From the NCBI RefSeq assembly GCF_001884135.1, contig NZ_MAOC01000091.1, positions 124,001 to 188,000 of the forward strand: a stretch of 64,000 bases of DNA, written 5' to 3'. This document shows, in pieces, positions 1-64,000 of this stretch. Source of the stretch: Bacillus nitratireducens. GTDB taxonomy: Bacteria > Bacillota > Bacilli > Bacillales > Bacillaceae_G. The translations under genes and the position numbers were made by a program. The stretch's first letter is position 1. Each line of letters starts with the position of its first letter. The notes beneath the pieces were generated by a model. It saw nothing but the letters and a program-made list of their open reading frames with translations, made no database searches and was not told the DNA's origin.

Positions 1-106
1 TCATTTTTCCAGGCCCCCTATTTCCCACTTACTATTACTCTTTTGTTTTGATATATTGAATACATAGTCACATTAAAAATTAAAAGACAGACAGGAGTTA
101 AATACA

Positions 107-454
107 ATGATAAAAGGTTTCGGAGGAATATTTTGGAGAACTAAAAATCTTGATGTTATAAAAAAATGGTACAGTGAAGTGTTGAAGATTGAAATAGAAA
201 ATTGGAATGGGACTGTGATTAAACCCGAATTAGGAACAGAGACTATCTTTTCTTTCTTTACTGAGAATGACAGTTATTTTCCAACAGAACAACAAGTAAT
301 GCTGAATTTCCAAGTACATAATCTAAACGAGACTATTCAGCATCTTGAACATATTGGTGTACCTCTTGAAAAGAAAGAAGAGATTAGTGAATTTGGAAAG
401 TTTATTTGGATTAAAGATCCTGAAGGTCGATTGATTGAACTTTGGGAGAAATAG
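107..454 (+). CDS. VOC (glyoxalase/bleomycin-resistance fold) protein
   Basis: A 115-residue single VOC module. It opens with the usual beta strand (GGIFWRTKNLDVIKKWYSEVL) and closes with IKDPEGRLIELWE, the D-P-E/D-G-N/R-x-I-E-L signature whose glutamate is a metal ligand in this superfamily. AGGAG lies about 9 nt before the ATG. Members are metal-dependent lyases, dioxygenases or drug-binding proteins, and the substrate cannot be told from sequence. It stands alone and is followed by a strong bidirectional terminator. Confidence 0.85.
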   Translation: MIKGFGGIFWRTKNLDVIKKWYSEVLKIEIENWNGTVIKPELGTETIFSFFTENDSYFPTEQQVMLNFQVHNLNETIQHLEHIGVPLEKKEEISEFGKFIWIKDPEGRLIELWEK

Positions 455-512
455 TGGATTTTAATCCTTTGCTATTAAGCTAACAGATGCCTTAGTTCAA
501 TAAGGTAAATAA

Positions 513-566
513 AAAAGTGCATCTCCGTTTATTAGACACAGTCTAACAATCGGAGATGCACTTTTT
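513..566. terminator. Bidirectional rho-independent terminator
   Basis: The arm AGTGCATCTCCG pairs with CGGAGATGCACT across a short loop. There is an A-run on the left and a T-run on the right, so it can end both the VOC transcript and the converging methyltransferase transcript. Confidence 0.9.
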
Positions 567-672
567 TATGGATTAACACTTCTTAGTGTTGTAAATCCGT
601 AGTTCCCTGATTCTACCCCTTGTAGAGATTGATTATCAAAATGATTATATTCATTGAATAGTGCTTATTTAC

Positions 673-1449
673 TCAAAAGCTAGAATTAGAACCGATAATG
701 ACAGTAGCGTCCATTTCCTTGTTTCTAGCCACTTTTGCGCTAAGCCCAGCAGCAGCAAAGATTTCACAGGCCTGAGGTGCCTGAACTTCGCTCGCCTCTA
801 TCAAAAGATGTCCATCCAAAGCTAACCAGAGTAAAGCTTCTTCTGCGACTCTTCGCAGAATGTTAAGACCATCCTCACCTCCGTCAAGCGTCACATTTGG
901 TTCATGTAGGCGTGCCTCCCGGGGGAGAAACTTTATTATTTCGGTAGGAACATAAGGTACGTTCGCGACTAGGATATTTACATGGCCCTTAAGTGAGTCT
1001 GGTAGAGCTTTATACAAGTCACCTTCAAAAGCATGACCGCCAAAATTCGTTACATTACGGCTAGCGCATTGTACTGCGATAGGGTCAATGTCAACAGAAT
1101 ATAATTCAACTCGTCCCAAAGCTGATGCCAGTGCGGCACCCACAGCACCTGATCCACAACATAGATCAACAATGATATCGCTAGAACGTGACAGAGCCTC
1201 TGTTTGATGAACAAGGAACTCGGTACGTTTACGCGGTACAAAAACGCCTCGATCCACTTCTATTCGTAGACCACAAAACTCCGTGTATCCAACAACGTAT
1301 TCCAGAGGTAAACCGTTGACTCGCATTTCTACCATTTTCATAAGGTCCTCTGGAGTTAGTGCCTCTGACATAAGTAACCGGGTCTCATCTTCTGCAAAAA
1401 CACAACCGGCACTTCGAAGCTTGCTAACTATATATTTTTCCATTTTCAT
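673..1449 (-). CDS. PrmC/HemK-related glutamine-N5 methyltransferase-like protein
   Basis: About 258 residues, a class I SAM methyltransferase. Motif I is VDLCCGSGAVGAAL, an acidic residue follows in SVDIDP, and the catalytic motif reads ANVPYVP where PrmC/HemK has NPPY. An N-terminal helical part (LTPEDLMKMVEMRVNGLPLEYVVGYTEF) matches PrmC-type substrate-binding domains. The likely family is the PrmC-related group of unknown substrate common in actinobacteria. Codons are clearly more GC-rich than in neighbouring genes, which suggests acquisition from outside. ATG 1449 or 1443 is preferred over TTG 1455; no good ribosome binding site is visible. Confidence 0.8.
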   Translation of the reverse strand: MKMEKYIVSKLRSAGCVFAEDETRLLMSEALTPEDLMKMVEMRVNGLPLEYVVGYTEFCGLRIEVDRGVFVPRKRTEFLVHQTEALSRSSDIIVDLCCGSGAVGAALASALGRVELYSVDIDPIAVQCASRNVTNFGGHAFEGDLYKALPDSLKGHVNILVANVPYVPTEIIKFLPREARLHEPNVTLDGGEDGLNILRRVAEEALLWLALDGHLLIEASEVQAPQACEIFAAAGLSAKVARNKEMDATVIIGSNSSF

Positions 1450-1773
1450 ATCCAAAAAGAAATTTGTTTTATTCTCTATATTATCTCACCACTTTTGATA
1501 AAGTTTGTTTGTAATTCAAAATTCGTTAAAAATAGCTAATATCCTTCTTCAATAATCCGGCTCTTACATCAACTTTAATCTGATGGACATATTCATCTAT
1601 GACCACCTCTTTCCCTTGTATATAGAGCATTGTTTTCAATTTCAGTTCAAAATGAAATAACATTTCAACATAGACTATCAATCTACCTATTCATTACGAA
1701 AACCAACTATTAAATATCTGAATTTTCTATATATTGAAAGGTATTACTCAAACAACCTCGAATATTGTAATAC

Positions 1774-1844
1774 AGTGAAACTTTAATCAGCGTGGGGCTT
1801 TGTTCATCCCCCACTGATTATTAGCCCGCAAATAGCGGGATAAA
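1774..1844 (-). repeat. Short bcr1-like repeat (internal deletion form)
   Basis: Read on the minus strand it starts CCCGCTATTTGCGGGCTAAT, continues through the AATCAGTGGGGGATGAAC block and ends TTAAAGTTTCACT. These are the outer ends of the full bcr1 copies found elsewhere in this window, but the central GGGCAGT...ACTGCCC part is missing. TTTAT is present at one end only. It lies just upstream of the fatty-acid permease ribosome binding site, so it is probably in that gene's 5' leader. The rest of the 1450-1868 gap shows nothing else I can name. Confidence 0.7.
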
Positions 1845-1868
1845 CATACATAAGGAGGTTGATCTATT

Positions 1869-3215
1869 TTGTTTCGTTCATTTACAAATGGATGTGTTGC
1901 CCTTGTGCAGCGTTTCTTGCCAGAACCGTTTATTTTATCATGTTTATTAACTGTTTTCGTTATCTTCTTCGGCATGTTTGCCACGCACCAAACACCGGTA
2001 GAAATGATTACGCACTGGGGCAATGGAATTTGGGGACTTCTCGCCTTTTCTATGCAAATGGCACTTGTACTCGTGACAGGATCTGCTTTAGCAAATGCCC
2101 CACTTATTAAAAAAGGGTTAACGAAAGCAGCGAAACTACCGAAAACGAATGGCCAAGGTATTATCGCAATTTCAATTGTAAGTTTACTAGGAGCATACAT
2201 AAACTGGGGATTTGGTATTGTTGTCTCTGTGTTATATGCAAAAGAAGTGGCAAGACAGTTAGAAGGATTAGATTATAGGTTAGCAATCGCTTCTTCTTAC
2301 TCTGGATTTCTCATTTGGCATGCAGGCCTTTCTGCTTCTATCCCTCTTACGTTAGCAACAGGCGGCGAAACTTTAATCAAAACGACGGCTGGAAGTATTA
2401 AAGAAGCGATTCCAATAACAGAAACTTTATTCTCACCATACGCTCTCGTTCCAGTTATTATCTTTTTAATTACGATGCCTCTCATTAATAAAGCAATGCA
2501 TCCGGATGAAAAACATACGATTACAGTGGATCCAAGTGTATTCCATGAAGAAGCTGCAGCTCAAGAAGTAGGACAAAAAACATTTGCTGAAAAAATGGAA
2601 AATAGTATGATTATTACACTTTGCATTGGATTATTAGGTCTTATTTATATTTTTAACTATTTTAGTACGAAAGGCTTTAACCTTACACTTGATATCGTTA
2701 TTTTTATGTTATTGATTGCGGGTCTTATTTTCCACCGTACTCCGATTCAATATATTCGCGCTTTCTCTGACTCAACAAAGAGCGCTTCTGGTATTTTACT
2801 TCAGTTTCCGTTCTATGCTGGAATTATGGGCATGATGATTGGAGCAAATAGTGAAGGGCTTTCGCTTGGGGGAGCCATTTCTACTTTCTTTATTAGCATT
2901 TCAAATGAAACCACATTCCCGCTCTTTACATTTTTAAGTGCTGGAATTGTTAATATTTTCGTTCCATCTGGAGGCGGCCAATGGGCAGTGCAAGCACCAA
3001 TTATGATTCCAGCTGGCGCTGAACTTGGTGTACCTGCTGCGAAAACAGCGATGGCAATTGCATGGGGCGATGCTTGGACAAATTTAATTCAACCTTTTTG
3101 GGCATTACCGGCATTAGCGATAGCTGGTTTAGGCGCTCGTGATATTATGGGATTTTGTGTTGTTAATTTACTTTATGCAGGATTTATCATTAGTCTGTGT
3201 TTCTTATTTATTTAA
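1869..3215 (+). CDS. Short-chain fatty acid transporter, AtoE family
   Basis: A 448-residue polytopic membrane protein with about 11-12 hydrophobic segments. It shows the family marks FVPSGGGQWAVQAPIM and the N-terminal FLPEPFILSCLLTVFVIFFGM, and has the usual AtoE length (about 440). AtoE proteins carry short-chain fatty acids such as acetoacetate or butyrate across the membrane. The start is TTG 1869, set by TAAGGAGGTT 9-10 nt upstream; the leader carries a short bcr1-like repeat. No catabolic genes adjoin it, so it stands alone. A hairpin terminator follows. Confidence 0.88.
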   Translation: MFRSFTNGCVALVQRFLPEPFILSCLLTVFVIFFGMFATHQTPVEMITHWGNGIWGLLAFSMQMALVLVTGSALANAPLIKKGLTKAAKLPKTNGQGIIAISIVSLLGAYINWGFGIVVSVLYAKEVARQLEGLDYRLAIASSYSGFLIWHAGLSASIPLTLATGGETLIKTTAGSIKEAIPITETLFSPYALVPVIIFLITMPLINKAMHPDEKHTITVDPSVFHEEAAAQEVGQKTFAEKMENSMIITLCIGLLGLIYIFNYFSTKGFNLTLDIVIFMLLIAGLIFHRTPIQYIRAFSDSTKSASGILLQFPFYAGIMGMMIGANSEGLSLGGAISTFFISISNETTFPLFTFLSAGIVNIFVPSGGGQWAVQAPIMIPAGAELGVPAAKTAMAIAWGDAWTNLIQPFWALPALAIAGLGARDIMGFCVVNLLYAGFIISLCFLFI

Positions 3216-3216
3216 A

Positions 3217-3248
3217 CGAAAAGCTAGTTTTATACTAGCTTTTTTATA
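3217..3248 (+). terminator. Terminator of the fatty-acid permease
   Basis: AAAAGCTAGT pairs with ACTAGCTTTT around TTTAT and is followed by a T-run. Confidence 0.85.
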
Positions 3249-3258
3249 TAATAATTCA

Positions 3259-3412
3259 TTTACCCCGCTATTCTTGGGCAGTAAACTCCCACCTTATATA
3301 TCCACCTGAAGCAAAGCAGTTAGGCGGGAGATCAACTGCCCGTAAATGCCCGATTGGTGAAGGCTAATAATCAGTGGGAGGGAACCCCCCACTAATTAAA
3401 GTTTCACTTTAT
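3259..3412 (+). repeat. bcr1-type repeat, full length
   Basis: About 145 bp. It begins CCCGCTATTCTTGGGCAGT, has internal inverted arms (CTCCCACCT with AGGCGGGAG, GGGCAGT with ACTGCCC), the shared CGCCCGATTGGTGAAGGCTA-like block (here TGCCCGATTGG), and ends AAAGTTTCAC before TTTAT. The left flank reads TTTAC, a slightly decayed copy of the TTTAT target. Its right end supplies the last codons and the stop of the gene at 3396. Confidence 0.85.
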
Positions 3413-3758
3413 TTCCCATGCAATTTATAATCGTCTTCCACTCTATCTCCGTAAGATTTAATGCCGCAAATGCAAAAAAATCTTCACATACTTTTTCAAT
3501 CAGATGTGGATTTCCCCTCAAGAAATTCCACTGTAACGCTTTAGGAAGACAATACGTTTCATATTCTTTACTTCCCCGTACTACCTCATCAACTTCTCTT
3601 TCACAAATCCCTCTTATTAAGTAATCATTTCTTAATTGAATCTTCATTTGCTGAAACGTTTCACTACATTTTTTCAATTGAAGTAAACATGTAATATACG
3701 TCCGAAAAAGTTCATTATCATACTGACAACAATTTATAATACGATCAAGTTCATTCAT
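3396..3758 (-). CDS. Unrecognised 120-residue protein
   Basis: Starts MNELDRIINCCQYDN; soluble, mostly helical, with no motif I recognise. Its ATG overlaps the TGA of the upstream reductase (ATGA), so the two are translationally coupled in one operon. The last four codons (K-V-K-L) and the TAA come from the bcr1 repeat inserted at the 3' end, so the native C-terminus was replaced. A longer frame up to 3794 has no ribosome binding site. The start is firm; function is unknown. Confidence 0.7.
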   Translation of the reverse strand: MNELDRIINCCQYDNELFRTYITCLLQLKKCSETFQQMKIQLRNDYLIRGICEREVDEVVRGSKEYETYCLPKALQWNFLRGNPHLIEKVCEDFFAFAALNLTEIEWKTIINCMGNKVKL

Positions 3759-4330
3759 AATGTACGAACCTTTTCTTCTATTTGTAATAACCACTTTTCC
3801 CGCTTCTCTAGTTTACTCGTTTTCACAGATTGAAAAACAGACCGTTTTATATCGCGAATGCCGCAAAAACGTAAAACACCTCGTTTCATCATAATCCAAT
3901 CCGCTGATCGATATAATAGTGCCACGTACCATAACGGTGAGTCTAACGTATTAATAACCCATGCTTTCTTTCCTTTCAATAAACCTTTCGGCAGGGCTCC
4001 TTCATATTTATAAGCAAATCCAGCTACAAAAATACGATCGATAAATCCTTTTAAAATAGCAGGCATGCCCCACCACCATATCGGATATATGAAAAGAAGA
4101 GTATCCGCCGCTTTCACTAAATCTCTATATCGCTTCGTCTCTTCTTCATATAGTAAATCCCGTCTTTTTTTCTCTTCATTAAATACAAGCACTGGATCAA
4201 ATTGTTCTTTATATAAATCAAGTAACGTAACAGAATGATTTGTTTCCCCAAGTCCTTTTTGCACATGCTCTAAAATCGCCGCATTAAAACTTGAAGGACT
4301 AGGGTGAGCGTATATAATTAGTACGTTCAC
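3755..4330 (-). CDS. NAD(P)H-dependent oxidoreductase / quinone reductase, flavodoxin fold
   Basis: 191 residues. The N-terminus VLIIYAHPSPSSFNAAIL is the FMN phosphate loop of the Flavodoxin_2 (MdaB/KefF/YwrO) family, and IYPIWWWGMPAILKGFIDRIF is the conserved flavin/active-site strand. Such cytosolic enzymes reduce quinones or related electrophiles by two electrons from NAD(P)H. It overlaps the unknown gene downstream by 4 nt. The ATG follows a GGGGAGTTGC-type ribosome binding site. Confidence 0.9.
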   Translation of the reverse strand: MNVLIIYAHPSPSSFNAAILEHVQKGLGETNHSVTLLDLYKEQFDPVLVFNEEKKRRDLLYEEETKRYRDLVKAADTLLFIYPIWWWGMPAILKGFIDRIFVAGFAYKYEGALPKGLLKGKKAWVINTLDSPLWYVALLYRSADWIMMKRGVLRFCGIRDIKRSVFQSVKTSKLEKREKWLLQIEEKVRTL

Positions 4331-4359
4331 TACAAAGCAACTCCCCTCTACAGTTAAAT

Positions 4360-4743
4360 CTACCCTTTCTTTAACATCTTCTCTACGATTTGGACATTTT
4401 TCGAACTTTGTAACAAACGATTTAGTACTGTTAGTAACTCTTCTTTTTCTAAGCCTTTCAGTTGGTCTTTTACTGTACTCTCACCAGCACCTTGAATATC
4501 ATACACAACTGCCGCCATATGCTTACAATAGTTTTCATACGGACACTCGCAGCTACTTTTTGTAAAATCAGTAAGGTCAATGATCACTTCATAGTTTCCC
4601 GCATTTCCAGTAACAAAAGCAACTACTTTCTTGTCTTGTATTTCAACATCTTCTACATGTCCAGCTTCATAATATTCATAACCTTTATCCATAATGTACT
4701 TTGGAATCCATTTCGTTATATCTTTTAATAAGTAAGCGTACAT
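4360..4743 (-). CDS. SWIM zinc-finger protein
   Basis: 127 residues. The segment SSCECPYENYCKHMAAVVY at about residues 66-84 fits the SWIM pattern CxC-x(n)-CxH, a zinc site used for DNA or protein contacts. The N-terminal YAYLLKDITKWIPKYIMDKGYEYYEAG is typical of SWIM proteins outside helicases. AAGGAAGGAG precedes the ATG. The partner is not evident. Confidence 0.85.
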   Translation of the reverse strand: MYAYLLKDITKWIPKYIMDKGYEYYEAGHVEDVEIQDKKVVAFVTGNAGNYEVIIDLTDFTKSSCECPYENYCKHMAAVVYDIQGAGESTVKDQLKGLEKEELLTVLNRLLQSSKNVQIVEKMLKKG

Positions 4744-4789
4744 AACAACACTCCTTCCTTTAATTCCCTTTTGACTTCAAAAACCCTGC

Positions 4790-4960
4790 ATGTTATTCTA
4801 ATTACTGTCAAGTAGCGAGTCTACATGACAAAACGACTGACACCTATTCGGCGAAGGTGTCTCTTTTCATTTGCAGCCGATAATGAAGTGCCTCTTTCAG
4901 GCACATTCAATCTTTGACACTACACACTCAACACCATTCCCTTGTATCAGGCTGCTTTAG
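4790..4960 (-). other. Intergenic stretch with three hairpins, no gene
   Basis: The 264-nt gap between the SWIM gene and the SAM-switch gene holds three good stem-loops when read on the minus strand: CTGCT/AGCAG, GTGCCT/AGGCAC and GACACCT/AGGTGTC. No T-run follows any of them. It could be the structured 5' leader of the SWIM gene or a small RNA; I do not recognise a family. Confidence 0.35.
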
Positions 4961-5007
4961 CAGTCTTTTACTCTACATACTTCGTTATTTCAAGAAAAAA
5001 AGAGAGC

Positions 5008-5328
5008 CTAGCTCCCTTTTCCCGCTTTATAAAATACCCCTTTTTCAGTAAAGCGATATTCATCATCAGCTAAAGTAATTTTCCCATCCAGTTTGAGTTC
5101 ATCTAATAATCTCGATAAATAAAATTGATGTAACATTTTTTTCGTGAATTTTCCTTCATGATGCGAAACGATATGTTCTTGAATATCTAACAATGATATT
5201 GGCTTATCTTGCTCTATCATATATTCATAAACTGTACTACGCAGTTTTACGTATTTTTCGAGTGTCACAGTACTTCGCAACCCCTTTCTTCTTATTATAT
5301 GTTTTCGTAATCGGTTTTTTTGCAACAA
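5008..5328 (-). CDS. Unrecognised small protein, probable winged-helix-like domain, under a SAM riboswitch
   Basis: Up to 106 residues. The body (LRSTVYEYMIEQDKPISLLDIQEHI..., then LSRLLDELKLDGKITLADDEYRFTEKG) has the helix-helix-hairpin spacing of a small winged helix, ending with a beta wing. Two starts are possible: TTG 5328 or 5325 after GGAGAGG (5334-5340), or GTG 5268 after AAAGGGG (5281-5287), which gives 87 residues. The S-box directly upstream on the same strand ties it to methionine/SAM status. No target or enzyme activity is visible. Confidence 0.6.
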   Translation of the reverse strand: MLQKNRLRKHIIRRKGLRSTVTLEKYVKLRSTVYEYMIEQDKPISLLDIQEHIVSHHEGKFTKKMLHQFYLSRLLDELKLDGKITLADDEYRFTEKGVFYKAGKGS

Positions 5329-5340
5329 AAAAACCTCTCC

Positions 5341-5464
5341 GATAAGAAGAAGTTACGTATATCTTCGTCTTATCTCCCAGAACAAAAATGTTCTGCTGGA
5401 ATTAGCACCTGCATCGCGGTTGCTGGGTTTCATCGGGCCAGTCCCTCCACCTCTCTGGATAAGA
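5341..5464 (-). promoter_or_regulatory. SAM-I (S-box) riboswitch
   Basis: The minus strand shows the S-box core in order: AGAGAGGTGGAGGGACTGGC, CCGATGAAACCCAGCAACC, then GGTGCTAATTCCAGCAG and the P4 hairpin CAGAACA/TGTTCTG. P1 pairs TCTTATC (5458-5464) with GATAAGA (5368-5374). That 3' P1 strand can instead pair with CTTCTTCTTATC (5341-5352). When SAM holds P1, the freed CTTCTTCTTAT can pair with ATAAGAAGAA (5286-5295) beside AAAGGGG, which would favour translational control; that last part is inference. Confidence 0.95.
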
Positions 5465-5484
5465 AAATATTCACTTTATAATAA

Positions 5485-5513
5485 ACTATACGTAATTTCA
5501 TTTTAATTGTCAA
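5485..5513 (-). promoter_or_regulatory. Sigma-A promoter for the S-box transcript
   Basis: TTGACA (5508-5513), a 17-nt spacer and TATAGT (5485-5490) read on the minus strand, about 15-20 nt before the riboswitch P1. Confidence 0.85.
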
Positions 5514-5588
5514 ATAAATATAACAAATTATATTTTTCTCCTCAGCGTTCATACTACATGTATATGAGTAAAAAAGGAGGACTATGAA

Positions 5589-5780
5589 ATGTATCAAAAT
5601 GCCCGCGGATATGTACAAGATTCTTTTCAATCATTAAAAGAAGCAAAAAATTGTTTAGAAGAAGCACTACAAACAGTTGAAAAAGATTTTAATCGCGCAC
5701 GTATTGAACAATCCCTTTACGCCGTAGAGCAAGCATTGCAAAGATGTGATTATACCGTTCACATTTTAGAACAAGATTGA
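5589..5780 (+). CDS. Small coiled-coil protein of unknown function
   Basis: 63 residues, highly charged and helical: MYQNARGYVQDSF then heptad-like AKNCLEEALQTVEKDF and RIEQSLYAVEQAL. An AAAGGAGG ribosome binding site lies 9-10 nt upstream and a terminator follows directly, so it is a stand-alone gene. There is no signal or membrane segment. Confidence 0.75.
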   Translation: MYQNARGYVQDSFQSLKEAKNCLEEALQTVEKDFNRARIEQSLYAVEQALQRCDYTVHILEQD

Positions 5781-5811
5781 AAACTTCCCATCAATAGATG
5801 GGAAGTTTTTT
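5780..5811. terminator. Bidirectional terminator
   Basis: AAAACTTCCCATC pairs with GATGGGAAGTTTT around AATA; T-runs occur on both strands, between converging genes. Confidence 0.9.
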
Positions 5812-6533
5812 CAAATGGCATACTTCATTATTATTGCCGTTATGATTAAAAAATATACAGAATTAACAATTTCTAAAACCCCTACTTTTAATATAGAAAT
5901 TTTTTTGCCATACAATATAATTGCTCGAATGACACTTGGTACGAATATAAGAGAACACCATGGATTGATAGCAAATACAATTGCCGTCAATACAATATGA
6001 TACCCCCAAGATATGAGACGATACTTCGGATTATTTTTCTCACGAATCATTGTTTTCACATAAAACGTACTTCCTAAAAAATACAAAAATGAAATAAGCG
6101 CAATGAATACTGCTGTTTTATCGATTTGCTTCATTGAAAAATAATAACTGATTAAACCACCTATACAAAACACTATAATCGCACAAATATCATTTAGTAA
6201 TGCTCGTTCATTTTTTTGACGAGCGTAATACATATTTACAATAAACAATGGAATCATTAATACTGCGAATAAAAGAATTCTCCATTCATATAATAAAGAA
6301 ATCATCCCAAATACAAATGCAGTGATAGAATACACAATTGCAGCGTGTAAAAACTCTTTTTTTCGTCTTTGCCTTATGTACATGAGAAATGGATACGTAG
6401 CGAGATAGATAAAGAACCAGGCAAAAAACAGCGGGATATGATAAATAGTAGGTTTCCCAAGTATGATACTTAATAGAAATGGTATAACAAGCATGGCCCA
6501 TGCTCCATGCTGCTTCGGAATAACTAACTTCAT
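5811..6533 (-). CDS. ywiC: YwiC-like membrane protein
   Basis: 240 residues with about 8 hydrophobic segments. It opens MKLVIPKQHGAWAMLVIPF, where KQHGAWAM is the signature of the YwiC-like family of Bacillus. The family is an uncharacterised integral membrane protein; B. subtilis ywiC lies near nitrate-respiration genes, but none occur here. A ribosome binding site (GGGGGGTG) precedes the ATG. It is monocistronic. Confidence 0.85.
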   Translation of the reverse strand: MKLVIPKQHGAWAMLVIPFLLSIILGKPTIYHIPLFFAWFFIYLATYPFLMYIRQRRKKEFLHAAIVYSITAFVFGMISLLYEWRILLFAVLMIPLFIVNMYYARQKNERALLNDICAIIVFCIGGLISYYFSMKQIDKTAVFIALISFLYFLGSTFYVKTMIREKNNPKYRLISWGYHIVLTAIVFAINPWCSLIFVPSVIRAIILYGKKISILKVGVLEIVNSVYFLIITAIIMKYAI

Positions 6534-6638
6534 TAACTATACACCCCCCTCTTGAAAATAATTCTCACCTACTATTATACAAATAACATCATATGAAAAC
6601 GAAGACATATTACATCTATTCTTTGACACTTTTACAAT

Positions 6639-6671
6639 AAAAAAATGCTCCTTACAATATGTAAGAAGCAT
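6639..6671 (-). terminator. Terminator of the ECF operon
   Basis: On the minus strand ATGCT-CTTAC pairs with GTAAG-AGCAT and a T7 run follows, about 60 nt after the S-component stop codon. Confidence 0.85.
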
Positions 6672-6726
6672 GAAAGAGGCAAACGAATATGTAAGTCGCG
6701 ACCCTACCTTATATGAGTATGCTTTT

Positions 6727-7428
6727 CTATGTCACGTTATGCTCATCTAATATACCGTATTTCTTTTTAAATCTTGTGAGGATCGTAATCCATGACGTAC
6801 TAAATAGCAGAAGGAAAATAACATTCGATATCGCATGACTAAGATCGAATGAAAAACTTGCGGCATAGTACGCAATGACAGTTTCCCACGTTGCCTCCTG
6901 TATAAAACCGAGAAGACCCCAAAAATTCATAATCCATCCAAATAGAAATCCAACGACGAATCCGTACAACAATCTTCCCCATAGTTTTTTCATCAAAAAT
7001 GTATTTCGGAGTAATCCTGCTATAAAACCGATCATGCCCCAAGAGAACATTTGCCACGGCGTCCACGGACCTTGACCTAAAAAGATGTTAGACACGATAG
7101 CTGCCGTTGCCCCAATCATAAAACCAGTTTCGCTCCCAAATACAATTGCAGAAACGATAATAACAAAAGAAGTCGGTTGTACACTCGGTAATATCGAAAA
7201 TGGCACCCGGCTAACCGCTGCAATTGCCGCTAACACAGCAACGATAACAATTTCACGTGAAACAAACGCCTTCCTTTCAAAACGGACGTAGAAAGGTAAC
7301 ATAATAACAGCTAATAAAAACAAACTACTTAACATGTAATATCCATCCATGATAAGTGTAGTAAAGAGTAATGTGCCTATTATTACTGTAAAAATACAAA
7401 TTATAAATGCAACATATCGTTTGGACAC
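6727..7428 (-). CDS. ECF transporter S component, CbrT-like (vitamin uptake)
   Basis: About 233 residues: one or two extra N-terminal membrane helices, then the six-helix ECF-S core (REIVIVAVLAAIAAVSRVPF, QPTSFVIIVSAIVFGSETGF, GQGPWTPWQMFSWGMIGFIAG). The long sequence and the GPWTPWQM loop fit the CbrT group of predicted cobalamin S proteins; that substrate is inference. The start is taken as GTG 7428, with GGGAGG further upstream; GTG 7449 is possible. It overlaps the end of the ATPase gene. With the A-A' and T genes it forms a complete ECF importer, and the DUF4430 proteins upstream support a cobalamin-like ligand. Confidence 0.8.
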   Translation of the reverse strand: MSKRYVAFIICIFTVIIGTLLFTTLIMDGYYMLSSLFLLAVIMLPFYVRFERKAFVSREIVIVAVLAAIAAVSRVPFSILPSVQPTSFVIIVSAIVFGSETGFMIGATAAIVSNIFLGQGPWTPWQMFSWGMIGFIAGLLRNTFLMKKLWGRLLYGFVVGFLFGWIMNFWGLLGFIQEATWETVIAYYAASFSFDLSHAISNVIFLLLFSTSWITILTRFKKKYGILDEHNVT

Positions 7429-9062
7429 GCTTCGTACACATCCTCCCACGTTAATGCAAACGGTAACTCTTTACGGATAAATCGATTAATAGATGTTGTA
7501 TAAAAGAAGTTACCACTAAAGAACTCTTTCGGTGCATCATTCATAATAACTTTCCCATCAAATAACATCATGCATTGATCTACATATTTTGCTGCAAACT
7601 CAATATCGTGCGTTGCCATTACAATTGTTGTACCTTCTTTTTGCAACTGTTTAAACAGCTCTCCTACTCTTTCCTTTTTCCATGGATCTAGCCCCTTTGT
7701 CGGCTCATCGAGTAATAATAAAGTTGGCTTTGATAATAACGTTGTACATAATGCAAGTAGTTGTTGCTCCCCGCCGCTACAATCATGCGGATGGCGCTCT
7801 TTAAGCGAATGTAACCAGAACTTTTCCAACATTTCTTCTGCTATTACTTTTCCCTCTTCGCCATATAATTCACGCGCACGCTCATAAACCTCTTCCCACA
7901 CTGTATCAAATGTAAAATGATAATACGGATGCTGTGATACATACCCGATACTTTTAAATCGTTCTTTCGAATCAATTTTATGTATCACTTTTCCATTCCA
8001 CTTTACCTTACCTCTTCTAGCTTTTTGCAATCCTGCTAAAATCGTTAACAGTGTAGACTTCCCAGTTCCGTTTTTCCCAACTAGAGCTGTCCATTTTCCT
8101 TTTTCGATGTTCACTGTTAAATCTCGTAAAATAAGTGGACTATTTTTCTCATATTGAAAAGATATATGTTCTGCACTTAAAATTACTTCTTGCTTTTCAC
8201 ATTGTTCTACTTGCCCATTCCTATAGGATATCGCTGAAAAATCATTCATTTTCATTTGCGCTTCTCGTACTGTAAACGGAATATCTTCTACATTCCACTC
8301 TAAAAACAATCTTGGAATTTGCGGAATAAATGGATGGAACTTTTCTACTTCCCACATGTTCGCTATCACACTTTTAGAAGTACCATCATAAATGATTCTG
8401 CCATTATCCATACAAATAACGCGTGTTGCGAGCGGTATAACTTCATCTAAACGATGTTCACTTAAAACTATCGTAATTCCAAGTTCTTCATTAATACGTT
8501 TTAACAATCCTAAAAACTCTTTTGCAGCAATCGGATCTAGCTGCGCTGTCGGTTCATCCAGTAATAGTAGCTTCGGCTGCATGACTAATACTGCTGCTAA
8601 ATTTACTAGTTGTTTTTGACCACCAGATAACGTATGAACAGATTGGTGCAATAAATCTTGAAATCCTAAAAAGCTAATGAGTTCTGCTATTCTTTTTTGA
8701 ATAATATGTGATGGTAACCCAATATTTCCCAAAGAAAATGCTAGTTCTTGAATAACTGTATCCATTACGAGCTGATTTTCTGGGTTTTGAAATACCATAC
8801 CAATTTCTTGTGCGGATAATAAATCTGGTACATCTTCTAATAAAGCACCATCGTAATATGTATGCCCAGAACGCGTGCCAATTGGAAGTAACTCCTTTTT
8901 AAAATGCTTTAATAAAGTTGTCTTCCCAGAACCTGAACCACCAGCAAGTACTATAAATTCTCCATTTTGAATAGAAAGAGAAATATGCTGTAACGCTTCT
9001 TCATTTTCATCAGCATATATAAATGATAAATTCTTTATTTCTGCATGCGCCACCATATCCAT
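7401..9062 (-). CDS. ECF transporter ATPase, two fused nucleotide-binding domains
   Basis: 553 residues holding EcfA and EcfA' in one chain. First domain: Walker A GGSGSGKTTLL (residues about 40-50), signature LSGGQKQ, Walker B LLLLDEPTAQLDP. Second domain: Walker A GKNGTGKSTLL, signature CSGGEQQ, Walker B LLLLDEPTKGLDP. ECF importers usually use two separate or one repeated ATPase; the fused form is known in several Firmicutes. It overlaps the T gene by 28 nt and the S gene at its 3' end, so the three are co-translated. ATG 9062 and 9056 are both usable after GGAAGGAAGGG. Confidence 0.93.
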   Translation of the reverse strand: MDMVAHAEIKNLSFIYADENEEALQHISLSIQNGEFIVLAGGSGSGKTTLLKHFKKELLPIGTRSGHTYYDGALLEDVPDLLSAQEIGMVFQNPENQLVMDTVIQELAFSLGNIGLPSHIIQKRIAELISFLGFQDLLHQSVHTLSGGQKQLVNLAAVLVMQPKLLLLDEPTAQLDPIAAKEFLGLLKRINEELGITIVLSEHRLDEVIPLATRVICMDNGRIIYDGTSKSVIANMWEVEKFHPFIPQIPRLFLEWNVEDIPFTVREAQMKMNDFSAISYRNGQVEQCEKQEVILSAEHISFQYEKNSPLILRDLTVNIEKGKWTALVGKNGTGKSTLLTILAGLQKARRGKVKWNGKVIHKIDSKERFKSIGYVSQHPYYHFTFDTVWEEVYERARELYGEEGKVIAEEMLEKFWLHSLKERHPHDCSGGEQQLLALCTTLLSKPTLLLLDEPTKGLDPWKKERVGELFKQLQKEGTTIVMATHDIEFAAKYVDQCMMLFDGKVIMNDAPKEFFSGNFFYTTSINRFIRKELPFALTWEDVYEACPNDMLHL

Positions 9063-9913
9063 TCCCTTCCTTCCATCATAATTGGTAAACTAACAAACAT
9101 CATAAATAATAAAAACATAACTCCATCGTATTGCTGGAACAGTATTGATTCCACTTTCGGATAGATAATCAATTTCCCTCCGCCATAATAACTAAATATG
9201 AATGAGGCTATAAATAGAATACTTAAATAACTTAGCGTGTACCAATCGCGTCTTTCCATTCTATACCGAATATAAGTCGTACGCTTCATTACACCAAACC
9301 CACGAGCTTGCATAGAATCTGCTGTTTGTAGTGCATCTTCTAACGAACAAACTAATAACACTTGCAGTAATTTCATCCCATTTTTTATACGCTCAATGAG
9401 TGAACCTGAATCTAATTGTACACCTTTCGTTTTTTGGACGAGTGTAATTTTCTTTAACCGCCTAATAAACAAAGGAACAAACCTCACTGTAATCATCGTT
9501 AACAATGCTACTTTCGGTGAAATTCTTGAAAATAAATATAAAAATTTATGACTCGAAATAATATCGTTATAAGAAGAAAACGTAAACATAATCGCAACTA
9601 ATAATAACCCCATAACAAGTCCATACATACAGGCCTCAAGCTTAATCCGGCTATCTCCTAAATGAAATAACGTAGTCGCTCCTCTATGTGTTAATAAAGA
9701 GTTAAATAAAATAACCATTAAAAAGAACACGATAGTACTAGGTAGCATCTTTCTTATTTTCCCGCCATTCCCTTGTACTATATTTAAAATTACTATTAGT
9801 ATAATCGCTCCAATTAAAAAAAGAGGATGAAGACACATCATGCATAGTATCATCACCCCAATATAATAGAAAAAATTCACAAAAGGATGTAAAGAAGAAA
9901 AACTTATTTTCAT
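9035..9913 (-). CDS. ECF transporter T component (CbiQ/EcfT family)
   Basis: 292 residues with N- and C-terminal membrane helices and the cytoplasmic coupling region. That region contains SLEDALQTADSMQARGFG, the A-R-G motif that EcfT uses to dock on the ATPases. It begins 26 nt after the DUF4430 lipoprotein and overlaps the ATPase gene, so these four genes are one operon. ATG after AAAGGACT. Confidence 0.92.
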   Translation of the reverse strand: MKISFSSLHPFVNFFYYIGVMILCMMCLHPLFLIGAIILIVILNIVQGNGGKIRKMLPSTIVFFLMVILFNSLLTHRGATTLFHLGDSRIKLEACMYGLVMGLLLVAIMFTFSSYNDIISSHKFLYLFSRISPKVALLTMITVRFVPLFIRRLKKITLVQKTKGVQLDSGSLIERIKNGMKLLQVLLVCSLEDALQTADSMQARGFGVMKRTTYIRYRMERRDWYTLSYLSILFIASFIFSYYGGGKLIIYPKVESILFQQYDGVMFLLFMMFVSLPIMMEGREWIWWRMQK

Positions 9914-9941
9914 AGTCCTTTACCGAAGATCCTTTCTTAAT

Positions 9942-10769
9942 TTAGTATACATACACCCATTCAACTGTATCTCCTGGTTTAACTGTAACTACACCAGCAC
10001 TACGGTTTGGAAACGATCCGTTCACACGATATTTCCATCCGCTATTATCATTTACATCTTTTTCATATAAATTTTCAATACCTTTTACGTAAACATCACC
10101 TTTAGATCCACTCGCATCAACATCTAATCCTGTGCCCGTTAGCACACTATAAACAGTGTCGCCTTCTTGTACATCAACCTTTTTCGCACCTAATAAGTAT
10201 CCTTCATTTCCTTTTACGGAGATAGTAACTTGTTTCGCTTGCGGTTTCGGTACTGGTACTGGTACTGGTTTTGGTTTTGGTGGTTCAGGAGTTGGTACTG
10301 CCGGAGTCGGTATCGTTTTCTCCTCTTTATTCGGATCTTCCTTTTGCTCCTGCTTTGGTGTTTCTTTCGGTTGATTAACAACCTTTGCTTCTTCTTTTAC
10401 TTCTGGAGCTTTCGGCGGCTGTGGTTTCTCTTCTTGTACTTTTTGTTCCGGTTGTTTATTTGCAGCAGGCTGTTCCTTTGGTTTCTCTTCTTTCTTTACT
10501 TCAGGTTGTTCCTGCGCTTTTTCTTCTTTTTGTTTCTCTTCTACTTTTTGTTCTTGTTTATCTTTCTGCTCTTCTTGTGGTTTCTGTTCCGGTTCAGCTT
10601 GTTTCTCTTCCGGTTTCGGTACATCTTTTTGTTCTTCCTGTTTCGCTACTTCTTTTTGCTCTTCTTGCTTCGGTTCTACCTTCTTCTCAGGCTTTACAGC
10701 CGTTTCTTCACATCCGGCTAATAATCCCAATGAAAGAATTAAAGAAATGAACCATTTCATCTTACTCAT
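9942..10769 (-). CDS. DUF4430 (transcobalamin C-terminal-like) lipoprotein
   Basis: About 275 residues. Signal peptide with lipobox LLAGC (residues about 17-21), then a long low-complexity Glu/Lys/Gln/Pro spacer (about 25-180), then a C-terminal DUF4430 domain (VTISVKGNEGYLL..., GDTVYSVLTGTGLDV..., KYRVNGSFPNRSAGVVTVKPGDTVEWVYVY). DUF4430 is the beta domain found at the C-terminus of intrinsic factor and transcobalamin. Being tethered outside the membrane next to an ECF importer, it is likely the substrate-handling partner. Start ATG 10769 after AAGGTGAGG rather than the GTG at 10781. Confidence 0.85.
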   Translation of the reverse strand: MSKMKWFISLILSLGLLAGCEETAVKPEKKVEPKQEEQKEVAKQEEQKDVPKPEEKQAEPEQKPQEEQKDKQEQKVEEKQKEEKAQEQPEVKKEEKPKEQPAANKQPEQKVQEEKPQPPKAPEVKEEAKVVNQPKETPKQEQKEDPNKEEKTIPTPAVPTPEPPKPKPVPVPVPKPQAKQVTISVKGNEGYLLGAKKVDVQEGDTVYSVLTGTGLDVDASGSKGDVYVKGIENLYEKDVNDNSGWKYRVNGSFPNRSAGVVTVKPGDTVEWVYVY

Positions 10770-10793
10770 GCTGTCCCTCACCTTTCTTATTAA

Positions 10794-10855
10794 AGTGAAA
10801 CTTTAATAAGTGGAGATTTTGTTCATCCCCACTCATTATTAGGCCTCACTTTTAT
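10794..10855 (-). repeat. Short, diverged bcr1-like repeat
   Basis: Minus-strand reading gives GAGGCCTAATAATGAGTGGG, then GATGAAC and TTAAAGTTTCACTTTAAT. These match the right part and end of the full bcr1 copies, with the centre missing as in the copy at 1774. It sits between the toroid gene terminator and the lipoprotein ribosome binding site, so it may hold or shape the promoter region of the lipoprotein-ECF operon. Confidence 0.6.
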
Positions 10856-10858
10856 AAT

Positions 10859-10891
10859 AAAATTAGGAGCAAATGATTGCTCCTAATTTTT
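10859..10891 (-). terminator. Terminator after the surface toroid gene
   Basis: AAAATTAGGAGCAA pairs with TTGCTCCTAATTTT directly after the stop codon, separating this transcript from the lipoprotein-ECF operon. Confidence 0.85.
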
Positions 10892-10892
10892 G

Positions 10893-12671
10893 TTAAGCTG
10901 CTTTACGTCTCCATAATACATATGCAGAAGCGATACATAATACACCCATACCTACTTGTGTAGCTGCACTATGAGAAGTTGCTCCTGTTTGTGGTAATTG
11001 ATTCTTATTCTTGTTTGTTTCTTTATTAACTCGTTCGTTATCTACAACAACTTTTAGATTTTCATCTTTTGGTTGTTTTTGTAACTCTTCTTGTTGTTTC
11101 GGCTGTTCTACAACTTCTTTTTCTTCTACAGTTGTCTCTGGCTCTACAATTGGTTTCGTATCGATTTCATTCTCTACTACATTTGACCAATCATAAATCG
11201 ATTTTCCAAGATCTTTAAACTGAAGTAACGCTAAAAATACTTGCTCTGTAGCCATTCCGCTACCTTTTTGATCACTCGGTAACCATTTGAACTCACCATT
11301 TGGAAGCTGGTATGACATTACATTTTGTACTGCTTTATTAAGACGATCGTGATCTACATCTTTAACTAGCGATAGTCCAATAATTGCTTGTGCAGTACTA
11401 TTAGAATTCTCTTGTCCATCAGCGGCAAAACCACCATTACTTAGCTGCTGCTTGTATAAATAATCAACAGCTTTTTGGATAGCTGGCTTTACATCCGTTT
11501 GATCTTGATAAGGAGCTAATGCTGCTAATACCATACTTGTTACATCAACGTTACTAGCACTTTCTTTACTACTTGAACTATCATACGTCCAGCCACCATC
11601 TGTATGCTGCGTGTTTAAAAGTGCTTGTACTAAAGTAGCTCGATTCCATTTCGCTTCGGCCGGAACCTCATATTTCTTTGTATCTAATGCAAGTAATGTA
11701 AATGCATATCCTGTAACAGAATTCACTTTATCTGATTCAAATAAATTTTGCACTAAATTTTGTCCCTCTACCTTTGTAGGATCTACATTCATTGCATTCA
11801 TCATAATAATCGTTCTAGCTAAATCTGTTGCTGAAAAACGATTTAAACGCTTCTTAACCTTTTCAGCTACTGGCTGAACATAGTTTATTTTCGTTTCAAG
11901 TGGAATATTTACACCTGAACGAGCAAGTCCAATCGCAACCCAATCACTACCAATTCCATCTTGTAACATCTTTTCTGACGTTTTAGAAATTGCTTCATTT
12001 AATTGTGCTGCTGGAATTTCAACTTTCTCTTGCTTTGGTTGTTCTGTTGTTTTATCTTCTGGTTTTTCTGTTTTATCTTCTGGTTTTGGTTCTTCTGTTT
12101 TACCGTCTGGTTTTTCTGTTTTCGGTTCTTCTGGTTTTGGTTCCTCTGTTTTACCATCTGGTTTTTCTGTTTTCGGTTCTTCTGGTTTCGGTTCCTCTGT
12201 CTTTGGCTCTTCTACAGTTTTACAAGTGCCAAATTTATCTAACGTTTGTTGCAACGTTTCTTGACTCATATTACTCCAGTCCGCAACGTAACGAAATGCA
12301 ACAACATCCCCAGACTCTAATTTATAACTATCTGCCCCAACTTCTGCAGATTTGTCATTTACATCATACAACCAACCGCTCGTTGCTCCGGCCATTAATC
12401 CGTCGATGCCCTTTATATACGTTCCAAATGACATGCTTTCAGATATTACTTTGTCACCCATGACTTTTTGCAACAAACTAAAAGCTGTTTCTCCATCTTC
12501 AATCGAAACTTCTTTTGGACATAACATAATTCCTTTTTGTGATTCACCAATAATTGCAAGTTTCGCTGTCTTTCCTTCAGCAAACGTAATATGTACTGTA
12601 TTCGCAAAAGAGACAAATACAAGTGCCACTGCCATTAATGATGTAAGCAGCCATTTCTTTAACATTGCCAT
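10893..12671 (-). CDS. Sortase-anchored surface protein: DUF4430 plus prenyltransferase-like alpha/alpha toroid (intrinsic-factor-like)
   Basis: About 592 residues. Signal peptide (1-32); DUF4430 beta domain (about 35-148: EDGETAFSLLQKVMGD, SGWLYDVNDKSAEVG, ESGDVVAFRYVADW); Pro/Glu/Lys spacer (about 150-215) with a 17-residue unit repeated twice; an alpha/alpha-toroid domain (about 225-510) with prenyltransferase/terpene-cyclase repeats (TQHTDGGWTYD, QQLSNGGFAADG, YQLPNGEFKW); a second spacer; then LPQTG, a hydrophobic helix and RRKAA, a sortase signal. Toroid plus DUF4430 is the architecture of animal intrinsic factor and transcobalamin, here in reversed order. Cobalamin capture is inference from fold and the ECF neighbours. 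ATG 12671 follows AAGGGGAGGG. Confidence 0.85.
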   Translation of the reverse strand: MAMLKKWLLTSLMAVALVFVSFANTVHITFAEGKTAKLAIIGESQKGIMLCPKEVSIEDGETAFSLLQKVMGDKVISESMSFGTYIKGIDGLMAGATSGWLYDVNDKSAEVGADSYKLESGDVVAFRYVADWSNMSQETLQQTLDKFGTCKTVEEPKTEEPKPEEPKTEKPDGKTEEPKPEEPKTEKPDGKTEEPKPEDKTEKPEDKTTEQPKQEKVEIPAAQLNEAISKTSEKMLQDGIGSDWVAIGLARSGVNIPLETKINYVQPVAEKVKKRLNRFSATDLARTIIMMNAMNVDPTKVEGQNLVQNLFESDKVNSVTGYAFTLLALDTKKYEVPAEAKWNRATLVQALLNTQHTDGGWTYDSSSSKESASNVDVTSMVLAALAPYQDQTDVKPAIQKAVDYLYKQQLSNGGFAADGQENSNSTAQAIIGLSLVKDVDHDRLNKAVQNVMSYQLPNGEFKWLPSDQKGSGMATEQVFLALLQFKDLGKSIYDWSNVVENEIDTKPIVEPETTVEEKEVVEQPKQQEELQKQPKDENLKVVVDNERVNKETNKNKNQLPQTGATSHSAATQVGMGVLCIASAYVLWRRKAA

Positions 12672-12691
12672 TCCAAAATTCCCTCCCCTTA

Positions 12692-12769
12692 CTAACATTT
12701 ACACAAAAAAAGACCCTTTAAGGGCGTGTGATTGACACTCTCTTTTTGTAAGTGTCGAACAAAATGCAC
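12692..12769 (-). CDS. Possible leader peptide of the toroid gene
   Basis: GTG 12769 lies 4 nt after AGGAGG (12774-12779) and opens a 25-codon frame (MHFVRHLQKESVNHTP...). Its TAG ends immediately before the AAGGGGAGGG of the surface protein gene. An overlapping alternative, the frame ending in TAA at the loop of the CCCTT/AGGG hairpin, lacks a proper start. Translation of this frame would disturb the GACACT/AGTGTC hairpin and the T-run at 12709-12715. Only the signals are seen; expression is unproven. Confidence 0.35.
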   Translation of the reverse strand: MHFVRHLQKESVNHTPLKGLFLCKC

Positions 12770-12911
12770 AACACCTCCTACCCGCATTATTCGCGGCTAT
12801 ATTTGTATAGGAAAAATAATTTCGTTTATGAACGCACCATTGTGATAACATTCACTTTTCTAGGCACTACTTACTTCCATTTCAGTTATCGTAAAACGAT
12901 AAACCTATACA
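12700..12911 (-). promoter_or_regulatory. Unclassified structured 5' leader of the toroid gene
   Basis: On the minus strand GTATAGG (12904-12910) pairs with CCTATAC (12805-12811) and closes a 106-nt element. The element holds a perfect TTATCGT/ACGATAA hairpin, a central arm with GTGA/TCAC, and CGTT/AACG. Below it come CCGC/GCGG, an AGGAGG, GACACT/AGTGTC, and CCCT/AGGG followed by T7, a weak terminator. The cobalamin-riboswitch core boxes are not present. It looks like a regulated leader of no class I can name. Confidence 0.5.
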
Positions 12912-13024
12912 TTCTGCAAATTTTGATTTTCTGTATTATTTTACTATTGACAAAGATTTTTGTCCATGCTTTATCAGATTTATTTTCTAAGAATAATAGC
13001 TTAATAAGCTTTCATTAATAGAAG

Positions 13025-13510
13025 TCATCCCTCACTATGTAAGCTTTTATCACTAACAATAATCCCATCTTCATCTACATAAACATATTCATTCGGCTTC
13101 CATTCAACTTCACCAAATTGCACCGGAATATTTCTTTCTCCTTTTCCTTCTTTTACACTTCTATTTGGCATTGTCCCTAACGCTACAATACCAATATTAA
13201 TATTTTTTAATTCACTAGAATCACGAACATACCCATTTACAATAATTCCTGCTAAGTTTCTTTCTTCCGCAATAGCTGCCAAATTATCACCGAGTAACGC
13301 ACAATTTTTAGAAGCTCCGCCATCAACAACTAATACTGTACCTTCCGGCAGTGTTTGTAACCCCTCTTTTACTAGTACATTATCATCCTTCACTTTTACC
13401 GTTGCGATTTTCCCATAGAATTGTTCCTTCTTCCCAAACGACTGAAAAGACTGGCGACATATTTGTAATTCCTTTTCAAATTCATCACATAGATCCGTAG
13501 TTTTCCACAT
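13025..13510 (-). CDS. RraA family protein (HMG/CHA aldolase-like)
   Basis: 161 residues, the normal length for RraA. Motif [24 protein letters not shown] holds the G-D-x-x-A and N-G-x-x-R-D residues that bind pyruvate and the divalent metal in the aldolase members; [17 protein letters not shown] is the family P-loop-like segment. E. coli RraA instead inhibits RNase E, which Bacillus lacks, so the 4-hydroxy-4-methyl-2-oxoglutarate/oxaloacetate lyase-type role is more likely. Monocistronic; ATG follows GAGGGAACGAG. Confidence 0.9.
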
Positions 13511-13703
13511 CTCGTTCCCTCTTTTCTTTTTATATTACATATTCTTGGATTTTTTTCGTTTCCCTGTCTAATGTTGCAATAATTTGTATGTGTAAGAAAA
13601 GGACAGAAAAACTATTGCCTTAAGAAGCCACCTTTATTATAATCTATTCCACAGATAAATTTCAGAATATTAAAAATTAACTAAGTGAAAAAGGAGGGGT
13701 TTT

Positions 13704-15134
13704 ATGCAATTACAGACCGAGGCAAAAAAACAGCCTAGTAAACGAAAGTTTAAAATGCCTGACGCGTACGTACTACTATTTTTTATTGCTTTACTTTGTG
13801 CAATAGCTACATATTTCGTTCCTGCTGGAGAATTTAAAAGAGTCACAAACGGTACTGTTACAACGACAATACCAGGAAGTTATCATTCTGTTCCACAATC
13901 GCCGGTAGGGTTTGTTTCTTTTTTTACCGCTATTGAAAAAGGAATGACACTTGCTGCTCCTATCATCTTCTTAATTTTATTTACAGGTGGAGCCATTGCA
14001 ATTCTTGAAAAAACAGGTGCTCTTGACGGCTTAATCTATCATGTAATTAACAAATTTCGGAATCAGCAATTACTTTTCATTTGTATTGTCGCCGCACTCT
14101 TTTCTATTCTCGGAACGACTGGTATTATCGTGAACTCAGTTATCGGCTTTATCCCCATCGGCATCATAGTTGCACGCACATTAAAATGGGACGCTATCGT
14201 CGGCGTAGCAATTATTTATTTAGGCACTTATGCTGGTTTTAATGCTACTATTTTATCTCCCTCACCTTTAGGCATTTCACAAAAAATCGCAGAACTCCCG
14301 ATGTTTTCAGGAATTGGTTTACGTACGGCAATCTATATCTCTTTTTTAATTGCTACCATTTTGTATATTAATTGGTATGTAAAACGCTTAAAAAAATCGA
14401 ATAAAGGAAGCATACTCGGAGATAACTGGTTTCCAAGTAATGCTCTTTCAAGTGAGAAAGAAACAGAGAAAACAGAAGTTCCTTGGACAATACGTCATAA
14501 ATTAATTTTACTCGTTTCAGCTTTATCATTAATTGCATTTTTAATAGGCGCTTTTCGTCTACATTGGACGGACGCAGAAATGACCGCTACTTTTATATTC
14601 ATAGCAATTACAGCGGGAATAATAGGTGGTATGAAAGCAAACGATATTGCTTCTACTTTTCTATCAGGTTGCCAAAATCTCATATACGGTGCTTTGATCG
14701 TCGGAATGGCTCGTTGTATTTCAGTCATTTTAGAACAAGGCAAATTACTTGATACAATTGTTAATCAGCTAGCACAGTCTCTCGAAGGACATAGCCCTGT
14801 ATTTGGCGTTATCGGTATGTATGTAAGTAGTGCCGCATTACATTTCCTCATTTCATCCGGAACAGGAGAATCTGTTATTTTCATTCCGATATTGGCTCCA
14901 TTAGCCGATTTCATGCACATTACACGCCAAGTTACAGTACAGGCTGTTATGCTTGGAGAAGGTGTAGTGAACTGCCTCAATCCAACTTCCGGTGTTTTAA
15001 TGGGCGTTCTCGCAGCGAGCGGCATTTCTTACGGAAAATGGATTCGATTTATGGCTCCACTTGCATTCATTTGGTTTATCATTGGACTTATTTTTCTTAT
15101 TGTTGGTGTGAATATTGAATGGGGACCGTATTAA
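13704..15134 (+). CDS. YfcC/DcuC-family membrane transporter
   Basis: 476 residues with about 12 hydrophobic segments. [29 protein letters not shown] at the N-terminus and [32 protein letters not shown] near the C-terminus are typical of the YfcC family, related to C4-dicarboxylate and arginine/ornithine carriers. The true substrate is not predictable. It stands alone with AAAAAGGAGG before the ATG. A perfect palindromic terminator lies about 90 nt downstream. Confidence 0.88.
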
Positions 15135-15219
15135 AAGACTCATATTATACTTAACTTAATAAAATATCTATTCTATTCTCCAATCCTATAAAAATCACTT
15201 ATTCTAGTATAGATATAAA

Positions 15220-15249
15220 CAGGGATTGATCATAGTGATCAATCCCTTC
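15220..15249. terminator. Bidirectional terminator
   Basis: AGGGATTGATCA pairs with TGATCAATCCCT around TAG, between the converging permease and nuclease genes. Confidence 0.8.
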
Positions 15250-15276
15250 TCTCAAAGTAAAATACCTTTAAATATT

Positions 15277-16125
15277 TTAATTCCAAATTTTATTTACCCA
15301 TTCCGGATGATCAATAAAAGGATTACGATTATGTTGATATTTCGTAAAAATCACTTCATTACGCTTTCGCTCTAAATCATCTACAGGGTCTTGTTCATTC
15401 CATTTTAGTAAAACGGATAGTTTGCCCATGTATGGATCTTTATTGTTATTCACCTTTTCATTTAATTCTAAGTCTATTTCGCCGTTGTCTCCTTCATAAC
15501 GAACAGCCATGTAAAACAGCATTCTAGCAATATCTCCTTTTACACTATCACGAGGTTCCCAAGAATCACTATCATATTTACATTCTGTCGCTTCCGAATG
15601 GTTCATACCACCATTATCAAAATCCAGATTTCCACGTGAACTATTTACAGATACATCTGTCGCTCTTAAATGATGCAAATCTGTTCCTGGTCCTGCAGCC
15701 GTTCCAAAATCACCGTGTGATTTTGCCCAAACATGCTCTCGGTTCCAGTTATCAATTCCTGAACCATTCGTAAGTTTTCCTTGCGAACGCCCAGTATATA
15801 AGAGTATCACATTGTTTTTATTATTTGGATCTTCATCAGTATCTCTTAGTGCTTCCCAAACCGCACTGTATGATAACTTTGTATGATCATCAATAATATT
15901 ATGAAGTTCCTTCTTTAATTCTAAACCCGTTTTTCCTATTGCATTATTATAATATGTATCGTCATAGTTTTTCACAGTAATCTCTTGTGCTGAAAACGTA
16001 TCTACTTGTGGAGAAGCAGAAACTACTTCACCATGTATGATATCTGTAAATGATAGAGATGCAGAACCTAAAATAAAAAAAGAAGATAGTGTAACCATAG
16101 CAAGTTTTGTGTTTCGGAACTTCAT
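15277..16125 (-). CDS. Secreted endonuclease I family nuclease (Bsn/YurI-like)
   Basis: 282 residues. A signal peptide covers residues 1 to about 36 (LAMVTLSSFFILGSASLSF). The catalytic block NREHVWAKSHGDF (about 131-143) with DLHHLRATDVSVNSSRGN downstream is the His-Me finger of the endonuclease I family, which needs Mg2+ or Ca2+. The B. subtilis relative Bsn is an extracellular ribonuclease. A GCTTTCTAA/TTAGAAAGC hairpin (16170-16205) lies in its upstream region; otherwise the 16126-16530 gap shows nothing I can name. ATG follows AAAGGGGAAATGGG. Confidence 0.93.
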   Translation of the reverse strand: MKFRNTKLAMVTLSSFFILGSASLSFTDIIHGEVVSASPQVDTFSAQEITVKNYDDTYYNNAIGKTGLELKKELHNIIDDHTKLSYSAVWEALRDTDEDPNNKNNVILLYTGRSQGKLTNGSGIDNWNREHVWAKSHGDFGTAAGPGTDLHHLRATDVSVNSSRGNLDFDNGGMNHSEATECKYDSDSWEPRDSVKGDIARMLFYMAVRYEGDNGEIDLELNEKVNNNKDPYMGKLSVLLKWNEQDPVDDLERKRNEVIFTKYQHNRNPFIDHPEWVNKIWN

Positions 16126-16533
16126 ATACCCATTTCCCCTTTAAAATATAATTTGAAACTATTAACTAAAAAATGCTTTCTAACCCCCAAAAACTTTTAG
16201 AAAGCCATACCCACCCTTTTCTTTTTATTTAATACAAAACTCTATTGGGTCTGTATCATTTCCACACTTTTGATTTATCTACTTTTCAAGCAATTTCACT
16301 TTTCACAAGAAATATCCTTCTCTAGTAAAGGTTATTAAAATATTCTTTACAATTAAAAAGTAGTTTAATGTTAACTTATAAATTTCAATTTTTTTCATGC
16401 AATTATGCATATTCGATAAATCGTTCAAAAAACATTTTGAATAAAAATTAAGATGATAGTTCGACTTTTCCTTTTTCTATAATTGTCTTTATTTTTTTGT
16501 GTAAACCCCTTCTTCCTCTGAAGAATAAATACA

Positions 16534-16573
16534 AAAATAGATTGGATACCATGTAAGGCACCAATCTATTTTA
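16534..16573 (-). terminator. Terminator of the nucleosidase gene
   Basis: AAAATAGATTGG pairs with CCAATCTATTTT on the minus strand, followed by TTG and a T-rich stretch. Confidence 0.75.
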
Positions 16574-16654
16574 ATTAAAGAAACTTTGGTAATTCTGAGT
16601 TCATAACACATTGTGCAGTAATGATAACATTTTTATATTTGGACAGAACTACTA

Positions 16655-17536
16655 CTATTTATTTGGCATCGAATCTATATACTTTTTAACTACTTCATAT
16701 ACATATTCTTGATTTGCCGCTGCTGTGTTTGGGTTGTATTTTCCGCCGTTTGTTTTATTGTTAGATAATACGCGAATCCCTAAAAATGGTACGTCATACG
16801 CTTTGGCGATTTGCGCTGCGGCAGCGCCTTCCATTTCTTCAACAGATGTACCGTATTTTGTATGGAACCATTTAATTCTATCAACTTCATTATTCCAAAC
16901 ATCTGCTGAACCAATCGTACCTTCCACTACTTTACCTTTTGTATATGTGTCTTTTACCGCATTCGCTGCTGCAAGTAAGCCCTTATCTCCCTCGTAGTAT
17001 CGGATTTTCTCAGCATTTGGATCTTCTCCTGCACTCCCTTCAGAAGCCATCAGGTCCATAGATATCCATTTTTCCGGTTCAATTCCTTGGTTCTCATTCA
17101 TATTTGTTGTTTTTAGTGAACCTATATTCGCGACTTGTTTTCCTAACACAATATCAAATACATTTAAATTAGGATCGTGTCCACCTGATGTTCCTTGGTT
17201 AATAATCGCCTTAGGCTTATATTTTTCAATAGCCACTGCTGTAGCGGCTGCTGTATTTTCCATTCCTTTACCTGTTTTCGCAACGATTACAGGATAATTG
17301 TCTACAGTTCCTTTATAAAATACAAAACTCCCAGATTTTTCTTCTTTCACATTTTTTAACCTTTTTGCAAATTTTTCAGCTTCTATTGGCATTGGGCCTT
17401 GAATTAAGATAGGGTTTTGATTGCTTTTCGCCTCAGCTACTTGTTTTGGACTAGCATTACATCCTGCAAGTATTGAGAATGATAATGCGATAGTAGTTGC
17501 TAGGGCACCATATTTTTTCAACAGATTTTTCTTCAT
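16655..17536 (-). CDS. Exported purine nucleosidase/MTAN-fold lipoprotein
   Basis: About 293 residues. Lipobox SILAGC at about residues 21-26, then a PNP/UDP phosphorylase-superfamily domain. PIIVAKTGKGMENTAAATAVAIEKYKPKAIINQGTSGG is the phosphate/ribose strand, and VEEMEGAAAAQIAKAYDVPFLGIRVLSN is the MTAN-like segment with the substrate-contacting M-E-G. It should cleave purine nucleosides or methylthioadenosine-type compounds on the outer membrane face. A guanine riboswitch and PurR boxes upstream place it in purine salvage. ATG 17536 follows GAGGAGAG; an upstream GTG-like extension is not needed. Confidence 0.87.
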   Translation of the reverse strand: MKKNLLKKYGALATTIALSFSILAGCNASPKQVAEAKSNQNPILIQGPMPIEAEKFAKRLKNVKEEKSGSFVFYKGTVDNYPVIVAKTGKGMENTAAATAVAIEKYKPKAIINQGTSGGHDPNLNVFDIVLGKQVANIGSLKTTNMNENQGIEPEKWISMDLMASEGSAGEDPNAEKIRYYEGDKGLLAAANAVKDTYTKGKVVEGTIGSADVWNNEVDRIKWFHTKYGTSVEEMEGAAAAQIAKAYDVPFLGIRVLSNNKTNGGKYNPNTAAANQEYVYEVVKKYIDSMPNK

Positions 17537-17591
17537 AAATAATCTCTCCTCTTTCTCTTGTTGTTTTCTATACTCGATGTTTTGGTCCAAA

Positions 17592-17636
17592 GAAAAAAGC
17601 TCTAGAAATTGTAGAAGAATCTCTACTTTCTAGAAC
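17592..17636 (-). terminator. Riboswitch-controlled terminator
   Basis: TTCTAGAAA-GTAG pairs with CTAC-TTTCTAGA on the minus strand, followed by GC and T6. It lies between the purine aptamer and the nucleosidase start, as in standard OFF-type purine switches. Confidence 0.85.
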
Positions 17637-17728
17637 TACGGTAGTCAAAGTTAATTAAGCAAAAGATGAGGCCATTGCTAAATTATAGATCGGTAGCGGC
17701 TCAATACAACTAACGACCGAATACTTTA

Positions 17729-17800
17729 ACCCGTAGTCCAGTTCTTTCATTGGGAACTAGGTAGAAACGCTCGGACCATATTACCGAGTATATACGAGTG
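17729..17800 (-). promoter_or_regulatory. Purine riboswitch, guanine type
   Basis: P1 pairs ACTCGTA with TACGGGT; P2 is CTCGG/CCGAG around TAATATGGT; J2/3 is GTTTCTA; P3 is AGTTC/GAACT with the usual CCAATGAAA loop. The J3/1 bases read ACTAC, with C at the specificity position (U in adenine switches), so guanine or hypoxanthine is the expected ligand. Confidence 0.93.
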
Positions 17801-17826
17801 ATGTTATTTAAAATTATTATATTGGT

Positions 17827-17900
17827 AATATAACAAACTATTAGTGTACACGCAATCTAAAAATGAACATTTTTAATAAAAATAATAAAAATGTTCGTTT
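17827..17900 (-). promoter_or_regulatory. Promoter with a PurR box pair
   Basis: TTGCGT (17850-17855), a 17-nt spacer and TATATT (17827-17832) on the minus strand. Upstream, ACGAACATTTTT and AAAAATGTTCATT face each other (17862-17898). This is the inverted CGAACA/TGTTCG PurBox arrangement bound by Bacillus PurR, one arm having A for G. Confidence 0.8.
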
Positions 17901-18003
17901 TTAAAACTTAAATCATTAGTATTTTCCATTTCAAAATGGAAAACGACGATAAAAAACTTATAACCCATATACTAAACTAGATCAACCTACAACAACCGAT
18001 CTT

Positions 18004-19029
18004 TTACAGACAATTACTCTCCTTTCCAACTTCCTCACCTTCGCCTAATATTGAGCTGAGAGTCTTACTGCCCGCATATTGCGAAATAAAATGCGTATCC
18101 ATCCAATTCACAATAATTTCTTCTAGCTTTGGATGAAGCGGCTTATCTGCACCTTCCGCATAAATCTTTTTAAATTCCAACGCTTTAAAATCACCTTCAA
18201 AACATTTTAAGGTATGATCCATATTTTTTATTACATATACTTCAGAATCACCTTGCACATAATCACCAATTCTCTTCGCTTTTTCTGGATTCGCCTGAAA
18301 GTCTTTATCACCAGCAATTGCTAATACTGGACATTTTACTTTCATTAAATCTTTATAAATGTCATGCTGAAAGTGCTCTCTAAACCATTTTGAATTCATT
18401 GGCTTAAAACCAATTTTAACAATATCTTTTTTGGAGTTTATCATTTTCTCTGTTGCTTTTTGCGCCTGCTTTTCTCCCCGTTTCTCAATATTGAGAAGAC
18501 GCATTAACTTTCCTTTTATTCCTTTTTGCTCTTTTAACTCTTTATAAATAATCTCTCTTTGTCTTTTAGTAGCTTCTTCTAATGATTCCGCAGCCCCTGT
18601 AAGAAGTATGAGCCCATTAACTGGTGTTCTTGCGTTTACTACTGTCGCTAACATACACCCTTCACTATGACCAGCTAAAATGATATTTTCCGGATCAACA
18701 AATGATTGTTCCTTTAAATACGTAATCGTAGCCTCTATGTCACTAACTAAATCCCACATTCCAGTCTTCTGAAATTCCCCTTCACTCTTTCCTACTCCGC
18801 GCTTATCAAAGCGGAGCGTCACTACTCCAAGTCTCGCCATTACATGTGCTAAATCTTTATATATATTCGATTCAAGCTTTAGCGGCACTATCATTCCATC
18901 ACGATCAATTTCTCCAGATCCAGCAATAATGACAACAGCTACATACTTCCCGTCAGCTTTCGTTTTAGTAATCGTACCGAGCAAAGTAAATTCACTATTT
19001 ATCGCTACTTCATATTCGTCAAAGGTCAT
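18004..19029 (-). CDS. Alpha/beta hydrolase
   Basis: 341 residues. Nucleophile elbow GHSEGC (about 120), oxyanion region GSGEIDRDGM, and FDKRGVGKSEGEF; the late histidine is in KNMDHTLKCFEG and the acid probably in GDKDFQANPEK. This matches the cytosolic serine hydrolases of the prolyl-oligopeptidase-like/acyl-esterase type found in Bacillus. The substrate is unknown. It lies 16 nt after the XRE-TPR regulator gene and is probably co-transcribed with it. Confidence 0.88.
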   Translation of the reverse strand: MTFDEYEVAINSEFTLLGTITKTKADGKYVAVVIIAGSGEIDRDGMIVPLKLESNIYKDLAHVMARLGVVTLRFDKRGVGKSEGEFQKTGMWDLVSDIEATITYLKEQSFVDPENIILAGHSEGCMLATVVNARTPVNGLILLTGAAESLEEATKRQREIIYKELKEQKGIKGKLMRLLNIEKRGEKQAQKATEKMINSKKDIVKIGFKPMNSKWFREHFQHDIYKDLMKVKCPVLAIAGDKDFQANPEKAKRIGDYVQGDSEVYVIKNMDHTLKCFEGDFKALEFKKIYAEGADKPLHPKLEEIIVNWMDTHFISQYAGSKTLSSILGEGEEVGKESNCL

Positions 19030-19045
19030 TATATTTATCCTCCCT

Positions 19046-20170
19046 CTATTCTTTTATATCCAATTTAAATTTCAAACTCGCTATTATATTTTTGTACTCT
19101 CTTACATCTTTCATCGATGCGAAAATCGGGTTCTCTGCAATACCTTGTAGCATACTCCGCTTTATAATCTCTTCATTTCTAACCGTTTTAGCGCCAAGCG
19201 GAAATTCTGCAAACCATCCATCAATTGCGTCAAAATATGAATCGCCGTGTAAATGCAGGCTATTTACTGTAAAACTAGCTGAACAAACTGCTACATACTT
19301 CCGTAGCATTTCTAATGCACGTTCAAAATTTTCTTGCATACAATATACTTGTGCAGCAGCATAGTATACTTTTAAAGTCATATTAGGATGTAGTTTTTCT
19401 ATTTCATACATGTCTATTAACATAAAAGCTCTATTTAAAATTACCTCTACCTTTTCAGCTCTTGAGGCATTTACTACTACATAATTCGGTATTGTTGCAA
19501 CGAGTTGTATTAAATGTTGGTACATACTAATTTGCATCATTTCATTCGCCTTTTCAGTATTTCCAAGCATTTGATACGCCTGCGCGATCAGATCTTCCTC
19601 TGGAACTTTAGGACGTATCGTTTCGCCAAGCAATTGCAACACTTCATTTGGTCTATTGAGTATAAGATAGCAAGTTGCTTTAAACGATACCGCCTCTTTC
19701 ACAAGAGAAACATCGTCACTTTCTTCCTGCACCCTGCTAAAGAGATACATCGCCTCTTCTAAAATTTTAGTTCTTTTATCCGTATCCACTGTTAACATAT
19801 GGTGGTTAATAAAAAGTAGTCCCATTTGAAGTAATAATGGAAAACAAGAATAATATTTTTTGATTATTTCCCTGCACTCCATCATTACTTCATCAAACGG
19901 TTCTTCACTAAAAGCTTCCGCTAGTCTATGATATAAATTTTTAATATCTTCCTGTTCCATTTGTGGTGTATAACTAATTAGTTCATCAATACTTATGTTA
20001 AAGTACGATGCTAACAGTGGTAAAAATGTAATATCCGGATAACTCTGCCCAGTCTCCCATTTGGAAACAGATGCCTTTGTAATACCGATATACGCCGCTA
20101 ACTCTTCCTGTGTAATTCCCTTTTCTTTTCTCTTATCCGCAATAATTTTATGAATATGAATCTCTCTCAC
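19046..20170 (-). CDS. XRE-type regulator with TPR-like C-terminus
   Basis: 374 residues. HTH at about 6-62 (ADKRKEKGITQEELAAYIGITKASVSKWETGQSYPD); the rest is helical with TPR-like repeats (YYAAAQVYCMQENFERALEML). The layout resembles RRNPP-like regulators that read small peptides, but no peptide gene is clearly paired with it. Start GTG 20170 after GAGGTGATACA. The hydrolase downstream is the likely co-transcribed partner. Confidence 0.85.
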   Translation of the reverse strand: MREIHIHKIIADKRKEKGITQEELAAYIGITKASVSKWETGQSYPDITFLPLLASYFNISIDELISYTPQMEQEDIKNLYHRLAEAFSEEPFDEVMMECREIIKKYYSCFPLLLQMGLLFINHHMLTVDTDKRTKILEEAMYLFSRVQEESDDVSLVKEAVSFKATCYLILNRPNEVLQLLGETIRPKVPEEDLIAQAYQMLGNTEKANEMMQISMYQHLIQLVATIPNYVVVNASRAEKVEVILNRAFMLIDMYEIEKLHPNMTLKVYYAAAQVYCMQENFERALEMLRKYVAVCSASFTVNSLHLHGDSYFDAIDGWFAEFPLGAKTVRNEEIIKRSMLQGIAENPIFASMKDVREYKNIIASLKFKLDIKE

Positions 20171-20265
20171 TGTATCACCTCATACTTTTATTATATGTAC
20201 TATATTCTATACAAAATATGGATTTAAAGTCGACTTTCGTTAACAAAATCAACTGTTAGGAAACA

Positions 20266-20438
20266 TCTCTCTAAAATTAAAGGCAGGAACATATTTGAAA
20301 TGTTCCTGCCTTTTTATTGTGGGGTACCGATACATAGCCATCTAGCTAAGATTTTGAAGTGCTGCAAAATCAAAAAATTCATCTCACCACCGTTTTCTAT
20401 GCGAATCCAGTGACCAGCTTATTTGCATTGTTTTCGAT
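20266..20438. repeat. Direct repeat, copy 1 (with tiny ORF and terminator)
   Basis: About 173 bp, closely matching 20942-21112. It carries a 12-bp hairpin (GGCAGGAACAT / ATGTTCCTGCC) with A/T runs. On the minus strand a ribosome-binding-like GGTGGTGAG precedes an ATG opening a 22-codon frame (MNFLILQHFKILARWLC...) that ends just before the hairpin. It may be the end of a lost transposase or a tiny peptide gene; I do not recognise it. Confidence 0.6.
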
Positions 20439-20455
20439 ATAGGAAATTATCAAAG

Positions 20456-20749
20456 CTATTCAATTAAACCAACTATATCAAGAAAAGTTATAGTAGTTAT
20501 TATTGCGATAAGTGCTATAAGAAATTTAAATCTAAATTTAATCTTAATACCTAGCTTCTCTGGAATAAAATATATTCCCAAACCCATACTAATACGTCCT
20601 ATTAATAAATATAATTGAAATAAAAATTCGTTATTTATTTTTTCCTTAATATATACTTTACTGTAATCAAACAATAGGAAATATATTAAAACAATAATTA
20701 AGTAAAGAATAAATAATTTCAAATAGTTTCTCATTTTAGTTTTTTTCAA
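20456..20749 (-). CDS. Small membrane protein of unknown function
   Basis: 97 residues with three hydrophobic segments (LKLFILYLIIVLIYFLLF, LYLLIGRISMGLGIYFI, KFLIALIAIITTITFLDIV). TTG start after AAAAGGAG. It lies between the two copies of the 173-bp direct repeat, so it may be accessory. Very AT-rich. Confidence 0.6.
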   Translation of the reverse strand: MKKTKMRNYLKLFILYLIIVLIYFLLFDYSKVYIKEKINNEFLFQLYLLIGRISMGLGIYFIPEKLGIKIKFRFKFLIALIAIITTITFLDIVGLIE

Positions 20750-20941
20750 AATACTTTATACTCCTTTTAGATGCTCAATCAATTTATAAATTTTAAGCTA
20801 TTATTTCTCCCCTTATCGATGCCCAAAATTGTTTAAACATGTGATGCCCCTTATTATCAAGCCGTTCTCTATTATAATAGATTCGTGTAAGTAGTAAAGA
20901 GCTCCTCTTGTATATTCTATACAAATCTAATTGACATAACT

Positions 20942-21112
20942 TCTCTCTAAAATTAAAGGCAGGAACATATTTGAAATGTTCCTGCCTCTTTATTGTGGTA
21001 CCGATACATAGCCATCTAGCTAAGATTTTGAAGTGCTTCAAAATCAAAACTTGTATCTCACCACAGTTTTCTATGTGAATCCAATGAACAGTTTATTTGC
21101 ATAATTTTCGTT
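20942..21112. repeat. Direct repeat, copy 2 (decayed)
   Basis: Same orientation as copy 1, about 90% identical by eye. The minus-strand ATG is changed to ATA and a 2-base loss near the GGTACC shifts the frame, so the tiny ORF is broken here. The GGCAGGAACAT hairpin is kept. Confidence 0.65.
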
Positions 21113-21199
21113 ATCAGAAGTAACTTTAAGTTATTTTTAAAGTAAGTATACCTAGTACAAATTTCTAAGTTGTGCCCGTTTGTTGAAATTTAATTTTCA

Positions 21200-21709
21200 T
21201 TATACTTTTTGTACTGAGTCCAGCGCTTTTTTTAATTCGTCTGGTTTTTGAGTGCCGATTACCACTGTGTTATATTTCAACTTTAACTCTATACCTTTAT
21301 TTCCATTCATGTTATAGGCTTTTTCATTCTTAAGGTTAAAACGAATTCCCCATCCCCCAAATCGTTTTAGTGGACTGTAAGTAATGCATTCATAATGATG
21401 TATATTTTTGAAAAGGTACTGTTTATATTGAAAATGAAAAGGAACAAAACGAACATAAAGACCGTTTTCACGAACCTCAATGATCAGTTTCAATACACCA
21501 AGCATTAATATAGGGAAGACAATCCCGAAAAACAACCACAAAACAATTAATACACCATTAGATGCTGGTTTATCGCCAAACGGGGTATCAAGAATAATTT
21601 GTTGAATGAATCCATACCACATCAGCATGGCGATCCCTAATATGAGTATCCATGCCCAAATTGGGGATCGCTGCACCTCACGAAAGATAACTTGTTCTTG
21701 TTGCTTCAT
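21200..21709 (-). CDS. Two-helix membrane protein, DUF6141-like
   Basis: 169 residues: two N-terminal membrane helices (WAWILILGIAMLMWYGF, GVLIVLWLFFGIVFPILMLGVL), then a cytoplasmic PH-like beta domain (LYVRFVPFHFQYKQYLFKNIHHYEC, GIRFNLKNEKAYNMNGNKGIELKL). TTAGGAGGTGAC precedes the ATG. It follows the 60-residue membrane gene with 25 nt between them, so the pair is an operon. Function unknown. Confidence 0.75.
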   Translation of the reverse strand: MKQQEQVIFREVQRSPIWAWILILGIAMLMWYGFIQQIILDTPFGDKPASNGVLIVLWLFFGIVFPILMLGVLKLIIEVRENGLYVRFVPFHFQYKQYLFKNIHHYECITYSPLKRFGGWGIRFNLKNEKAYNMNGNKGIELKLKYNTVVIGTQKPDELKKALDSVQKV

Positions 21710-21734
21710 TTATGATTGTCACCTCCTAAGTGAT

Positions 21735-21917
21735 TTATTTTTTCTCACTCATTTTAAACCGTTTTGCACTTCCGAAAAAAGCACTTCCAATTATGAATAT
21801 AACGGAAGAAAGGTACATTGTTATCCCTGAGTATTTATTATCAAACATTGTAATATTAAGCAAATTAATGAACATCATCAATATAAGTGATATGTACAAT
21901 CCATTAATATATTTCAC
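21735..21917 (-). CDS. Small two-helix membrane protein
   Basis: 60 residues: MKYINGLYISLILMMFINLL and GITMYLSSVIFIIGSAFFG flank a short loop, with a basic tail. Start GTG 21917 is set by AAGGAGGGGG 7 nt upstream. First gene of a two-gene operon with the DUF6141-like protein. Confidence 0.7.
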   Translation of the reverse strand: MKYINGLYISLILMMFINLLNITMFDNKYSGITMYLSSVIFIIGSAFFGSAKRFKMSEKK

Positions 21918-22212
21918 TTATGCCCCCTCCTTACTTTACTTTTTTTCGGAAACCCCTATGTGATAAATAGTGGTTCTAACAGTATTATTCAGAATGTTAT
22001 TTTCCCTATTTAACATTTTAGAGAGTTGATATGTTGTTTGTTTTCGGTTGAATATTGTATACATACTTGATTAACATTACGTCTCATTATTGGAAGTTGA
22101 TTAATATTAGCTTATTTGTCTTATAAGTTAAATTGAGAACAATTAGATTCCAAAATATTTCAGTTCTTTTTGTATGTTGTTCAAAGCAAATCCCTCTCGT
22201 TCTCGAAAGGGG

Positions 22213-22392
22213 TTATTTGATTCGTTCGAAGATAATCTCAAAATATTGCGCGTATCCTGCGATTGATGGTGCAAAGATTTGAACAAATTTCCAACCGTCT
22301 TCAGCATGTTCGGCGATAATACGCTTATAATCTTCTTTAGGTTCCCCTTTCCAGTTATTAACTTCGACTTTCACGAATTTGTAATCGTACAT
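22213..22392 (-). CDS. DUF4177 family protein
   Basis: 59 residues: [39 protein letters not shown], then FEIIFER. The YEYKxV start and the N-x-x-A-x-x-GW-x-L/F pattern mark DUF4177, small cytosolic beta-alpha-beta proteins of unknown role. ATG 22392 after GGGGGAAAGG; the upstream extension is not used. Confidence 0.8.
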
Positions 22393-22633
22393 ATCCTTTC
22401 CCCCTTTTCCTAATTGTACCATTTCGAAGAATCGATTTGTTATGATTTTTGGATGTATATGGTATTCGCATTCAGTTAATATAACGTAACATTATCGGTA
22501 GCAAGGAAAAAGGAGAACCCTGCTCTCACAAGGGAATCTACTTTTTTAGTTCTATGAATCTATACATTTTTTTATACATTCCTATTCTGGCACGGTTTCA
22601 GGGTTCTTGTTTGTTACTGGATTAGCCAGAAAA

Positions 22634-22825
22634 CTATATAAAATCTTGCATACTCTTAGCGTGGGGGGTTTCCAAAATACTGGCATCTCCCAATATGTGC
22701 TTTCTTATGGGGATTTCTTGACCCCTCATTAAAACACTCTCCCGTCCTTTGTCTATCTTTAAGAGTAGCTTTGCTTGTTTATTTAAAGTCCTTGCAACGA
22801 GGCATTGTACTCCTCCTAAAGCCAA
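22634..22825 (-). CDS. Doubtful small ORF, possibly a gene remnant
   Basis: A 63-codon TTG frame (LVARTLNKQAKLLLKIDKG...). The excellent TTTAGGAGGAG inside it instead serves an ATG at 22796 that gives only an 8-codon peptide (MPRCKDFK). A second ATG at 22729 after GGGAG yields a 31-residue tail (MRGQEIPIRKHILGD...). It looks like a decayed gene or two short peptides. The rest of 22393-22999 holds no gene I can support. Confidence 0.3.
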   Translation of the reverse strand: MALGGVQCLVARTLNKQAKLLLKIDKGRESVLMRGQEIPIRKHILGDASILETPHAKSMQDFI

Positions 22826-22999
22826 ACAAATGATTAAAATTACACATCCATATTATACTGATTAAACTAAAAATTTAATTTCTTTTTATTTCATTCATTA
22901 TGTAAATAAAAAAGGATAATCCGTCCTCATAATGGACTAACTATCCTATAAATTATTATTTAAATTCAATAAAACTAGAACTTCTTTCCCTATGTATCA

Positions 23000-23476
23000 T
23001 TATTTCGTTATTTCACCAAACTGCGCTCTCGTCACTTTTTCCAAGTCATCCACTTTCAGCTCAATTTGCACGCCAATTTTCCCGCCACTTACAATGATCG
23101 TTTCAAGCGATTGAGCACTCGCATCAATACATGTAGAAAATAACTTCTTCATTCCTACTGGTGAACAACCGCCGCGAATATATCCTGACACTTTCGTAAT
23201 ATCTTTTACTGGAATCATTTCAATTTTCTTTTCACTTACTGCTTTTGCGGCAGCTTTTAAATTTAGTTCCTCATCTACTGGAATGATAAAAACGTGATAA
23301 TTTTTACTATTCCCTTGAGCGATTAACGTTTTATATACCTCTCTCACTTCTCGTCCAATTTTCCCTGCCACTGATACGCCATCAATTTTTCCATCGTCCG
23401 GATCATATGACATCATCGAATATTCAATTTTTTCTTTATCTAATATTCGCATCGCATTTGTTTTATCTTTTTTCAT
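23000..23476 (-). CDS. ybaK: YbaK/EbsC family aminoacyl-tRNA deacylase
   Basis: 158 residues, the usual YbaK length. VYKTLIAQGNSKNYHVFIIPVDEELNLKAAAKAVSEKKIEMI and GYIRGGCSPVGMKK match YbaK, where the K and the G-x-x-P/S-x-G loop form the editing site. YbaK removes cysteine mischarged on tRNA-Pro. ATG after AAGGAGACC. It points away from hisS, and the two share the intergenic space. Confidence 0.92.
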   Translation of the reverse strand: MKKDKTNAMRILDKEKIEYSMMSYDPDDGKIDGVSVAGKIGREVREVYKTLIAQGNSKNYHVFIIPVDEELNLKAAAKAVSEKKIEMIPVKDITKVSGYIRGGCSPVGMKKLFSTCIDASAQSLETIIVSGGKIGVQIELKVDDLEKVTRAQFGEITK

Positions 23477-23576
23477 AGCGGTCTCCTTAAAAGGTTATTT
23501 CATATTATTAAGTTTTATTATACACCCTTTTCCATTCCTCCTACATAACTTCACTTATATTTCAAAACTAAAAATA

Positions 23577-23605
23577 TTGATAATTCAAAAATCATCTGAT
23601 ATAAT
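23577..23605 (+). promoter_or_regulatory. Sigma-A promoter of the hisS leader
   Basis: TTGATA (23577-23582), a 17-nt spacer and a perfect TATAAT (23600-23605). Transcription should start near 23612, giving a leader of about 205 nt. Confidence 0.88.
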
Positions 23606-23637
23606 TTGGAAAAACTTATGTTAAGGAGAGATTTGTA

Positions 23638-23682
23638 ATGCGAAATTTTAATACTTCTTTCCAACTTCATCATCATACGTAA
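23638..23682 (+). CDS. Histidine-rich leader peptide of hisS
   Basis: AAGGAGAG (23623-23630) stands 7-9 nt before ATG 23638, opening a 14-codon frame, MRNFNTSFQLHHHT, then TAA. Three consecutive His codons (CAT CAT CAT, 23668-23676) near the end are the mark of a ribosome-mediated attenuator, as in enteric hisL. The product itself is not expected to have a function; its translation reads His-tRNA supply for the synthetase gene 135 nt downstream. Confidence 0.8.
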   Translation: MRNFNTSFQLHHHT

Positions 23683-23688
23683 CGCCGT

Positions 23689-23793
23689 GTATCCGAAGAA
23701 AAATTTTTCTTCGTGGGTACAGGGCTTTTCCTGTTGACCCACGAAGCGTTCATAAAGCTATGTGGGTATTTTTATACCTGCATAGCTTTTTTT
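23689..23793 (+). promoter_or_regulatory. hisS transcription attenuator with competing hairpins
   Basis: Four arms compete. Arms 1:2 are GTATCCGAAGAA (23689-23700) with TTCTTC-GGGTAC (23707-23720). Arms 2:3 are CTTCGTGGGTACAGG (23709-23723) with CCTGT-ACCCACGAAG (23730-23746). Arms 3:4 are ACCCAC (23737-23742) with GTGGGT (23762-23767). The terminator is AAGCTATG-GGTAT with ATACC-CATAGCTT (23755-23788) and T7. A ribosome stalled on the His codons would leave arm 1 free, favouring 1:2, then 3:4 and read-through. A ribosome at the stop codon would cover arm 1 and favour termination. Confidence 0.82.
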
Positions 23794-23816
23794 AATTTAA
23801 AAAAGGAGAGATTACA

Positions 23817-25109
23817 ATGGAAATGAAAAATGTAAAAGGAACGAAAGACTATTTACCAGAGGAACAAGTATTACGAAATAAAATTAAAAGAGCTTGTGAA
23901 GATACGTTTGAACGTTATGGCTGTAAACCGTTAGAGACACCAACGTTAAATATGTATGAGCTTATGTCTTACAAGTATGGTGGTGGCGATGAAATTTTAA
24001 AAGAAATATATACACTTAAGGATCAAGGAAAACGCGATCTTGCCTTACGTTACGATTTAACAATTCCATTCGCAAAAGTCGTGGCAATGAATCCGAACAT
24101 CCGCCTTCCTTTTAAACGTTATGAAATTGGGAAAGTATTTCGAGATGGGCCAATTAAACAAGGAAGATTCCGTGAGTTCATTCAATGTGACGTTGATATA
24201 GTCGGTGTAGAATCAGTCATGGCGGAAGCTGAACTCATGAGCATGGCGTTTGAGCTGTTCCGAACGTTAAACTTAGACGTAACGATCCAATATAATAACC
24301 GAAAATTGTTAAACGGTATTCTCGAGTCAATTAACATCCCTACTGAACTAACGAGTGACGTAATCTTATCATTGGATAAAATCGAAAAGATTGGAATTGA
24401 TGGTGTACGAAAAGATATATTGGAGCGCGGGATTACTGTAGAAATGGCCGATACAATATGTACTACCGTTTTATCTTGTCTAAAGCTTACAATTGCCGAC
24501 TTTAAAGAAACCTTCAATAATCCACTTGTCACCGATGGAGTAGAGGAACTGCAACAACTACAGCAATATTTAAGCGCCCTCGGAATAAATGAAAATACGA
24601 TATTCAATCCGTTTTTAGCAAGAGGACTCACGATGTATACAGGTACCGTGTATGAAATCTTTCTAACAGACGCTAGCATTACATCTAGCATCGGTAGCGG
24701 TGGTCGATACGATAATATTATCGGAGCATTCCGTGGTGATAATATGAACTATCCGACTGTAGGGATTTCATTCGGATTAGACGTTATTTATACAGCACTA
24801 TCACAGAAAGAAACCATATCATTTACAGCGGATGTATTTATCATCCCACTCGGGACAGAATTACAATGCTTACAAATTGCCCAGCAATTACGTTCTACTA
24901 CTTCCTTAAAAATCGAACTTGAACTAGCCGGGCGTAAATTGAAACGTGCCCTTAATTATGCCAATAAAGAAAATATCCCGTATGTACTAATAATAGGTGA
25001 AGAGGAACTATCTACAGAAACAGTTGTATTGCGTAATATGAAGGAAGGTACTGAAGTGAAGATTTCCCTCTCTTCCTTGGAAAATAACACATTTAATAAA
25101 TATATATAA
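23817..25109 (+). CDS. hisS: Histidyl-tRNA synthetase (likely second copy)
   Basis: 430 residues, class II synthetase. Motif 2 is RYEIGKVFRDGPIKQGRFREF, the histidine motif reads LARGLTMYTGTVYEIF (canonical RGLDYYTG is altered), motif 3 has GSGGRYDNIIGAFRG, and a C-terminal anticodon domain follows (VFIIPLGTELQCLQIA...). It attaches His to tRNA-His in the cytosol. The variant histidine motif and the isolated position, not next to aspS, suggest the paralogous hisS2 of this group; that is inference. ATG after AAAAAGGAGAG. Controlled by the His attenuator upstream. Confidence 0.92.
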   Translation: MEMKNVKGTKDYLPEEQVLRNKIKRACEDTFERYGCKPLETPTLNMYELMSYKYGGGDEILKEIYTLKDQGKRDLALRYDLTIPFAKVVAMNPNIRLPFKRYEIGKVFRDGPIKQGRFREFIQCDVDIVGVESVMAEAELMSMAFELFRTLNLDVTIQYNNRKLLNGILESINIPTELTSDVILSLDKIEKIGIDGVRKDILERGITVEMADTICTTVLSCLKLTIADFKETFNNPLVTDGVEELQQLQQYLSALGINENTIFNPFLARGLTMYTGTVYEIFLTDASITSSIGSGGRYDNIIGAFRGDNMNYPTVGISFGLDVIYTALSQKETISFTADVFIIPLGTELQCLQIAQQLRSTTSLKIELELAGRKLKRALNYANKENIPYVLIIGEEELSTETVVLRNMKEGTEVKISLSSLENNTFNKYI

Positions 25110-25113
25110 TAAG

Positions 25114-25138
25114 CACCACCCTCATTTGGGTGGTTTTT
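25114..25138 (+). terminator. hisS terminator
   Basis: ACCACCC pairs with GGGTGGT, followed by a T-run, directly after the stop. Confidence 0.85.
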
Positions 25139-25278
25139 CTAGTGCACAAATAAAGAACTATTTAGTTTACATAATATTATTATAGAATTCTATAAATGTG
25201 AATCACAAAAAACATATCCATTCACCACTATATTTGGTAACATATTCATACGTACATATTATTTAGGAGGAATTAACT

Positions 25279-25584
25279 TTGAGGGCAGTCGTAAAAACAT
25301 TGAAGTGGACTACAGGTATCTCCCACCTTTTATTAATTCCTTGTTATTTATTTCAAGGACTAGTTGACTTATACGGGATACCACTACTTATAGTAATTAC
25401 TTTACATATCATTACAATTTTATTAGCTAAAAAGGAAGGCATGAAAACCTATGCTAATTATATAGGAATCCTCACTATTCTAGTTGCTTTCTTTCCCTAT
25501 ATACAAATCGCTATACATATTATAGCGTCGATTTTCCTTCTATTAGATGCTGCTTCCGTGAAAACAAAAGAATTTTATGATTAA
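25279..25584 (+). CDS. Small membrane protein of unknown function
   Basis: 101 residues with three to four hydrophobic segments (HLLLIPCYLFQGLVDLYGIPLLIVITLHIITILLA, YANYIGILTILVAFFPYIQIAIHIIASIFLLL). TTG start after TAGGAGGAATT. Monocistronic. No domain recognised. Confidence 0.7.
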   Translation: MRAVVKTLKWTTGISHLLLIPCYLFQGLVDLYGIPLLIVITLHIITILLAKKEGMKTYANYIGILTILVAFFPYIQIAIHIIASIFLLLDAASVKTKEFYD

Positions 25585-25621
25585 AACAGAAATTAGAGAA
25601 ATATTTTTCAACCATATACAA

Positions 25622-25654
25622 AAAAAGAGGGCAGATATGCATCTCCCTCTTTTG
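25622..25654. terminator. Bidirectional terminator
   Basis: AAAAGAGGG-AGAT pairs with ATCT-CCCTCTTTT, between converging genes. Confidence 0.85.
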
Positions 25655-25665
25655 TCTAACTCTTA

Positions 25666-25947
25666 TTATTCTTGTTCTTGCTCGTCCAAAATCTTCTCAA
25701 ACGCAGCAGATACTTTTTCAAATATCTCGTCACTCTCAATGTATGAGAATTCACTATCTTCTTCTACTTTTAAAAAGAAGATATCAATGTCTTCCTCAGT
25801 TTCTGTTTGAATATCTTCAACAAAGGCAACCGCAATATATTCTGCTCCTTCGACATCCATCGCTCCAAGTACTTCAACTTCTTGTTCTTCATTATTCTCG
25901 TCGCTAAGGCTAAAAACTTCGCCTACTTCAATATCTGACATATTCAT
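25666..25947 (-). CDS. DUF1292 family acidic protein
   Basis: 93 residues, strongly acidic. EVEVLGAMDVEGAEYIAVAFVED is the conserved DUF1292 strand pair (compare YrzB of Bacillus). Cytosolic, function unknown. The start is ATG 25947 or 25941 after AGGAGGAGA. Monocistronic. Confidence 0.85.
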   Translation of the reverse strand: MNMSDIEVGEVFSLSDENNEEQEVEVLGAMDVEGAEYIAVAFVEDIQTETEEDIDIFFLKVEEDSEFSYIESDEIFEKVSAAFEKILDEQEQE

Positions 25948-26109
25948 TCTCCTCCTATTACACTCTAAAAAATAGAACGTTCAAATCGTATACTTACTAA
26001 CATATCTTTCCATAAAAAAGTTAAATTCATACAGAAAGAACAACAAATTCTTGCTGGTTCAGCATATGTATTCCATTAATACTATAAACGATAAATATAA
26101 ATTTTCATA

Positions 26110-27162
26110 TTAAAGAGACTTATGCAGCAATTCCAGTACATCTTTCATCGCAAAAGGCCCATCTTTTTTCACATGCTCAGCGAATTCCGAAACGAGACGT
26201 AACGTTTTCACACTTTCGATTGGATGCTCCCCTGACGCACTTTCAGCAGAAAGCATAACAGCATTCGTTCCGTCCAGTACAGCTTGAAATACATCCGTCA
26301 CCTCAGCTCTTGTAGGAATAGAATGATCTACCATAGATTGAAGCATTTGTGTCGCTGTAATGACATATGTATTCGTTCGATTACATTCACGAATCATCAT
26401 TTTTTGCAAAAGCGGAATAAATTGATACGGTAATTCCACACCTAAATCTCCCCTTGCAATCATAATGCCATCCGCTTCTTTGCATATGTCTTGAAAATTC
26501 TCGATTGCTTCCATCGTTTCTATTTTTGCAATTAAATTAGGAGATGTTTCTTTATGTTCATGTATAAAACTTCGTATTTCCTTTATATGGCTAGCTTTTC
26601 GAACGAAAGAACACGCAATAAAATCAACTTCCTCTTCTAGAAGAAATTGAATATCTTTTTTATCTTTCTCGGTAATAGCCGGTAAACTAACAATTGTACC
26701 TGGTAAGTTCACCCCTTTATGAGAGGAAATATTGCCACCTGTTTTTACTCTTGTTTCTATTTTTTCCGTACTTACCTTTTCAACAATTAATTCAACTTCT
26801 CCATCATTAATAAGAATTCTACTTCCAACTTTTACGTCATTCGCAATCCCCACATAATCAACACTTGCTTCTTCTTTATTCCCTTGAACTGGATTGGTAT
26901 GTAAAGTAAATAACGCCCCTGCTTCAAGTGTAATTTGTTCCTCTTTCATTTCACCCAATCTTATTTTAGGACCTTGTACATCCCCTAGAATTTTAATAGA
27001 ATCGTCTAACGATTTTACTAAACGCATGATTGTTTTATGACTTTCATGCGTGCCATGTGATAAATTCAAACGAACAATTTTCATACCATTGTTTATTAAC
27101 TGCGCTAATGTTTCTTCATTATTACTCGCTGGCCCAATTGTACAAACTCGATCAATTGTCAT
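26110..27162 (-). CDS. pyk: Short pyruvate kinase-like protein (catalytic domain only)
   Basis: 350 residues. Contains the pyruvate kinase barrel: VRLNLSHGTHESH, DVQGPKIRLGEM, the Mg/K-binding region with active-site MIARGDLGVELP (about 229-240), ATQMLQSM, and PTRAEVTDVFQAVLDGTNAVMLSAESASGEHP. It ends soon after, so the allosteric C-terminal domain and the PEP-utiliser extension of the usual 585-residue Bacillus enzyme are missing. Likely a paralogue that converts PEP and ADP to pyruvate and ATP without effector control. ATG after AAAAAGGATGGTGGG. Confidence 0.88.
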   Translation of the reverse strand: MTIDRVCTIGPASNNEETLAQLINNGMKIVRLNLSHGTHESHKTIMRLVKSLDDSIKILGDVQGPKIRLGEMKEEQITLEAGALFTLHTNPVQGNKEEASVDYVGIANDVKVGSRILINDGEVELIVEKVSTEKIETRVKTGGNISSHKGVNLPGTIVSLPAITEKDKKDIQFLLEEEVDFIACSFVRKASHIKEIRSFIHEHKETSPNLIAKIETMEAIENFQDICKEADGIMIARGDLGVELPYQFIPLLQKMMIRECNRTNTYVITATQMLQSMVDHSIPTRAEVTDVFQAVLDGTNAVMLSAESASGEHPIESVKTLRLVSEFAEHVKKDGPFAMKDVLELLHKSL

Positions 27163-27416
27163 GTTCCCACCATCCTTTTTCTAATGTTTCCCATAAAATA
27201 AAGAGAAGATTCTTTTTATAGGAAAGACTGTGTAACTTAAAGATGCACAAAGGTTTTATATGAGAAGAAGCGATTGCTGAATAAGTAGCTTAAATTTAAC
27301 TTTTTGACTTAATAGTTATTGTTAGTTTCGTTGCAATAGGGTACTACTAATAATAAATCTTGTTTACATACGAACGGTAGATTGGGATATCGAAAACAAC
27401 CTATGGAGGAACCACA

Positions 27417-29090
27417 ATGACTAATCTTCGTAAAAAAATAATGGGACTAACATTAGCGGGAATGGTAGCACTAGGTTCATTAGCAGCAGGAAGCATAATG
27501 AACCTTAACGAGGTAAAAGCTGATGTAAAGAAATCAGGAAAGCAACCCAAAAATGTAATTTTCATGGTTATAGATGGGACAAGTTCTTCTGCTACAACAT
27601 TGGCACGTTGGTATAAAGGCTCCCCTCTTGCACTAGATCAAATTGTATCTGGAGGTGTTCGTACGTATTCCGCAGAATCTGCTATTACGGACTCTGCACC
27701 GGCAGCCACAGCTTTAGCGACAGGAAACAAATCAAATTCAGGTTACGTGGGTGTATTACCTTCTGTTGTGAATTCACCTGGCTTAGAACCAATGAAAGAA
27801 GAATGCAAGTTTCGTCCAGTTGCCAACGTCTTAGAAGGCGCAAAACGTTCCGGCCGCGCGACAGGAATCATTGCTACGTCAGAAATTCAGCATGCTACTC
27901 CGGCTAGTTTCTCTGCTCACCATGCTAACCGTAAAAATTTCGAAGTACTTGGTGAACAGCAAGTTTATCAAAATATAGAAGTTGTATTAGGTGGTGGAAA
28001 AGCAGCACTTCTTCCTATGACAAGCAATGGAATTCGTAAAGACAACGAAGATTTAGTAAAGGTAATTCAAGATAAAGGCTACGACTTTGTCGAAACAAAA
28101 GATGCGTTATTAAACTCCAAATCAAATAAAATCTGGGGTTCTTTCTCTAATACTGCCCTTGCGTTCGATATGGATCGTAAAATAACCAATCCTAAGCAGC
28201 CTACTCTTTCCCAGATGACAAGCAAAGCAATTCAAACATTATCAAAAGATAAAGATGGTTTCTTCTTATTCGTAGAAGGCAGTAAGGCAGATTGGGCAGC
28301 ACATGCAAATGACCCAATCGGGATGATTAGCGATGTATTGGCATTTGATAATGCGGTTACAGAAGCATTAAAATTTGCGAAGAAAGATGGTAACACTATG
28401 GTCATTGCATTAGCGGATCATGGTAATAGCGGTATTTCCATTGGTAACAGTAATACAACAAAAGGATATGATACCACACCAGTATCAGCTTACATTGACC
28501 CACTAAAAAAGGCGAAAATGACACTTGAAGGTGCTACAAATAAACTAAAAGATGATTTATCTAATATAAAAGAGGTCGCTGCACTTTACGGTTTAGACAA
28601 CCTAACTAATGATGAAAGAGAAAAGTTAAAAACTGCAAATAAGAAAACTAATGTAGGTCCAATCCTTACTAAATTATTGGCCAACCGTGCGAACATCGGT
28701 TTTACAACTGGTGGTCATACGGGTGAAGATGTATTCTTATACTCTTACGGCCCTCAAAAGCCATACGGTTTAGTCCAAAATACAGACATTGCGAAAATAA
28801 TGGCCAAAGCAATGGGCTTTCAATTAGAAGAAATAACTAAAAAATTATTCTTAGATGCTGAAACATCCTTTAAACAAATTGGTGCAAATGTAATGATTGA
28901 CAAGCAAGATGCACTTAATCCGGTGCTTGTAGTAAAGCGTAATAATACGGAGGCCAAATTGTTTGTGAATAAAAACATTATCTATATTGGTGGGAAAGAT
29001 TATGAATTAGGAGGCATCGTTGTAGAAAGCAACGGGAAATTCTATGTACCTGAAAAAGCAATTCAACTATTCACAAAGCATTCTCGCTAA
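27417..29090 (+). CDS. Secreted alkaline phosphatase
   Basis: 557 residues. Signal peptide (1-35, GLTLAGMVALGSLAAGSIM). Phosphatase core: NVIFMVIDGTSSSATTLARW, nucleophile SAITDSAPAATALATG (Ser about 92), SEIQHATPASFSAHH, FFLFVEGSKADWAAHAND and TGGHTGEDVFLYSYGP, which bind two Zn and one Mg. The last 65 residues (KQDALNPVLVVKRNNTEAKLFVN..., GIVVESNGKFYVPEKAI) resemble the copper-amine-oxidase N-terminal-like domain, often used as a surface or ligand-binding module. Releases phosphate outside the cell. ATG follows TATGGAGGAACC. Confidence 0.93.
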   Translation: MTNLRKKIMGLTLAGMVALGSLAAGSIMNLNEVKADVKKSGKQPKNVIFMVIDGTSSSATTLARWYKGSPLALDQIVSGGVRTYSAESAITDSAPAATALATGNKSNSGYVGVLPSVVNSPGLEPMKEECKFRPVANVLEGAKRSGRATGIIATSEIQHATPASFSAHHANRKNFEVLGEQQVYQNIEVVLGGGKAALLPMTSNGIRKDNEDLVKVIQDKGYDFVETKDALLNSKSNKIWGSFSNTALAFDMDRKITNPKQPTLSQMTSKAIQTLSKDKDGFFLFVEGSKADWAAHANDPIGMISDVLAFDNAVTEALKFAKKDGNTMVIALADHGNSGISIGNSNTTKGYDTTPVSAYIDPLKKAKMTLEGATNKLKDDLSNIKEVAALYGLDNLTNDEREKLKTANKKTNVGPILTKLLANRANIGFTTGGHTGEDVFLYSYGPQKPYGLVQNTDIAKIMAKAMGFQLEEITKKLFLDAETSFKQIGANVMIDKQDALNPVLVVKRNNTEAKLFVNKNIIYIGGKDYELGGIVVESNGKFYVPEKAIQLFTKHSR

Positions 29091-29106
29091 ATTTAAATAC
29101 AGACAT

Positions 29107-29147
29107 AAAAAACGCTATCCTTTCTATAGAAAGGATAGCGTTTTTTT
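29107..29147. terminator. Bidirectional terminator
   Basis: AAAACGCTATCCTTTCT pairs with AGAAAGGATAGCGTTTT, between converging phosphatase and nitroreductase genes. Confidence 0.92.
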
Positions 29148-29173
29148 CGTTATATGAATACAAATTTATCTTA

Positions 29174-29842
29174 TTAAATCCATTCAACAATAGTATCCAA
29201 AGTTTGTCTTGTTTTATTAAATTTTGGTTCTCCTTTACGGTATCCGAATGCAACCATAACTGACACCTCAAGATTATCATCTTTTAAAATTCCTTCTTGA
29301 CGAAGTAAAGAATCTACTTTTTCTTTATCGAATCCTTCCATTGGACAAGAATCAATACCGATTTGAGCTGCACTAGTCATCATATTAGCTAAAGCAATAT
29401 AAGATTGCTTTGATGACCAATCAAATACAGCACGTTCGGAGTCTAACAATTTAAAATCCGATTCTTGGAATTTTTTGAAGAATTCATATCTCATCTGTTG
29501 AGCTTCTTCAGGCAATCCAATAATATCTTTCATCATATGCTGAATATACTCTGCATCATAGTGCATATCTTTGATGTTTCTTGAAAGAACAATAACAAAA
29601 TGACTTGCTGTTGAAAGTTGCCCACCTGCTCCCCATGAATATGGTAATAGTTTTTCTCTTAATTCTTTATTTTGTACCACAATAAATTTCCAAGGCTCAT
29701 ATCCAAAAGAAGAAGGAGATAATCTTCCTGTTTCTAAAATAAACTTAAAATCATCTTCTGAAATCTTCTTCATAGGGTCAAACTCTTTACATGCATGTCT
29801 AAAGTGAAAAGCTTCCATAATTTTTTGTTTTGTGTTAGTCAT
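29174..29842 (-). CDS. NAD(P)H-dependent nitroreductase family protein
   Basis: About 222 residues, NfsB-like. FHFRHACKEFDPMKKISEDDF and LETGRLSPSSFGYEPWKFIVVQ give the FMN-binding R and S/P-S-S residues; GIDSCPMEGFDKEKVD is the second FMN segment; YRKGEPKFNKTRQ is the C-terminal family tail. Cytosolic FMN enzyme for nitro compounds or quinones. ATG 29842 after AAAGAGGAC. Divergent from the HxlR regulator, which likely controls it. Confidence 0.92.
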   Translation of the reverse strand: MTNTKQKIMEAFHFRHACKEFDPMKKISEDDFKFILETGRLSPSSFGYEPWKFIVVQNKELREKLLPYSWGAGGQLSTASHFVIVLSRNIKDMHYDAEYIQHMMKDIIGLPEEAQQMRYEFFKKFQESDFKLLDSERAVFDWSSKQSYIALANMMTSAAQIGIDSCPMEGFDKEKVDSLLRQEGILKDDNLEVSVMVAFGYRKGEPKFNKTRQTLDTIVEWI

Positions 29843-29912
29843 AAAAAGTCCTCTTTTCATTAATTTATTATTCAACTAAATTATATTTTTTAAGTATCAA
29901 CGTTACAAGTAC

Positions 29913-29949
29913 GCACATTTATGTGCTATAGTATCAAAAAAGATACTAT
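29913..29949. promoter_or_regulatory. HxlR-type operator between divergent genes
   Basis: A perfect inverted repeat, ATAGTATC and GATACTAT separated by AAAAAA (29928-29949), lies beside the palindrome GCACAT-TT-ATGTGC (29913-29926). The first fits the GTATC...GATAC type of HxlR-family operators. Confidence 0.6.
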
Positions 29950-29969
29950 TGTTAAGGGAGAGTCTTTTT

Positions 29970-30344
29970 ATGATTAGTTCAAAAGAAGATGATATAAATT
30001 ATCCATTTTTAAATAAATATTCTTGTCCCGTAGAAGCTATCGTCGAGGTTATTGGTGGGAAATGGAAAGGAGTTATTCTTTATCATTTGTTAGATGGTAA
30101 AAAACGATTTAATGAATTAAAAAGATTAAAACCTAATATCACCCAGAGAATGTTAACACTTCAACTTCGAGAACTTGAAGCAGATGGCATCGTACATCGA
30201 GAGGTATATCGTGAAGTGCCTCCTAAAGTAGAATATTCGCTAACCGAACTCGGCGAGTCACTACGTCCAATTATCCTTTTAATGATGGAATGGGCGACTA
30301 ATAATATGGAGCAGGTTTTGGAAAGTAGAAATAACACTAAATAG
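29970..30344 (+). CDS. HxlR-family transcriptional regulator
   Basis: About 124 residues. [37 protein letters not shown], then [39 protein letters not shown] is the full HxlR winged helix, with the near-N-terminal Cys (SCPVE) that senses electrophiles or oxidants in related members. ATG 29970 after AAGGGAGAG. It probably represses the divergent nitroreductase gene. Confidence 0.93.
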
Positions 30345-30372
30345 TATTTAAAACCTGTAATGAGCCATTACA

Positions 30373-30426
30373 AACAACTCAAAAAAGATTGCCTCTTAGG
30401 ATACAGGTAATCTTTTTTGAGTTGTT
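30373..30426 (+). terminator. Terminator of the HxlR gene
   Basis: CAACTCAAAAAAGATT pairs with AATCTTTTTTGAGTTG. Confidence 0.9.
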
Positions 30427-30581
30427 TAGGTATGAAATTTTTGTCTTTGTAGCCTATATCCATCAAGTTAAAAGTTTTTTGTTCTCCATCAAAGAGCTAT
30501 TTCTGTTTTGGCATTGTTCGCTATAAAACATATACAGTTCCATACGGTAACGATCGAAAATAAATTCCATCCTTGTGTAAT

Positions 30582-30809
30582 CTACATCGGGTAATATGAT
30601 TGTGATGGGTAATACACCTGTGGTGGATAATAAGACTGTAATGAATGATACGATTGTGGTGGATAATAACTGTGTTGCATGTGTTGCGCTTGTAATGCTT
30701 GTTGCTGTGCTTGTATAGCATGATGAACAGCTTGAATAGTGCTTTGCGCAGGACCCTGCCCTCCTAAAGGGCGCATTTGCGTTTCATTGTAAAAATAATT
30801 GAAAAACAT
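30582..30809 (-). CDS. Gln/Tyr/Pro-rich small protein, probable spore coat type
   Basis: 75 residues. After FFNYFYNETQMRPLGGQGPAQ comes a Gln-rich helix (IQAVHHAIQAQQQALQAQHMQ) and a tail of S-Y-Y-P-P-Q-like units (about 47-75). Such Tyr/Gln/Pro-rich low-complexity proteins are typical of spore coat or exosporium cross-linked layers; that is inference. AGGTGAGGTG precedes the ATG. No sporulation promoter could be assigned. Confidence 0.6.
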   Translation of the reverse strand: MFFNYFYNETQMRPLGGQGPAQSTIQAVHHAIQAQQQALQAQHMQHSYYPPQSYHSLQSYYPPQVYYPSQSYYPM

Positions 30810-31047
30810 TCTTTATTCACCTCACCTCTGTATATATTTTTGTCTTCATGTTTCATACTATGTATATTGAATTAAAGTGGATAATTCCTGAAACTTATCA
30901 TCTTGCAATCCATAAATTTCTTTCTATTCAATAAGATGAATCAAATGTAAAATAAAAGTTAATTTCAAGACAAATCATTGAGAGTTTTAAAATTTTCATA
31001 TATTGTTTTAATTAGGTTTAAACTCTCGAATGTAAGAGGTGTTATTT

Positions 31048-32010
31048 ATGAAAAAGATATATATTATTATCGGTATTTTACTAGTTTCGATACTTATAAT
31101 TTATATTTTGTTCAATACTTCATTTATACAGAGCCCGAATCTATCTCATGCACCTTCTAAAGAAAAGATGAAAAAAGAAAAACAGAGAGAGCCACAAACT
31201 AACACCGTTTCTTATGGCTTAAAGGATGACCAAGGTCAACATATCGACAATGGAAGTGAAATTACTAGTGAGAATAATAAGATCAACGTATCGTTATCAT
31301 TTGTACATAATATTAATGAAGACCGAAAATATGGATTAATTGTTTTAGAAGATTACGAACAAAAGCCTTTTAAAATAGATGACACTCCAAATGCGGTATC
31401 CCACTATTCTTTTGATATAAAGCCAAACAGTTCGATCACTACTAAAATCCATTTACAAATTTCTCCTACCGCTAGTGAATTAACCTTTTTAATAATTAAA
31501 AAACCTGAATATAAATTACAAGATAATGACCTAAATAAAGCCGCTATATTAGAAGAGGTTCTAAGTATGCGATATTCGATTAATACTCATCATAAAGATA
31601 ATGAGAAAATAAAACCTACTCCTGTACAGCCGAAAACTGTTTTAAAAGATGATCTTTATGAACCATTATTTGTTACTAGAAATGAGGAAAAACTACAAGT
31701 GGTGCTTTCTGAGAATGAAGGTAAAGAGCTAACTATATCTAGCGGAAATGAAACGACAGAAGAAATGAGTTATGCAATCGTGGCCTTTAAAGATTGGGAG
31801 CAAGTTGAACTATTAAATAACAAAAAAGTTGCTTATACTACGGTCGCTCCTGAAACGAGACAAATTTTTAATTTCACATTACCTATAGTGGAACAAGAAA
31901 GTAATTTCCAATTAGTTGCTTTTCCATTTCCTTATAAAGTCAGTAAAAACAATTATATGAGTCAACAAGCCTTCGGTTCATTTCGCATCGTAATTAAAAA
32001 TGAACAATAA
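31048..32010 (+). CDS. Membrane-anchored extracellular protein with two related domains
   Basis: About 320 residues. One N-terminal membrane helix (YIIIGILLVSILIIYILF), then two beta-rich parts that look like distant repeats: YGLIVLEDYEQKPFKID (about 105) and YAIVAFKDWEQVELLN (about 240), each followed by a V/T-rich strand and F-x-L/I pairs. No catalytic motif is seen. ATG 31048 after AAGAGGTG. Monocistronic; function unknown. Confidence 0.7.
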   Translation: MKKIYIIIGILLVSILIIYILFNTSFIQSPNLSHAPSKEKMKKEKQREPQTNTVSYGLKDDQGQHIDNGSEITSENNKINVSLSFVHNINEDRKYGLIVLEDYEQKPFKIDDTPNAVSHYSFDIKPNSSITTKIHLQISPTASELTFLIIKKPEYKLQDNDLNKAAILEEVLSMRYSINTHHKDNEKIKPTPVQPKTVLKDDLYEPLFVTRNEEKLQVVLSENEGKELTISSGNETTEEMSYAIVAFKDWEQVELLNNKKVAYTTVAPETRQIFNFTLPIVEQESNFQLVAFPFPYKVSKNNYMSQQAFGSFRIVIKNEQ

Positions 32011-32059
32011 ATTAAGTCAGACTGGATGTAGCGAGCCACATATACTACCCGAGCAAACT

Positions 32060-32089
32060 AAAAAGGCCTACTCACACGAGTAGGCTTTT
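32060..32089. terminator. Bidirectional terminator
   Basis: AAAAG-CCTACT pairs with AGTAGG-CTTTT around CACACG, between converging genes. Confidence 0.85.
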
Positions 32090-32093
32090 GAAA

Positions 32094-32804
32094 CTATGAA
32101 AGTTTCGTTAATAATTGATTTAAATCCTTTTTCGTTTTTGTCGTTAATGACTTCATTTTATTAACATCTATCTTTTCTTTCTCCGCTCCTACAATTAACG
32201 GATACATACTTTGGCCAATTGTTTTATATTCAGTCGGATGTGATGCTTCTAACTCTTTTTCAATGACATCCCACTTCTCATTAATTTGTTTTCCAAGCTT
32301 ATTCACTGTTTCTAATTTAGGATTTGCAGCTAATTGCTTGTCTAAGCTTTCAATTAATGTAACTACTTCTTTTACATTTGTTTTTACAGCTACACTTTTC
32401 TTCGGATCTTTCGTTGTCTTTCCGTTATTATTTGTGCTTGTGCTTTGATCTGTTGTTTTTCCGCTAGTCGTTTGATCATTTGTTTTTCCTGTCGTCTCTT
32501 TTTCTTTTGTTTTCACATTCTCGTTTTGAGTTGATGTTTTGCCGTTACTTTCTGTTCCTGATGATTCCTTTGTATTTTTTGTATCTTTATCTGTTTTTTC
32601 ATTCGAAGAAGTATTTGTGTCTTTTTCACTATCTTTCGTTGTTTTTGACGCTTCATCTGCACTTGTCGTTTTTGATTGCTCTTCATTTTGTGTAGTAGCT
32701 TGATCCTTCTTCGCTTCCTCTTTATCTGTGAAGCTACTACAAGCTGCCATTGTAAGCATTGTACCAATTGCTACTGATGCGATAGCGACCTTTTTCATTT
32801 TCAT
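32094..32804 (-). CDS. Thr/Lys/Ser-rich lipoprotein
   Basis: 236 residues. Lipobox TMAAC (about 18-22), a long low-complexity spacer rich in K, T, S, N, E (about 25-140), then a helical C-terminal domain (VVTLIESLDKQLAANPKLETVNKLGKQINEKWDVIEKELEASHP). The tail may bind a partner in the wall zone. No family recognised with certainty. Monocistronic. Confidence 0.75.
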   Translation of the reverse strand: MKMKKVAIASVAIGTMLTMAACSSFTDKEEAKKDQATTQNEEQSKTTSADEASKTTKDSEKDTNTSSNEKTDKDTKNTKESSGTESNGKTSTQNENVKTKEKETTGKTNDQTTSGKTTDQSTSTNNNGKTTKDPKKSVAVKTNVKEVVTLIESLDKQLAANPKLETVNKLGKQINEKWDVIEKELEASHPTEYKTIGQSMYPLIVGAEKEKIDVNKMKSLTTKTKKDLNQLLTKLS

Positions 32805-32997
32805 ATAAATCCCCCTATGTTTACTTAATTATTTATCCTCCCCTTTACGATTCTATTTCCCCTTAAAAAATCCCTTTTCACACGAATCACCATCTTTCCG
32901 ACAGTAATCTTCATAATAATACGTACAAAAAACGATAAATTCATTTTAATATTCGAGTTTCTTCTACTTCATTTTTCTCCTCTGCAGCAAAAGAAAA

Positions 32998-33049
32998 AGA
33001 GTATATTGTCACATGAAGATTTGCAATCTACAAATGACAACATACTCTC
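32998..33049 (-). terminator. Terminator, minus strand
   Basis: GAGTAT-TTGTCA pairs with TGACAA-ATACTC across a 24-nt loop, followed on the minus strand by TTTTTCTTTT. It ends the SDR transcript. Confidence 0.75.
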
Positions 33050-33145
33050 CTATCAATTTTTTATCTTTCTTGACATTTTATTTATACAAAAAAATTAAAT
33101 ATTTTATAATATTTTTGTTTCTCAAGACATGTTTACATAATATTA

Positions 33146-33904
33146 TTATGAATAACCTCCGTTCGAATGAATGACTTGCCCAGTAATCCACTTCGCTTCT
33201 TCACTTACTAAAAAGGAAACTAAACGGGCAGCATCCACCGGTTCTCCAACTCTACCTTGCGGGAATTTCCATACTAAATGATGCTGTAATTCCTCTGTAA
33301 TCCAACCTGTATTCGTTGGTCCTGGATCAACAGCATTGACTGTAATCCCCTTCTCCATAGCAACTGGTGCAACAGAATTTGTAAATGCTTCTATCGCTCC
33401 CTTTGTTGCTGCGTATGCCAATTCATCTGGCATTGGTTCCAATGATTGCCCAGAAGTAAGATTTATAATACTACCACTCGTTTTAAGTGAAAAATGTTTA
33501 ATAAATAATGAACTTAATAACATAGTAGCCCGAACATTAACTGTATAATGTTTATCCAACTGCTCTACATCTAATTCCCCAATTTTCGTATGAGTAGAAT
33601 ACACTGCATTATTAATTAGAATAGATGGATCACCTAACCGTTCTGATACCATATAAAACAAACGATTTGGCGAATAAGACTGCGATAAATTGATTTCTGC
33701 CATTTCACATCGAACACCGTAACTTTCAATCTCCTTTTTCAGCAAAAAGGGTTCTTGATCACTCATTCCCCATGGCATCGCTTTATCATACTTTGGCCAG
33801 TACGTGAAAAAAATGTCTATCCCCTTTTGAGCAAGCACCTTGCATACAGCTGCACCAATTCCATTCAGACGAGTTGCCCCTGTTACAATTGCTATTTTCT
33901 TCAC
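33146..33904 (-). CDS. SDR family oxidoreductase
   Basis: About 252 residues. Cofactor loop VTGATRLNGIGAAV is a variant of TGxxxGIG with two extra residues; NNAVYS replaces NNAG; catalytic S in NLTSGQS; YAATKGA gives Y-x-x-x-K. It also has the PGPTNTGW and GQVIHSNGGYS ends of the FabG-like group. An NAD(P)-dependent reductase of unknown substrate. Start GTG 33904, with GGAGGAG 6 nt upstream, is preferred to ATG 33919. Confidence 0.9.
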   Translation of the reverse strand: MKKIAIVTGATRLNGIGAAVCKVLAQKGIDIFFTYWPKYDKAMPWGMSDQEPFLLKKEIESYGVRCEMAEINLSQSYSPNRLFYMVSERLGDPSILINNAVYSTHTKIGELDVEQLDKHYTVNVRATMLLSSLFIKHFSLKTSGSIINLTSGQSLEPMPDELAYAATKGAIEAFTNSVAPVAMEKGITVNAVDPGPTNTGWITEELQHHLVWKFPQGRVGEPVDAARLVSFLVSEEAKWITGQVIHSNGGYS

Positions 33905-33961
33905 CTTTTTCTCCTCCATCTATACGTAGATCCCCTGCATGAATACAGAGGATCTATCTTC

Positions 33962-35620
33962 TTATTGAATATTTGACAGTATACGTTCAGCACCTAATTT
34001 TAACACTTTAATAAAGATATAGTTTACAATCGTAAACATTACAAATAAAACGATAAACATAATCCACAGTCCTACTTCAAGGAAGAAGTATAATACACCT
34101 ACACCCGCTACAATAACTAAAGCTATTAAAATATTAGCTAAAAAATTCCACAAAGTTGTATATCGACTTTTAAATAATTTCTGTTCTGTATCCCAATGAA
34201 TATCTGCAGTTTGTGCATCCCAGCGTGTTCCAATTAAATTAATTAATAACAATCCGTTCGCACTTAGTAAAAACCACAGTATCATGAAGACTGGAGAAAT
34301 CCCAGCTACGATTGCCATCGTAATACCGAATACTGCTAAAATAATCACATTAATTAGCCAAGCAGTGATTGCTTTCGCAAAAAAGATATCCGAAGCCTTT
34401 ACTGGTAAATAACGATTCACAAACCAAGAGCTTCCATCTCGTGAAAATGATGTTGTTGCAATAACGTTACTCCCCATTAAAAATAACGATGCACAAAGCC
34501 CTACACCAATCGCCAAACCTGCTGATTCTGGATTATTAATGTATCCTGTAATCCACTTTAAATTTCCATCTTGTACGAATAAAACAAAGAACAGCATAAT
34601 CGGCATAACGAAAGTTTGTACAATGCAATTTAAGAAAAATTGCGGTGTACGGAATAACGTTTTAAATTCTTTTTTCACATATGCTTTTAAATGTGAACTT
34701 TGTACCGTTGATTTCTGTAAACCTTCCGACGTAATAGCTTGTTTCTTTGCTGTACTCGTTGAAAGTCCAATAACCCCTTTTAAATATGTACGCTCTGCAA
34801 TGTAATAAAACAACACAAAGAATACAAATGAAATAAGTGCAAAGATGATTACGTATAAAGGACCCTTCCAATTTGCATTTTCTACTAATGCCACTGCTCC
34901 AAAATATGTAGTTGGAAAATAATTTGTCATTTGTACTAAAAGTGAAGATTGGTTGTTCGCAAGATAATTCGTAAGTGCATCTTCAGAAAACGAACTTTTA
35001 TTTTTCCACTGTAAAAATACATTAATTCCTACAATAAATAGTATACTTACGATTCCAATAAATATATTGCCTCGATCTTTATTTTTCGCTATATTTGTAT
35101 ACCTCATAATAACTGTCATCAGTAATGAAGCTAATACTAACGGCACAATCGGGAAGAGTAAGTAAATAAAAATCATGTATATGTAATATGTAATAAATGC
35201 GCCACTTTTTAACCCGTACGTAATAAAGATTGGTAATAAAATGAATGAACTCATTACGTATTGTGTTATTAATACTGTTAAAAATTTTGCCGAAATAATT
35301 TGAGCTGGTTTTAATGGTAACGGCAATAACATTTCAATATCATTACTGTAGTAAAATACAGTTAAAATGTTCGTAATACTCATTAAAAATACCCATATAC
35401 TCGCAATCGCAAGCCCCATTGCGATAATCATTCCTGGGTCTTGCCCTAATTGTTTCATACCTTCATACATTCCGTGCGTCATCGAACCAAATATTAAAAA
35501 GCCAACAAATAAAATGGCTGCAAATGAAAATACATACGCCCATCGCTTCTTCTTATCTGTTATAAAATCTGCATAATTTAATTTTAATAATACTTTCGTT
35601 AACGTCCAAATTTTACTCAT
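33962..35620 (-). CDS. ABC-2 type transporter permease
   Basis: 552 residues with about 12 membrane helices in two halves, including IEMLLPLPLKPAQIISAKFL and GSSWFVNRYLPVKASDIFFAKAI, the paired coupling segments of this large Firmicute permease family. Probably an exporter of lipid, peptide or drug; the substrate is not evident. Overlaps the ATPase gene by 8 nt. A hairpin (AGATCCTCTG/CAGGGGATCT) lies just after the stop. Confidence 0.88.
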   Translation of the reverse strand: MSKIWTLTKVLLKLNYADFITDKKKRWAYVFSFAAILFVGFLIFGSMTHGMYEGMKQLGQDPGMIIAMGLAIASIWVFLMSITNILTVFYYSNDIEMLLPLPLKPAQIISAKFLTVLITQYVMSSFILLPIFITYGLKSGAFITYYIYMIFIYLLFPIVPLVLASLLMTVIMRYTNIAKNKDRGNIFIGIVSILFIVGINVFLQWKNKSSFSEDALTNYLANNQSSLLVQMTNYFPTTYFGAVALVENANWKGPLYVIIFALISFVFFVLFYYIAERTYLKGVIGLSTSTAKKQAITSEGLQKSTVQSSHLKAYVKKEFKTLFRTPQFFLNCIVQTFVMPIMLFFVLFVQDGNLKWITGYINNPESAGLAIGVGLCASLFLMGSNVIATTSFSRDGSSWFVNRYLPVKASDIFFAKAITAWLINVIILAVFGITMAIVAGISPVFMILWFLLSANGLLLINLIGTRWDAQTADIHWDTEQKLFKSRYTTLWNFLANILIALVIVAGVGVLYFFLEVGLWIMFIVLFVMFTIVNYIFIKVLKLGAERILSNIQ

Positions 35621-36347
35621 TGCCCGTCATCTCCAAGAACATTTTTTCAAGTGATTCATTGGATTTAAAATGATCTCTCATTTCATCTAAATTCCCTTTA
35701 AACTGCAAATTCCCCTTATTAATAATCGCAACACGGTCACATATTTTTTCCGCCACTTCTAATACGTGTGTAGAGAAAAATACAATCTTTCCTTTATCCG
35801 CATGTTCTCTCATCATTTCTTTTAAAATATATGCGGATTTCGGATCAAGCCCCGTTAACGGTTCATCTAAAATCCATACATCTGGCTCATGCACGAGCAC
35901 ACCAATAATAACGATTTTTTGTCTCATACCGTGTGAATAACTTTGAATTTGATCCGATAAAGCATTATAAAGATCAAATTTCTTCGCTAAAGACTCGATT
36001 CGTTCTTGTCGTACTTCTTTCGGCACCTCATACATATCTGCCATAAAGTTTAAATATTCAATTCCCTTTAATCGTAAAAACATATCTGGACTATCTGGAA
36101 CATAGCCAAACGTTTTTTTCGCTTCCATCGGCTCTTTCATAATATTTTTACCGTTAATCGTAATGGTCCCTTTATCTACCCCATGGATACCAGTAATCAT
36201 CTTAATTGTCGTTGATTTACCAGCACCATTCGGTCCTAAAAATCCAAATATTTCTCCGCTAGGCACAGATAAACTTAAATCTTTTACTGCATAGGTAGAC
36301 CCATTATAACTTTTTGACACATTCGTAATTTCAATCATTCCATCCAA
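35613..36347 (-). CDS. ABC transporter ATP-binding protein
   Basis: 244 residues. Walker A GPNGAGKSTT, Q-loop YVPDSPD, signature YSHGMRQK (SHGMRQ for SGG), Walker B VWILDEPLTGLDP and the H-loop STHVLEVAEK. This is the ABC-2 export class. It drives the permease encoded downstream and overlaps its start. ATG after GGAAAGG. Confidence 0.93.
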   Translation of the reverse strand: MDGMIEITNVSKSYNGSTYAVKDLSLSVPSGEIFGFLGPNGAGKSTTIKMITGIHGVDKGTITINGKNIMKEPMEAKKTFGYVPDSPDMFLRLKGIEYLNFMADMYEVPKEVRQERIESLAKKFDLYNALSDQIQSYSHGMRQKIVIIGVLVHEPDVWILDEPLTGLDPKSAYILKEMMREHADKGKIVFFSTHVLEVAEKICDRVAIINKGNLQFKGNLDEMRDHFKSNESLEKMFLEMTGNE

Positions 36348-36426
36348 TCCTTTCCTTAATTACCAAATAACTATATTGATATTATAGCATACCTCTATTT
36401 TTAGATTTTTGTATTTTTCAGTTTTT

Positions 36427-36621
36427 TTAACCTTTAAAATAAATATACACGCCTAATCCAACGATTAAAACGACAGCTAGTATAATATAAATCATCGTAA
36501 GCCGTTTAATATTCCCTTTTGTCGCTTTACTATAATTCGCATCACCATTTCGCCCAATTAGAACCGTTGCAATTACAGTAATCACTACAAGTAATATAAC
36601 GATCATGATCCCAGTTAACAT
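36427..36621 (-). CDS. Small two-helix membrane protein
   Basis: 64 residues: MLTGIMIVILLVVITVIATVLIG, a polar loop (RNGDANYSKATKGNIKRL), and MIYIILAVVLIVGLGVYIYF. GGAGGGGGAGGAAGG precedes the ATG. It lies 79 nt upstream of the ABC pair on the same strand and may be co-expressed. Confidence 0.75.
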   Translation of the reverse strand: MLTGIMIVILLVVITVIATVLIGRNGDANYSKATKGNIKRLTMIYIILAVVLIVGLGVYIYFKG

Positions 36622-36769
36622 TCCTTCCTCCCCCTCCTTACAACCATTTTACAATATTATCCTCTTTATTTCGCAGTATATTTAGTCTTTTTACTATTAT
36701 TATGAAAAGAACTGGAAAACTATTATTACCATTCATATCCATATGTGATATATTTATAACATAACGTGA

Positions 36770-36924
36770 TTTATCCCGCATTAACTGGCAGTAAGACTCC
36801 CACCTCAAAATTCGTCTGGAGCAAAGAAGTTAGGTGGGAGATCAACTGCCCGTAAACGCCCGATTGGTGAAGGCTAATAATCAGTGGGGGATGAACACCC
36901 CCACTGATTAAAGTTTCACTTTAT
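36770..36924 (+). repeat. bcr1-type repeat, full length with TTTAT duplications
   Basis: A 145-bp core (36775-36919) from CCCGCATTAACTGGCAGT to AAAGTTTCAC, flanked on both sides by TTTAT (36770-36774 and 36920-36924), the target duplication known for B. cereus-group bcr1. Internal arms CTCCCACCT/AGGTGGGAG and GGCAGT/ACTGCC can fold an extended hairpin. Confidence 0.92.
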
Positions 36925-36950
36925 TTCTAACATTGAAAGGAGAATCTATC

Positions 36951-37310
36951 GTGAAAACAACTTGGATAAAATATTTAGGATTTCTCGGTTTCTTTGGGTT
37001 TCTCGGATTTTTTTATGAAAAAGGATTGTTTACTATGTTCTGTTTCTTCTCCTTTTTCACAACATATAGAACGGTTCAACACGATGAACTGTTTGAACAA
37101 ATCGTCAATAAGTCGTGCCGCAATGCATTTATCGTTACGTTATTAACTACCGCTATCATTATGTTTATTGAAATGTTATTTCCAAACCCGGCGCTACAAG
37201 AGATTGATATCGCTCTTATTTTTGGCACACTTATTCTTACGTTCGGCTTCTCTATGTTCTTTTACGATAAACCTGTTGATGAAATGGAAGATGCGCCATG
37301 GCGTTCGTAA
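36951..37310 (+). CDS. DUF3796 family membrane protein
   Basis: 119 residues. [44 protein letters not shown], then two further hydrophobic segments, is the DUF3796 pattern. These are usually encoded next to a short XRE regulator, as here. Start GTG 36951 after AAAGGAG. Starts 27 nt after a bcr1 repeat. Confidence 0.85.
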
Positions 37311-37498
37311 CGAAGATAAAAGAATACCGTGCCAAATTGAATATGACACAAGAAGATTTAGCGAAAAGTGTTGGTGTACGCCGTGAAACGATTAGCCATC
37401 TCGAAAAAGGAAAATACAACCCTTCCTTGCAGCTTGCTCACGATATTGCGAAGGCACTACATAGTACGATTGATGAGATTTTTATTTTTGAGGATTAA
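37298..37498 (+). CDS. XRE-family helix-turn-helix regulator
   Basis: 66 residues, a single [60 protein letters not shown]. It overlaps the DUF3796 gene by 13 nt, so they form a coupled regulator/membrane-protein pair. It likely represses its own operon. Confidence 0.92.
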
Positions 37499-37499
37499 T

Positions 37500-37533
37500 G
37501 TAAAAAAAGCCCTTATAATAAAGGGCTTTTTTG
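37500..37533. terminator. Terminator
   Basis: AAAAGCCCTTATA pairs with TAAAGGGCTTTT directly after the XRE stop codon. Confidence 0.88.
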
Positions 37534-37592
37534 TCATAACATGTCGTTAAATCGATATCTCTTGTCTAAACGTCGATATAATTTCATTCAGA

Positions 37593-38303
37593 TTAGGAAC
37601 AGACTACACTTTTTTCCGCAATATCTACAATTCCTAAAATTTGCAGCAAACTCTCCACTTCATAGGTCGGTTTAACACTTGTCTTGTTTTCTTTCAGACT
37701 CGGATTATACCAACAAGTATCAATACCGTAATCTTCTCCGCCTTTCATATCAGAAGTTAGCGAATCTCCAACCATTAGTACACTGGATTTATCAGTAATT
37801 CCAAGCTTTTCAAATGCATAATCAAAAATCTCACGTGCTGGTTTTTGATGGCCAACCTCTTCTGAAATAATAATATGATCAAAGAAGTTACATAAAGGCG
37901 AATTTCCAATTCTTGATTGTTGCACCTTCGTATATCCATTCGTAATAATACCTAGCTTGTAATCTTGAAGGTTCTCACATAATTGTACTGCACCTTCTAT
38001 AAGGTGTACTTCTTTCCCTAAGTTTTCAAGGTAAACGTCACTAAATTGCTGCGCATCTACTTCGATATTATGAAGTGCAAATAATTGTCTAAATCGGTCT
38101 ACCGCTAATTCACTTAGCGTAATCATTTTATTCTCTAAATCTCTCCATAATCCATTACTAATCTCTTTATAACTTGCAAGATAATCATCATATCCTGTAG
38201 GCATGCCGAACTGTACAAACGCGTTATGTAATGCGTTTCTTTCCGTTTCAGGGAAATCTAATAATGTATCGTCTACGTCGAATAGTATTACTTTGTATTT
38301 CAT
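37593..38303 (-). CDS. HAD hydrolase, YjjG/YfnB-type nucleotidase
   Basis: About 236 residues. Motif I LFDVDDTLLDF, motif II TNGYT, motif III around HQKPAREIF, motif IV GDSLTSDMKGG. The cap and the YDDYLASYKEISNGLWRDLE region match YjjG/YfnB, house-cleaning pyrimidine nucleotide phosphatases. ATG 38303 after GAGGAGAGC. Adjacent to the APH gene on the same strand. Confidence 0.9.
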   Translation of the reverse strand: MKYKVILFDVDDTLLDFPETERNALHNAFVQFGMPTGYDDYLASYKEISNGLWRDLENKMITLSELAVDRFRQLFALHNIEVDAQQFSDVYLENLGKEVHLIEGAVQLCENLQDYKLGIITNGYTKVQQSRIGNSPLCNFFDHIIISEEVGHQKPAREIFDYAFEKLGITDKSSVLMVGDSLTSDMKGGEDYGIDTCWYNPSLKENKTSVKPTYEVESLLQILGIVDIAEKSVVCS

Positions 38304-38347
38304 TATGCTCTCCTCAATTCCTATATTAAACACTTCTTATAGCTTAA

Positions 38348-39262
38348 TTATAAGCTTTTATATATTTCATTATAAAGCGCTTTGACTCGCTCTTTATAGA
38401 ATACACCTTTATCTTCTATTTTCAAATGTGCTATAAATAAGTTTGCAAGCATGACCGCAGTATCTAATCTATAAAACAAACTAACAATATGAGAAGTAGC
38501 GCTAAAGATATTATCATTCTTATATCCAGCTTTAAATTCATCCCAACTAACCTCATTCGTTTCAGCTATTCTCATAAGCTCCAATAATGGATGACCAATT
38601 AGAGCGTTATCCCAATCAACTATCGCTTTAACTTCTCCGTTATATCCAATTAAATTGGCTGGTCGAATGTCCATATGCAATAAACTCTTTACATGGTCAG
38701 CTGTACTAAGAATATGTTCAATTGTTTTTGTCTCTGGAAGTTTAACTCCACAGTTCGTGATTGCATTAAAACCTTCTATCCGTTTCACAATGCGTTCCGA
38801 TATATACTTACTAATCGGCTCTCTAATGTTCTGCTCATATTGTAAACCATCGATTGGTATACTATGAAGCTCACTAACTAACTTCCCTATTTTACATGCA
38901 GAAATTGGCATGTGATCAGTAGATACATGATCCGATATTAAAAAATCAAGTTCGGCAGAAAGATGCAATCCATGTATCTTTGGCACTGGAATACCTTTTG
39001 AATAACAAAACTTAGAAAGCTCTGTTTCCTTTTGCAATGAAATCCGACTATTAAATAAATCTTCATTTATATTTTCTACTTCTCTTTCCCACGGCACTCG
39101 AAAAGCTAAAGCTCCCTTTTCTGAATCTCCGCGAAAAACAATATTTTGCACTCCCGTTCCAATCACCTTTAAATCCTGAACAGCTAGTTCCTTATAATCT
39201 TGACTTAGTATTGTTGCTAACTTTCCTCTTAACCCCTCTGCTTTTAAACGTGTATGAATCAT
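38348..39262 (-). CDS. Aminoglycoside phosphotransferase (APH)-family kinase
   Basis: About 304 residues. Catalytic loop LLHMDIRPANLIGY (D and N) and IVDWDNALIGHPLLEL (metal-binding DxD region). The family covers antibiotic kinases, homoserine/choline-type kinases and fructosamine kinases, so resistance cannot be claimed. ATG 39262 after GGGGGAT. It lies upstream of the HAD gene by 44 nt and is probably in the same operon. Confidence 0.85.
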   Translation of the reverse strand: MIHTRLKAEGLRGKLATILSQDYKELAVQDLKVIGTGVQNIVFRGDSEKGALAFRVPWEREVENINEDLFNSRISLQKETELSKFCYSKGIPVPKIHGLHLSAELDFLISDHVSTDHMPISACKIGKLVSELHSIPIDGLQYEQNIREPISKYISERIVKRIEGFNAITNCGVKLPETKTIEHILSTADHVKSLLHMDIRPANLIGYNGEVKAIVDWDNALIGHPLLELMRIAETNEVSWDEFKAGYKNDNIFSATSHIVSLFYRLDTAVMLANLFIAHLKIEDKGVFYKERVKALYNEIYKSL

Positions 39263-39348
39263 TTTATCCCCCGATTCGTAAGTTCTTCTCATCCATTTTC
39301 TCCCCGGTGCACAACACTCCTCATAAACAAAATTATAGCAACAATAAG

Positions 39349-39379
39349 AAAAGGAGGCTAATCCAATCAGCCTCCCTTC
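39349..39379 (-). terminator. Terminator of the tyrosine phosphatase transcript
   Basis: GGAGGCT pairs with AGCCTCC on the minus strand, then TTTTCTTATT. It lies beyond the bcr1 repeat. Confidence 0.7.
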
Positions 39380-39385
39380 TCATTA

Positions 39386-39537
39386 CTTATCCCGCATTAA
39401 CGGGCAGTAAAACTCCCACCTCAAATTCGGCGAATGCGAAGAAGTTAGGTGGGAGTCGGACTGCCCGTAAACGCCCGATTGGTGAAGGCTAATAATCAGT
39501 GGGGATGAACCCCCCACTGATTAAAGTTTCACTTTAT
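39386..39537 (+). repeat. bcr1-type repeat, full length
   Basis: Core from CCCGCATTAACGGGCAGT to AAAGTTTCAC (39391-39532), with TTTAT at the right and CTTAT at the left. It shares the CGCCCGATTGGTGAAGGCTA block with the copy at 36770. Its right end forms the last codons and the stop of the phosphatase gene. Confidence 0.9.
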
Positions 39538-40552
39538 CTTCTAGCAATAACACTTTCATTTCCTCTAACGATTCTTTCGTAAAGCCAAAAGCTTTTTCAG
39601 CATACGCTTCAACTGATCCATATTGCTTTTTAACTTCATCAATCGCAGCTTGTAAATATTCAGCACGTGCCTCAAACATCGCACCTAATATTGCTCTACT
39701 TTCATCGTTTTGTAGTTTTGCACCTAAAAAGGCCATCATTTTTTCATTTAACTTTTCACGGAAACCGTTACTTAGTAAGTAGTCTTCCATTACTGTTTTT
39801 TCTGGTACACCTAGTAACAGTAATAGTAATGCTGATCCAAATCCAGTACGGTCTTTTCCAGCTGTACAGTGGTTTACTAACGGTAAGTTTTCTGGGTTTT
39901 GCGCTAAGTTTAAGAAGCTCACGAATGCTTCATTACCACTTACGAAATCTTGATTCATTTTCACAAGATACTCGCCTGGTTTCCCTAACATAGAAAGGTC
40001 ACCAACCTGGAAAAATTCATTTATGTTCAAGTCTTTCGCCAAGTCTTGCATAACTGGTAAGCATACTTGACGAGCACCCGTAATCTCTGGATTCGGCTTA
40101 TGCTTCACTTCAAAGTCTGTACGGTAGTCACAAATTAACTTCAAACCAGACTTTTGTAAATAGTCGATGTCCCATTCTGTTAATCCTGCTAATTCTTCAG
40201 AACGATACAATTTGCCCCATTTTACTTTACGGCCTTCAGTCGTTTCATATCCTCCCATATCACGGAAGTTAAACGCGCCTTGTAATGGTAATCTACGCTC
40301 AGCTACTGTCACTGCTTGTCCATTACTTCCTACTAACCTAAAATATGGACGCTCATTTTCACTCGGGTTTTCAATTGTACATGCTGAATCCCCACTTACT
40401 GTTACAAGTAATTCTCCATTTTCTTCAATATGATCTGGTGAAGTACTCCAATAAATACGAACTTCTTCTATATTATTTTCCCACTTTATATGTAACGTAT
40501 TATCTTCATTTCGTTCTACAGTTGCTTGTAGCCAATTTCTTTGCTGCTCCAT
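39521..40552 (-). CDS. Tyrosine-protein phosphatase (Y_phosphatase3 type)
   Basis: 343 residues. An N-terminal beta domain (about 1-90), then FNFRDMGGYETTEGRKVKWGKLYRSEELAGLTEWD and the catalytic P-loop NHCTAGKDRTGFG (Cys about 229, CxxGKDR). This is the secreted/cytosolic Tyr or phosphoinositide phosphatase family with C-x5-R. The C-terminal codons K-V-K-L plus TAA come from the bcr1 insertion. ATG after GGTGAGAGA. Confidence 0.92.
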   Translation of the reverse strand: MEQQRNWLQATVERNEDNTLHIKWENNIEEVRIYWSTSPDHIEENGELLVTVSGDSACTIENPSENERPYFRLVGSNGQAVTVAERRLPLQGAFNFRDMGGYETTEGRKVKWGKLYRSEELAGLTEWDIDYLQKSGLKLICDYRTDFEVKHKPNPEITGARQVCLPVMQDLAKDLNINEFFQVGDLSMLGKPGEYLVKMNQDFVSGNEAFVSFLNLAQNPENLPLVNHCTAGKDRTGFGSALLLLLLGVPEKTVMEDYLLSNGFREKLNEKMMAFLGAKLQNDESRAILGAMFEARAEYLQAAIDEVKKQYGSVEAYAEKAFGFTKESLEEMKVLLLEDKVKL

Positions 40553-40642
40553 TCTCTCACCAACACTTTCTTTGTATAGTCTAATCCTTCTTTATTGTAT
40601 TATAGGAACGCTTACTTTGTCGTTTCGATTTTTCTTTTTATC

Positions 40643-41482
40643 TTACAAACATGCAAAAAGTTCTTTTATTTGTTCATAAGTTGTACACGGATTCCCTCGA
40701 AATACATATGCGATTTGCTCATCATCTAAATCTTCATATACAACTGTTCCACGATCTGGGTGCGAATAAAACTCTAACCCATTTATCATCTTTTTAACAC
40801 TATAATTCGTTGTCCATGAAGAAACAGGATAGTACGCTTTGTTTTTATGCCTACAAACCCAAAGTGCATATAGTTTACTATTTTCATCCCAGTATACATA
40901 CTGCGTTTCGTCATTTCCTAATCCGACCGATTCGAGCTTCCAACTTAACTTTTCATGAATTGGCAATTTCGAATAAATTACGTCATCTGGGGCATTCCAA
41001 TCACGACATTTTCCTATCTCACCCATTTCACCTCTCTTCGCTTGAAAGCTTAATAAATGAAATGGTGTATGTAATATCGTTTTCGCGAACTCCATATTTA
41101 TAGGTTGTAACCCGAATAGAAATTTTTCCATTTCATCTTGGTTTACATATCCATGATCAATAGAAATTTCAATTTGCGTTTTCCATTTTGATGTAACGTA
41201 ACTTTCTTTTCCCTTATAATTTACACCTTTCCAATACACAAGCCCTTTATATTGAAAACAAGCTCCTTTTGCTTGAGAAATACAACTATCTGGAAATACC
41301 GGCTCCATTATATCGAGGAAAAACTCTTTTACGCGAAACATACTAGTTGGCGTAACAACTTGAAACCAAACTGTTTCCCACTTTTCACCCTCATAACGCT
41401 CTGAAACTTTTTCGATGTTCCAACCTTCTAACAAGATCTCTGGATACAGTAAAACAAAAGAATGAAATTGTTTTTCCAACAT
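40643..41482 (-). CDS. Unrecognised 279-residue protein
   Basis: Cytosolic, Trp/Tyr-rich: VWFQVVTPTSMFRVKEFFLDIMEP, CFQYKGLVYWKGVNYKGKESYVTSKWKTQIEISIDHGYV, ETQYVYWDENSKLYALWVCRHKN. No family recognised. ATG 41482 after GGGAGGG rather than the frame start at 41527. It follows the GNAT gene by 49 nt on the same strand and is probably an operon partner. Confidence 0.7.
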   Translation of the reverse strand: MLEKQFHSFVLLYPEILLEGWNIEKVSERYEGEKWETVWFQVVTPTSMFRVKEFFLDIMEPVFPDSCISQAKGACFQYKGLVYWKGVNYKGKESYVTSKWKTQIEISIDHGYVNQDEMEKFLFGLQPINMEFAKTILHTPFHLLSFQAKRGEMGEIGKCRDWNAPDDVIYSKLPIHEKLSWKLESVGLGNDETQYVYWDENSKLYALWVCRHKNKAYYPVSSWTTNYSVKKMINGLEFYSHPDRGTVVYEDLDDEQIAYVFRGNPCTTYEQIKELFACL

Positions 41483-41531
41483 ATATAACCCTCCCGCTAA
41501 ATGAGTTCGAGAGAGTAAGCCATCCATCCTT

Positions 41532-42254
41532 CTAAAACCTTCTCACATATCGCTCAGTAGAGCTCAGCTGCTGACATCCGTTCTTTTCAAAAACATCCTT
41601 CATCCACTCATTTTGTACATTTGTCTCGCCAATATAATAAGATGCACCTATTTCTTTTAAAACAAACATTGCTCCTGTAAAGAATGCCATTTCATACCCT
41701 TTATTTCGCATATTTGGAGCGACTGCGAAATACATAAGTTTTCCCTCTTCTAACGTACCTCTTTCAATATGCGGGATTACAATTCCTATTGGCTCTTCAT
41801 CAATACTCGCTGTTAAACAATGTTCTTTCCATCGCCCACCAATTTCTTGTAGCATCGTATTTACAAATTGATCATAATCGATTTGTTCTCCGGTCACTTC
41901 ATTCCACAGTGAATAAAAAGCGTCTTCGCCTATCTCTTCAATAAGCTTAAAATCAATTTCACTTTCTATATCTTCAACTTCATATATATCCTTACATACA
42001 ATCATGTTTTCAGTAATATATTCAAATGAATACGTTTCGAAACATTTCTTATACACATCATAATTTGGGCTATTTGAAGAAATCTCAAATTGCAATTCTT
42101 CTATTCCATCTTTTTCAGCTTCAACAACGCAATATTGTATTATCTCTTCTAATTGCTCTTCTGTAAAAACCTCTGCATTATTTTCTTTTATCATTATAGA
42201 AGAAGCATTTCTTCTTATTTTAAAATGTTTCTCTAACTGTTCTATAGTCATCAT
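41532..42254 (-). CDS. GNAT family acetyltransferase
   Basis: 240 residues; the C-terminal half is a GNAT fold. LMYFAVAPNMRNKGYEMAFFTGAMFVLKEIGASYYIGETNVQNEWMKDVFEKNGC holds the acetyl-CoA loop (R-N-K-G-Y/x-E) and the N-x-x-M-x-x-x-F-x-K-x-G-C end. The N-terminal part may set specificity. Substrate unknown. ATG after GAGGGAAG. Confidence 0.87.
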   Translation of the reverse strand: MMTIEQLEKHFKIRRNASSIMIKENNAEVFTEEQLEEIIQYCVVEAEKDGIEELQFEISSNSPNYDVYKKCFETYSFEYITENMIVCKDIYEVEDIESEIDFKLIEEIGEDAFYSLWNEVTGEQIDYDQFVNTMLQEIGGRWKEHCLTASIDEEPIGIVIPHIERGTLEEGKLMYFAVAPNMRNKGYEMAFFTGAMFVLKEIGASYYIGETNVQNEWMKDVFEKNGCQQLSSTERYVRRF

Positions 42255-42377
42255 ATACTTCCCTCATCTATGTCATTCTCGAATTTCTACTCGTTCTCCT
42301 TGCATGAGCAGGATTGTCCTTGAATATATAGAATACTAGAAAACATCGCATCTTTAAAGTGCGGAGGAGGTTCTCCA

Positions 42378-43217
42378 TTGGATATTACAGCATTGCAACA
42401 ACAGTTAGAGCTTATACAACAAAATGACTATACGCAACTGCATCATATAGATGTAAATGAGTTAACTTTGAACATGCTTCAGTATATTGGAACGACTGAT
42501 AGTTATGTCCGTTATCAACTTATATATAAATGTTTTGTGCATTTTATTCATCATGAATTCCTTATGGACGATCAGCTGAAATTACTTTTACAAACTTGTT
42601 TAAGTGATGAGTATTTATATTGTGACATTCACTCCCCACATACAGATGGGGTTTTCACACGTTCTTATACTGTTTCGTTAATTGCGTTAATACTCCAATT
42701 CGCTAACTCGCACTATTTTTTTACAGAGGAGGATATCGAGGAAATAAAAACCAAACTCATTACATATATAAACTTGGAAATGGATTTTCGAGGCTATATT
42801 GAAAATAAAGGATGGGCTCATTGTCTTGCACACGTATCTGATGCCTTCACTGAAATTGTTCACAATTCCTATACGACCTTTGAGTGGTACGAAGAATTAA
42901 TTCATTGTTTATTAAATAAAATGTTCATTCCATCGGATCTATTTCATAATAACGAAGATGAACGCATTGTTACACCGTTACTATCTATGCTATATCATGA
43001 TTTCCCGCAAGATGAGTTAATTTCAATTATTTATAAAAAAATAAAAAGGCTTCCTCAAATTAGAAAACGCCTTTCCCTTAATGAGTATTGTATTTTATGC
43101 GCAAACATTAAAATCTTTTTACGCACATTATTTTTTAGAACAAAAGATGATCATAACTTAGCATTTACAGCACGTAAAACAGAAAAAATGTTAAAAGAAC
43201 TGCCTAATTATTATTAA
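42378..43217 (+). CDS. DUF2785 family protein
   Basis: 279 residues. YENKGWAHCLAHVSDAFTEIVHN-type segment (here IENKGWAHCLAHVSDAF) and FTRSYTVSLIALIL are marks of DUF2785, helical cytosolic proteins of unknown role. TTG start after GGAGGAGG. Lies 17 nt before the NUDIX gene, in one operon. Confidence 0.87.
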   Translation: MDITALQQQLELIQQNDYTQLHHIDVNELTLNMLQYIGTTDSYVRYQLIYKCFVHFIHHEFLMDDQLKLLLQTCLSDEYLYCDIHSPHTDGVFTRSYTVSLIALILQFANSHYFFTEEDIEEIKTKLITYINLEMDFRGYIENKGWAHCLAHVSDAFTEIVHNSYTTFEWYEELIHCLLNKMFIPSDLFHNNEDERIVTPLLSMLYHDFPQDELISIIYKKIKRLPQIRKRLSLNEYCILCANIKIFLRTLFFRTKDDHNLAFTARKTEKMLKELPNYY

Positions 43218-43234
43218 ATATAAGGAGAAGAAAT

Positions 43235-43684
43235 ATGGGCTATATTGAAGACATGAGAAATCTAGTAGGAAATCATCCACTCATTTTAATCGGATCACAC
43301 GCCATTATATTAAATGAGAAAAATGAAATATTATTGCAGCTCCGTACAGATTTTAATCGCTGGGGCATTATTGGGGGCGCCTTAGAATATAACGAAACGT
43401 TAGAAGACGCTTTAAAGCGAGAAGTATATGAAGAAACTGGACTTATCATCAAAAAACCAGAACTATTCCGTACATACTCAGGACCTGATTACTTTCAAAT
43501 CTATCCAAACGGCGATCAAGTACATGGTGTACTCGTTGTTTATATTTGCCGAGAATTCCACGGTGAGCTTATATGTGATCAAACTGAGTCAAAAGAATTA
43601 CGCTTCTTTCCCCATGATGAGTTACCTATTACTCTTCATCCAGTAATTGAGCGTATTATTAAGGAGTTTCAGCACTCCAATTAA
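43235..43684 (+). CDS. NUDIX hydrolase
   Basis: 149 residues. The NUDIX box reads GGALEYNETLEDALKREVYEETGL (GX5EX7REVXEEXG form), with WGIIGGALE before it. It hydrolyses a nucleoside-diphosphate-linked substrate with Mg2+. Common in Bacillus next to DUF2785. ATG after TAAGGAG. Confidence 0.93.
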   Translation: MGYIEDMRNLVGNHPLILIGSHAIILNEKNEILLQLRTDFNRWGIIGGALEYNETLEDALKREVYEETGLIIKKPELFRTYSGPDYFQIYPNGDQVHGVLVVYICREFHGELICDQTESKELRFFPHDELPITLHPVIERIIKEFQHSN

Positions 43685-43715
43685 AAAACATCACATATTG
43701 TATATAGAAATAAAA

Positions 43716-43757
43716 CACCCTCATTTCCCGTCATTATAACGTGAAATGAGGGTGTTA
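43716..43757. terminator. Bidirectional terminator
   Basis: AACACCCTCATTTC pairs with GAAATGAGGGTGTT, between converging genes. Confidence 0.88.
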
Positions 43758-43792
43758 TCGTTCACCGTAAATCCGAATTGTCCCCTTAGTAG

Positions 43793-44173
43793 CTAGATTG
43801 TTATCTCAATCTGATTTCCTTCAGGATCATTTACTACACTTTCATAGTAACCATCCCCTGTAGTACGCGGGCCGTTTAACACAGGATATCCAGCTTCTCT
43901 TAATGTATTAGTTAATTCATTCACTTTTTCTTTACTACCTACAGAAAAAGCAATATGCGCATATCCTACTGTTTGTGTTTGTATTTTATCGTCTATCCCT
44001 ACTTGCCTCATAAGTTCTAGACGCGCTCCACCTTCAAAAGTTATAAAATAAGATTCAAACTGTTTTTTCGGATTGTGATATAATGTATTTTCTTCACCAC
44101 CGAAGTACTGTTTATAAAAGTCACGCATACCTTCTAAATCATTCACCCAAATTGCTACATGTTCAATTTTCAT
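43793..44173 (-). CDS. VOC family protein
   Basis: About 126 residues. [25 protein letters not shown] at the start and [13 protein letters not shown] at the end, with [16 protein letters not shown] in the middle, give the metal-site H, E and E of a lactoylglutathione-lyase-like VOC unit. ATG 44173 after AAAAGGTG. It follows the ROK regulator on the same strand. Confidence 0.9.
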
Positions 44174-44218
44174 AATCGACACCTTTTCTTTTACAATATT
44201 CAACCAACAATTTGATAT

Positions 44219-45259
44219 TTAATTTTCTTTGCTTGTTCTTGTAATCATAAGATCAAGTCCCAGGCTTTTTAATCCATATAAATAATCTTCTTTCCAATCG
44301 CTCACTGTTATTTGAGGAATATGTTCTGCTGGAATGTACTGCGGACAACTTTTTACAATTTGATCTATTACAAATTGATTCACTTCATCATCACAGAAAA
44401 TAAACGCATGTGGATTAATAATAGCTATAAATGTAGAAATTAATCGGGTAATAGCATCTATATTATATTCCTCTGGATTATTTGCATCGTTAACTTCGTC
44501 TCCACTTCTAAAAGCTTGTAGGAAATTTTTATTATCATACTGCGGAACGAAAGATATCTCTCCTGAGAAAAAGGTGCTTCCTCGTACTACATCTCCATTT
44601 ATCATAATCCCTGCCCCTGGACCATTTTGACCTGAATACAAATATACAAGAGAGGAATTATCATGATTTCCAGTGTTTTTATAATAACCAAGCACTGCGG
44701 CATTCATATCATTTTCTATTACTACAGGTATAGAAAACAGATCCTCCAAATGACTTTTCAAATTAAAATTTTGGAACTTTTCATATCCAGGAATGTAAAA
44801 AATACGCCCATTATCGACCGCACCAGGCACACCAATTGATATAGAACTTATTTTCGGAAATGTAGCGATAAGACTTTCTATATGTTCTGTCAATAAATGT
44901 AAACCCGTATCCATCAATACACTTGAAGTACTTCCTTGTTCTTTTACTTCCCCTAAACAGTTAAAAATTGTATAGTTCGTCTCATTTTTTTCTAAAAATA
45001 TCGCTAATCCTAACATATATTCCGGATTATATACATATCGTTTCGCTCTTCTTCCGCCACTTGAATCATCTAAACCAACTAAAGTGACTTCACCATCTTG
45101 TTTCATATTTTCTATAAATTTACTTATCGTTGGAAAACTAATTTCTAATGTATTACTAAGTTCAACTTTCGTCGCACTTCCTTGCTCTAGAAGAGCTGTA
45201 CGAATGCCGCGAAGGATCGTCTCTTTAATCGATTTTTGAGTAACAAATTGTTCACCCAA
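44219..45259 (-). CDS. ROK family transcriptional regulator
   Basis: About 346 residues. N-terminal winged helix (IRTALLEQGSATKVELSNTLEISFPTISKFIENMKQDGEV), then a ROK/hexokinase-like domain (ISIGVPGAVDNGRIFYIPG, VVIENDMNAAVLGYY, GAGIMINGDVVRGSTFFSGEIS). The C-x-C-x-C zinc motif is absent. It senses a sugar and controls the MFS and acetyltransferase genes. Start TTG 45259 after AAGGTGGTGAG is preferred, because ATG 45283 abuts the operator and lacks a ribosome binding site. Confidence 0.85.
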   Translation of the reverse strand: MGEQFVTQKSIKETILRGIRTALLEQGSATKVELSNTLEISFPTISKFIENMKQDGEVTLVGLDDSSGGRRAKRYVYNPEYMLGLAIFLEKNETNYTIFNCLGEVKEQGSTSSVLMDTGLHLLTEHIESLIATFPKISSISIGVPGAVDNGRIFYIPGYEKFQNFNLKSHLEDLFSIPVVIENDMNAAVLGYYKNTGNHDNSSLVYLYSGQNGPGAGIMINGDVVRGSTFFSGEISFVPQYDNKNFLQAFRSGDEVNDANNPEEYNIDAITRLISTFIAIINPHAFIFCDDEVNQFVIDQIVKSCPQYIPAEHIPQITVSDWKEDYLYGLKSLGLDLMITRTSKEN

Positions 45260-45283
45260 ATAGCTCACCACCTTAATCAACAT

Positions 45284-45307
45284 ACTTATTAAACACTTTT
45301 AATAAGT
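45284..45307. promoter_or_regulatory. Probable ROK operator 1 (upstream of the ROK gene)
   Basis: Half-sites ACTTATTAAA and TTTAATAAGT face each other in a 24-bp site. The same site occurs twice upstream of the acetyltransferase gene, so autoregulation is likely. Confidence 0.75.
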
Positions 45308-45381
45308 TGCGTTGACAATATATCATACATCATTTTCTAAAGCAATAGAGATGATATATTTCCGCTGCATGCCATTCTTAT

Positions 45382-46575
45382 TTAACTCGATGTATTCTCT
45401 CTCGTAATAGATGATACAATTCCAGACAAAAGAACAAATAATAAAACCGCTAGCAAGGCATTACGTATTCCGAATGCTTCTCCAAGTATCCCTAAAAATG
45501 GTGGTCCGACTAAAAAGGCTGTATAACCAATGATAGAAACTGCAGCAACATTAGAAGTCGCATTTTCACGATCATCTCCAGCAGCTGACAGACCAATCGG
45601 GAAACCTAATGCTGCACCAATCCCCCACAGTACTACACCTAATGCTAGAAAATACGAATTACTCCCAAATATTACGATTGAAATTCCTATGATCGCCATC
45701 ATAATAGTAGCACGTACAACAACGACACGACCGAATCGATCAAGGAAATAACTACTACACATACGAGCTAACGTCATTGCCATTACAAAAACTGTGTACA
45801 TAATAGAACCTGTCACTACACTTTGTTCATGTCCGTCTACCATCACGATAGGTAACCAATCATTTGCACTTCCTTCTGCAAAAGCCATTCCAAGCACAAA
45901 AAGACCAATTAAAAGCACCTTTTTTTCCATACGTAAGGAAGTACGCTTCGCTCTCTTTTTGTTCTGCGATTTCTCCTTCTTTCCTGTTCCATACGGAAGA
46001 AAACGATACACCATACATACAAGTAATACAAACACGACCGAAATCGCAAGAAACTGATACAGAATTGGGATGTGAAGCGACGCTGCGATAGAACCACTGA
46101 GCGCGCCTACTAAAGTTCCTACGCTAAAAAAGCCATGGAATTTCGGAAGAAGTGTTGTTCCTAATTTCCGCTCAATGGAAGAACCTTCTACATTCAATGC
46201 GACTTCTGCTAACCCATATCCTACTCCAAATACTAGTAAGCTACTAAAAGCCCCCATGCTAGAAACAAAATAAATATTTATACCTAAACAAATCAATCCA
46301 ACAATCATAAAAAACATACTACCTATAATAACGTCTCTAGCTCCCTTACAGTCAATGAAGTGACTTGCACTCAGTAGACCCATTATTGAACCGACAGATA
46401 ATCCGAACAAAATCCAGCCCATTTCTGCATTTGACACTGCTAAAATATCTCGAGTAGCTGCTGTTCTTGAAATCCATGTAGCAAACGCGACACCTGGCAA
46501 AGCAAATAAGAGAAAAAGAGCGTTTCGAGAGGCAAGTAATGTCTTTGTATGATTGTCCGCACTATATTTCTCCAT
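45382..46575 (-). CDS. MFS transporter
   Basis: About 397 residues with 12 hydrophobic segments. PGVAFATWISRTAATRDILAVSNAEMGWILFGLSVGSIMG and DCKGARDVIIGS (loop 2-3) fit the FucP/YbjJ-like sugar/effector MFS group. Lies between the acetyltransferase and ROK genes on the same strand. ATG 46575 after GAAAGGTG. Sugar export or import is inferred from the neighbours. Confidence 0.87.
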   Translation of the reverse strand: MEKYSADNHTKTLLASRNALFLLFALPGVAFATWISRTAATRDILAVSNAEMGWILFGLSVGSIMGLLSASHFIDCKGARDVIIGSMFFMIVGLICLGINIYFVSSMGAFSSLLVFGVGYGLAEVALNVEGSSIERKLGTTLLPKFHGFFSVGTLVGALSGSIAASLHIPILYQFLAISVVFVLLVCMVYRFLPYGTGKKEKSQNKKRAKRTSLRMEKKVLLIGLFVLGMAFAEGSANDWLPIVMVDGHEQSVVTGSIMYTVFVMAMTLARMCSSYFLDRFGRVVVVRATIMMAIIGISIVIFGSNSYFLALGVVLWGIGAALGFPIGLSAAGDDRENATSNVAAVSIIGYTAFLVGPPFLGILGEAFGIRNALLAVLLFVLLSGIVSSITRENTSS

Positions 46576-46631
46576 ATGAAACACCTTTCAAATTGTCTAT
46601 ACGATAATGTACGAACTGGCGAAAACGCCCT

Positions 46632-47195
46632 TTATTCGTCTATCGTTTTAATAAGTTTAGCTGGATTACCACCAACTACTACATTATTAGGTACATCTTT
46701 TGTCACAACTGCCCCTGAGGCAATTACAGCATTATCACCAATTGAAACGCCAGGGTTAATAATAGCTCCCCCACCAACCCAAACATTGTTACCTATCTTT
46801 ACCGGTTTTCCATATTCTTTTCCAGAATTCCGCTCCACCGGATGCAACGGATGCGTAGCAGTATAAATGTGAACACCAGGTGCAAACATACAATTATCAC
46901 CGATTCGCACTTCACAAACGTCTAAAATAACACAATTAAAATTTGCGAAAAAGCTCTTTCCAACGTGGATATTGTAGCCGTAATCACAACGAAAATCAGG
47001 ATTAATTTGGGCTTTCCCGTCAGCTGAAGAACCTAAAAGCTGATTTAATAAAGTAAAACGCTCCTCATTTCCTGTCTCCATCGCCTCGTTATAAAGGCGT
47101 GTTAAACGTTTTGTCTCCACCCTATCAGCCACTAATTCTTCGTCATCCGCAATATACATTTCTCCCGCCAACATCTTCTCTTTTTCCGTTTTCAT
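46632..47195 (-). CDS. Sugar O-acetyltransferase (maltose/galactoside acetyltransferase type)
   Basis: About 187 residues. N-terminal Mac domain ([33 protein letters not shown]), then a left-handed beta-helix of hexapeptide repeats ([82 protein letters not shown]) with the catalytic His in THPLHP. Transfers acetyl from acetyl-CoA to a sugar. ATG 47195 after GAAGGAGATG. Two ROK-type operators lie upstream. Confidence 0.93.
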
Positions 47196-47227
47196 ACAAT
47201 CATCTCCTTCGTTATAGAATGAATGTA

Positions 47228-47251
47228 ACTTATTAAACAACTTTAATAAGT
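47228..47251. promoter_or_regulatory. Probable ROK operator 2
   Basis: 24-bp site with ACTTATTAAA and TTTAATAAGT arms and a non-symmetric centre, just upstream of the acetyltransferase ribosome binding site. Confidence 0.75.
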
Positions 47252-47263
47252 GACTTTAATTTT

Positions 47264-47287
47264 ACTTATTAAACATGTTTAATAAGT
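47264..47287. promoter_or_regulatory. Probable ROK operator 3 (perfect palindrome)
   Basis: The arms ACTTATTAAACA and TGTTTAATAAGT make a perfect 24-bp palindrome 12 nt from operator 2. Centre-to-centre spacing is 36 bp. Confidence 0.8.
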
Positions 47288-47415
47288 ATCCCTATATTAG
47301 CATATTTTTTAATATATGCAACTAATAAGTTTCGAAAGAAAATGTGAATTCCTTACTTCACTTAATGATATTACGCAAAAATTATTAAAATTCATATCGC
47401 AAAACAAGGGAACGC

Positions 47416-48414
47416 TTAACGTCCCCTCTCAAATCCAATTCGTTTTTTAATTTCCGCTAAATTTACCTTCGCAATATCTCGTGCCCTCTCAGCACCTCTC
47501 TCTAACGCTTCATATAATAAATGCGGCTCATTCATATACATCTCATAATTCTCACGAGGTCCAGCTAATTCACGGTCTACAACGCGAAACAACTCTTTTT
47601 TCACATCGCCCCATCCAATGCCGGTCTCATACTTTTCACGCATCGACTGCATTTCATCTTCTGTCGCAAATTCTTTATAAATTGTAAATAACGTCTCTAG
47701 CTCTTTCGGTTCATTCGGAAGTGAAGAATCTGTTTTGATTTTAAAAATTAATTTTCGTAGTTTTTCTTGCTCTGCAAATAACGGGATAACATTCCCATAA
47801 CTCTTACTCATCTTTCTTCCATCAAGCCCCGGTAAAATTGCACCATCTTCTTGTATCACAAACTCTGGAAGCGTAAATGTCATGCCAAATGTATGATTAA
47901 AATACGTCGCAATGTCACGAGCGATTTCAATATGCTGAATTTGGTCTTTCCCTACTGGCACATGAGTAGCTTGAAATAATAATATGTCAGCTGCCATTAA
48001 AATGGGATACGTGTATAACCCCATATTCACACCTGCATCGTTCTCTAATCCTGCTTCTTTATTATGCTCTACCTTCGCTTTGTACGCATGGGCACGGTTC
48101 ATAAGACCTTTCGGAGTTAGGCAAGATAGTATCCACGTTAATTCTAAAATCTCCGGTATTTCTGTTTGGCGATAAAAAATAACGTCTTCACTAAGTCCAA
48201 GCGATAACCAAGTTGCTGCTACCTCTTTCGTATAATTATTGAACTTCGCCGGATCATGCACAGCATTTAACGCATGATAGTCAGCTATAAAATATAATGC
48301 TTTTCCTTCATTATTTTTTGACATTTGTAATGCTGGTTTAATTGCACCAATATAATTTCCTAAATGCGGATAACCTGTCGGCTTAATTCCTGTTAACATT
48401 ATTTTTTCACTCAC
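47416..48414 (-). CDS. trpS: Tryptophanyl-tRNA synthetase
   Basis: About 333 residues, class I. The HIGH-like motif is PTGYPHLGNYIGA, KMSKS is present as GRKMSKSYGN, and PVGKDQIQHIEIARDIA is family-typical. Charges tRNA-Trp. Start GTG 48414 after GGAGGAG; ATG 48399 is also possible. Preceded by a Trp T-box leader. Confidence 0.97.
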   Translation of the reverse strand: MSEKIMLTGIKPTGYPHLGNYIGAIKPALQMSKNNEGKALYFIADYHALNAVHDPAKFNNYTKEVAATWLSLGLSEDVIFYRQTEIPEILELTWILSCLTPKGLMNRAHAYKAKVEHNKEAGLENDAGVNMGLYTYPILMAADILLFQATHVPVGKDQIQHIEIARDIATYFNHTFGMTFTLPEFVIQEDGAILPGLDGRKMSKSYGNVIPLFAEQEKLRKLIFKIKTDSSLPNEPKELETLFTIYKEFATEDEMQSMREKYETGIGWGDVKKELFRVVDRELAGPRENYEMYMNEPHLLYEALERGAERARDIAKVNLAEIKKRIGFERGR

Positions 48415-48439
48415 ACTAACTCCTCCTTCCTCAAAATAA

Positions 48440-48675
48440 AAATAAAAAGAGCCCCTCATCCTATAAAAAGGACGAGAAACTCCCGCGGTACCACCTTAAT
48501 TAGCTATCATTAGCTCACTTCATACTTCGATAACGTGAAGTAACCGTCTTTACCTACTCATTTCAGCGAGAAGCTCCAGAGCCCATTCCATATTCATCCC
48601 TTACTGATTTCCACCACACATCAGCTCTCTAAAAAGTTTCGAATATGTACTCTTCTCTTTCATTGCTTTTAGTTA
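48440..48675 (-). promoter_or_regulatory. T-box leader of trpS
   Basis: The minus strand contains the T-box core AGGTGGTACCGCG (48484-48497), which pairs with the uncharged tRNA end. It is followed by the terminator CTCGTCC/GGATGAG with GGGGCTCTTTTT (48440-48475). Stem I has the GAATGGGCTC segment, whose TGG is the likely Trp specifier. Low charging of tRNA-Trp would switch on trpS. Confidence 0.95.
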
Positions 48676-48824
48676 TTTTTTACAGTTTATCACATTTGTC
48701 GTTCATCTAAAACTGAATTTTCTTTTTTTGTTAGATTTTAGCAATAGTGATTACCAATTTATTCCGAACAATATATAATCAATATATATAGAATCGATTT
48801 ACAATAAAAAAACGAGGTGATGTC

Positions 48825-49139
48825 ATGGGTTGGTTTACTAAAAAGAATGATACGTTTAAGATTGATGTATTTAAGAACGATGATAAAAGTCAAGATGATA
48901 CTTTAGGGGTAATTATACATTTCACACCTATCGCTATATATTTATACACTTGCGATGAGTACATAGAAACATTTGACGGTGCGCTCACTTTTGAAAATGA
49001 GAACGGAAATCAAGTAGAAATCGGGGGTACCTTCATTTCTCTTGAAGTAGATGCTAATTTTCGCATGGACGATTTAATATTTGATTACAAACTAAAGGAA
49101 AGCAATCTACCTATTATTGAGTTAAAAGCCTACGCATAA
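48825..49139 (+). CDS. Unrecognised 104-residue protein
   Basis: Soluble, beta-rich and acidic: MGWFTKKNDTFKIDVFKNDDKSQDDTLG..., FDGALTFENENGNQVEIGGTFISLEVDANF. No family recognised. AACGAGGTGATG precedes the ATG. Monocistronic, followed by a strong terminator. Confidence 0.65.
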   Translation: MGWFTKKNDTFKIDVFKNDDKSQDDTLGVIIHFTPIAIYLYTCDEYIETFDGALTFENENGNQVEIGGTFISLEVDANFRMDDLIFDYKLKESNLPIIELKAYA

Positions 49140-49174
49140 GGTGAATTTGTTTACTATAACAAGACTATAAATGA

Positions 49175-49214
49175 AAAAGAGCTAAAACAGTTTTATCTGT
49201 TTTAGCTCTTTTTT
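49175..49214. terminator. Bidirectional terminator
   Basis: AAAAAGAGCTAAAACAG pairs with CTGTTTTAGCTCTTTTT. Confidence 0.92.
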
Positions 49215-50335
49215 CACGTATTCAACTTAACAAATCTATACCCATGCGTTACTAACACTTTTAATATCGCATATCCTGGAATTGCTAAAATAATCCCCAT
49301 AATTCCAAATAAATTTCCGGCAGTTAAAATAATAAAAATGATAGTAATCGGGTGAATGTCTAGTTTTTTCCCCATGACTTGCGGAGAAATAAATTTACCT
49401 TCTGCTAATTGTACAACCATCATAACGATAATTACTTTTAACACCATTGATGGCGAGTCAATAAACGCGATAATTAATGCTGGTGTAATTGCAATGATTG
49501 GTCCTACGTACGGAACAATATTTACAATCATTGCCAAAATAGCGAGTAGTACTGCATATTTAATACCAATAATAAGGTAACCGATTAATAGCATAATACC
49601 GATAAACAAGCTAACAATAATTTGCCCTCTAATATACGAGCTAATCGCATAATGCATATCATCTAGTATTCTCATCGCTGCTGGTTGTCTTTGCTCTGAA
49701 ATAAACTTTAAAAAGTGATTCGGTAATTGCTCACCATCTTTTAAAAGATAGAACAATATAAACGGAACCATTACAAACGTTAAAACGACCTCTGTAACAG
49801 TACTTAAAAATCCAGTTACATTTCCAGTTACTGATGATAATGATTTCGTAAAATCAACTGTGTAGTCTTTTACCATACTCGCTACATCAATATTTAAATT
49901 CTCCTGAATTTTTCCTAGTAAATTACTTTCCCCGAATCTACGTGCTGCTCGTTCAATTTCATGACCGAAATACGGTAGGTTATCTATTAATGCATCGATT
50001 TGATCTTTTATAATCGGTATTACTGTTACAACTAAAAATACAAATAATCCTAGTACTATTATATATATAGAAGCTATTGATACGATTCGTGAAACACCTT
50101 TCTTTTCTAAAAGCGAAACGAATGGATGTAAAATATAAAATAGCACACCCGCTAATAATACCGGGAAGAAAATTGTTTTTAAAAAGACGATAAACGGAGT
50201 AAAAACAAAAGAAATTTTCGTTAGCAATAATATGTTGATAAACAATAATGCAAACCCAAGTAGCACCGCTAAATAATTTTGTTCTCTAAAAAACTTTTTC
50301 AACTTATCTCTTTTTCTTATATTTACTTTTTCCAA
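49214..50335 (-). CDS. AI-2E family transporter (PerM/TqsA/YtvI-like)
   Basis: 373 residues with 7-8 hydrophobic segments. FPVLLAGVLFYILHPFV, VMVPFILFYLLKDGEQLPNHFL and IVNIVPYVGPIIAITPALIIA are family marks. Members export autoinducer-2 or act as Na+/H+ antiporters. TTG start after AAGAGGTGG. Downstream of the GlsB-like gene on the same strand, but a terminator hairpin separates them. Confidence 0.9.
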   Translation of the reverse strand: MEKVNIRKRDKLKKFFREQNYLAVLLGFALLFINILLLTKISFVFTPFIVFLKTIFFPVLLAGVLFYILHPFVSLLEKKGVSRIVSIASIYIIVLGLFVFLVVTVIPIIKDQIDALIDNLPYFGHEIERAARRFGESNLLGKIQENLNIDVASMVKDYTVDFTKSLSSVTGNVTGFLSTVTEVVLTFVMVPFILFYLLKDGEQLPNHFLKFISEQRQPAAMRILDDMHYAISSYIRGQIIVSLFIGIMLLIGYLIIGIKYAVLLAILAMIVNIVPYVGPIIAITPALIIAFIDSPSMVLKVIIVMMVVQLAEGKFISPQVMGKKLDIHPITIIFIILTAGNLFGIMGIILAIPGYAILKVLVTHGYRFVKLNT

Positions 50336-50357
50336 CTAAACCACCTCTTCGAATGAT

Positions 50358-50386
50358 GAAAAGCCCTTATTCAGGGCTTTTCGTCA
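50358..50386 (-). terminator. Terminator
   Basis: AAAAGCCCT pairs with AGGGCTTTT between the GlsB-like and AI-2E genes. Confidence 0.75.
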
Positions 50387-50398
50387 TGATCTATATCT

Positions 50399-50647
50399 TT
50401 ATTTCCTTGCAGCTTTCACTACAAATGATACAATAAGAATTAATACAATTGCACCTAATAATGCTGGCACGACATGAATCCCACCAAATGATGGTCCAAA
50501 AGATCCAAATAATCTACCACCTAACGAAGCACCTAATAAACCTGCTATAATATTTCCGAACATACCACCTGGAAAATTTTTACCCGTTATAGAACTAGCA
50601 ATTGCACCTATAATAGCACCAACTATTAATGTGATAATCCATCCCAT
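50399..50647 (-). CDS. GlsB/YeaQ/YmgE family membrane protein
   Basis: About 82 residues, Gly-rich, with three membrane helices: MGWIITLIVGAIIGAIASSITGKNFPGGMFGNIIAGLLGASLGG and VPALLGAIVLILIVSFVVKA. The family includes stress-response membrane anchors. ATG 50647 after GGAGG. Confidence 0.93.
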   Translation of the reverse strand: MGWIITLIVGAIIGAIASSITGKNFPGGMFGNIIAGLLGASLGGRLFGSFGPSFGGIHVVPALLGAIVLILIVSFVVKAARK

Positions 50648-50878
50648 TTTTAGTCCTCCATTTCTATTATAGTTTGTATGATCAAACATAAGGGTAACCA
50701 AACTCTTATATAAGATTATAAACTCATTTACACTAAATATATTCTACTATAGAAATATAGCTTAGAATAATATATGTATGGAGATACATATATTATATGC
50801 AAAAAAGAAAAATATTGTCAAACTTAGCCAAAAAGGAATTATATTAATATATCATATATAAAGGAGGTTTCTTGATCT

Positions 50879-51346
50879 ATGATTCACAAATTACATTCCA
50901 GTTCTTTTGAGGTAGCATCATCCATATTACAAGTTCAAATCCCAGCCTATAAAGTTGAAGCATTCTATTTAAACAGTACTGCAATACCCCGTTTATATGA
51001 TACTGTAAACGATATTCAAAGTTGCGATGAAACATTCTATGGATATTTTTCTGAAAATAAACTTGTCGGTTTTATTTCCTTTATGCAAGAAGAACAACGA
51101 ATTGATATCCACCGACTCGTTGTATCGCCTGATTTTTTTCAAAAAGGAATCGCAACGAAACTGCTACTTTTTATTTTTAACATGTTCCCTTCTTCAATGA
51201 CATACATTGTACAAACAGGTAAAGCGAATACCCCTGCTATTACATTATATAAAAAACACGGATTCATTACAGTATCAGATACAATACTTCCTAATGGTAT
51301 GATTCTTACACAATTTAAAAAAGACAGAAAACATAAAATAATTTGA
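50879..51346 (+). CDS. GNAT family acetyltransferase
   Basis: 155 residues. IDIHRLVVSPDFFQKGIATKLLLFIF gives the acetyl-CoA loop (Q/R-x-x-G-x-A with K), and TGKANTPAITLYKKHGFI is the closing motif. Substrate unknown. ATG after AAAGGAGG. Followed within 40 nt by the promoter of the c-di-AMP riboswitch. Confidence 0.9.
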   Translation: MIHKLHSSSFEVASSILQVQIPAYKVEAFYLNSTAIPRLYDTVNDIQSCDETFYGYFSENKLVGFISFMQEEQRIDIHRLVVSPDFFQKGIATKLLLFIFNMFPSSMTYIVQTGKANTPAITLYKKHGFITVSDTILPNGMILTQFKKDRKHKII

Positions 51347-51371
51347 CTTAACTGTTTGTTCATGTTATTTT
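51343..51371 (+). promoter_or_regulatory. Promoter of the c-di-AMP riboswitch transcript
   Basis: TTGACT (51343-51348), a 17-nt spacer and TATTTT (51366-51371), overlapping the end of the acetyltransferase gene. Confidence 0.65.
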
Positions 51372-51382
51372 TTACCTTATAA

Positions 51383-51529
51383 AACCTTTTGCTGAGTCCA
51401 AATTTTGGAGCGGGGGAACCACTTATGTAGCTTTTTGCTACTTGGGGCGAATCTTTTTTAAGTAGGGAAACTCTCACTTCCCGAGTCCGACAGCTAACCT
51501 CGTAAGCGTAATGGGAGAGGAAGGTGCTT
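51383..51529 (+). promoter_or_regulatory. ydaO-type (c-di-AMP) riboswitch
   Basis: All conserved blocks appear in order: GCTGAGTCCAAA, GGAGCGGGGGAACC, CTTGGGGCGAATC, TAGGGAAACTCTC, CCCGAGTCCGACAGCTAACC, TCGTAAGCGTA and GGGAGAGGAAGG. The flanking CCTT/AAGG closes P1. The expression platform is less clear: a long hairpin TATAAATATGGG/CCTATATTTATA (51559-51602) ends just before the next ribosome binding site. Confidence 0.94.
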
Positions 51530-51620
51530 TTTGCCTATGTTACACAGTATGCCTCCTTAGTTATAAATATGGGAACGATACCAATAGACACCTATATTTA
51601 TAGAAAAGGAGAAATGTATA

Positions 51621-51764
51621 ATGTTACGTTTATCAGATCACGAAATAAAAATGATGGAACAAAGACTTCGACTAGAACAACACCGCACATATCAAGCAAA
51701 TAAAGTTATAGATAACTTACATCACAAATACTTCTTTCAGCATATTTTTCAACCGAAAAGATAA
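51621..51764 (+). CDS. 47-residue protein under the c-di-AMP riboswitch
   Basis: AAAAGGAG lies 8-9 nt before the ATG; the frame runs MLRLSDHEIKMMEQRLRLEQ... to ...HHKYFFQHIFQPKR. Highly charged and helical, with no membrane segment or signal. It is the only gene between the riboswitch and a strong terminator, so it is the probable sole target. No family recognised. Too short for most gene finders. Confidence 0.7.
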   Translation: MLRLSDHEIKMMEQRLRLEQHRTYQANKVIDNLHHKYFFQHIFQPKR

Positions 51765-51784
51765 AGAAAATGTTTATTTAATAT

Positions 51785-51832
51785 TAAAAAACACAAGGTG
51801 TGTCTTACAAAGACATTCCTTGTGTTTTTTAT
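51785..51832. terminator. Bidirectional terminator
   Basis: AAACACAAGG-TGTCTT pairs with AAGACA-CCTTGTGTTT, between the 47-codon gene and the converging collagen-like gene. Confidence 0.92.
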
Positions 51833-51837
51833 ATTCT

Positions 51838-54237
<2,400 letters not shown>

Positions 54238-54329
54238 AACAATCCCCCTTCCCAAAAATAATTACACTTTTTATATGAAATGCATTTTTATATGAAAAGT
54301 ACACATTCAACCTCATTTTTTTTACATAA

Positions 54330-54372
54330 AGAAGCCTATCATTTCAAATATAAAATGATAGGCTTCTTTATT
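54330..54372. terminator. Terminator (methyltransferase gene)
   Basis: AAGAAGCCTATCATTT pairs with AAATGATAGGCTTCTT. The 54256-54330 stretch also has TTTCATATAAAAA twice, possibly part of the sporulation promoter of the collagen-like gene. Confidence 0.88.
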
Positions 54373-54381
54373 TTCAGCAAG

Positions 54382-55137
54382 TTATTTCCTCGCCTTAATA
54401 ATAAAAGTAGTTGGCACCATTCTAGCTTTATATAAAGAATAATATTTCGTAGAAGGTGTAGCTACTTCTTCATCAAATACACGAGACGGTTCAGGCTCTT
54501 CTATTCTCTCAATTGTAAATCCCACTCTATTTAACATATTTATGTATGTACTTATTTTTCTCTTATACAATGTCGCTTGTACATTTTCTCCTTTAAATGT
54601 TTCAAACGTAATAGGTGTTTCCTCATGATAAGAAGACTTTAAAGCAATCTCTTCTGTACCATACTGTAAGTTTGAATATACTGGATGCTCCCAGCTAAAA
54701 ATAAAACTTCCTCCTGGCTTTACATATGAATAAATCAGTTCCAACGTTTTTCCTAAATCTGAAGTCCATCCTAATGCATAGATGGAATATACAATATCAA
54801 AATACCCTTTCGGAATATCTCCTTCTTCTTCCATTGCTCCGCATATTAACTTTGGATTCCAACACTTTAACGTTTCTTTCGCTGTATTAATTTGTGTACT
54901 TGAAAGATCTAGACCCCATAATTCTGCCGCCCCATGTTCAGCCATATATTGCAACGAATGCCCACTTCCACATCCAATATCAAGAACTTTTTTATTTTTG
55001 ATTGAATCGAACAAATGAATCTCATCTTCAGACGCTGTATACGGGCCATATTTCGGTAAACAATCCACTTGAAAGAAATAAGGTGCAACTGTGTCCCAAC
55101 ACTTTTTATTTAAAGCTAACATTTGTGTACCTTTCAT
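54382..55137 (-). CDS. Class I SAM-dependent methyltransferase
   Basis: 251 residues. KKVLDIGCGSGHSLQYMAEHGA is motif I; WGLDLSSTQI, FDIVYSIYALGWTSDLGKTLELIYSYVKPGGSFIFSWEHP are the following motifs of the Methyltransf_11/25 type. Small-molecule substrate unknown. The start is ATG 55137 or 55122. It lies 41 nt after the CGNR gene, probably in one operon. Confidence 0.9.
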   Translation of the reverse strand: MKGTQMLALNKKCWDTVAPYFFQVDCLPKYGPYTASEDEIHLFDSIKNKKVLDIGCGSGHSLQYMAEHGAAELWGLDLSSTQINTAKETLKCWNPKLICGAMEEEGDIPKGYFDIVYSIYALGWTSDLGKTLELIYSYVKPGGSFIFSWEHPVYSNLQYGTEEIALKSSYHEETPITFETFKGENVQATLYKRKISTYINMLNRVGFTIERIEEPEPSRVFDEEVATPSTKYYSLYKARMVPTTFIIKARK

Positions 55138-55178
55138 ACCCTACATTCCCCCATCCCATTTTCTTTCCCTACTATAAA

Positions 55179-55727
55179 TTACACATTATACCCCGATCTC
55201 CCTTTTCTCTTCGCCCGGTAATTTTTCACTTTCGCGATCGTTCCGCACGCTCTTCCTCCTTCTTCTCCAGCATACATACCGCACCATCTTTTACTTCCAT
55301 TTCGCGAATGATCATAAAATACCCAGCGACAATCTGGGCATGCTTTTAACCTCCCCCACAAATTTTCTTGAATTGACATTAACACAATGCTTAATACTTT
55401 TGTATATACATTCTCTTCGTGCACAGGCTCATATGTAATACCTTTCATATCTTCCTTTACATGTACATGAAATGGGTATTTCTCTAACCACTTTTGCAAT
55501 GATCCTTCGCCTTCAACCGTTAACCGAATATCTTCTCGAAAACTTTTTAATTCCTCTATCGTATGAAATGGAACCTCTTTATGAAAATATTTTTTCATAA
55601 AAAGCTTTATATCCTCTTCTGTTTGCAGCATGTCAATTGGCTCTCTCGTATCGTTTGGTATTTTCCATGTATTTAAAAATTCCCGAATATATTCTAATTC
55701 ATTTGGTGCATTTTGATTCAATTCCAT
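55179..55727 (-). CDS. CGNR zinc-finger (ABATE) protein with altered motif
   Basis: 182 residues. An N-terminal ABATE-type domain (about 1-125), then CPDCRWVFYDHSRNGSKRWCGMYAGEEGGRACGTIAKVKNYRAKRK. The usual C-x2-C...C-x(n)-CGNR zinc knuckle is kept in three parts, but CGNR reads CGTI and the third interval is longer. Members are thought to be DNA-binding stress regulators. Upstream of the methyltransferase in the same direction. Confidence 0.82.
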   Translation of the reverse strand: MELNQNAPNELEYIREFLNTWKIPNDTREPIDMLQTEEDIKLFMKKYFHKEVPFHTIEELKSFREDIRLTVEGEGSLQKWLEKYPFHVHVKEDMKGITYEPVHEENVYTKVLSIVLMSIQENLWGRLKACPDCRWVFYDHSRNGSKRWCGMYAGEEGGRACGTIAKVKNYRAKRKGRSGYNV

Positions 55728-55833
55728 CCACCTTCTTCTTAAAATTTACTTTTTTCTGACTTTATGTATAATTATAATATAAATTAGTTAACCATTAAAT
55801 GATTTTACTGGTTACGATATTAGGAGGAGTTCT

Positions 55834-57030
55834 ATGAAAAGTTTCTCAATACCGATACGTTTCATGCTTATTTCTTCATTCTTTATGTCTTTTGGGTATT
55901 TTGCAGTATACGCATTTTTAGCTATTTATCTATTAAGCTTTCTTCATTTTTCTGCTGTTCAAGTAGGAACAGTGTTGACGGTTATGACAATCACATCACG
56001 AGTTATCCCATTATTCTCAGGATTAATTGCTGACAAAATAGGCTATATCATTATGATGATAGCCGGATTATTTTTAAGAGGAATCGGGTTTATCGCTTTA
56101 GGAATATGCTCTGATTTCTATACAATTTCTATTTCTTCTGCACTTATTGGCTTCGGAACTGCATTTTACGAACCTGCTGCGCGCGCCATATTCGGCTCAC
56201 AACCAGCTCATATGAGAAAAAATCTATTTACATATTTAAACCTTAGTTTTAATTGCGGTGCAATAATCGGACCAATTGCAGGAGGGTTCTTACTCTTACT
56301 CGATCCAATCTATGCTTTTTCTCTAACAGGATCTCTTATGCTGTTATTCGCTTTTATCTTTTACTTACTTAAAAATCACTTCCAAGTCACTACTGAAAAC
56401 ACGTCTATTACATTAGGGCTACAGGCTATCTTACAAAACAAATCTTTCCTTTTGTTTTCATTTATTATGATTTTCTTCTATATTATGTTTACTCAGCTTA
56501 CTGTCGCACTTCCACTTCATATGAAAAACATTAGTAATAGCAACCAGCTTGCTACACTAGTTATTACGATAAATGCAATAACAGGCGTCATATTTATGGT
56601 GTTATTCCGAAAACTATTTCATAAATACAACACACTTTTGATTATTAAGTACGGTGTTTTATTAATGAGTATTTCCTTTTTACTCATTCCTTTATTTCAA
56701 CACCCATATTGGCTATTTATTTGTGTAATTTTATTTACAATCGGTGAAACACTCGTATTACCTAACGCTGATATCGCTATTGCAAATTACAGTAACGAAT
56801 CATATACAGCTACTTACTTCGGATTTTATCAACTATCACTCGCATTTGGTTTTATCATCGGCAATTATACCGGTACATCTTTTACATCCAACTTAAACGG
56901 AATGTATACACCATGGCTTATTTTCGGGGGAATAGGACTTATTGGTTTTATTTCACTACATATTTTAAATATTAAAAAAGGGAGCTCTAAAGAGGATATA
57001 TACCTATGTAATGAGACGAAACATCTGTAA
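55834..57030 (+). CDS. MFS transporter (drug/sugar exporter-like)
   Basis: 398 residues with 12 membrane helices. GLIADKIGYIIMMIAGLFLRGIGFI is the loop 2-3 region and GFGTAFYEPAARAIFGSQ is the efflux-type segment (motif C zone), typical of DHA1-like exporters. TAGGAGGAG before the ATG. GTTAACCA and TGGTTAC flank the promoter zone (55785-55815) as a loose inverted repeat. Monocistronic. Confidence 0.87.
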   Translation: MKSFSIPIRFMLISSFFMSFGYFAVYAFLAIYLLSFLHFSAVQVGTVLTVMTITSRVIPLFSGLIADKIGYIIMMIAGLFLRGIGFIALGICSDFYTISISSALIGFGTAFYEPAARAIFGSQPAHMRKNLFTYLNLSFNCGAIIGPIAGGFLLLLDPIYAFSLTGSLMLLFAFIFYLLKNHFQVTTENTSITLGLQAILQNKSFLLFSFIMIFFYIMFTQLTVALPLHMKNISNSNQLATLVITINAITGVIFMVLFRKLFHKYNTLLIIKYGVLLMSISFLLIPLFQHPYWLFICVILFTIGETLVLPNADIAIANYSNESYTATYFGFYQLSLAFGFIIGNYTGTSFTSNLNGMYTPWLIFGGIGLIGFISLHILNIKKGSSKEDIYLCNETKHL

Positions 57031-57074
57031 CACATTACAATTGAGATGGTACCTTTAGACAAGCAGCCTATAAT

Positions 57075-57114
57075 AAAAAGATTCGACCATCATGTTTGAC
57101 AGTCGAATCTTTTT
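57075..57114. terminator. Bidirectional terminator
   Basis: AAAAAGATTCGAC pairs with GTCGAATCTTTTT, between converging genes. Confidence 0.88.
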
Positions 57115-58027
57115 ATTTTTCATATTCAAGATGATTATGTCTTTTACAACCAAACAAATAGCAAGCCCCTATATGATCAGTTTCAAATTCTAAACCTGGA
57201 ACATATCCAGATTTGATACGTTCTATCATTTTTTTATAACAATTATTCTCTTCTGTATATTCCTCAATTAACTCTTTCTTATCTTTTTCTGTCCAGTTTT
57301 CTTCTACTTCTTCATTCTGAACATCTTCTATATCTGCTGTTTTCGCTTCGATAGATTCCCGTATAACTTCATTTATACGGGAGAAATTATTAGCTTTATA
57401 TAGAGCATAAACAAATCTACCAATCCAATTGGGGCTTTTCCAAACTTCTTTGTATCCCTTTTCGAACCATTCAATTGCTTCTTTATAGCAATTCAACTCA
57501 ACATATAAATCTGCTACATTAATTTCTCCTACAAAATTATCAGATTTCCTGTTAAAAGCATCTAACTTCTCTTTCGCTTCTGTCGTTCGCCCTAAATCAA
57601 TTAAACATTTTACATAGTTATACATTATATAGTCCGAATCCCCTGCAACACGCAAGAAAAATTCCAAAGCTTTTTCCAGCTCTCCAAGATTATAATGAGC
57701 TACAGCTACATTGTGATATGCTTCATTGGATGGTTGAATCGAAATAGATTTTTGTAATGCTTCTTTCGCTTCTTCCCACTTTTTTTGTTTCATGTAAATT
57801 TCTCCTAAGATGTTATAAGGAAAGTATGAGGAAGGATTCAACTTAACAACTTCTCTTATTAATTCAAGAGCTTTATCATCATTCTCTTCCTCATATAAGT
57901 ACATCCAAGCAAGATTATTGAGAGATTGTACATCTCTAGATTCACGTACTGCTTGTTGAAACAGTTCCATTGCTTCCTCATATTCATTTTGTTCAAACAT
58001 TTCAATTGCCTTCTCATTAATGTTCAA
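57113..58027 (-). CDS. TPR-repeat protein
   Basis: 304 residues. Tandem TPR units at about 1-160 (KAIEMFEQNEYEEAMELFQQAV, SLNNLAWMYLYEEENDDKALELIREVVKLNP, PYNILGEIYMKQKKWEEAKEALQKSISIQP, AYHNVAVAHYNLGELEKALEFFLRVAG), then an acidic tail ending CYLFGCKRHNH. A protein-protein scaffold, partner unknown. TTG 58027 after CGGAGGTAG. The 58028-58396 gap holds only a doubtful Tyr-rich mini-ORF. Confidence 0.9.
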   Translation of the reverse strand: MNINEKAIEMFEQNEYEEAMELFQQAVRESRDVQSLNNLAWMYLYEEENDDKALELIREVVKLNPSSYFPYNILGEIYMKQKKWEEAKEALQKSISIQPSNEAYHNVAVAHYNLGELEKALEFFLRVAGDSDYIMYNYVKCLIDLGRTTEAKEKLDAFNRKSDNFVGEINVADLYVELNCYKEAIEWFEKGYKEVWKSPNWIGRFVYALYKANNFSRINEVIRESIEAKTADIEDVQNEEVEENWTEKDKKELIEEYTEENNCYKKMIERIKSGYVPGLEFETDHIGACYLFGCKRHNHLEYEK

Positions 58028-58396
58028 GTAACTACCTCCGAAGTGAATGAATTCATCTATTCTATATTATTTTAAAATGTAAAAATTGTAATTTCCATAA
58101 AAATAAGAGCGCTTCATATTAAGTTCTTTCTCCTTTCTACATTTCATCATATATTTGGATATCCAATTCGTAATGATTTTAGTAACACCGCTTTCTAAAG
58201 AAAATAAATACCTACTGTAAAAATACTGATTTACAACAATAAATAAACTTTTCAATCCCACTTAAAGTAGATATACAGCCTATTAAAATTTACATATTAT
58301 GGTACAATTAAAAAAGAGCGCTAGTTAAACATTTACGTTCCACACTAGCAGTCTAGCAATACCAAAATCAAAAATCACTTGAAATTGGGGGATGTT

Positions 58397-58777
58397 ATGA
58401 AAAAGAAATTAATTGTTCTTCTATTCATCGGAATCATATTATCCGGATGTTCAATTATAACAGAAAATTCTTTAGAAACTGGAAACGGCAGTATTGAATT
58501 ATTAACACCAATGATTACAACAACAGATAATGAATTAGAAATTAAGACCGAGGGCATTGATGAAAATAAAGTAACTTTTATTTACGTTGCCAATAAAAAA
58601 GTCTTTGAACAAAAAATAAAAAATGATGAATCCTACAAACTTGATATTACGAGTATCAAGGATGCTCATAGAACAGATTACAAACCAAGGGTCCAACTTT
58701 TACAAACGAAAGATGATACTCAAGATGGAGACATGGTAACCTTTAAACAAGTTAGATATACAGTTGAAAAAGAGTAG
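58397..58777 (+). CDS. Small lipoprotein
   Basis: About 126 residues. Lipobox ILSGC (about 17-21), then a beta-rich domain (GSIELLTPMITTTDNELEIKTEGIDENKVTFIYVANKKVFEQKI). Unknown role on the outer membrane face. ATG 58397 after TTGGGGGATG. Followed by the DUF3923 gene 73 nt downstream. Confidence 0.8.
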   Translation: MKKKLIVLLFIGIILSGCSIITENSLETGNGSIELLTPMITTTDNELEIKTEGIDENKVTFIYVANKKVFEQKIKNDESYKLDITSIKDAHRTDYKPRVQLLQTKDDTQDGDMVTFKQVRYTVEKE

Positions 58778-58850
58778 TTTTATAGTTATCGCATTTTAAT
58801 ATAACGAATAAAATATATTTTAAAAGAGAATACATCTGAGAGGTGCTAAT

Positions 58851-59078
58851 ATGAACAGACGATGGATTTATTGGTGGATTGGTAACATATTTTGGATTAT
58901 CACTTTCGGGATATTGGCAGCTATCATTTGGCTAAGAGAGGTTGATGGTGCTGGTGTTACTCAAACACCTGAGCTTAAATCAGTGGCATTTATCGTTTTA
59001 TTAATTGCATTTATATTACCAATAATTATTCAAGTTGTATGGTTAATTGTTAATCTGAGAAAGAGCAGAAAAAAATAA
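58851..59078 (+). CDS. DUF3923 family membrane protein
   Basis: 75 residues, two membrane helices. MNRRWIYWWIGNIFWIITFGILAAIIWLREVDGAGVTQTPELKSVAF with the REVDGAGxxQTPE loop is the DUF3923 signature. Function unknown. GAGAGGTGC precedes the ATG. Confidence 0.88.
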   Translation: MNRRWIYWWIGNIFWIITFGILAAIIWLREVDGAGVTQTPELKSVAFIVLLIAFILPIIIQVVWLIVNLRKSRKK

Positions 59079-59083
59079 CATAT

Positions 59084-59127
59084 AAAAAAGAGAGGAATCT
59101 TTTTTAAAATAGATTCCTCTCTTTTTT
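59084..59127. terminator. Bidirectional terminator
   Basis: AAAAAAGAGAGGAATCT pairs with GATTCCTCTCTTTTTT. Confidence 0.9.
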
Positions 59128-59174
59128 ATATGGGGATTATGCCGTGCTTTTAAAGCTGCACTACTCCCCTTTCT

Positions 59175-59723
59175 TTACGATGCATGTTCATCTTTCTTCT
59201 TCATTAACGCTCTCTTCTTCATCGCTTTCGTTAAGTATCCGCCTTTAAATGAACGAATTTCATAAGAAGACATAAATGCTTTTGGTGCAATTTCATTAAT
59301 GATTTCTAACAGTTCTTTTTCTCTAGAACGCTTTGCAACGATATCTAAACGATAACGGATTGAATTAATACCTTCACCTTCAAATACTGTAACACCAAAT
59401 CCAGAGTGACGTAATTCATCCACTAATTCATTACAACGGTCTAGTAAACTAACTTGATACGTAATATAACCAATTGCTAATTTATTCTCTATATAACCGC
59501 CTAATAATAGTCCCGCACTAAAGCCAATGACATAGGCAATGATGTTCATCCAATTCGATAAATCTTGAAACACAATACCTAAACTGACAATATAAATTGC
59601 ACCTTCTAACAATCCTACACCTGCAGCGGATCTTGTTTGATTCTTTACAAGCAAAATCGTACGGATTGTTAAAGTTGGAACGTAAATAATTTGAAGCACA
59701 AAAATAAGTAAAGCTTGTAACAT
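59175..59723 (-). CDS. UPF0316/DUF2179 membrane protein
   Basis: About 182 residues: three membrane helices (1-80: [28 protein letters not shown]..., [26 protein letters not shown]), then two DUF2179-type beta-alpha-beta parts ([55 protein letters not shown]). DUF2179 domains in related proteins bind cyclic dinucleotides or DNA-like ligands; unproven here. ATG 59723 after AGAGGTGG. Confidence 0.9.
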
Positions 59724-59928
59724 TGGTATCCACCTCTTTCGCAAATTCTTTTGTCATGATAACATACATAAGCTTTCGAAATCGATGGGTTTTTAAATTT
59801 TTTCAAATTTTTTTCCACACTATTGAAAAACCTAAAAAAGAGGCGTATTATATTGGGTCGTAAATTCAATTGTCATTATTAAATCGCTCATAGTACATTA
59901 ACTATTGCGCAATTTATTCTCAAACACA

Positions 59929-59955
59929 AAAAAAAGGAACCCCATTAGGTCCCTT
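59929..59955 (-). terminator. Terminator
   Basis: AAAGG-ACC pairs with GGT-CCTTT on the minus strand, then T5-8. The region 59724-59928 shows nothing else I can name. Confidence 0.75.
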
Positions 59956-59958
59956 TCA

Positions 59959-60372
59959 TCATAGCTCTATGTTTTTCGAAGCTTGTTCTCTTTGCTTCTC
60001 TTCTTCTTTTACTAGCTGCATGTTTGCATAGGCTAAATTCGCAATCATTAAAAAGTGTCCACCTAAAATACCCGTACCAAATGCCCACATTTCCATTTCA
60101 TGCTCAATTTCATACATAATGATAGCCCCTAATATTGCGGCTGCAAATCGGTTTAAAACTCCTAATCCAGGAGCCTTTTCTTTCATCACGATACTTCTTC
60201 CTAGTTTCTCCACTCTACGAGCTAATAACCAAAGACAATATGCGCTAACTGCTAAACCAATACCAAACCCTGTCACTTGTTTTCCAAATGGAGTAATCGC
60301 CCACATTAGTAGTAAACCACTAAAGATTGTATACAATTGTAATCGATATACACGTAAGGCTACTTGAATCAA
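59959..60372 (-). CDS. ATP synthase subunit I-like (AtpI) membrane protein
   Basis: About 137 residues with four membrane helices (YTIFSGLLLMWAITPFG, GFGIGLAVSAYCLWLLARRVEKL, RFAAAILGAIIMYEI, FGTGILGGHFLMIANLAY). The pattern is that of ATP-synt_I proteins, which help assemble the c-ring or carry Mg2+. No atp operon is nearby, so the role is uncertain. Start TTG 60372 after TTAGGAGCGG. Confidence 0.7.
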   Translation of the reverse strand: MIQVALRVYRLQLYTIFSGLLLMWAITPFGKQVTGFGIGLAVSAYCLWLLARRVEKLGRSIVMKEKAPGLGVLNRFAAAILGAIIMYEIEHEMEMWAFGTGILGGHFLMIANLAYANMQLVKEEEKQREQASKNIEL

Positions 60373-60411
60373 AATATCCGCTCCTAATTTCACATTTTAT
60401 TATGTGTCAGA

Positions 60412-60445
60412 AGAAAAGCAGCAACTTACACAGTTGCTGCTTTCT
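60412..60445 (-). terminator. Terminator overlapping the CorC-like gene end
   Basis: AGCAGCAAC pairs with GTTGCTGCT on the minus strand, then TTTTC; the TAA lies in the loop. Confidence 0.8.
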
Positions 60446-61754
60446 CTTGTTCTTGTTCATGATCCATTTTTTGAATTTCAACACGTTTAATTTGATAAGC
60501 ATCTTTTTCTAACACTTTAAATTCATAACCTTCTGCTTCAACGTATTGTCCTTCTTCGATTTCATGATTTTGCATCATAATCCATCCACCGATTGTATCC
60601 ACATCATCTTCTTCAATGTGTAATCCAAACAAATCTTTTACTTCTGATATAAGCACTTTTCCATCAACAATTTTATGGTATTCGTTCACATGTTGAATTG
60701 GTGGTGCTTCATCTTCATCATATTCATCACGAATTTCGCCGACGATTTCCTCCAATATATCTTCAAGCGTTACAATTCCAGCTGTTCCTCCGTACTCATC
60801 ATATAAAACAGCCATTGGAATTCGCTTCTTCTGCATTTGCAGTAATAAATCATGAATTGGAGTAGTTTCCATAACTTCAATAATCGGACGCATATACGTG
60901 CGAATCGATGATAAATCTTCTTTATCGTTGTTCATATATCGAATAAAGAAATCTTTCACATTGACCATACCGATAATATCATCTTTATCTTCTCCAAAAA
61001 TCGGATAACGTGTGTATCGTTCATTTTGGATTACTTTCATGTGTTCTTCTACTGAATCTTCAAGATAGAAACCAACGATTTCCGTACGCGGTACCATGAT
61101 TTCTTTCGCAATGCGATTATCAAATTCAAAGATATTATTTACATACTTGTATTCAGCTTGATTAATTTCTCCACTTTCGTAGCTCTCTGAAAGAATAAGA
61201 CGTAACTCTTCTTCTGTATGAGCTACTTCATGTTCAGAAGCTGGCTTCAAACCGAATAAACCAGTTACAACACGAGCAGAACCATTCAATACCCAAATAA
61301 ATGGATACATAGCTTTATAGAATATCATTAACGGACCTGCTAATAACAATGTCACTTTTTCAGCTTTTTGAATTGCCATCGTTTTCGGAGCTAATTCCCC
61401 GACTACAACGTGCAAGTACGTCATCGTCATAAATGCAAGACCAAATGTTAATACTGATGAGATAGACGGATTTAAATTCCATTTCTCAAATAACGGGTGT
61501 AATAATTTTTCTATCGTCGGTTCACCTAACCAACCAAGTCCCATCGCTGTAACTGTAATACCTAATTGACAAGCAGATAAATATTCGTCTAAATTTGTTG
61601 TTACTTTTTTCGCTGCTAATGCGCCGCGTTTCCCTTCCGCAACAAGCTGATCAATGCGACTTGAACGTATTTTTACAATCGCAAACTCTGCTGCTACGAA
61701 AAATCCAGTAAATGCGATTAAAATCGCAACCATGACTAAATTAAATATTTCCAA
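60426..61754 (-). CDS. CNNM/CorC family membrane protein (hemolysin C-like)
   Basis: 442 residues. DUF21/CNNM membrane domain (1-190, IAFTGFFVAAEFAIVKIRSSRI), two CBS domains (about 205-330: MVPRTEIVGFYLEDSVEEHMKVI..., MRPIIEVMETTPIHDLLLQMQKKRIPMAVLYDEYGGTAGIVTLEDILEEIVGEI) and a C-terminal CorC_HlyC domain. Such proteins move or sense Mg2+. TTG start after AAGGGG, which is partly inside the hairpin CCTTAGTT/AACTAAGG (61762-61782). Confidence 0.94.
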   Translation of the reverse strand: MEIFNLVMVAILIAFTGFFVAAEFAIVKIRSSRIDQLVAEGKRGALAAKKVTTNLDEYLSACQLGITVTAMGLGWLGEPTIEKLLHPLFEKWNLNPSISSVLTFGLAFMTMTYLHVVVGELAPKTMAIQKAEKVTLLLAGPLMIFYKAMYPFIWVLNGSARVVTGLFGLKPASEHEVAHTEEELRLILSESYESGEINQAEYKYVNNIFEFDNRIAKEIMVPRTEIVGFYLEDSVEEHMKVIQNERYTRYPIFGEDKDDIIGMVNVKDFFIRYMNNDKEDLSSIRTYMRPIIEVMETTPIHDLLLQMQKKRIPMAVLYDEYGGTAGIVTLEDILEEIVGEIRDEYDEDEAPPIQHVNEYHKIVDGKVLISEVKDLFGLHIEEDDVDTIGGWIMMQNHEIEEGQYVEAEGYEFKVLEKDAYQIKRVEIQKMDHEQEQEKAATV

Positions 61755-61874
61755 TGAATCCCCTTAGTTAAAAAAACTAAGGTGTCCACCTCCTGTATAC
61801 TATAATGTTTTCTTATTTGTTCGTTAGAAAACATAGCCCGATACAAAAATTAAAGAGGTCGGATTTCACTTATT

Positions 61875-62282
61875 CTATAATAATAGAGCAAGTGTCTGTA
61901 ATAAAGCTGTCGTTTGACCTGATAAAGATTTCGATATTTTTTCACGTTGTGAATCAGTCAATTCATCTAAAAGAGGCTTTAACTCCGTTAGTTCTGCTTC
62001 TAATCTATGAATATGGTCTGTCACTTCATTCACATGTTTCGAAACGTGTTCATTGATACCGAGCAGCTTTTTCTTCTCCTCGATTTTCTCTTTAATCTCA
62101 CAAAGCGGCATATGCATTTCTTTGCACTTCTCAATAAATTGTAATGTCTCAAATGCTGTTTCGTCGTAATAGCGATAATTAGATTGAGATCGCTCCGCTT
62201 TTAGGATACCTAGATTCGTATAATAATCAATCGTTCGTTTCGACACGTGAGCCATGAGAGCCAACTGTCCGATTCGATACAC
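61875..62282 (-). CDS. MerR family transcriptional regulator
   Basis: 135 residues. Winged HTH YRIGQLALMAHVSKRTIDYYTNLGILKAERSQSNYRYYDETAFETLQFIEKCKEMHMPLCEIKEKI, then a coiled-coil dimer helix (VNEVTDHIHRLEAELTELKPLLDEL). No Cys cluster, so it is not a metal sensor. The target may be the CNNM gene downstream on the same strand. GTG start. Confidence 0.9.
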   Translation of the reverse strand: MYRIGQLALMAHVSKRTIDYYTNLGILKAERSQSNYRYYDETAFETLQFIEKCKEMHMPLCEIKEKIEEKKKLLGINEHVSKHVNEVTDHIHRLEAELTELKPLLDELTDSQREKISKSLSGQTTALLQTLALLL

Positions 62283-62468
62283 CTTCCCAACGATCTTCCC
62301 CCCTTGTTTATATTACTACAATCATACAATACATAAACTGTACAGTCAAACGTGACGGTTTGTTATTCACAATTTATACACAATTTCACGTCTCATCTTA
62401 TACTATTCAAAAATATGTGTCCTATTATTGCTGCAAATTTTCTTTCGGTACCCATCCAGCTTCACCAT

Positions 62469-62771
62469 TTACCGTTTCAAACCAATCCATCCATTCAGTT
62501 CTGCTAACCCAATTAGTATTTCTCCACTACTCAATTGTAATTCTTTTGCAGTATGTCGCTTTATAATAACTCCACTTTCATCTGTACACTTACTTATTAT
62601 TTGCTCTGGTACCCAGCCTTTCCTATTATAATTCTCCTCCGAACAACGCACCCAGTTATCCAACTTTTTTGGTCCCTTATGCTTTTCACTAACAGAAACA
62701 AGATCTCCCTTCTCTAAACGAATTGGATCCGGATAATCACTGGCATGCAACTTAATAGCAATATTTTTCAT
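62469..62771 (-). CDS. SH3-like domain protein
   Basis: 100 residues. Two short SH3-type halves: YPDPIRLEKGDLVSVSEKHKGPKKLDNWVRCSEENYNRKGWVPEQII and VIIKRHTAKELQLSSGEILIGLAELNGWIGLKR. No signal peptide, so a cytosolic binding protein. It may run further, because the + strand C-terminal region beyond 62469 also encodes Trp/Val-rich SH3-like residues in another frame. Divergent from the EamA transcript. Confidence 0.75.
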   Translation of the reverse strand: MKNIAIKLHASDYPDPIRLEKGDLVSVSEKHKGPKKLDNWVRCSEENYNRKGWVPEQIISKCTDESGVIIKRHTAKELQLSSGEILIGLAELNGWIGLKR

Positions 62772-62800
62772 AACACTCTACAATAATCAGAAAATTAAGT

Positions 62801-62806
62801 TATAAT
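62801..62806 (+). promoter_or_regulatory. -10 element of the EamA leader transcript
   Basis: A perfect TATAAT with only a weak -35 (CTACAA, 17 nt upstream). Transcription from about 62813 gives a leader of about 164 nt. Confidence 0.6.
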
Positions 62807-62838
62807 GTCATTATAAAAAAAGAAAGGAGACTACGCTC

Positions 62839-62889
62839 ATGTACTACAACACTTCATTCGAAAACGATCAACCTGTAGTCCGTCTATAA
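62839..62889 (+). CDS. Leader peptide of the EamA transporter gene
   Basis: AAAGGAGA (62823-62830) precedes ATG 62839 by 8-9 nt. The frame encodes MYYNTSFENDQPVVRL and then TAA. Its last codons (GTC CGT CTA) are arm 1 of the hairpin set that controls the downstream ribosome binding site, the layout of erm/cat leader peptides. Confidence 0.75.
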   Translation: MYYNTSFENDQPVVRL

Positions 62890-62969
62890 TCTAAGACGGG
62901 CATTCATATAACAAGTGCACTATGCCTCGTCTTAGGGAATAAATCATAACCCTAAAAATAGACGGAGGT
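62879..62969 (+). promoter_or_regulatory. Translational attenuator of the EamA gene
   Basis: Arm 1 CCGTCT (62880-62885) pairs with arm 2 AGACGG (62894-62899). Arm 2, extended CTAAGACG-GGCAT (62891-62903), pairs with arm 3 ATGCC-CGTCTTAG (62922-62935), 13 bp with one bulge. Arm 3 CCTCGTC (62925-62931) also pairs with GAC-GAGG (62961-62968), which is the Shine-Dalgarno of the transporter, with TTAGGG/CCCTAA inside. 1:2 plus 3:4 is OFF; 2:3 is ON. No T-run follows, so control is at translation. Confidence 0.78.
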
Positions 62970-62976
62970 AATTCAA

Positions 62977-63864
62977 ATGAAACAAACAATTTTAGGTGCT
63001 ATATGTTTATCTCTAGCAGCAAGTATATGGGGCGGTATGTACGTTGTTAGTAAATACGTACTCGACTTTATCTCGCCACTTACACTCGTTTGGCTACGCT
63101 TTATTATCGCTTTTGTTGTTTTATATGTAATTTTGAAAATAACTGAAAAAAAGCAAAAGAAAAAAGTAACCATCCACAAAAAAGATTGGCTATTATTTGC
63201 TTGGATTGGATTCATCGGGTATTTCATTTCAATCACATGTCAATTTATCGGAACGAAATTATCCGATGCTCATACAGGCTCCTTAGTGACATCAGCTACA
63301 CCTGCATTTATGGTTATATTTGCAGCGCTCATTTTAAAAGAGAAACTAACTACTCGTAGACTTTTATCAACTATAATAGCGACACTCGGTGTCATTATCG
63401 TTATCGGATGGGATATTGAAATCGGCTCCTATTTTATCGGTTCAATCATTTTAGTTGGAGCTGCTATTACGTGGGCTTTACTGTCCATTTATGTAAAAAT
63501 CGCTTCAGCTCGATTTTCATCTTTAATTATTACAACGTACGCAATATTTTTTTCACTCTTTTTCATTACACCTTTTATGGTATGGGAAGTTCAAACAAAT
63601 CCTATTGAACATATGAACATGTATGTAGTATTGGGCGTACTCTATTTAGGAATCGTCTCAACTGCAGGTGCATTTTTCCTTTGGAATAAAGGATTAGAAT
63701 TAATGGATGCTAGCATCGGCTCATTATTTTTCTTCTTTCAACCTATCGTCGGTTCAATACTTGGCTGGCTCCTATTAAATGAGACGTTAAGCAGTAACTT
63801 TTTCATTGGTGGTATCCTTATTATATGTAGTGTTATAATTACTACTTTTGAAAAGCAAAAATAG
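62977..63864 (+). CDS. EamA/DMT family transporter
   Basis: 295 residues, ten membrane helices in two EamA repeats (AASIWGGMYVVSKYVLDFISPLTLVWLRFIIAFVVLYVIL and LLSIYVKIASARFSSLIITTYAIFFSLFFITPFMVWE..., FFFQPIVGSILGWLLLNETLSSNFFIGGILII). The family exports amino acids, metabolites and some drugs. GACGGAGGT precedes the ATG by 7-8 nt and is the arm-4 target of the upstream attenuator, so it is probably induced by something that stalls ribosomes on the leader. Confidence 0.93.
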   Translation: MKQTILGAICLSLAASIWGGMYVVSKYVLDFISPLTLVWLRFIIAFVVLYVILKITEKKQKKKVTIHKKDWLLFAWIGFIGYFISITCQFIGTKLSDAHTGSLVTSATPAFMVIFAALILKEKLTTRRLLSTIIATLGVIIVIGWDIEIGSYFIGSIILVGAAITWALLSIYVKIASARFSSLIITTYAIFFSLFFITPFMVWEVQTNPIEHMNMYVVLGVLYLGIVSTAGAFFLWNKGLELMDASIGSLFFFFQPIVGSILGWLLLNETLSSNFFIGGILIICSVIITTFEKQK

Positions 63865-63871
63865 TATAAAA

Positions 63872-63899
63872 AACAGGCAGAGACTTAGTCTCTGCCTGT
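63872..63899 (-). terminator. Terminator of the next gene (minus strand)
   Basis: ACAGGCAGAGA pairs with TCTCTGCCTGT; a T6 run follows on the minus strand. The stop codon of the partial gene lies in the loop. Confidence 0.85.
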
Positions 63900-64000
63900 T
63901 CGCATAATTGGCTCTTGGTCGTGAAAACCGATGCAAATTGGTATATTACTTTGTAATCCACTACATGCACTTATAAAACTACACACTGTTCTTGCAATTA
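63885..64000 (-). CDS. 3' end of a gene running off the window
   Basis: An open frame on the minus strand ends at TAA 63885-63887 in the terminator loop. It reads ...IARTVCSFISACSGLQSNIP, then ICIGFHDQEPIMRTGRD and stop. It is preserved to the window edge. Not recognised from this much. Confidence 0.6.
   Translation of the reverse strand, partial: IARTVCSFISACSGLQSNIPICIGFHDQEPIMRTGRD

What the first reader, a model, noticed from the sequence alone, without database searches (positions are those of the whole stretch)
62813..63864. erm-like leader-peptide translational switch on an EamA exporter
A 16-codon leader ORF with its own strong ribosome binding site is followed by four arms that fit the erm/cat translational attenuation plan. 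Arm 1 lies in the last leader codons. Arm 3 can bury the whole GGAGG of the transporter gene, and 2:3 is a 13-bp rival helix that frees it. No terminator is present. I know of no described attenuator of this kind on a DMT/EamA gene; the inducer could be a ribosome-targeting drug or an amino acid. Basis: pairing seen; mechanism from erm/cat knowledge; inducer inferred.
Basis: partly seen in the sequence, partly recalled or inferred. Interest (0 to 1): 0.85.

Follow-up and report, generated by a model that had tools for sequence, protein, structure and literature searches.

The report
Conserved stalling peptide controls exporter gene
A tiny peptide gene with a deeply conserved motif sits in front of an exporter gene in many Firmicutes, inside an RNA that looks like a switch turning the exporter on when the ribosome stalls on that peptide; what makes it stall is unknown.

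Summary
Leader ORF 62839-62889 (MYYNTSFENDQPVVRL) has its own ribosome-binding site. Arms 1:2 and 3:4 close the ribosome-binding site of the EamA gene; rival helix 2:3 opens it.

Of 80 EamA loci found by protein similarity, 44 carry a leader with the same motif (F-E-N-D-x-P, x mostly Gln or Val). In all, 75 distinct leaders, window included, lie directly upstream of EamA genes. The peptide is conserved up to Pro with synonymous codon changes; after Pro only RNA pairing is kept. Arms 1:2, 2:3 and 3:4 co-vary in arm-swap tests; 1:3 and 2:4 hardly do, 1:4 weakly.

Folding with a ribosome placed at each codon opens the site most, on average, when x or Pro of D-x-P is in the P site; shuffled sequences lose this. 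Peptide motif and RNA point to the same codons.

Best reading: translational attenuation by a new arrest-peptide class, working like erm/cat but not shown to be one. Inducer unknown: a ligand of the ribosome's upper exit tunnel is favoured, an exported metabolite second. No Rfam, Pfam or NCBIfam match; nothing in the papers searched. All evidence is computational.

The parts
62777..62806 (+). promoter-like site, TCTACA-18-TATAAT, upstream of the leader
   Evidence: consensus scan, 10 of 12 matches; the number of such sites in the region (6) is at chance level (5.6)
62823..62829 (+). ribosome-binding site of the leader ORF (AAAGGAG)
   Evidence: read from the sequence
62839..62889 (+). leader ORF, MYYNTSFENDQPVVRL
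   Evidence: sequence; similar leaders in 44 of 80 EamA loci
62857..62874 (+). codons of the conserved F-E-N-D-Q-P motif; D is residue 10, Pro codon 62872-62874; proposed arrest site
   Evidence: 75 distinct leaders with the motif upstream of EamA, window included; synonymous changes; mean accessibility maximum at D-x-P
62878..62885 (+). arm 1, in the leader codons after Pro; pairs with arm 2
   Evidence: fold; 1:2 arm-swap test z -7.5, with fixed positions z -9.7
62890..62903 (+). arm 2, pairs with arm 1 (62894-62901) or with arm 3
   Evidence: folds; swap tests
62922..62937 (+). arm 3, pairs with arm 2 (on) or arm 4 (off)
   Evidence: folds; 2:3 swap test z -10.0
62960..62970 (+). arm 4, holds the EamA ribosome-binding site GGAGG 62964-62968
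   Evidence: fold; 3:4 swap test with arm 3 re-picked z -7.7
62977..63864 (+). EamA/DMT-family exporter gene, 295 aa
   Evidence: Pfam EamA 3e-48; NCBIfam 2A78, YddG and others, all below their cut-offs
63871..63901 (.). hairpin just after the exporter gene; scores as a terminator on the minus strand only
   Evidence: 14-pair stem

Best explanation
This is a translational attenuator driven by a nascent arrest peptide. Off state: ribosomes finish the 16-codon leader, arms 1:2 and 3:4 form, and 3:4 hides the ribosome-binding site of the EamA gene. On state: a ligand in or near the peptidyl-transferase centre or upper exit tunnel makes the nascent chain ending in F-E-N-D-x arrest at the D-x-P codons, probably with x in the P site and Pro entering the A site. 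The stalled ribosome covers arm 1, which starts just after the Pro codon. Arm 2 then takes arm 3, the ribosome-binding site is freed, and the exporter is made and pumps out the ligand or a related compound. Shown here by computation: the conserved peptide, its link to EamA, the competing co-varying helices, and the match between motif and mean opening position. Inferred: arrest itself, ligand-dependence, and the nature of the ligand (ribosome-binding natural product about 50%, exported metabolite about 30%, other about 20%; my estimates).
For: A leader with the motif is directly upstream in 44 of 80 EamA loci collected by protein similarity alone. Of 82 distinct short ORFs with the motif in 239 records, 75 are directly upstream of EamA; of the other seven, L015 is a leader parted from its EamA by an inserted transposase-like ORF and six look like chance. 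D is residue 9, 10 or 11 in 72 of 75 leaders by my start-codon choice; 3-7 codons follow Pro. Codons for F, E, N and D vary synonymously and Pro uses all four codons, while codons after Pro are free. Mean unpaired probability of GGAGG over 75 leaders: 0.10 in free RNA, 0.38 with x in the P site, 0.32 with Pro in the P site, 0.09 at termination; 20 shuffles per sequence abolish the gain (+0.25 observed; -0.03 to -0.12 shuffled). With 40 representatives the peak lies at offset 0, -1 or -2 from Pro for assumed 3' edges of +13, +16 and +19. Own-arm pairing beats arms swapped between species for 1:2, 2:3 and 3:4 (0 of 2000 permutations each); 1:3 and 2:4 hardly (71 and 78 of 2000), and the NDxP codons do not pair downstream (510 of 2000). 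Precedents: ErmBL arrests with Asp-10 in the P site, and erythromycin enriches XP(X) pauses (passages of PMC6238534).
Against: No experiment. The equilibrium model predicts a gain of at least 0.15 in only 20 of 40 representatives and above 0.15 in 44 of 75 leaders; in several (L032, L061, L062, L063, L067, L077, L228) the site stays closed at nearly every position tested. RNAalifold on one sequence-aligned subset (21 leaders, A2) finds 2:3 but no pair with changes on both sides. Arm 1:4, which the plan does not need, also beats its swaps overall (z -3.5, 0 of 2000), less so within the two leader types (21 and 53 of 2000). The window's close relatives are not held, so conservation within its species group is untested. 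36 of the 80 EamA loci lack a leader that passes the scan (33 if L005, L015 and L071 are counted in), so it is dispensable.
Confidence: 0.82

Rival explanations
1. Same switch, but the arrest senses an endogenous metabolite (for instance an amino acid) that the exporter removes, as TnaC senses tryptophan and SpeFL ornithine. This shares the attenuator with the best explanation and differs only in the inducer.
For: Distribution over Bacilli, Clostridia and Negativicutes (record titles, classes recalled) with one gene family only; several of the nearest named transporter models are amino-acid exporters, all below cut-off; TnaC precedent (abstract of PMC8429421).
Against: The chain at the arrest point is only about 10 residues, and about 7 in two leaders that begin M-L-F-E-N-D-Q-P, much shorter than TnaC or SpeFL (lengths recalled), which leaves little chain to build a pocket. 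TnaC and SpeFL use inhibition of termination (TnaC: abstract; both: a passage of PMC10314930), whereas in the model the site is closed again at termination.
Confidence: 0.3
2. Amino-acid or charged-tRNA shortage stalls the leader at a codon of the motif, as in classical biosynthetic attenuators.
For: Stall position alone would suffice to open the site in the model.
Against: No runs of one codon in the window's leader; the whole F-E-N-D-x-P string is conserved while its codons are synonymously exchanged, and Pro uses all four codons. An exporter is an odd target for starvation.
Confidence: 0.05
3. The leader and hairpins only set a basal or temperature-dependent rate (translational coupling or thermometer); no arrest takes place.
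For: The site is strongly closed in the free RNA (0.10 mean).
Against: It does not explain a conserved peptide whose conservation ends at the Pro codon where arm 1 begins, nor the mean opening maximum at that codon.
Confidence: 0.08
4. The peptide itself has a function in trans and the RNA structures are incidental.
For: Peptide-level conservation.
Against: Three helices co-vary, and the leader lies next to EamA in 75 of 82 cases, the rest being L015 and six motif ORFs read as chance.
Confidence: 0.03

Closest known systems
erm translational attenuators (ermC, ermB and relatives; ErmCL, ErmBL leader peptides)
   Same: Short leader ORF with own ribosome-binding site, arms 1:2 and 3:4 against 2:3, hidden ribosome-binding site (plan recalled); arrest about 10 residues into the leader (ErmBL: Asp-10 in the P site, passage of PMC6238534).
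   Different: Exporter instead of an rRNA methyltransferase; different peptide; inducer unknown; found in many bacterial genome records and also on three plasmids read here.
cat (chloramphenicol acetyltransferase) and cmlA leader attenuators
   Same: Translational control by a stalled leader ribosome that frees a hidden ribosome-binding site (recalled).
   Different: Several arms with a rival helix instead of, as recalled, a single hairpin, except the short Desulfosporosinus version L074/L079; no link to phenicols shown.
MefAL and MsrDL leaders of the macrolide efflux operon
   Same: A leader peptide controls efflux or protection genes; MsrDL is only MYLIFM (passages of PMC10314930).
   Different: Those act by transcription attenuation (same passages); no terminator-like site lies here.
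TnaC and SpeFL metabolite-sensing arrest peptides
   Same: Nascent peptide plus ribosome as small-molecule sensor (abstract of PMC8429421; passage of PMC10314930).
   Different: Longer peptides (recalled), inhibition of termination, different RNA logic (recalled).

Membership tests
erm/cat-type translational attenuator | translated leader ORF directly upstream | tested here: met
   ORF with ribosome-binding site, conserved with synonymous codon changes; translation itself not shown
erm/cat-type translational attenuator | mutually exclusive helices, one hiding the ribosome-binding site | tested here: met
   folds and arm-swap tests; no two-sided changes in one RNAalifold run
erm/cat-type translational attenuator | stall position that masks arm 1 opens the ribosome-binding site | tested here: met
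   model on 75 leaders with shuffle control, met on average; gain above 0.15 in 44 of 75 leaders and at least 0.15 in 20 of 40 representatives
erm/cat-type translational attenuator | arrest depends on a ribosome-targeting antibiotic | not testable with these tools
   needs toeprinting or reporter assays
erm/cat-type translational attenuator | downstream gene protects against that antibiotic | not testable with these tools
   gene is an EamA/DMT exporter of unknown substrate
TnaC/SpeFL-type metabolite sensor | arrest at the stop codon (termination) | tested here: inconclusive
   the folding model closes the site again at termination (mean 0.09) and the residues before the stop are not conserved, which speaks against it; no toeprint
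described RNA family (Rfam 15) | match to a covariance model | tested here: not met
   none at gathering score over this stretch; only a match at E 2.6 on the other strand, below its gathering score
described leader-peptide family (Pfam, NCBIfam) | match to a profile | tested here: not met
   NCBIfam none, Pfam only an unrelated match at E 0.039 below its cut-off; a 21-aa query is a weak test
EamA / DMT transporter (PF00892) | EamA domain above the curated cut-off | tested here: met
   163.9 bits against 28.2, two stretches

The most novel reading that the evidence does not exclude
F-E-N-D-x-P is a new class of ligand-sensing arrest peptide whose working core may be as short as eight residues (M-L-F-E-N-D-Q-P). 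It is conserved across at least three classes of Firmicutes as the sensor of one exporter family, and it responds to a natural compound not yet known as a ribosome ligand or as a substrate of DMT exporters.
Probability: 0.55. Interest if true: 0.9.

Novelty: new variant of a known kind. Interest (0 to 1): 0.78.

Why it matters
Few ligand-sensing arrest peptides are known, and I recall most of them from single resistance genes or from enteric bacteria. This one is widespread and has a sharply bounded motif, with peptide selection up to Pro and RNA selection after it. That makes arrest site, minimal core and ligand directly testable with one toeprint and one reporter. Finding the inducer would also give a substrate clue for a large group of EamA exporters of unknown substrate and perhaps a new ligand site of the bacterial ribosome.

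Tried and rejected
No own genome is held for the window. Among 19 genomes of the family of G013 the best DNA match is 70% identical, and the best protein match is 71%, so conservation inside the window's species group could not be tested. Rfam, Pfam, NCBIfam and PDB gave no identity for the leader or the switch, and no solved relative of the exporter at E 0.01.

Gene neighbourhood gave no substrate clue: in 45 leader-bearing loci (44 plus window) no neighbour family other than EamA recurs in more than 8 loci, and a second EamA follows in five Anoxybacillus or Parageobacillus loci.

Viral contigs: 30 stretches with the V-type pattern; 12 motif hits ended within 8 codons of a stop, and none looked to me like a leader before an EamA gene, but no EamA profile was run on them. 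Megablast of the locus against plasmids gave nothing; tblastn of the exporter gave 11 plasmid records, of which 4 were read, and 3 (Bacillus badius, Priestia megaterium, Niallia taxi) carry an FENDVP leader, the Selenomonas one not.

Leaderless EamA loci as a control: mean accessibility 0.27 over 32 loci (L005, L015, L071 and L078 left out), against 0.10 with leader. This control is noisy: five leaderless Exiguobacterium loci (L024, L027, L028, L029, L031) and others score 0, possibly because the stretch holds the ribosome-binding site of a divergent gene.

Rows handled specially: L074, L079 and L198 were left out of the arm tests (72 of 75 rows, 40 representatives). L198 stayed in the averages although its exporter start was placed wrongly. 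Start codons of leaders and exporters were chosen by a script from ribosome-binding-site strength.

Sequence-based RNAalifold showed no two-sided changes in one subset; I relied on arm-swap tests instead. The first 3:4 swap test was biased because arm 3 had been picked by pairing with its own arm 4; it was repeated with arm 3 re-picked for every pairing and held.

Literature: searches for EamA, DMT, leader peptide, uORF and attenuator terms and for the motif letters found no description. These are open-licence papers only and I saw listings; two lists were capped (30 of 49, 30 of 2,223), while the five papers and the one are on other subjects by title. Passages read in PMC6238534, PMC10219788 and PMC10314930, outline and abstract of PMC8429421.

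Full report
THE LOCUS. The exporter gene 62977-63864 encodes a 295-aa EamA/DMT protein. Upstream lies a 16-codon ORF, 62839-62889, MYYNTSFENDQPVVRL, with AAAGGAG ending nine bases before its ATG and a promoter-like site at 62777-62806. The free leader RNA folds so that arm 1 (62878-62885) pairs with arm 2 and arm 3 with arm 4, hiding four of the five bases of GGAGG 62964-62968 (-34.7 kcal/mol, 0 of 200 shuffles as stable). Leaving out the bases before 62885, as a ribosome on the leader would cover them, gives a 14-pair 2:3 helix and an unpaired GGAGG in the centroid. No terminator-like site was found in between.

CONSERVATION. No genome is held for the window. A protein search of bacterial genomes with the exporter gave 80 loci (the best 80 of 431), by their titles from Bacilli, Clostridia, Negativicutes and others (classes recalled). 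Reading the DNA upstream showed that many carry a short ORF with the same core. A scan for [FWYLQ]E[NYWFHK]D.P ending within eight codons of a stop finds it directly upstream of EamA in 44 of the 80 loci. Two further loci show degenerate forms read by eye, L005 (LEKYRP) and L071 (LDNDVP), and L015 has the leader 1.8 kb away, parted by an ORF that looks like a TnpB-type transposase (recalled motif).

FROM THE MOTIF TO THE GENE. Pattern searches with the motif alone matched 35 of 398, 32 of 118, 7 of 28 and 29 of 43 genomes drawn from a phylum, two families and an order, and 7 of 19 and 10 of 10 genomes already known to hold an EamA locus. Many of these matches are not leaders: of the 39 places, 35 were read and 2 are leader plus EamA. 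In all 239 records held at that point, 82 distinct short ORFs fit the scan and 75 (window included) are followed by an EamA gene; of these 75, 44 come, one and 29 from the motif searches. Of the other seven, one is L015 and six look like chance.

PEPTIDE SELECTION. In 45 leaders (the 44 plus the window) the residue before Pro is Gln or Val in all but three; Asn is replaced three times and Phe three times; Glu, Asp and Pro never, which the scan forces. Both codons of Glu, Asp, Asn and Phe occur, and Pro uses all four of its codons. D is residue 10 in 46, 9 in 17 and 11 in 9 of 75 leaders, by my choice of start codon. Two leaders, L025 and L037, consist of just M-L-F-E-N-D-Q-P plus four codons. 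Gln-type and Val-type leaders largely follow two parts of the EamA tree, and the leader has been lost or gained repeatedly: 15 changes on 93 rows, shuffled mean 27.4, with L005, L015 and L071 counted as bearing it (quick tree with several long branches).

RNA SELECTION. After Pro the codons are free, but the RNA is not. Of 75 leaders 72 entered the arm tests (L074, L079 and L198 left out), and 40 representatives less than 80% alike in arms 1 and 2 were kept. Own arms pair better than arms swapped between species: 1:2 -12.1 against -8.8 kcal/mol, 2:3 -16.9 against -11.5, 3:4 -14.0 against -11.4, each in 0 of 2000 permutations. The unpredicted 1:3 and 2:4 gain little (71 and 78 of 2000). Arm 1:4 has a smaller signal than the three predicted helices (z -3.5, but also 0 of 2000 overall; 21 and 53 of 2000 within the two types). 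The three predicted helices hold within Gln-type and Val-type leaders taken apart. With arm 3 re-picked for every pairing, 3:4 holds (0 of 2000). With fixed windows and no arm picking, the 12 nt after Pro pair with the 40 nt after the stop (-11.4 against -7.6, 0 of 2000), whereas the 12 nt of the NDxP codons do not (510 of 2000). So peptide selection ends, and RNA selection begins, at the Pro codon. Against this, a plain RNAalifold run on 21 Val-type leaders finds 2:3 but no pair with both sides changed.

WHERE THE RIBOSOME MUST STOP. I computed the mean unpaired probability of the GGAGG box for each leader with the ribosome at every codon (bases up to +16 from the P site removed). Over 75 leaders it is 0.10 in free RNA, rises to 0.38 with x of D-x-P in the P site and 0.32 with Pro there, and falls to about 0.1 at termination. 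Twenty dinucleotide shuffles per leader remove the effect: gain over the larger of free and termination +0.25 observed, -0.03 to -0.12 shuffled. A gain above 0.15 is seen in 44 of 75 leaders, in shuffles 4.5 on average. In 40 representatives the peak lies at offset 0, -1 or -2 from Pro for three assumed footprints, and 20 of 40 gain at least 0.15. For the window the values are 0.20 free, 0.43 and 0.39 at x and Pro, 0.51 one codon later, 0.20 at the later codons. An equilibrium fold is a rough stand-in for co-transcriptional folding, and it fails for several leaders (for example L032, L061, L062, L063, L067, L077, L228). Leaderless EamA loci average 0.27 over 32, a noisy control.

VARIANTS THAT FIT. 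In two Desulfosporosinus loci (L074, L079) the spacer is only 27 nt, and one hairpin joins the codons after Pro directly to the base of the ribosome-binding site: the same logic with one stem, read by eye. Three of four plasmid-borne relatives read carry FENDVP leaders.

MECHANISM. The evidence supports a translational attenuator with a nascent-chain arrest at D-x-P. Published facts fit but do not prove it: ErmBL arrests with Asp-10 in the P site, and erythromycin enriches pauses of the general XP(X) type (passages of PMC6238534); MsrDL, only MYLIFM, senses macrolides (passages of PMC10314930). A chain of about 7 to 12 residues reaches only the upper tunnel (recalled), which favours a ligand bound there, whether an antibiotic or a metabolite. 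Neighbouring genes give no further clue. Arrest, its dependence on a ligand and the exporter's substrate remain inference.

KNOWN OR NEW. The plan is that of erm/cat attenuators; membership is not claimed because drug-dependence and resistance could not be tested. The model speaks against a TnaC/SpeFL-type arrest at termination but cannot exclude it. No Rfam, Pfam or NCBIfam entry was found to match, and nine paper searches found no description of the motif or of a leader on an EamA/DMT gene (open-licence papers, listings, two of them capped). I rate it a new variant of a known kind: a new arrest-peptide family on a new type of target gene.

Noticed in passing
window 48465-48672 (-), 51380-51524 (+), 5367-5465 (-), 17714-17817 (-): T-box leader, c-di-AMP riboswitch, SAM riboswitch and purine riboswitch at or above Rfam gathering scores.
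   Followed up: no
L074:2920-3003 and L079:2905-2988: Minimal version of the switch: leader stop to exporter start only 27 nt, one hairpin from the codons after Pro to the base of the ribosome-binding site.
   Followed up: partly
L005, about 120 nt upstream of the EamA start at 3001: Similar downstream arms seen by eye but the motif reads LEKYRP, a natural variant that could tell which residues matter.
   Followed up: no
L015:1152-3000: Leader parted from its EamA gene by an ORF that looks like a TnpB-type transposase.
   Followed up: partly
L055 and L056, leader ORFs at 2884 and 2896: Aneurinibacillus leaders with FEYDVP and QEWDVP, divergent forms that keep E, D and Pro.
   Followed up: no
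L010, L011, L012, L019, L025 downstream of the EamA gene: A second EamA gene follows in the same direction in these Anoxybacillus and Parageobacillus loci.
   Followed up: no
L269, L270, L271: EamA genes on plasmids of Bacillus badius, Priestia megaterium and Niallia taxi carry FENDVP leaders, so leader and exporter travel together.
   Followed up: partly
window 62469-62771 (-): Divergent small gene with an SH3-type domain next to the leader promoter.
   Followed up: no
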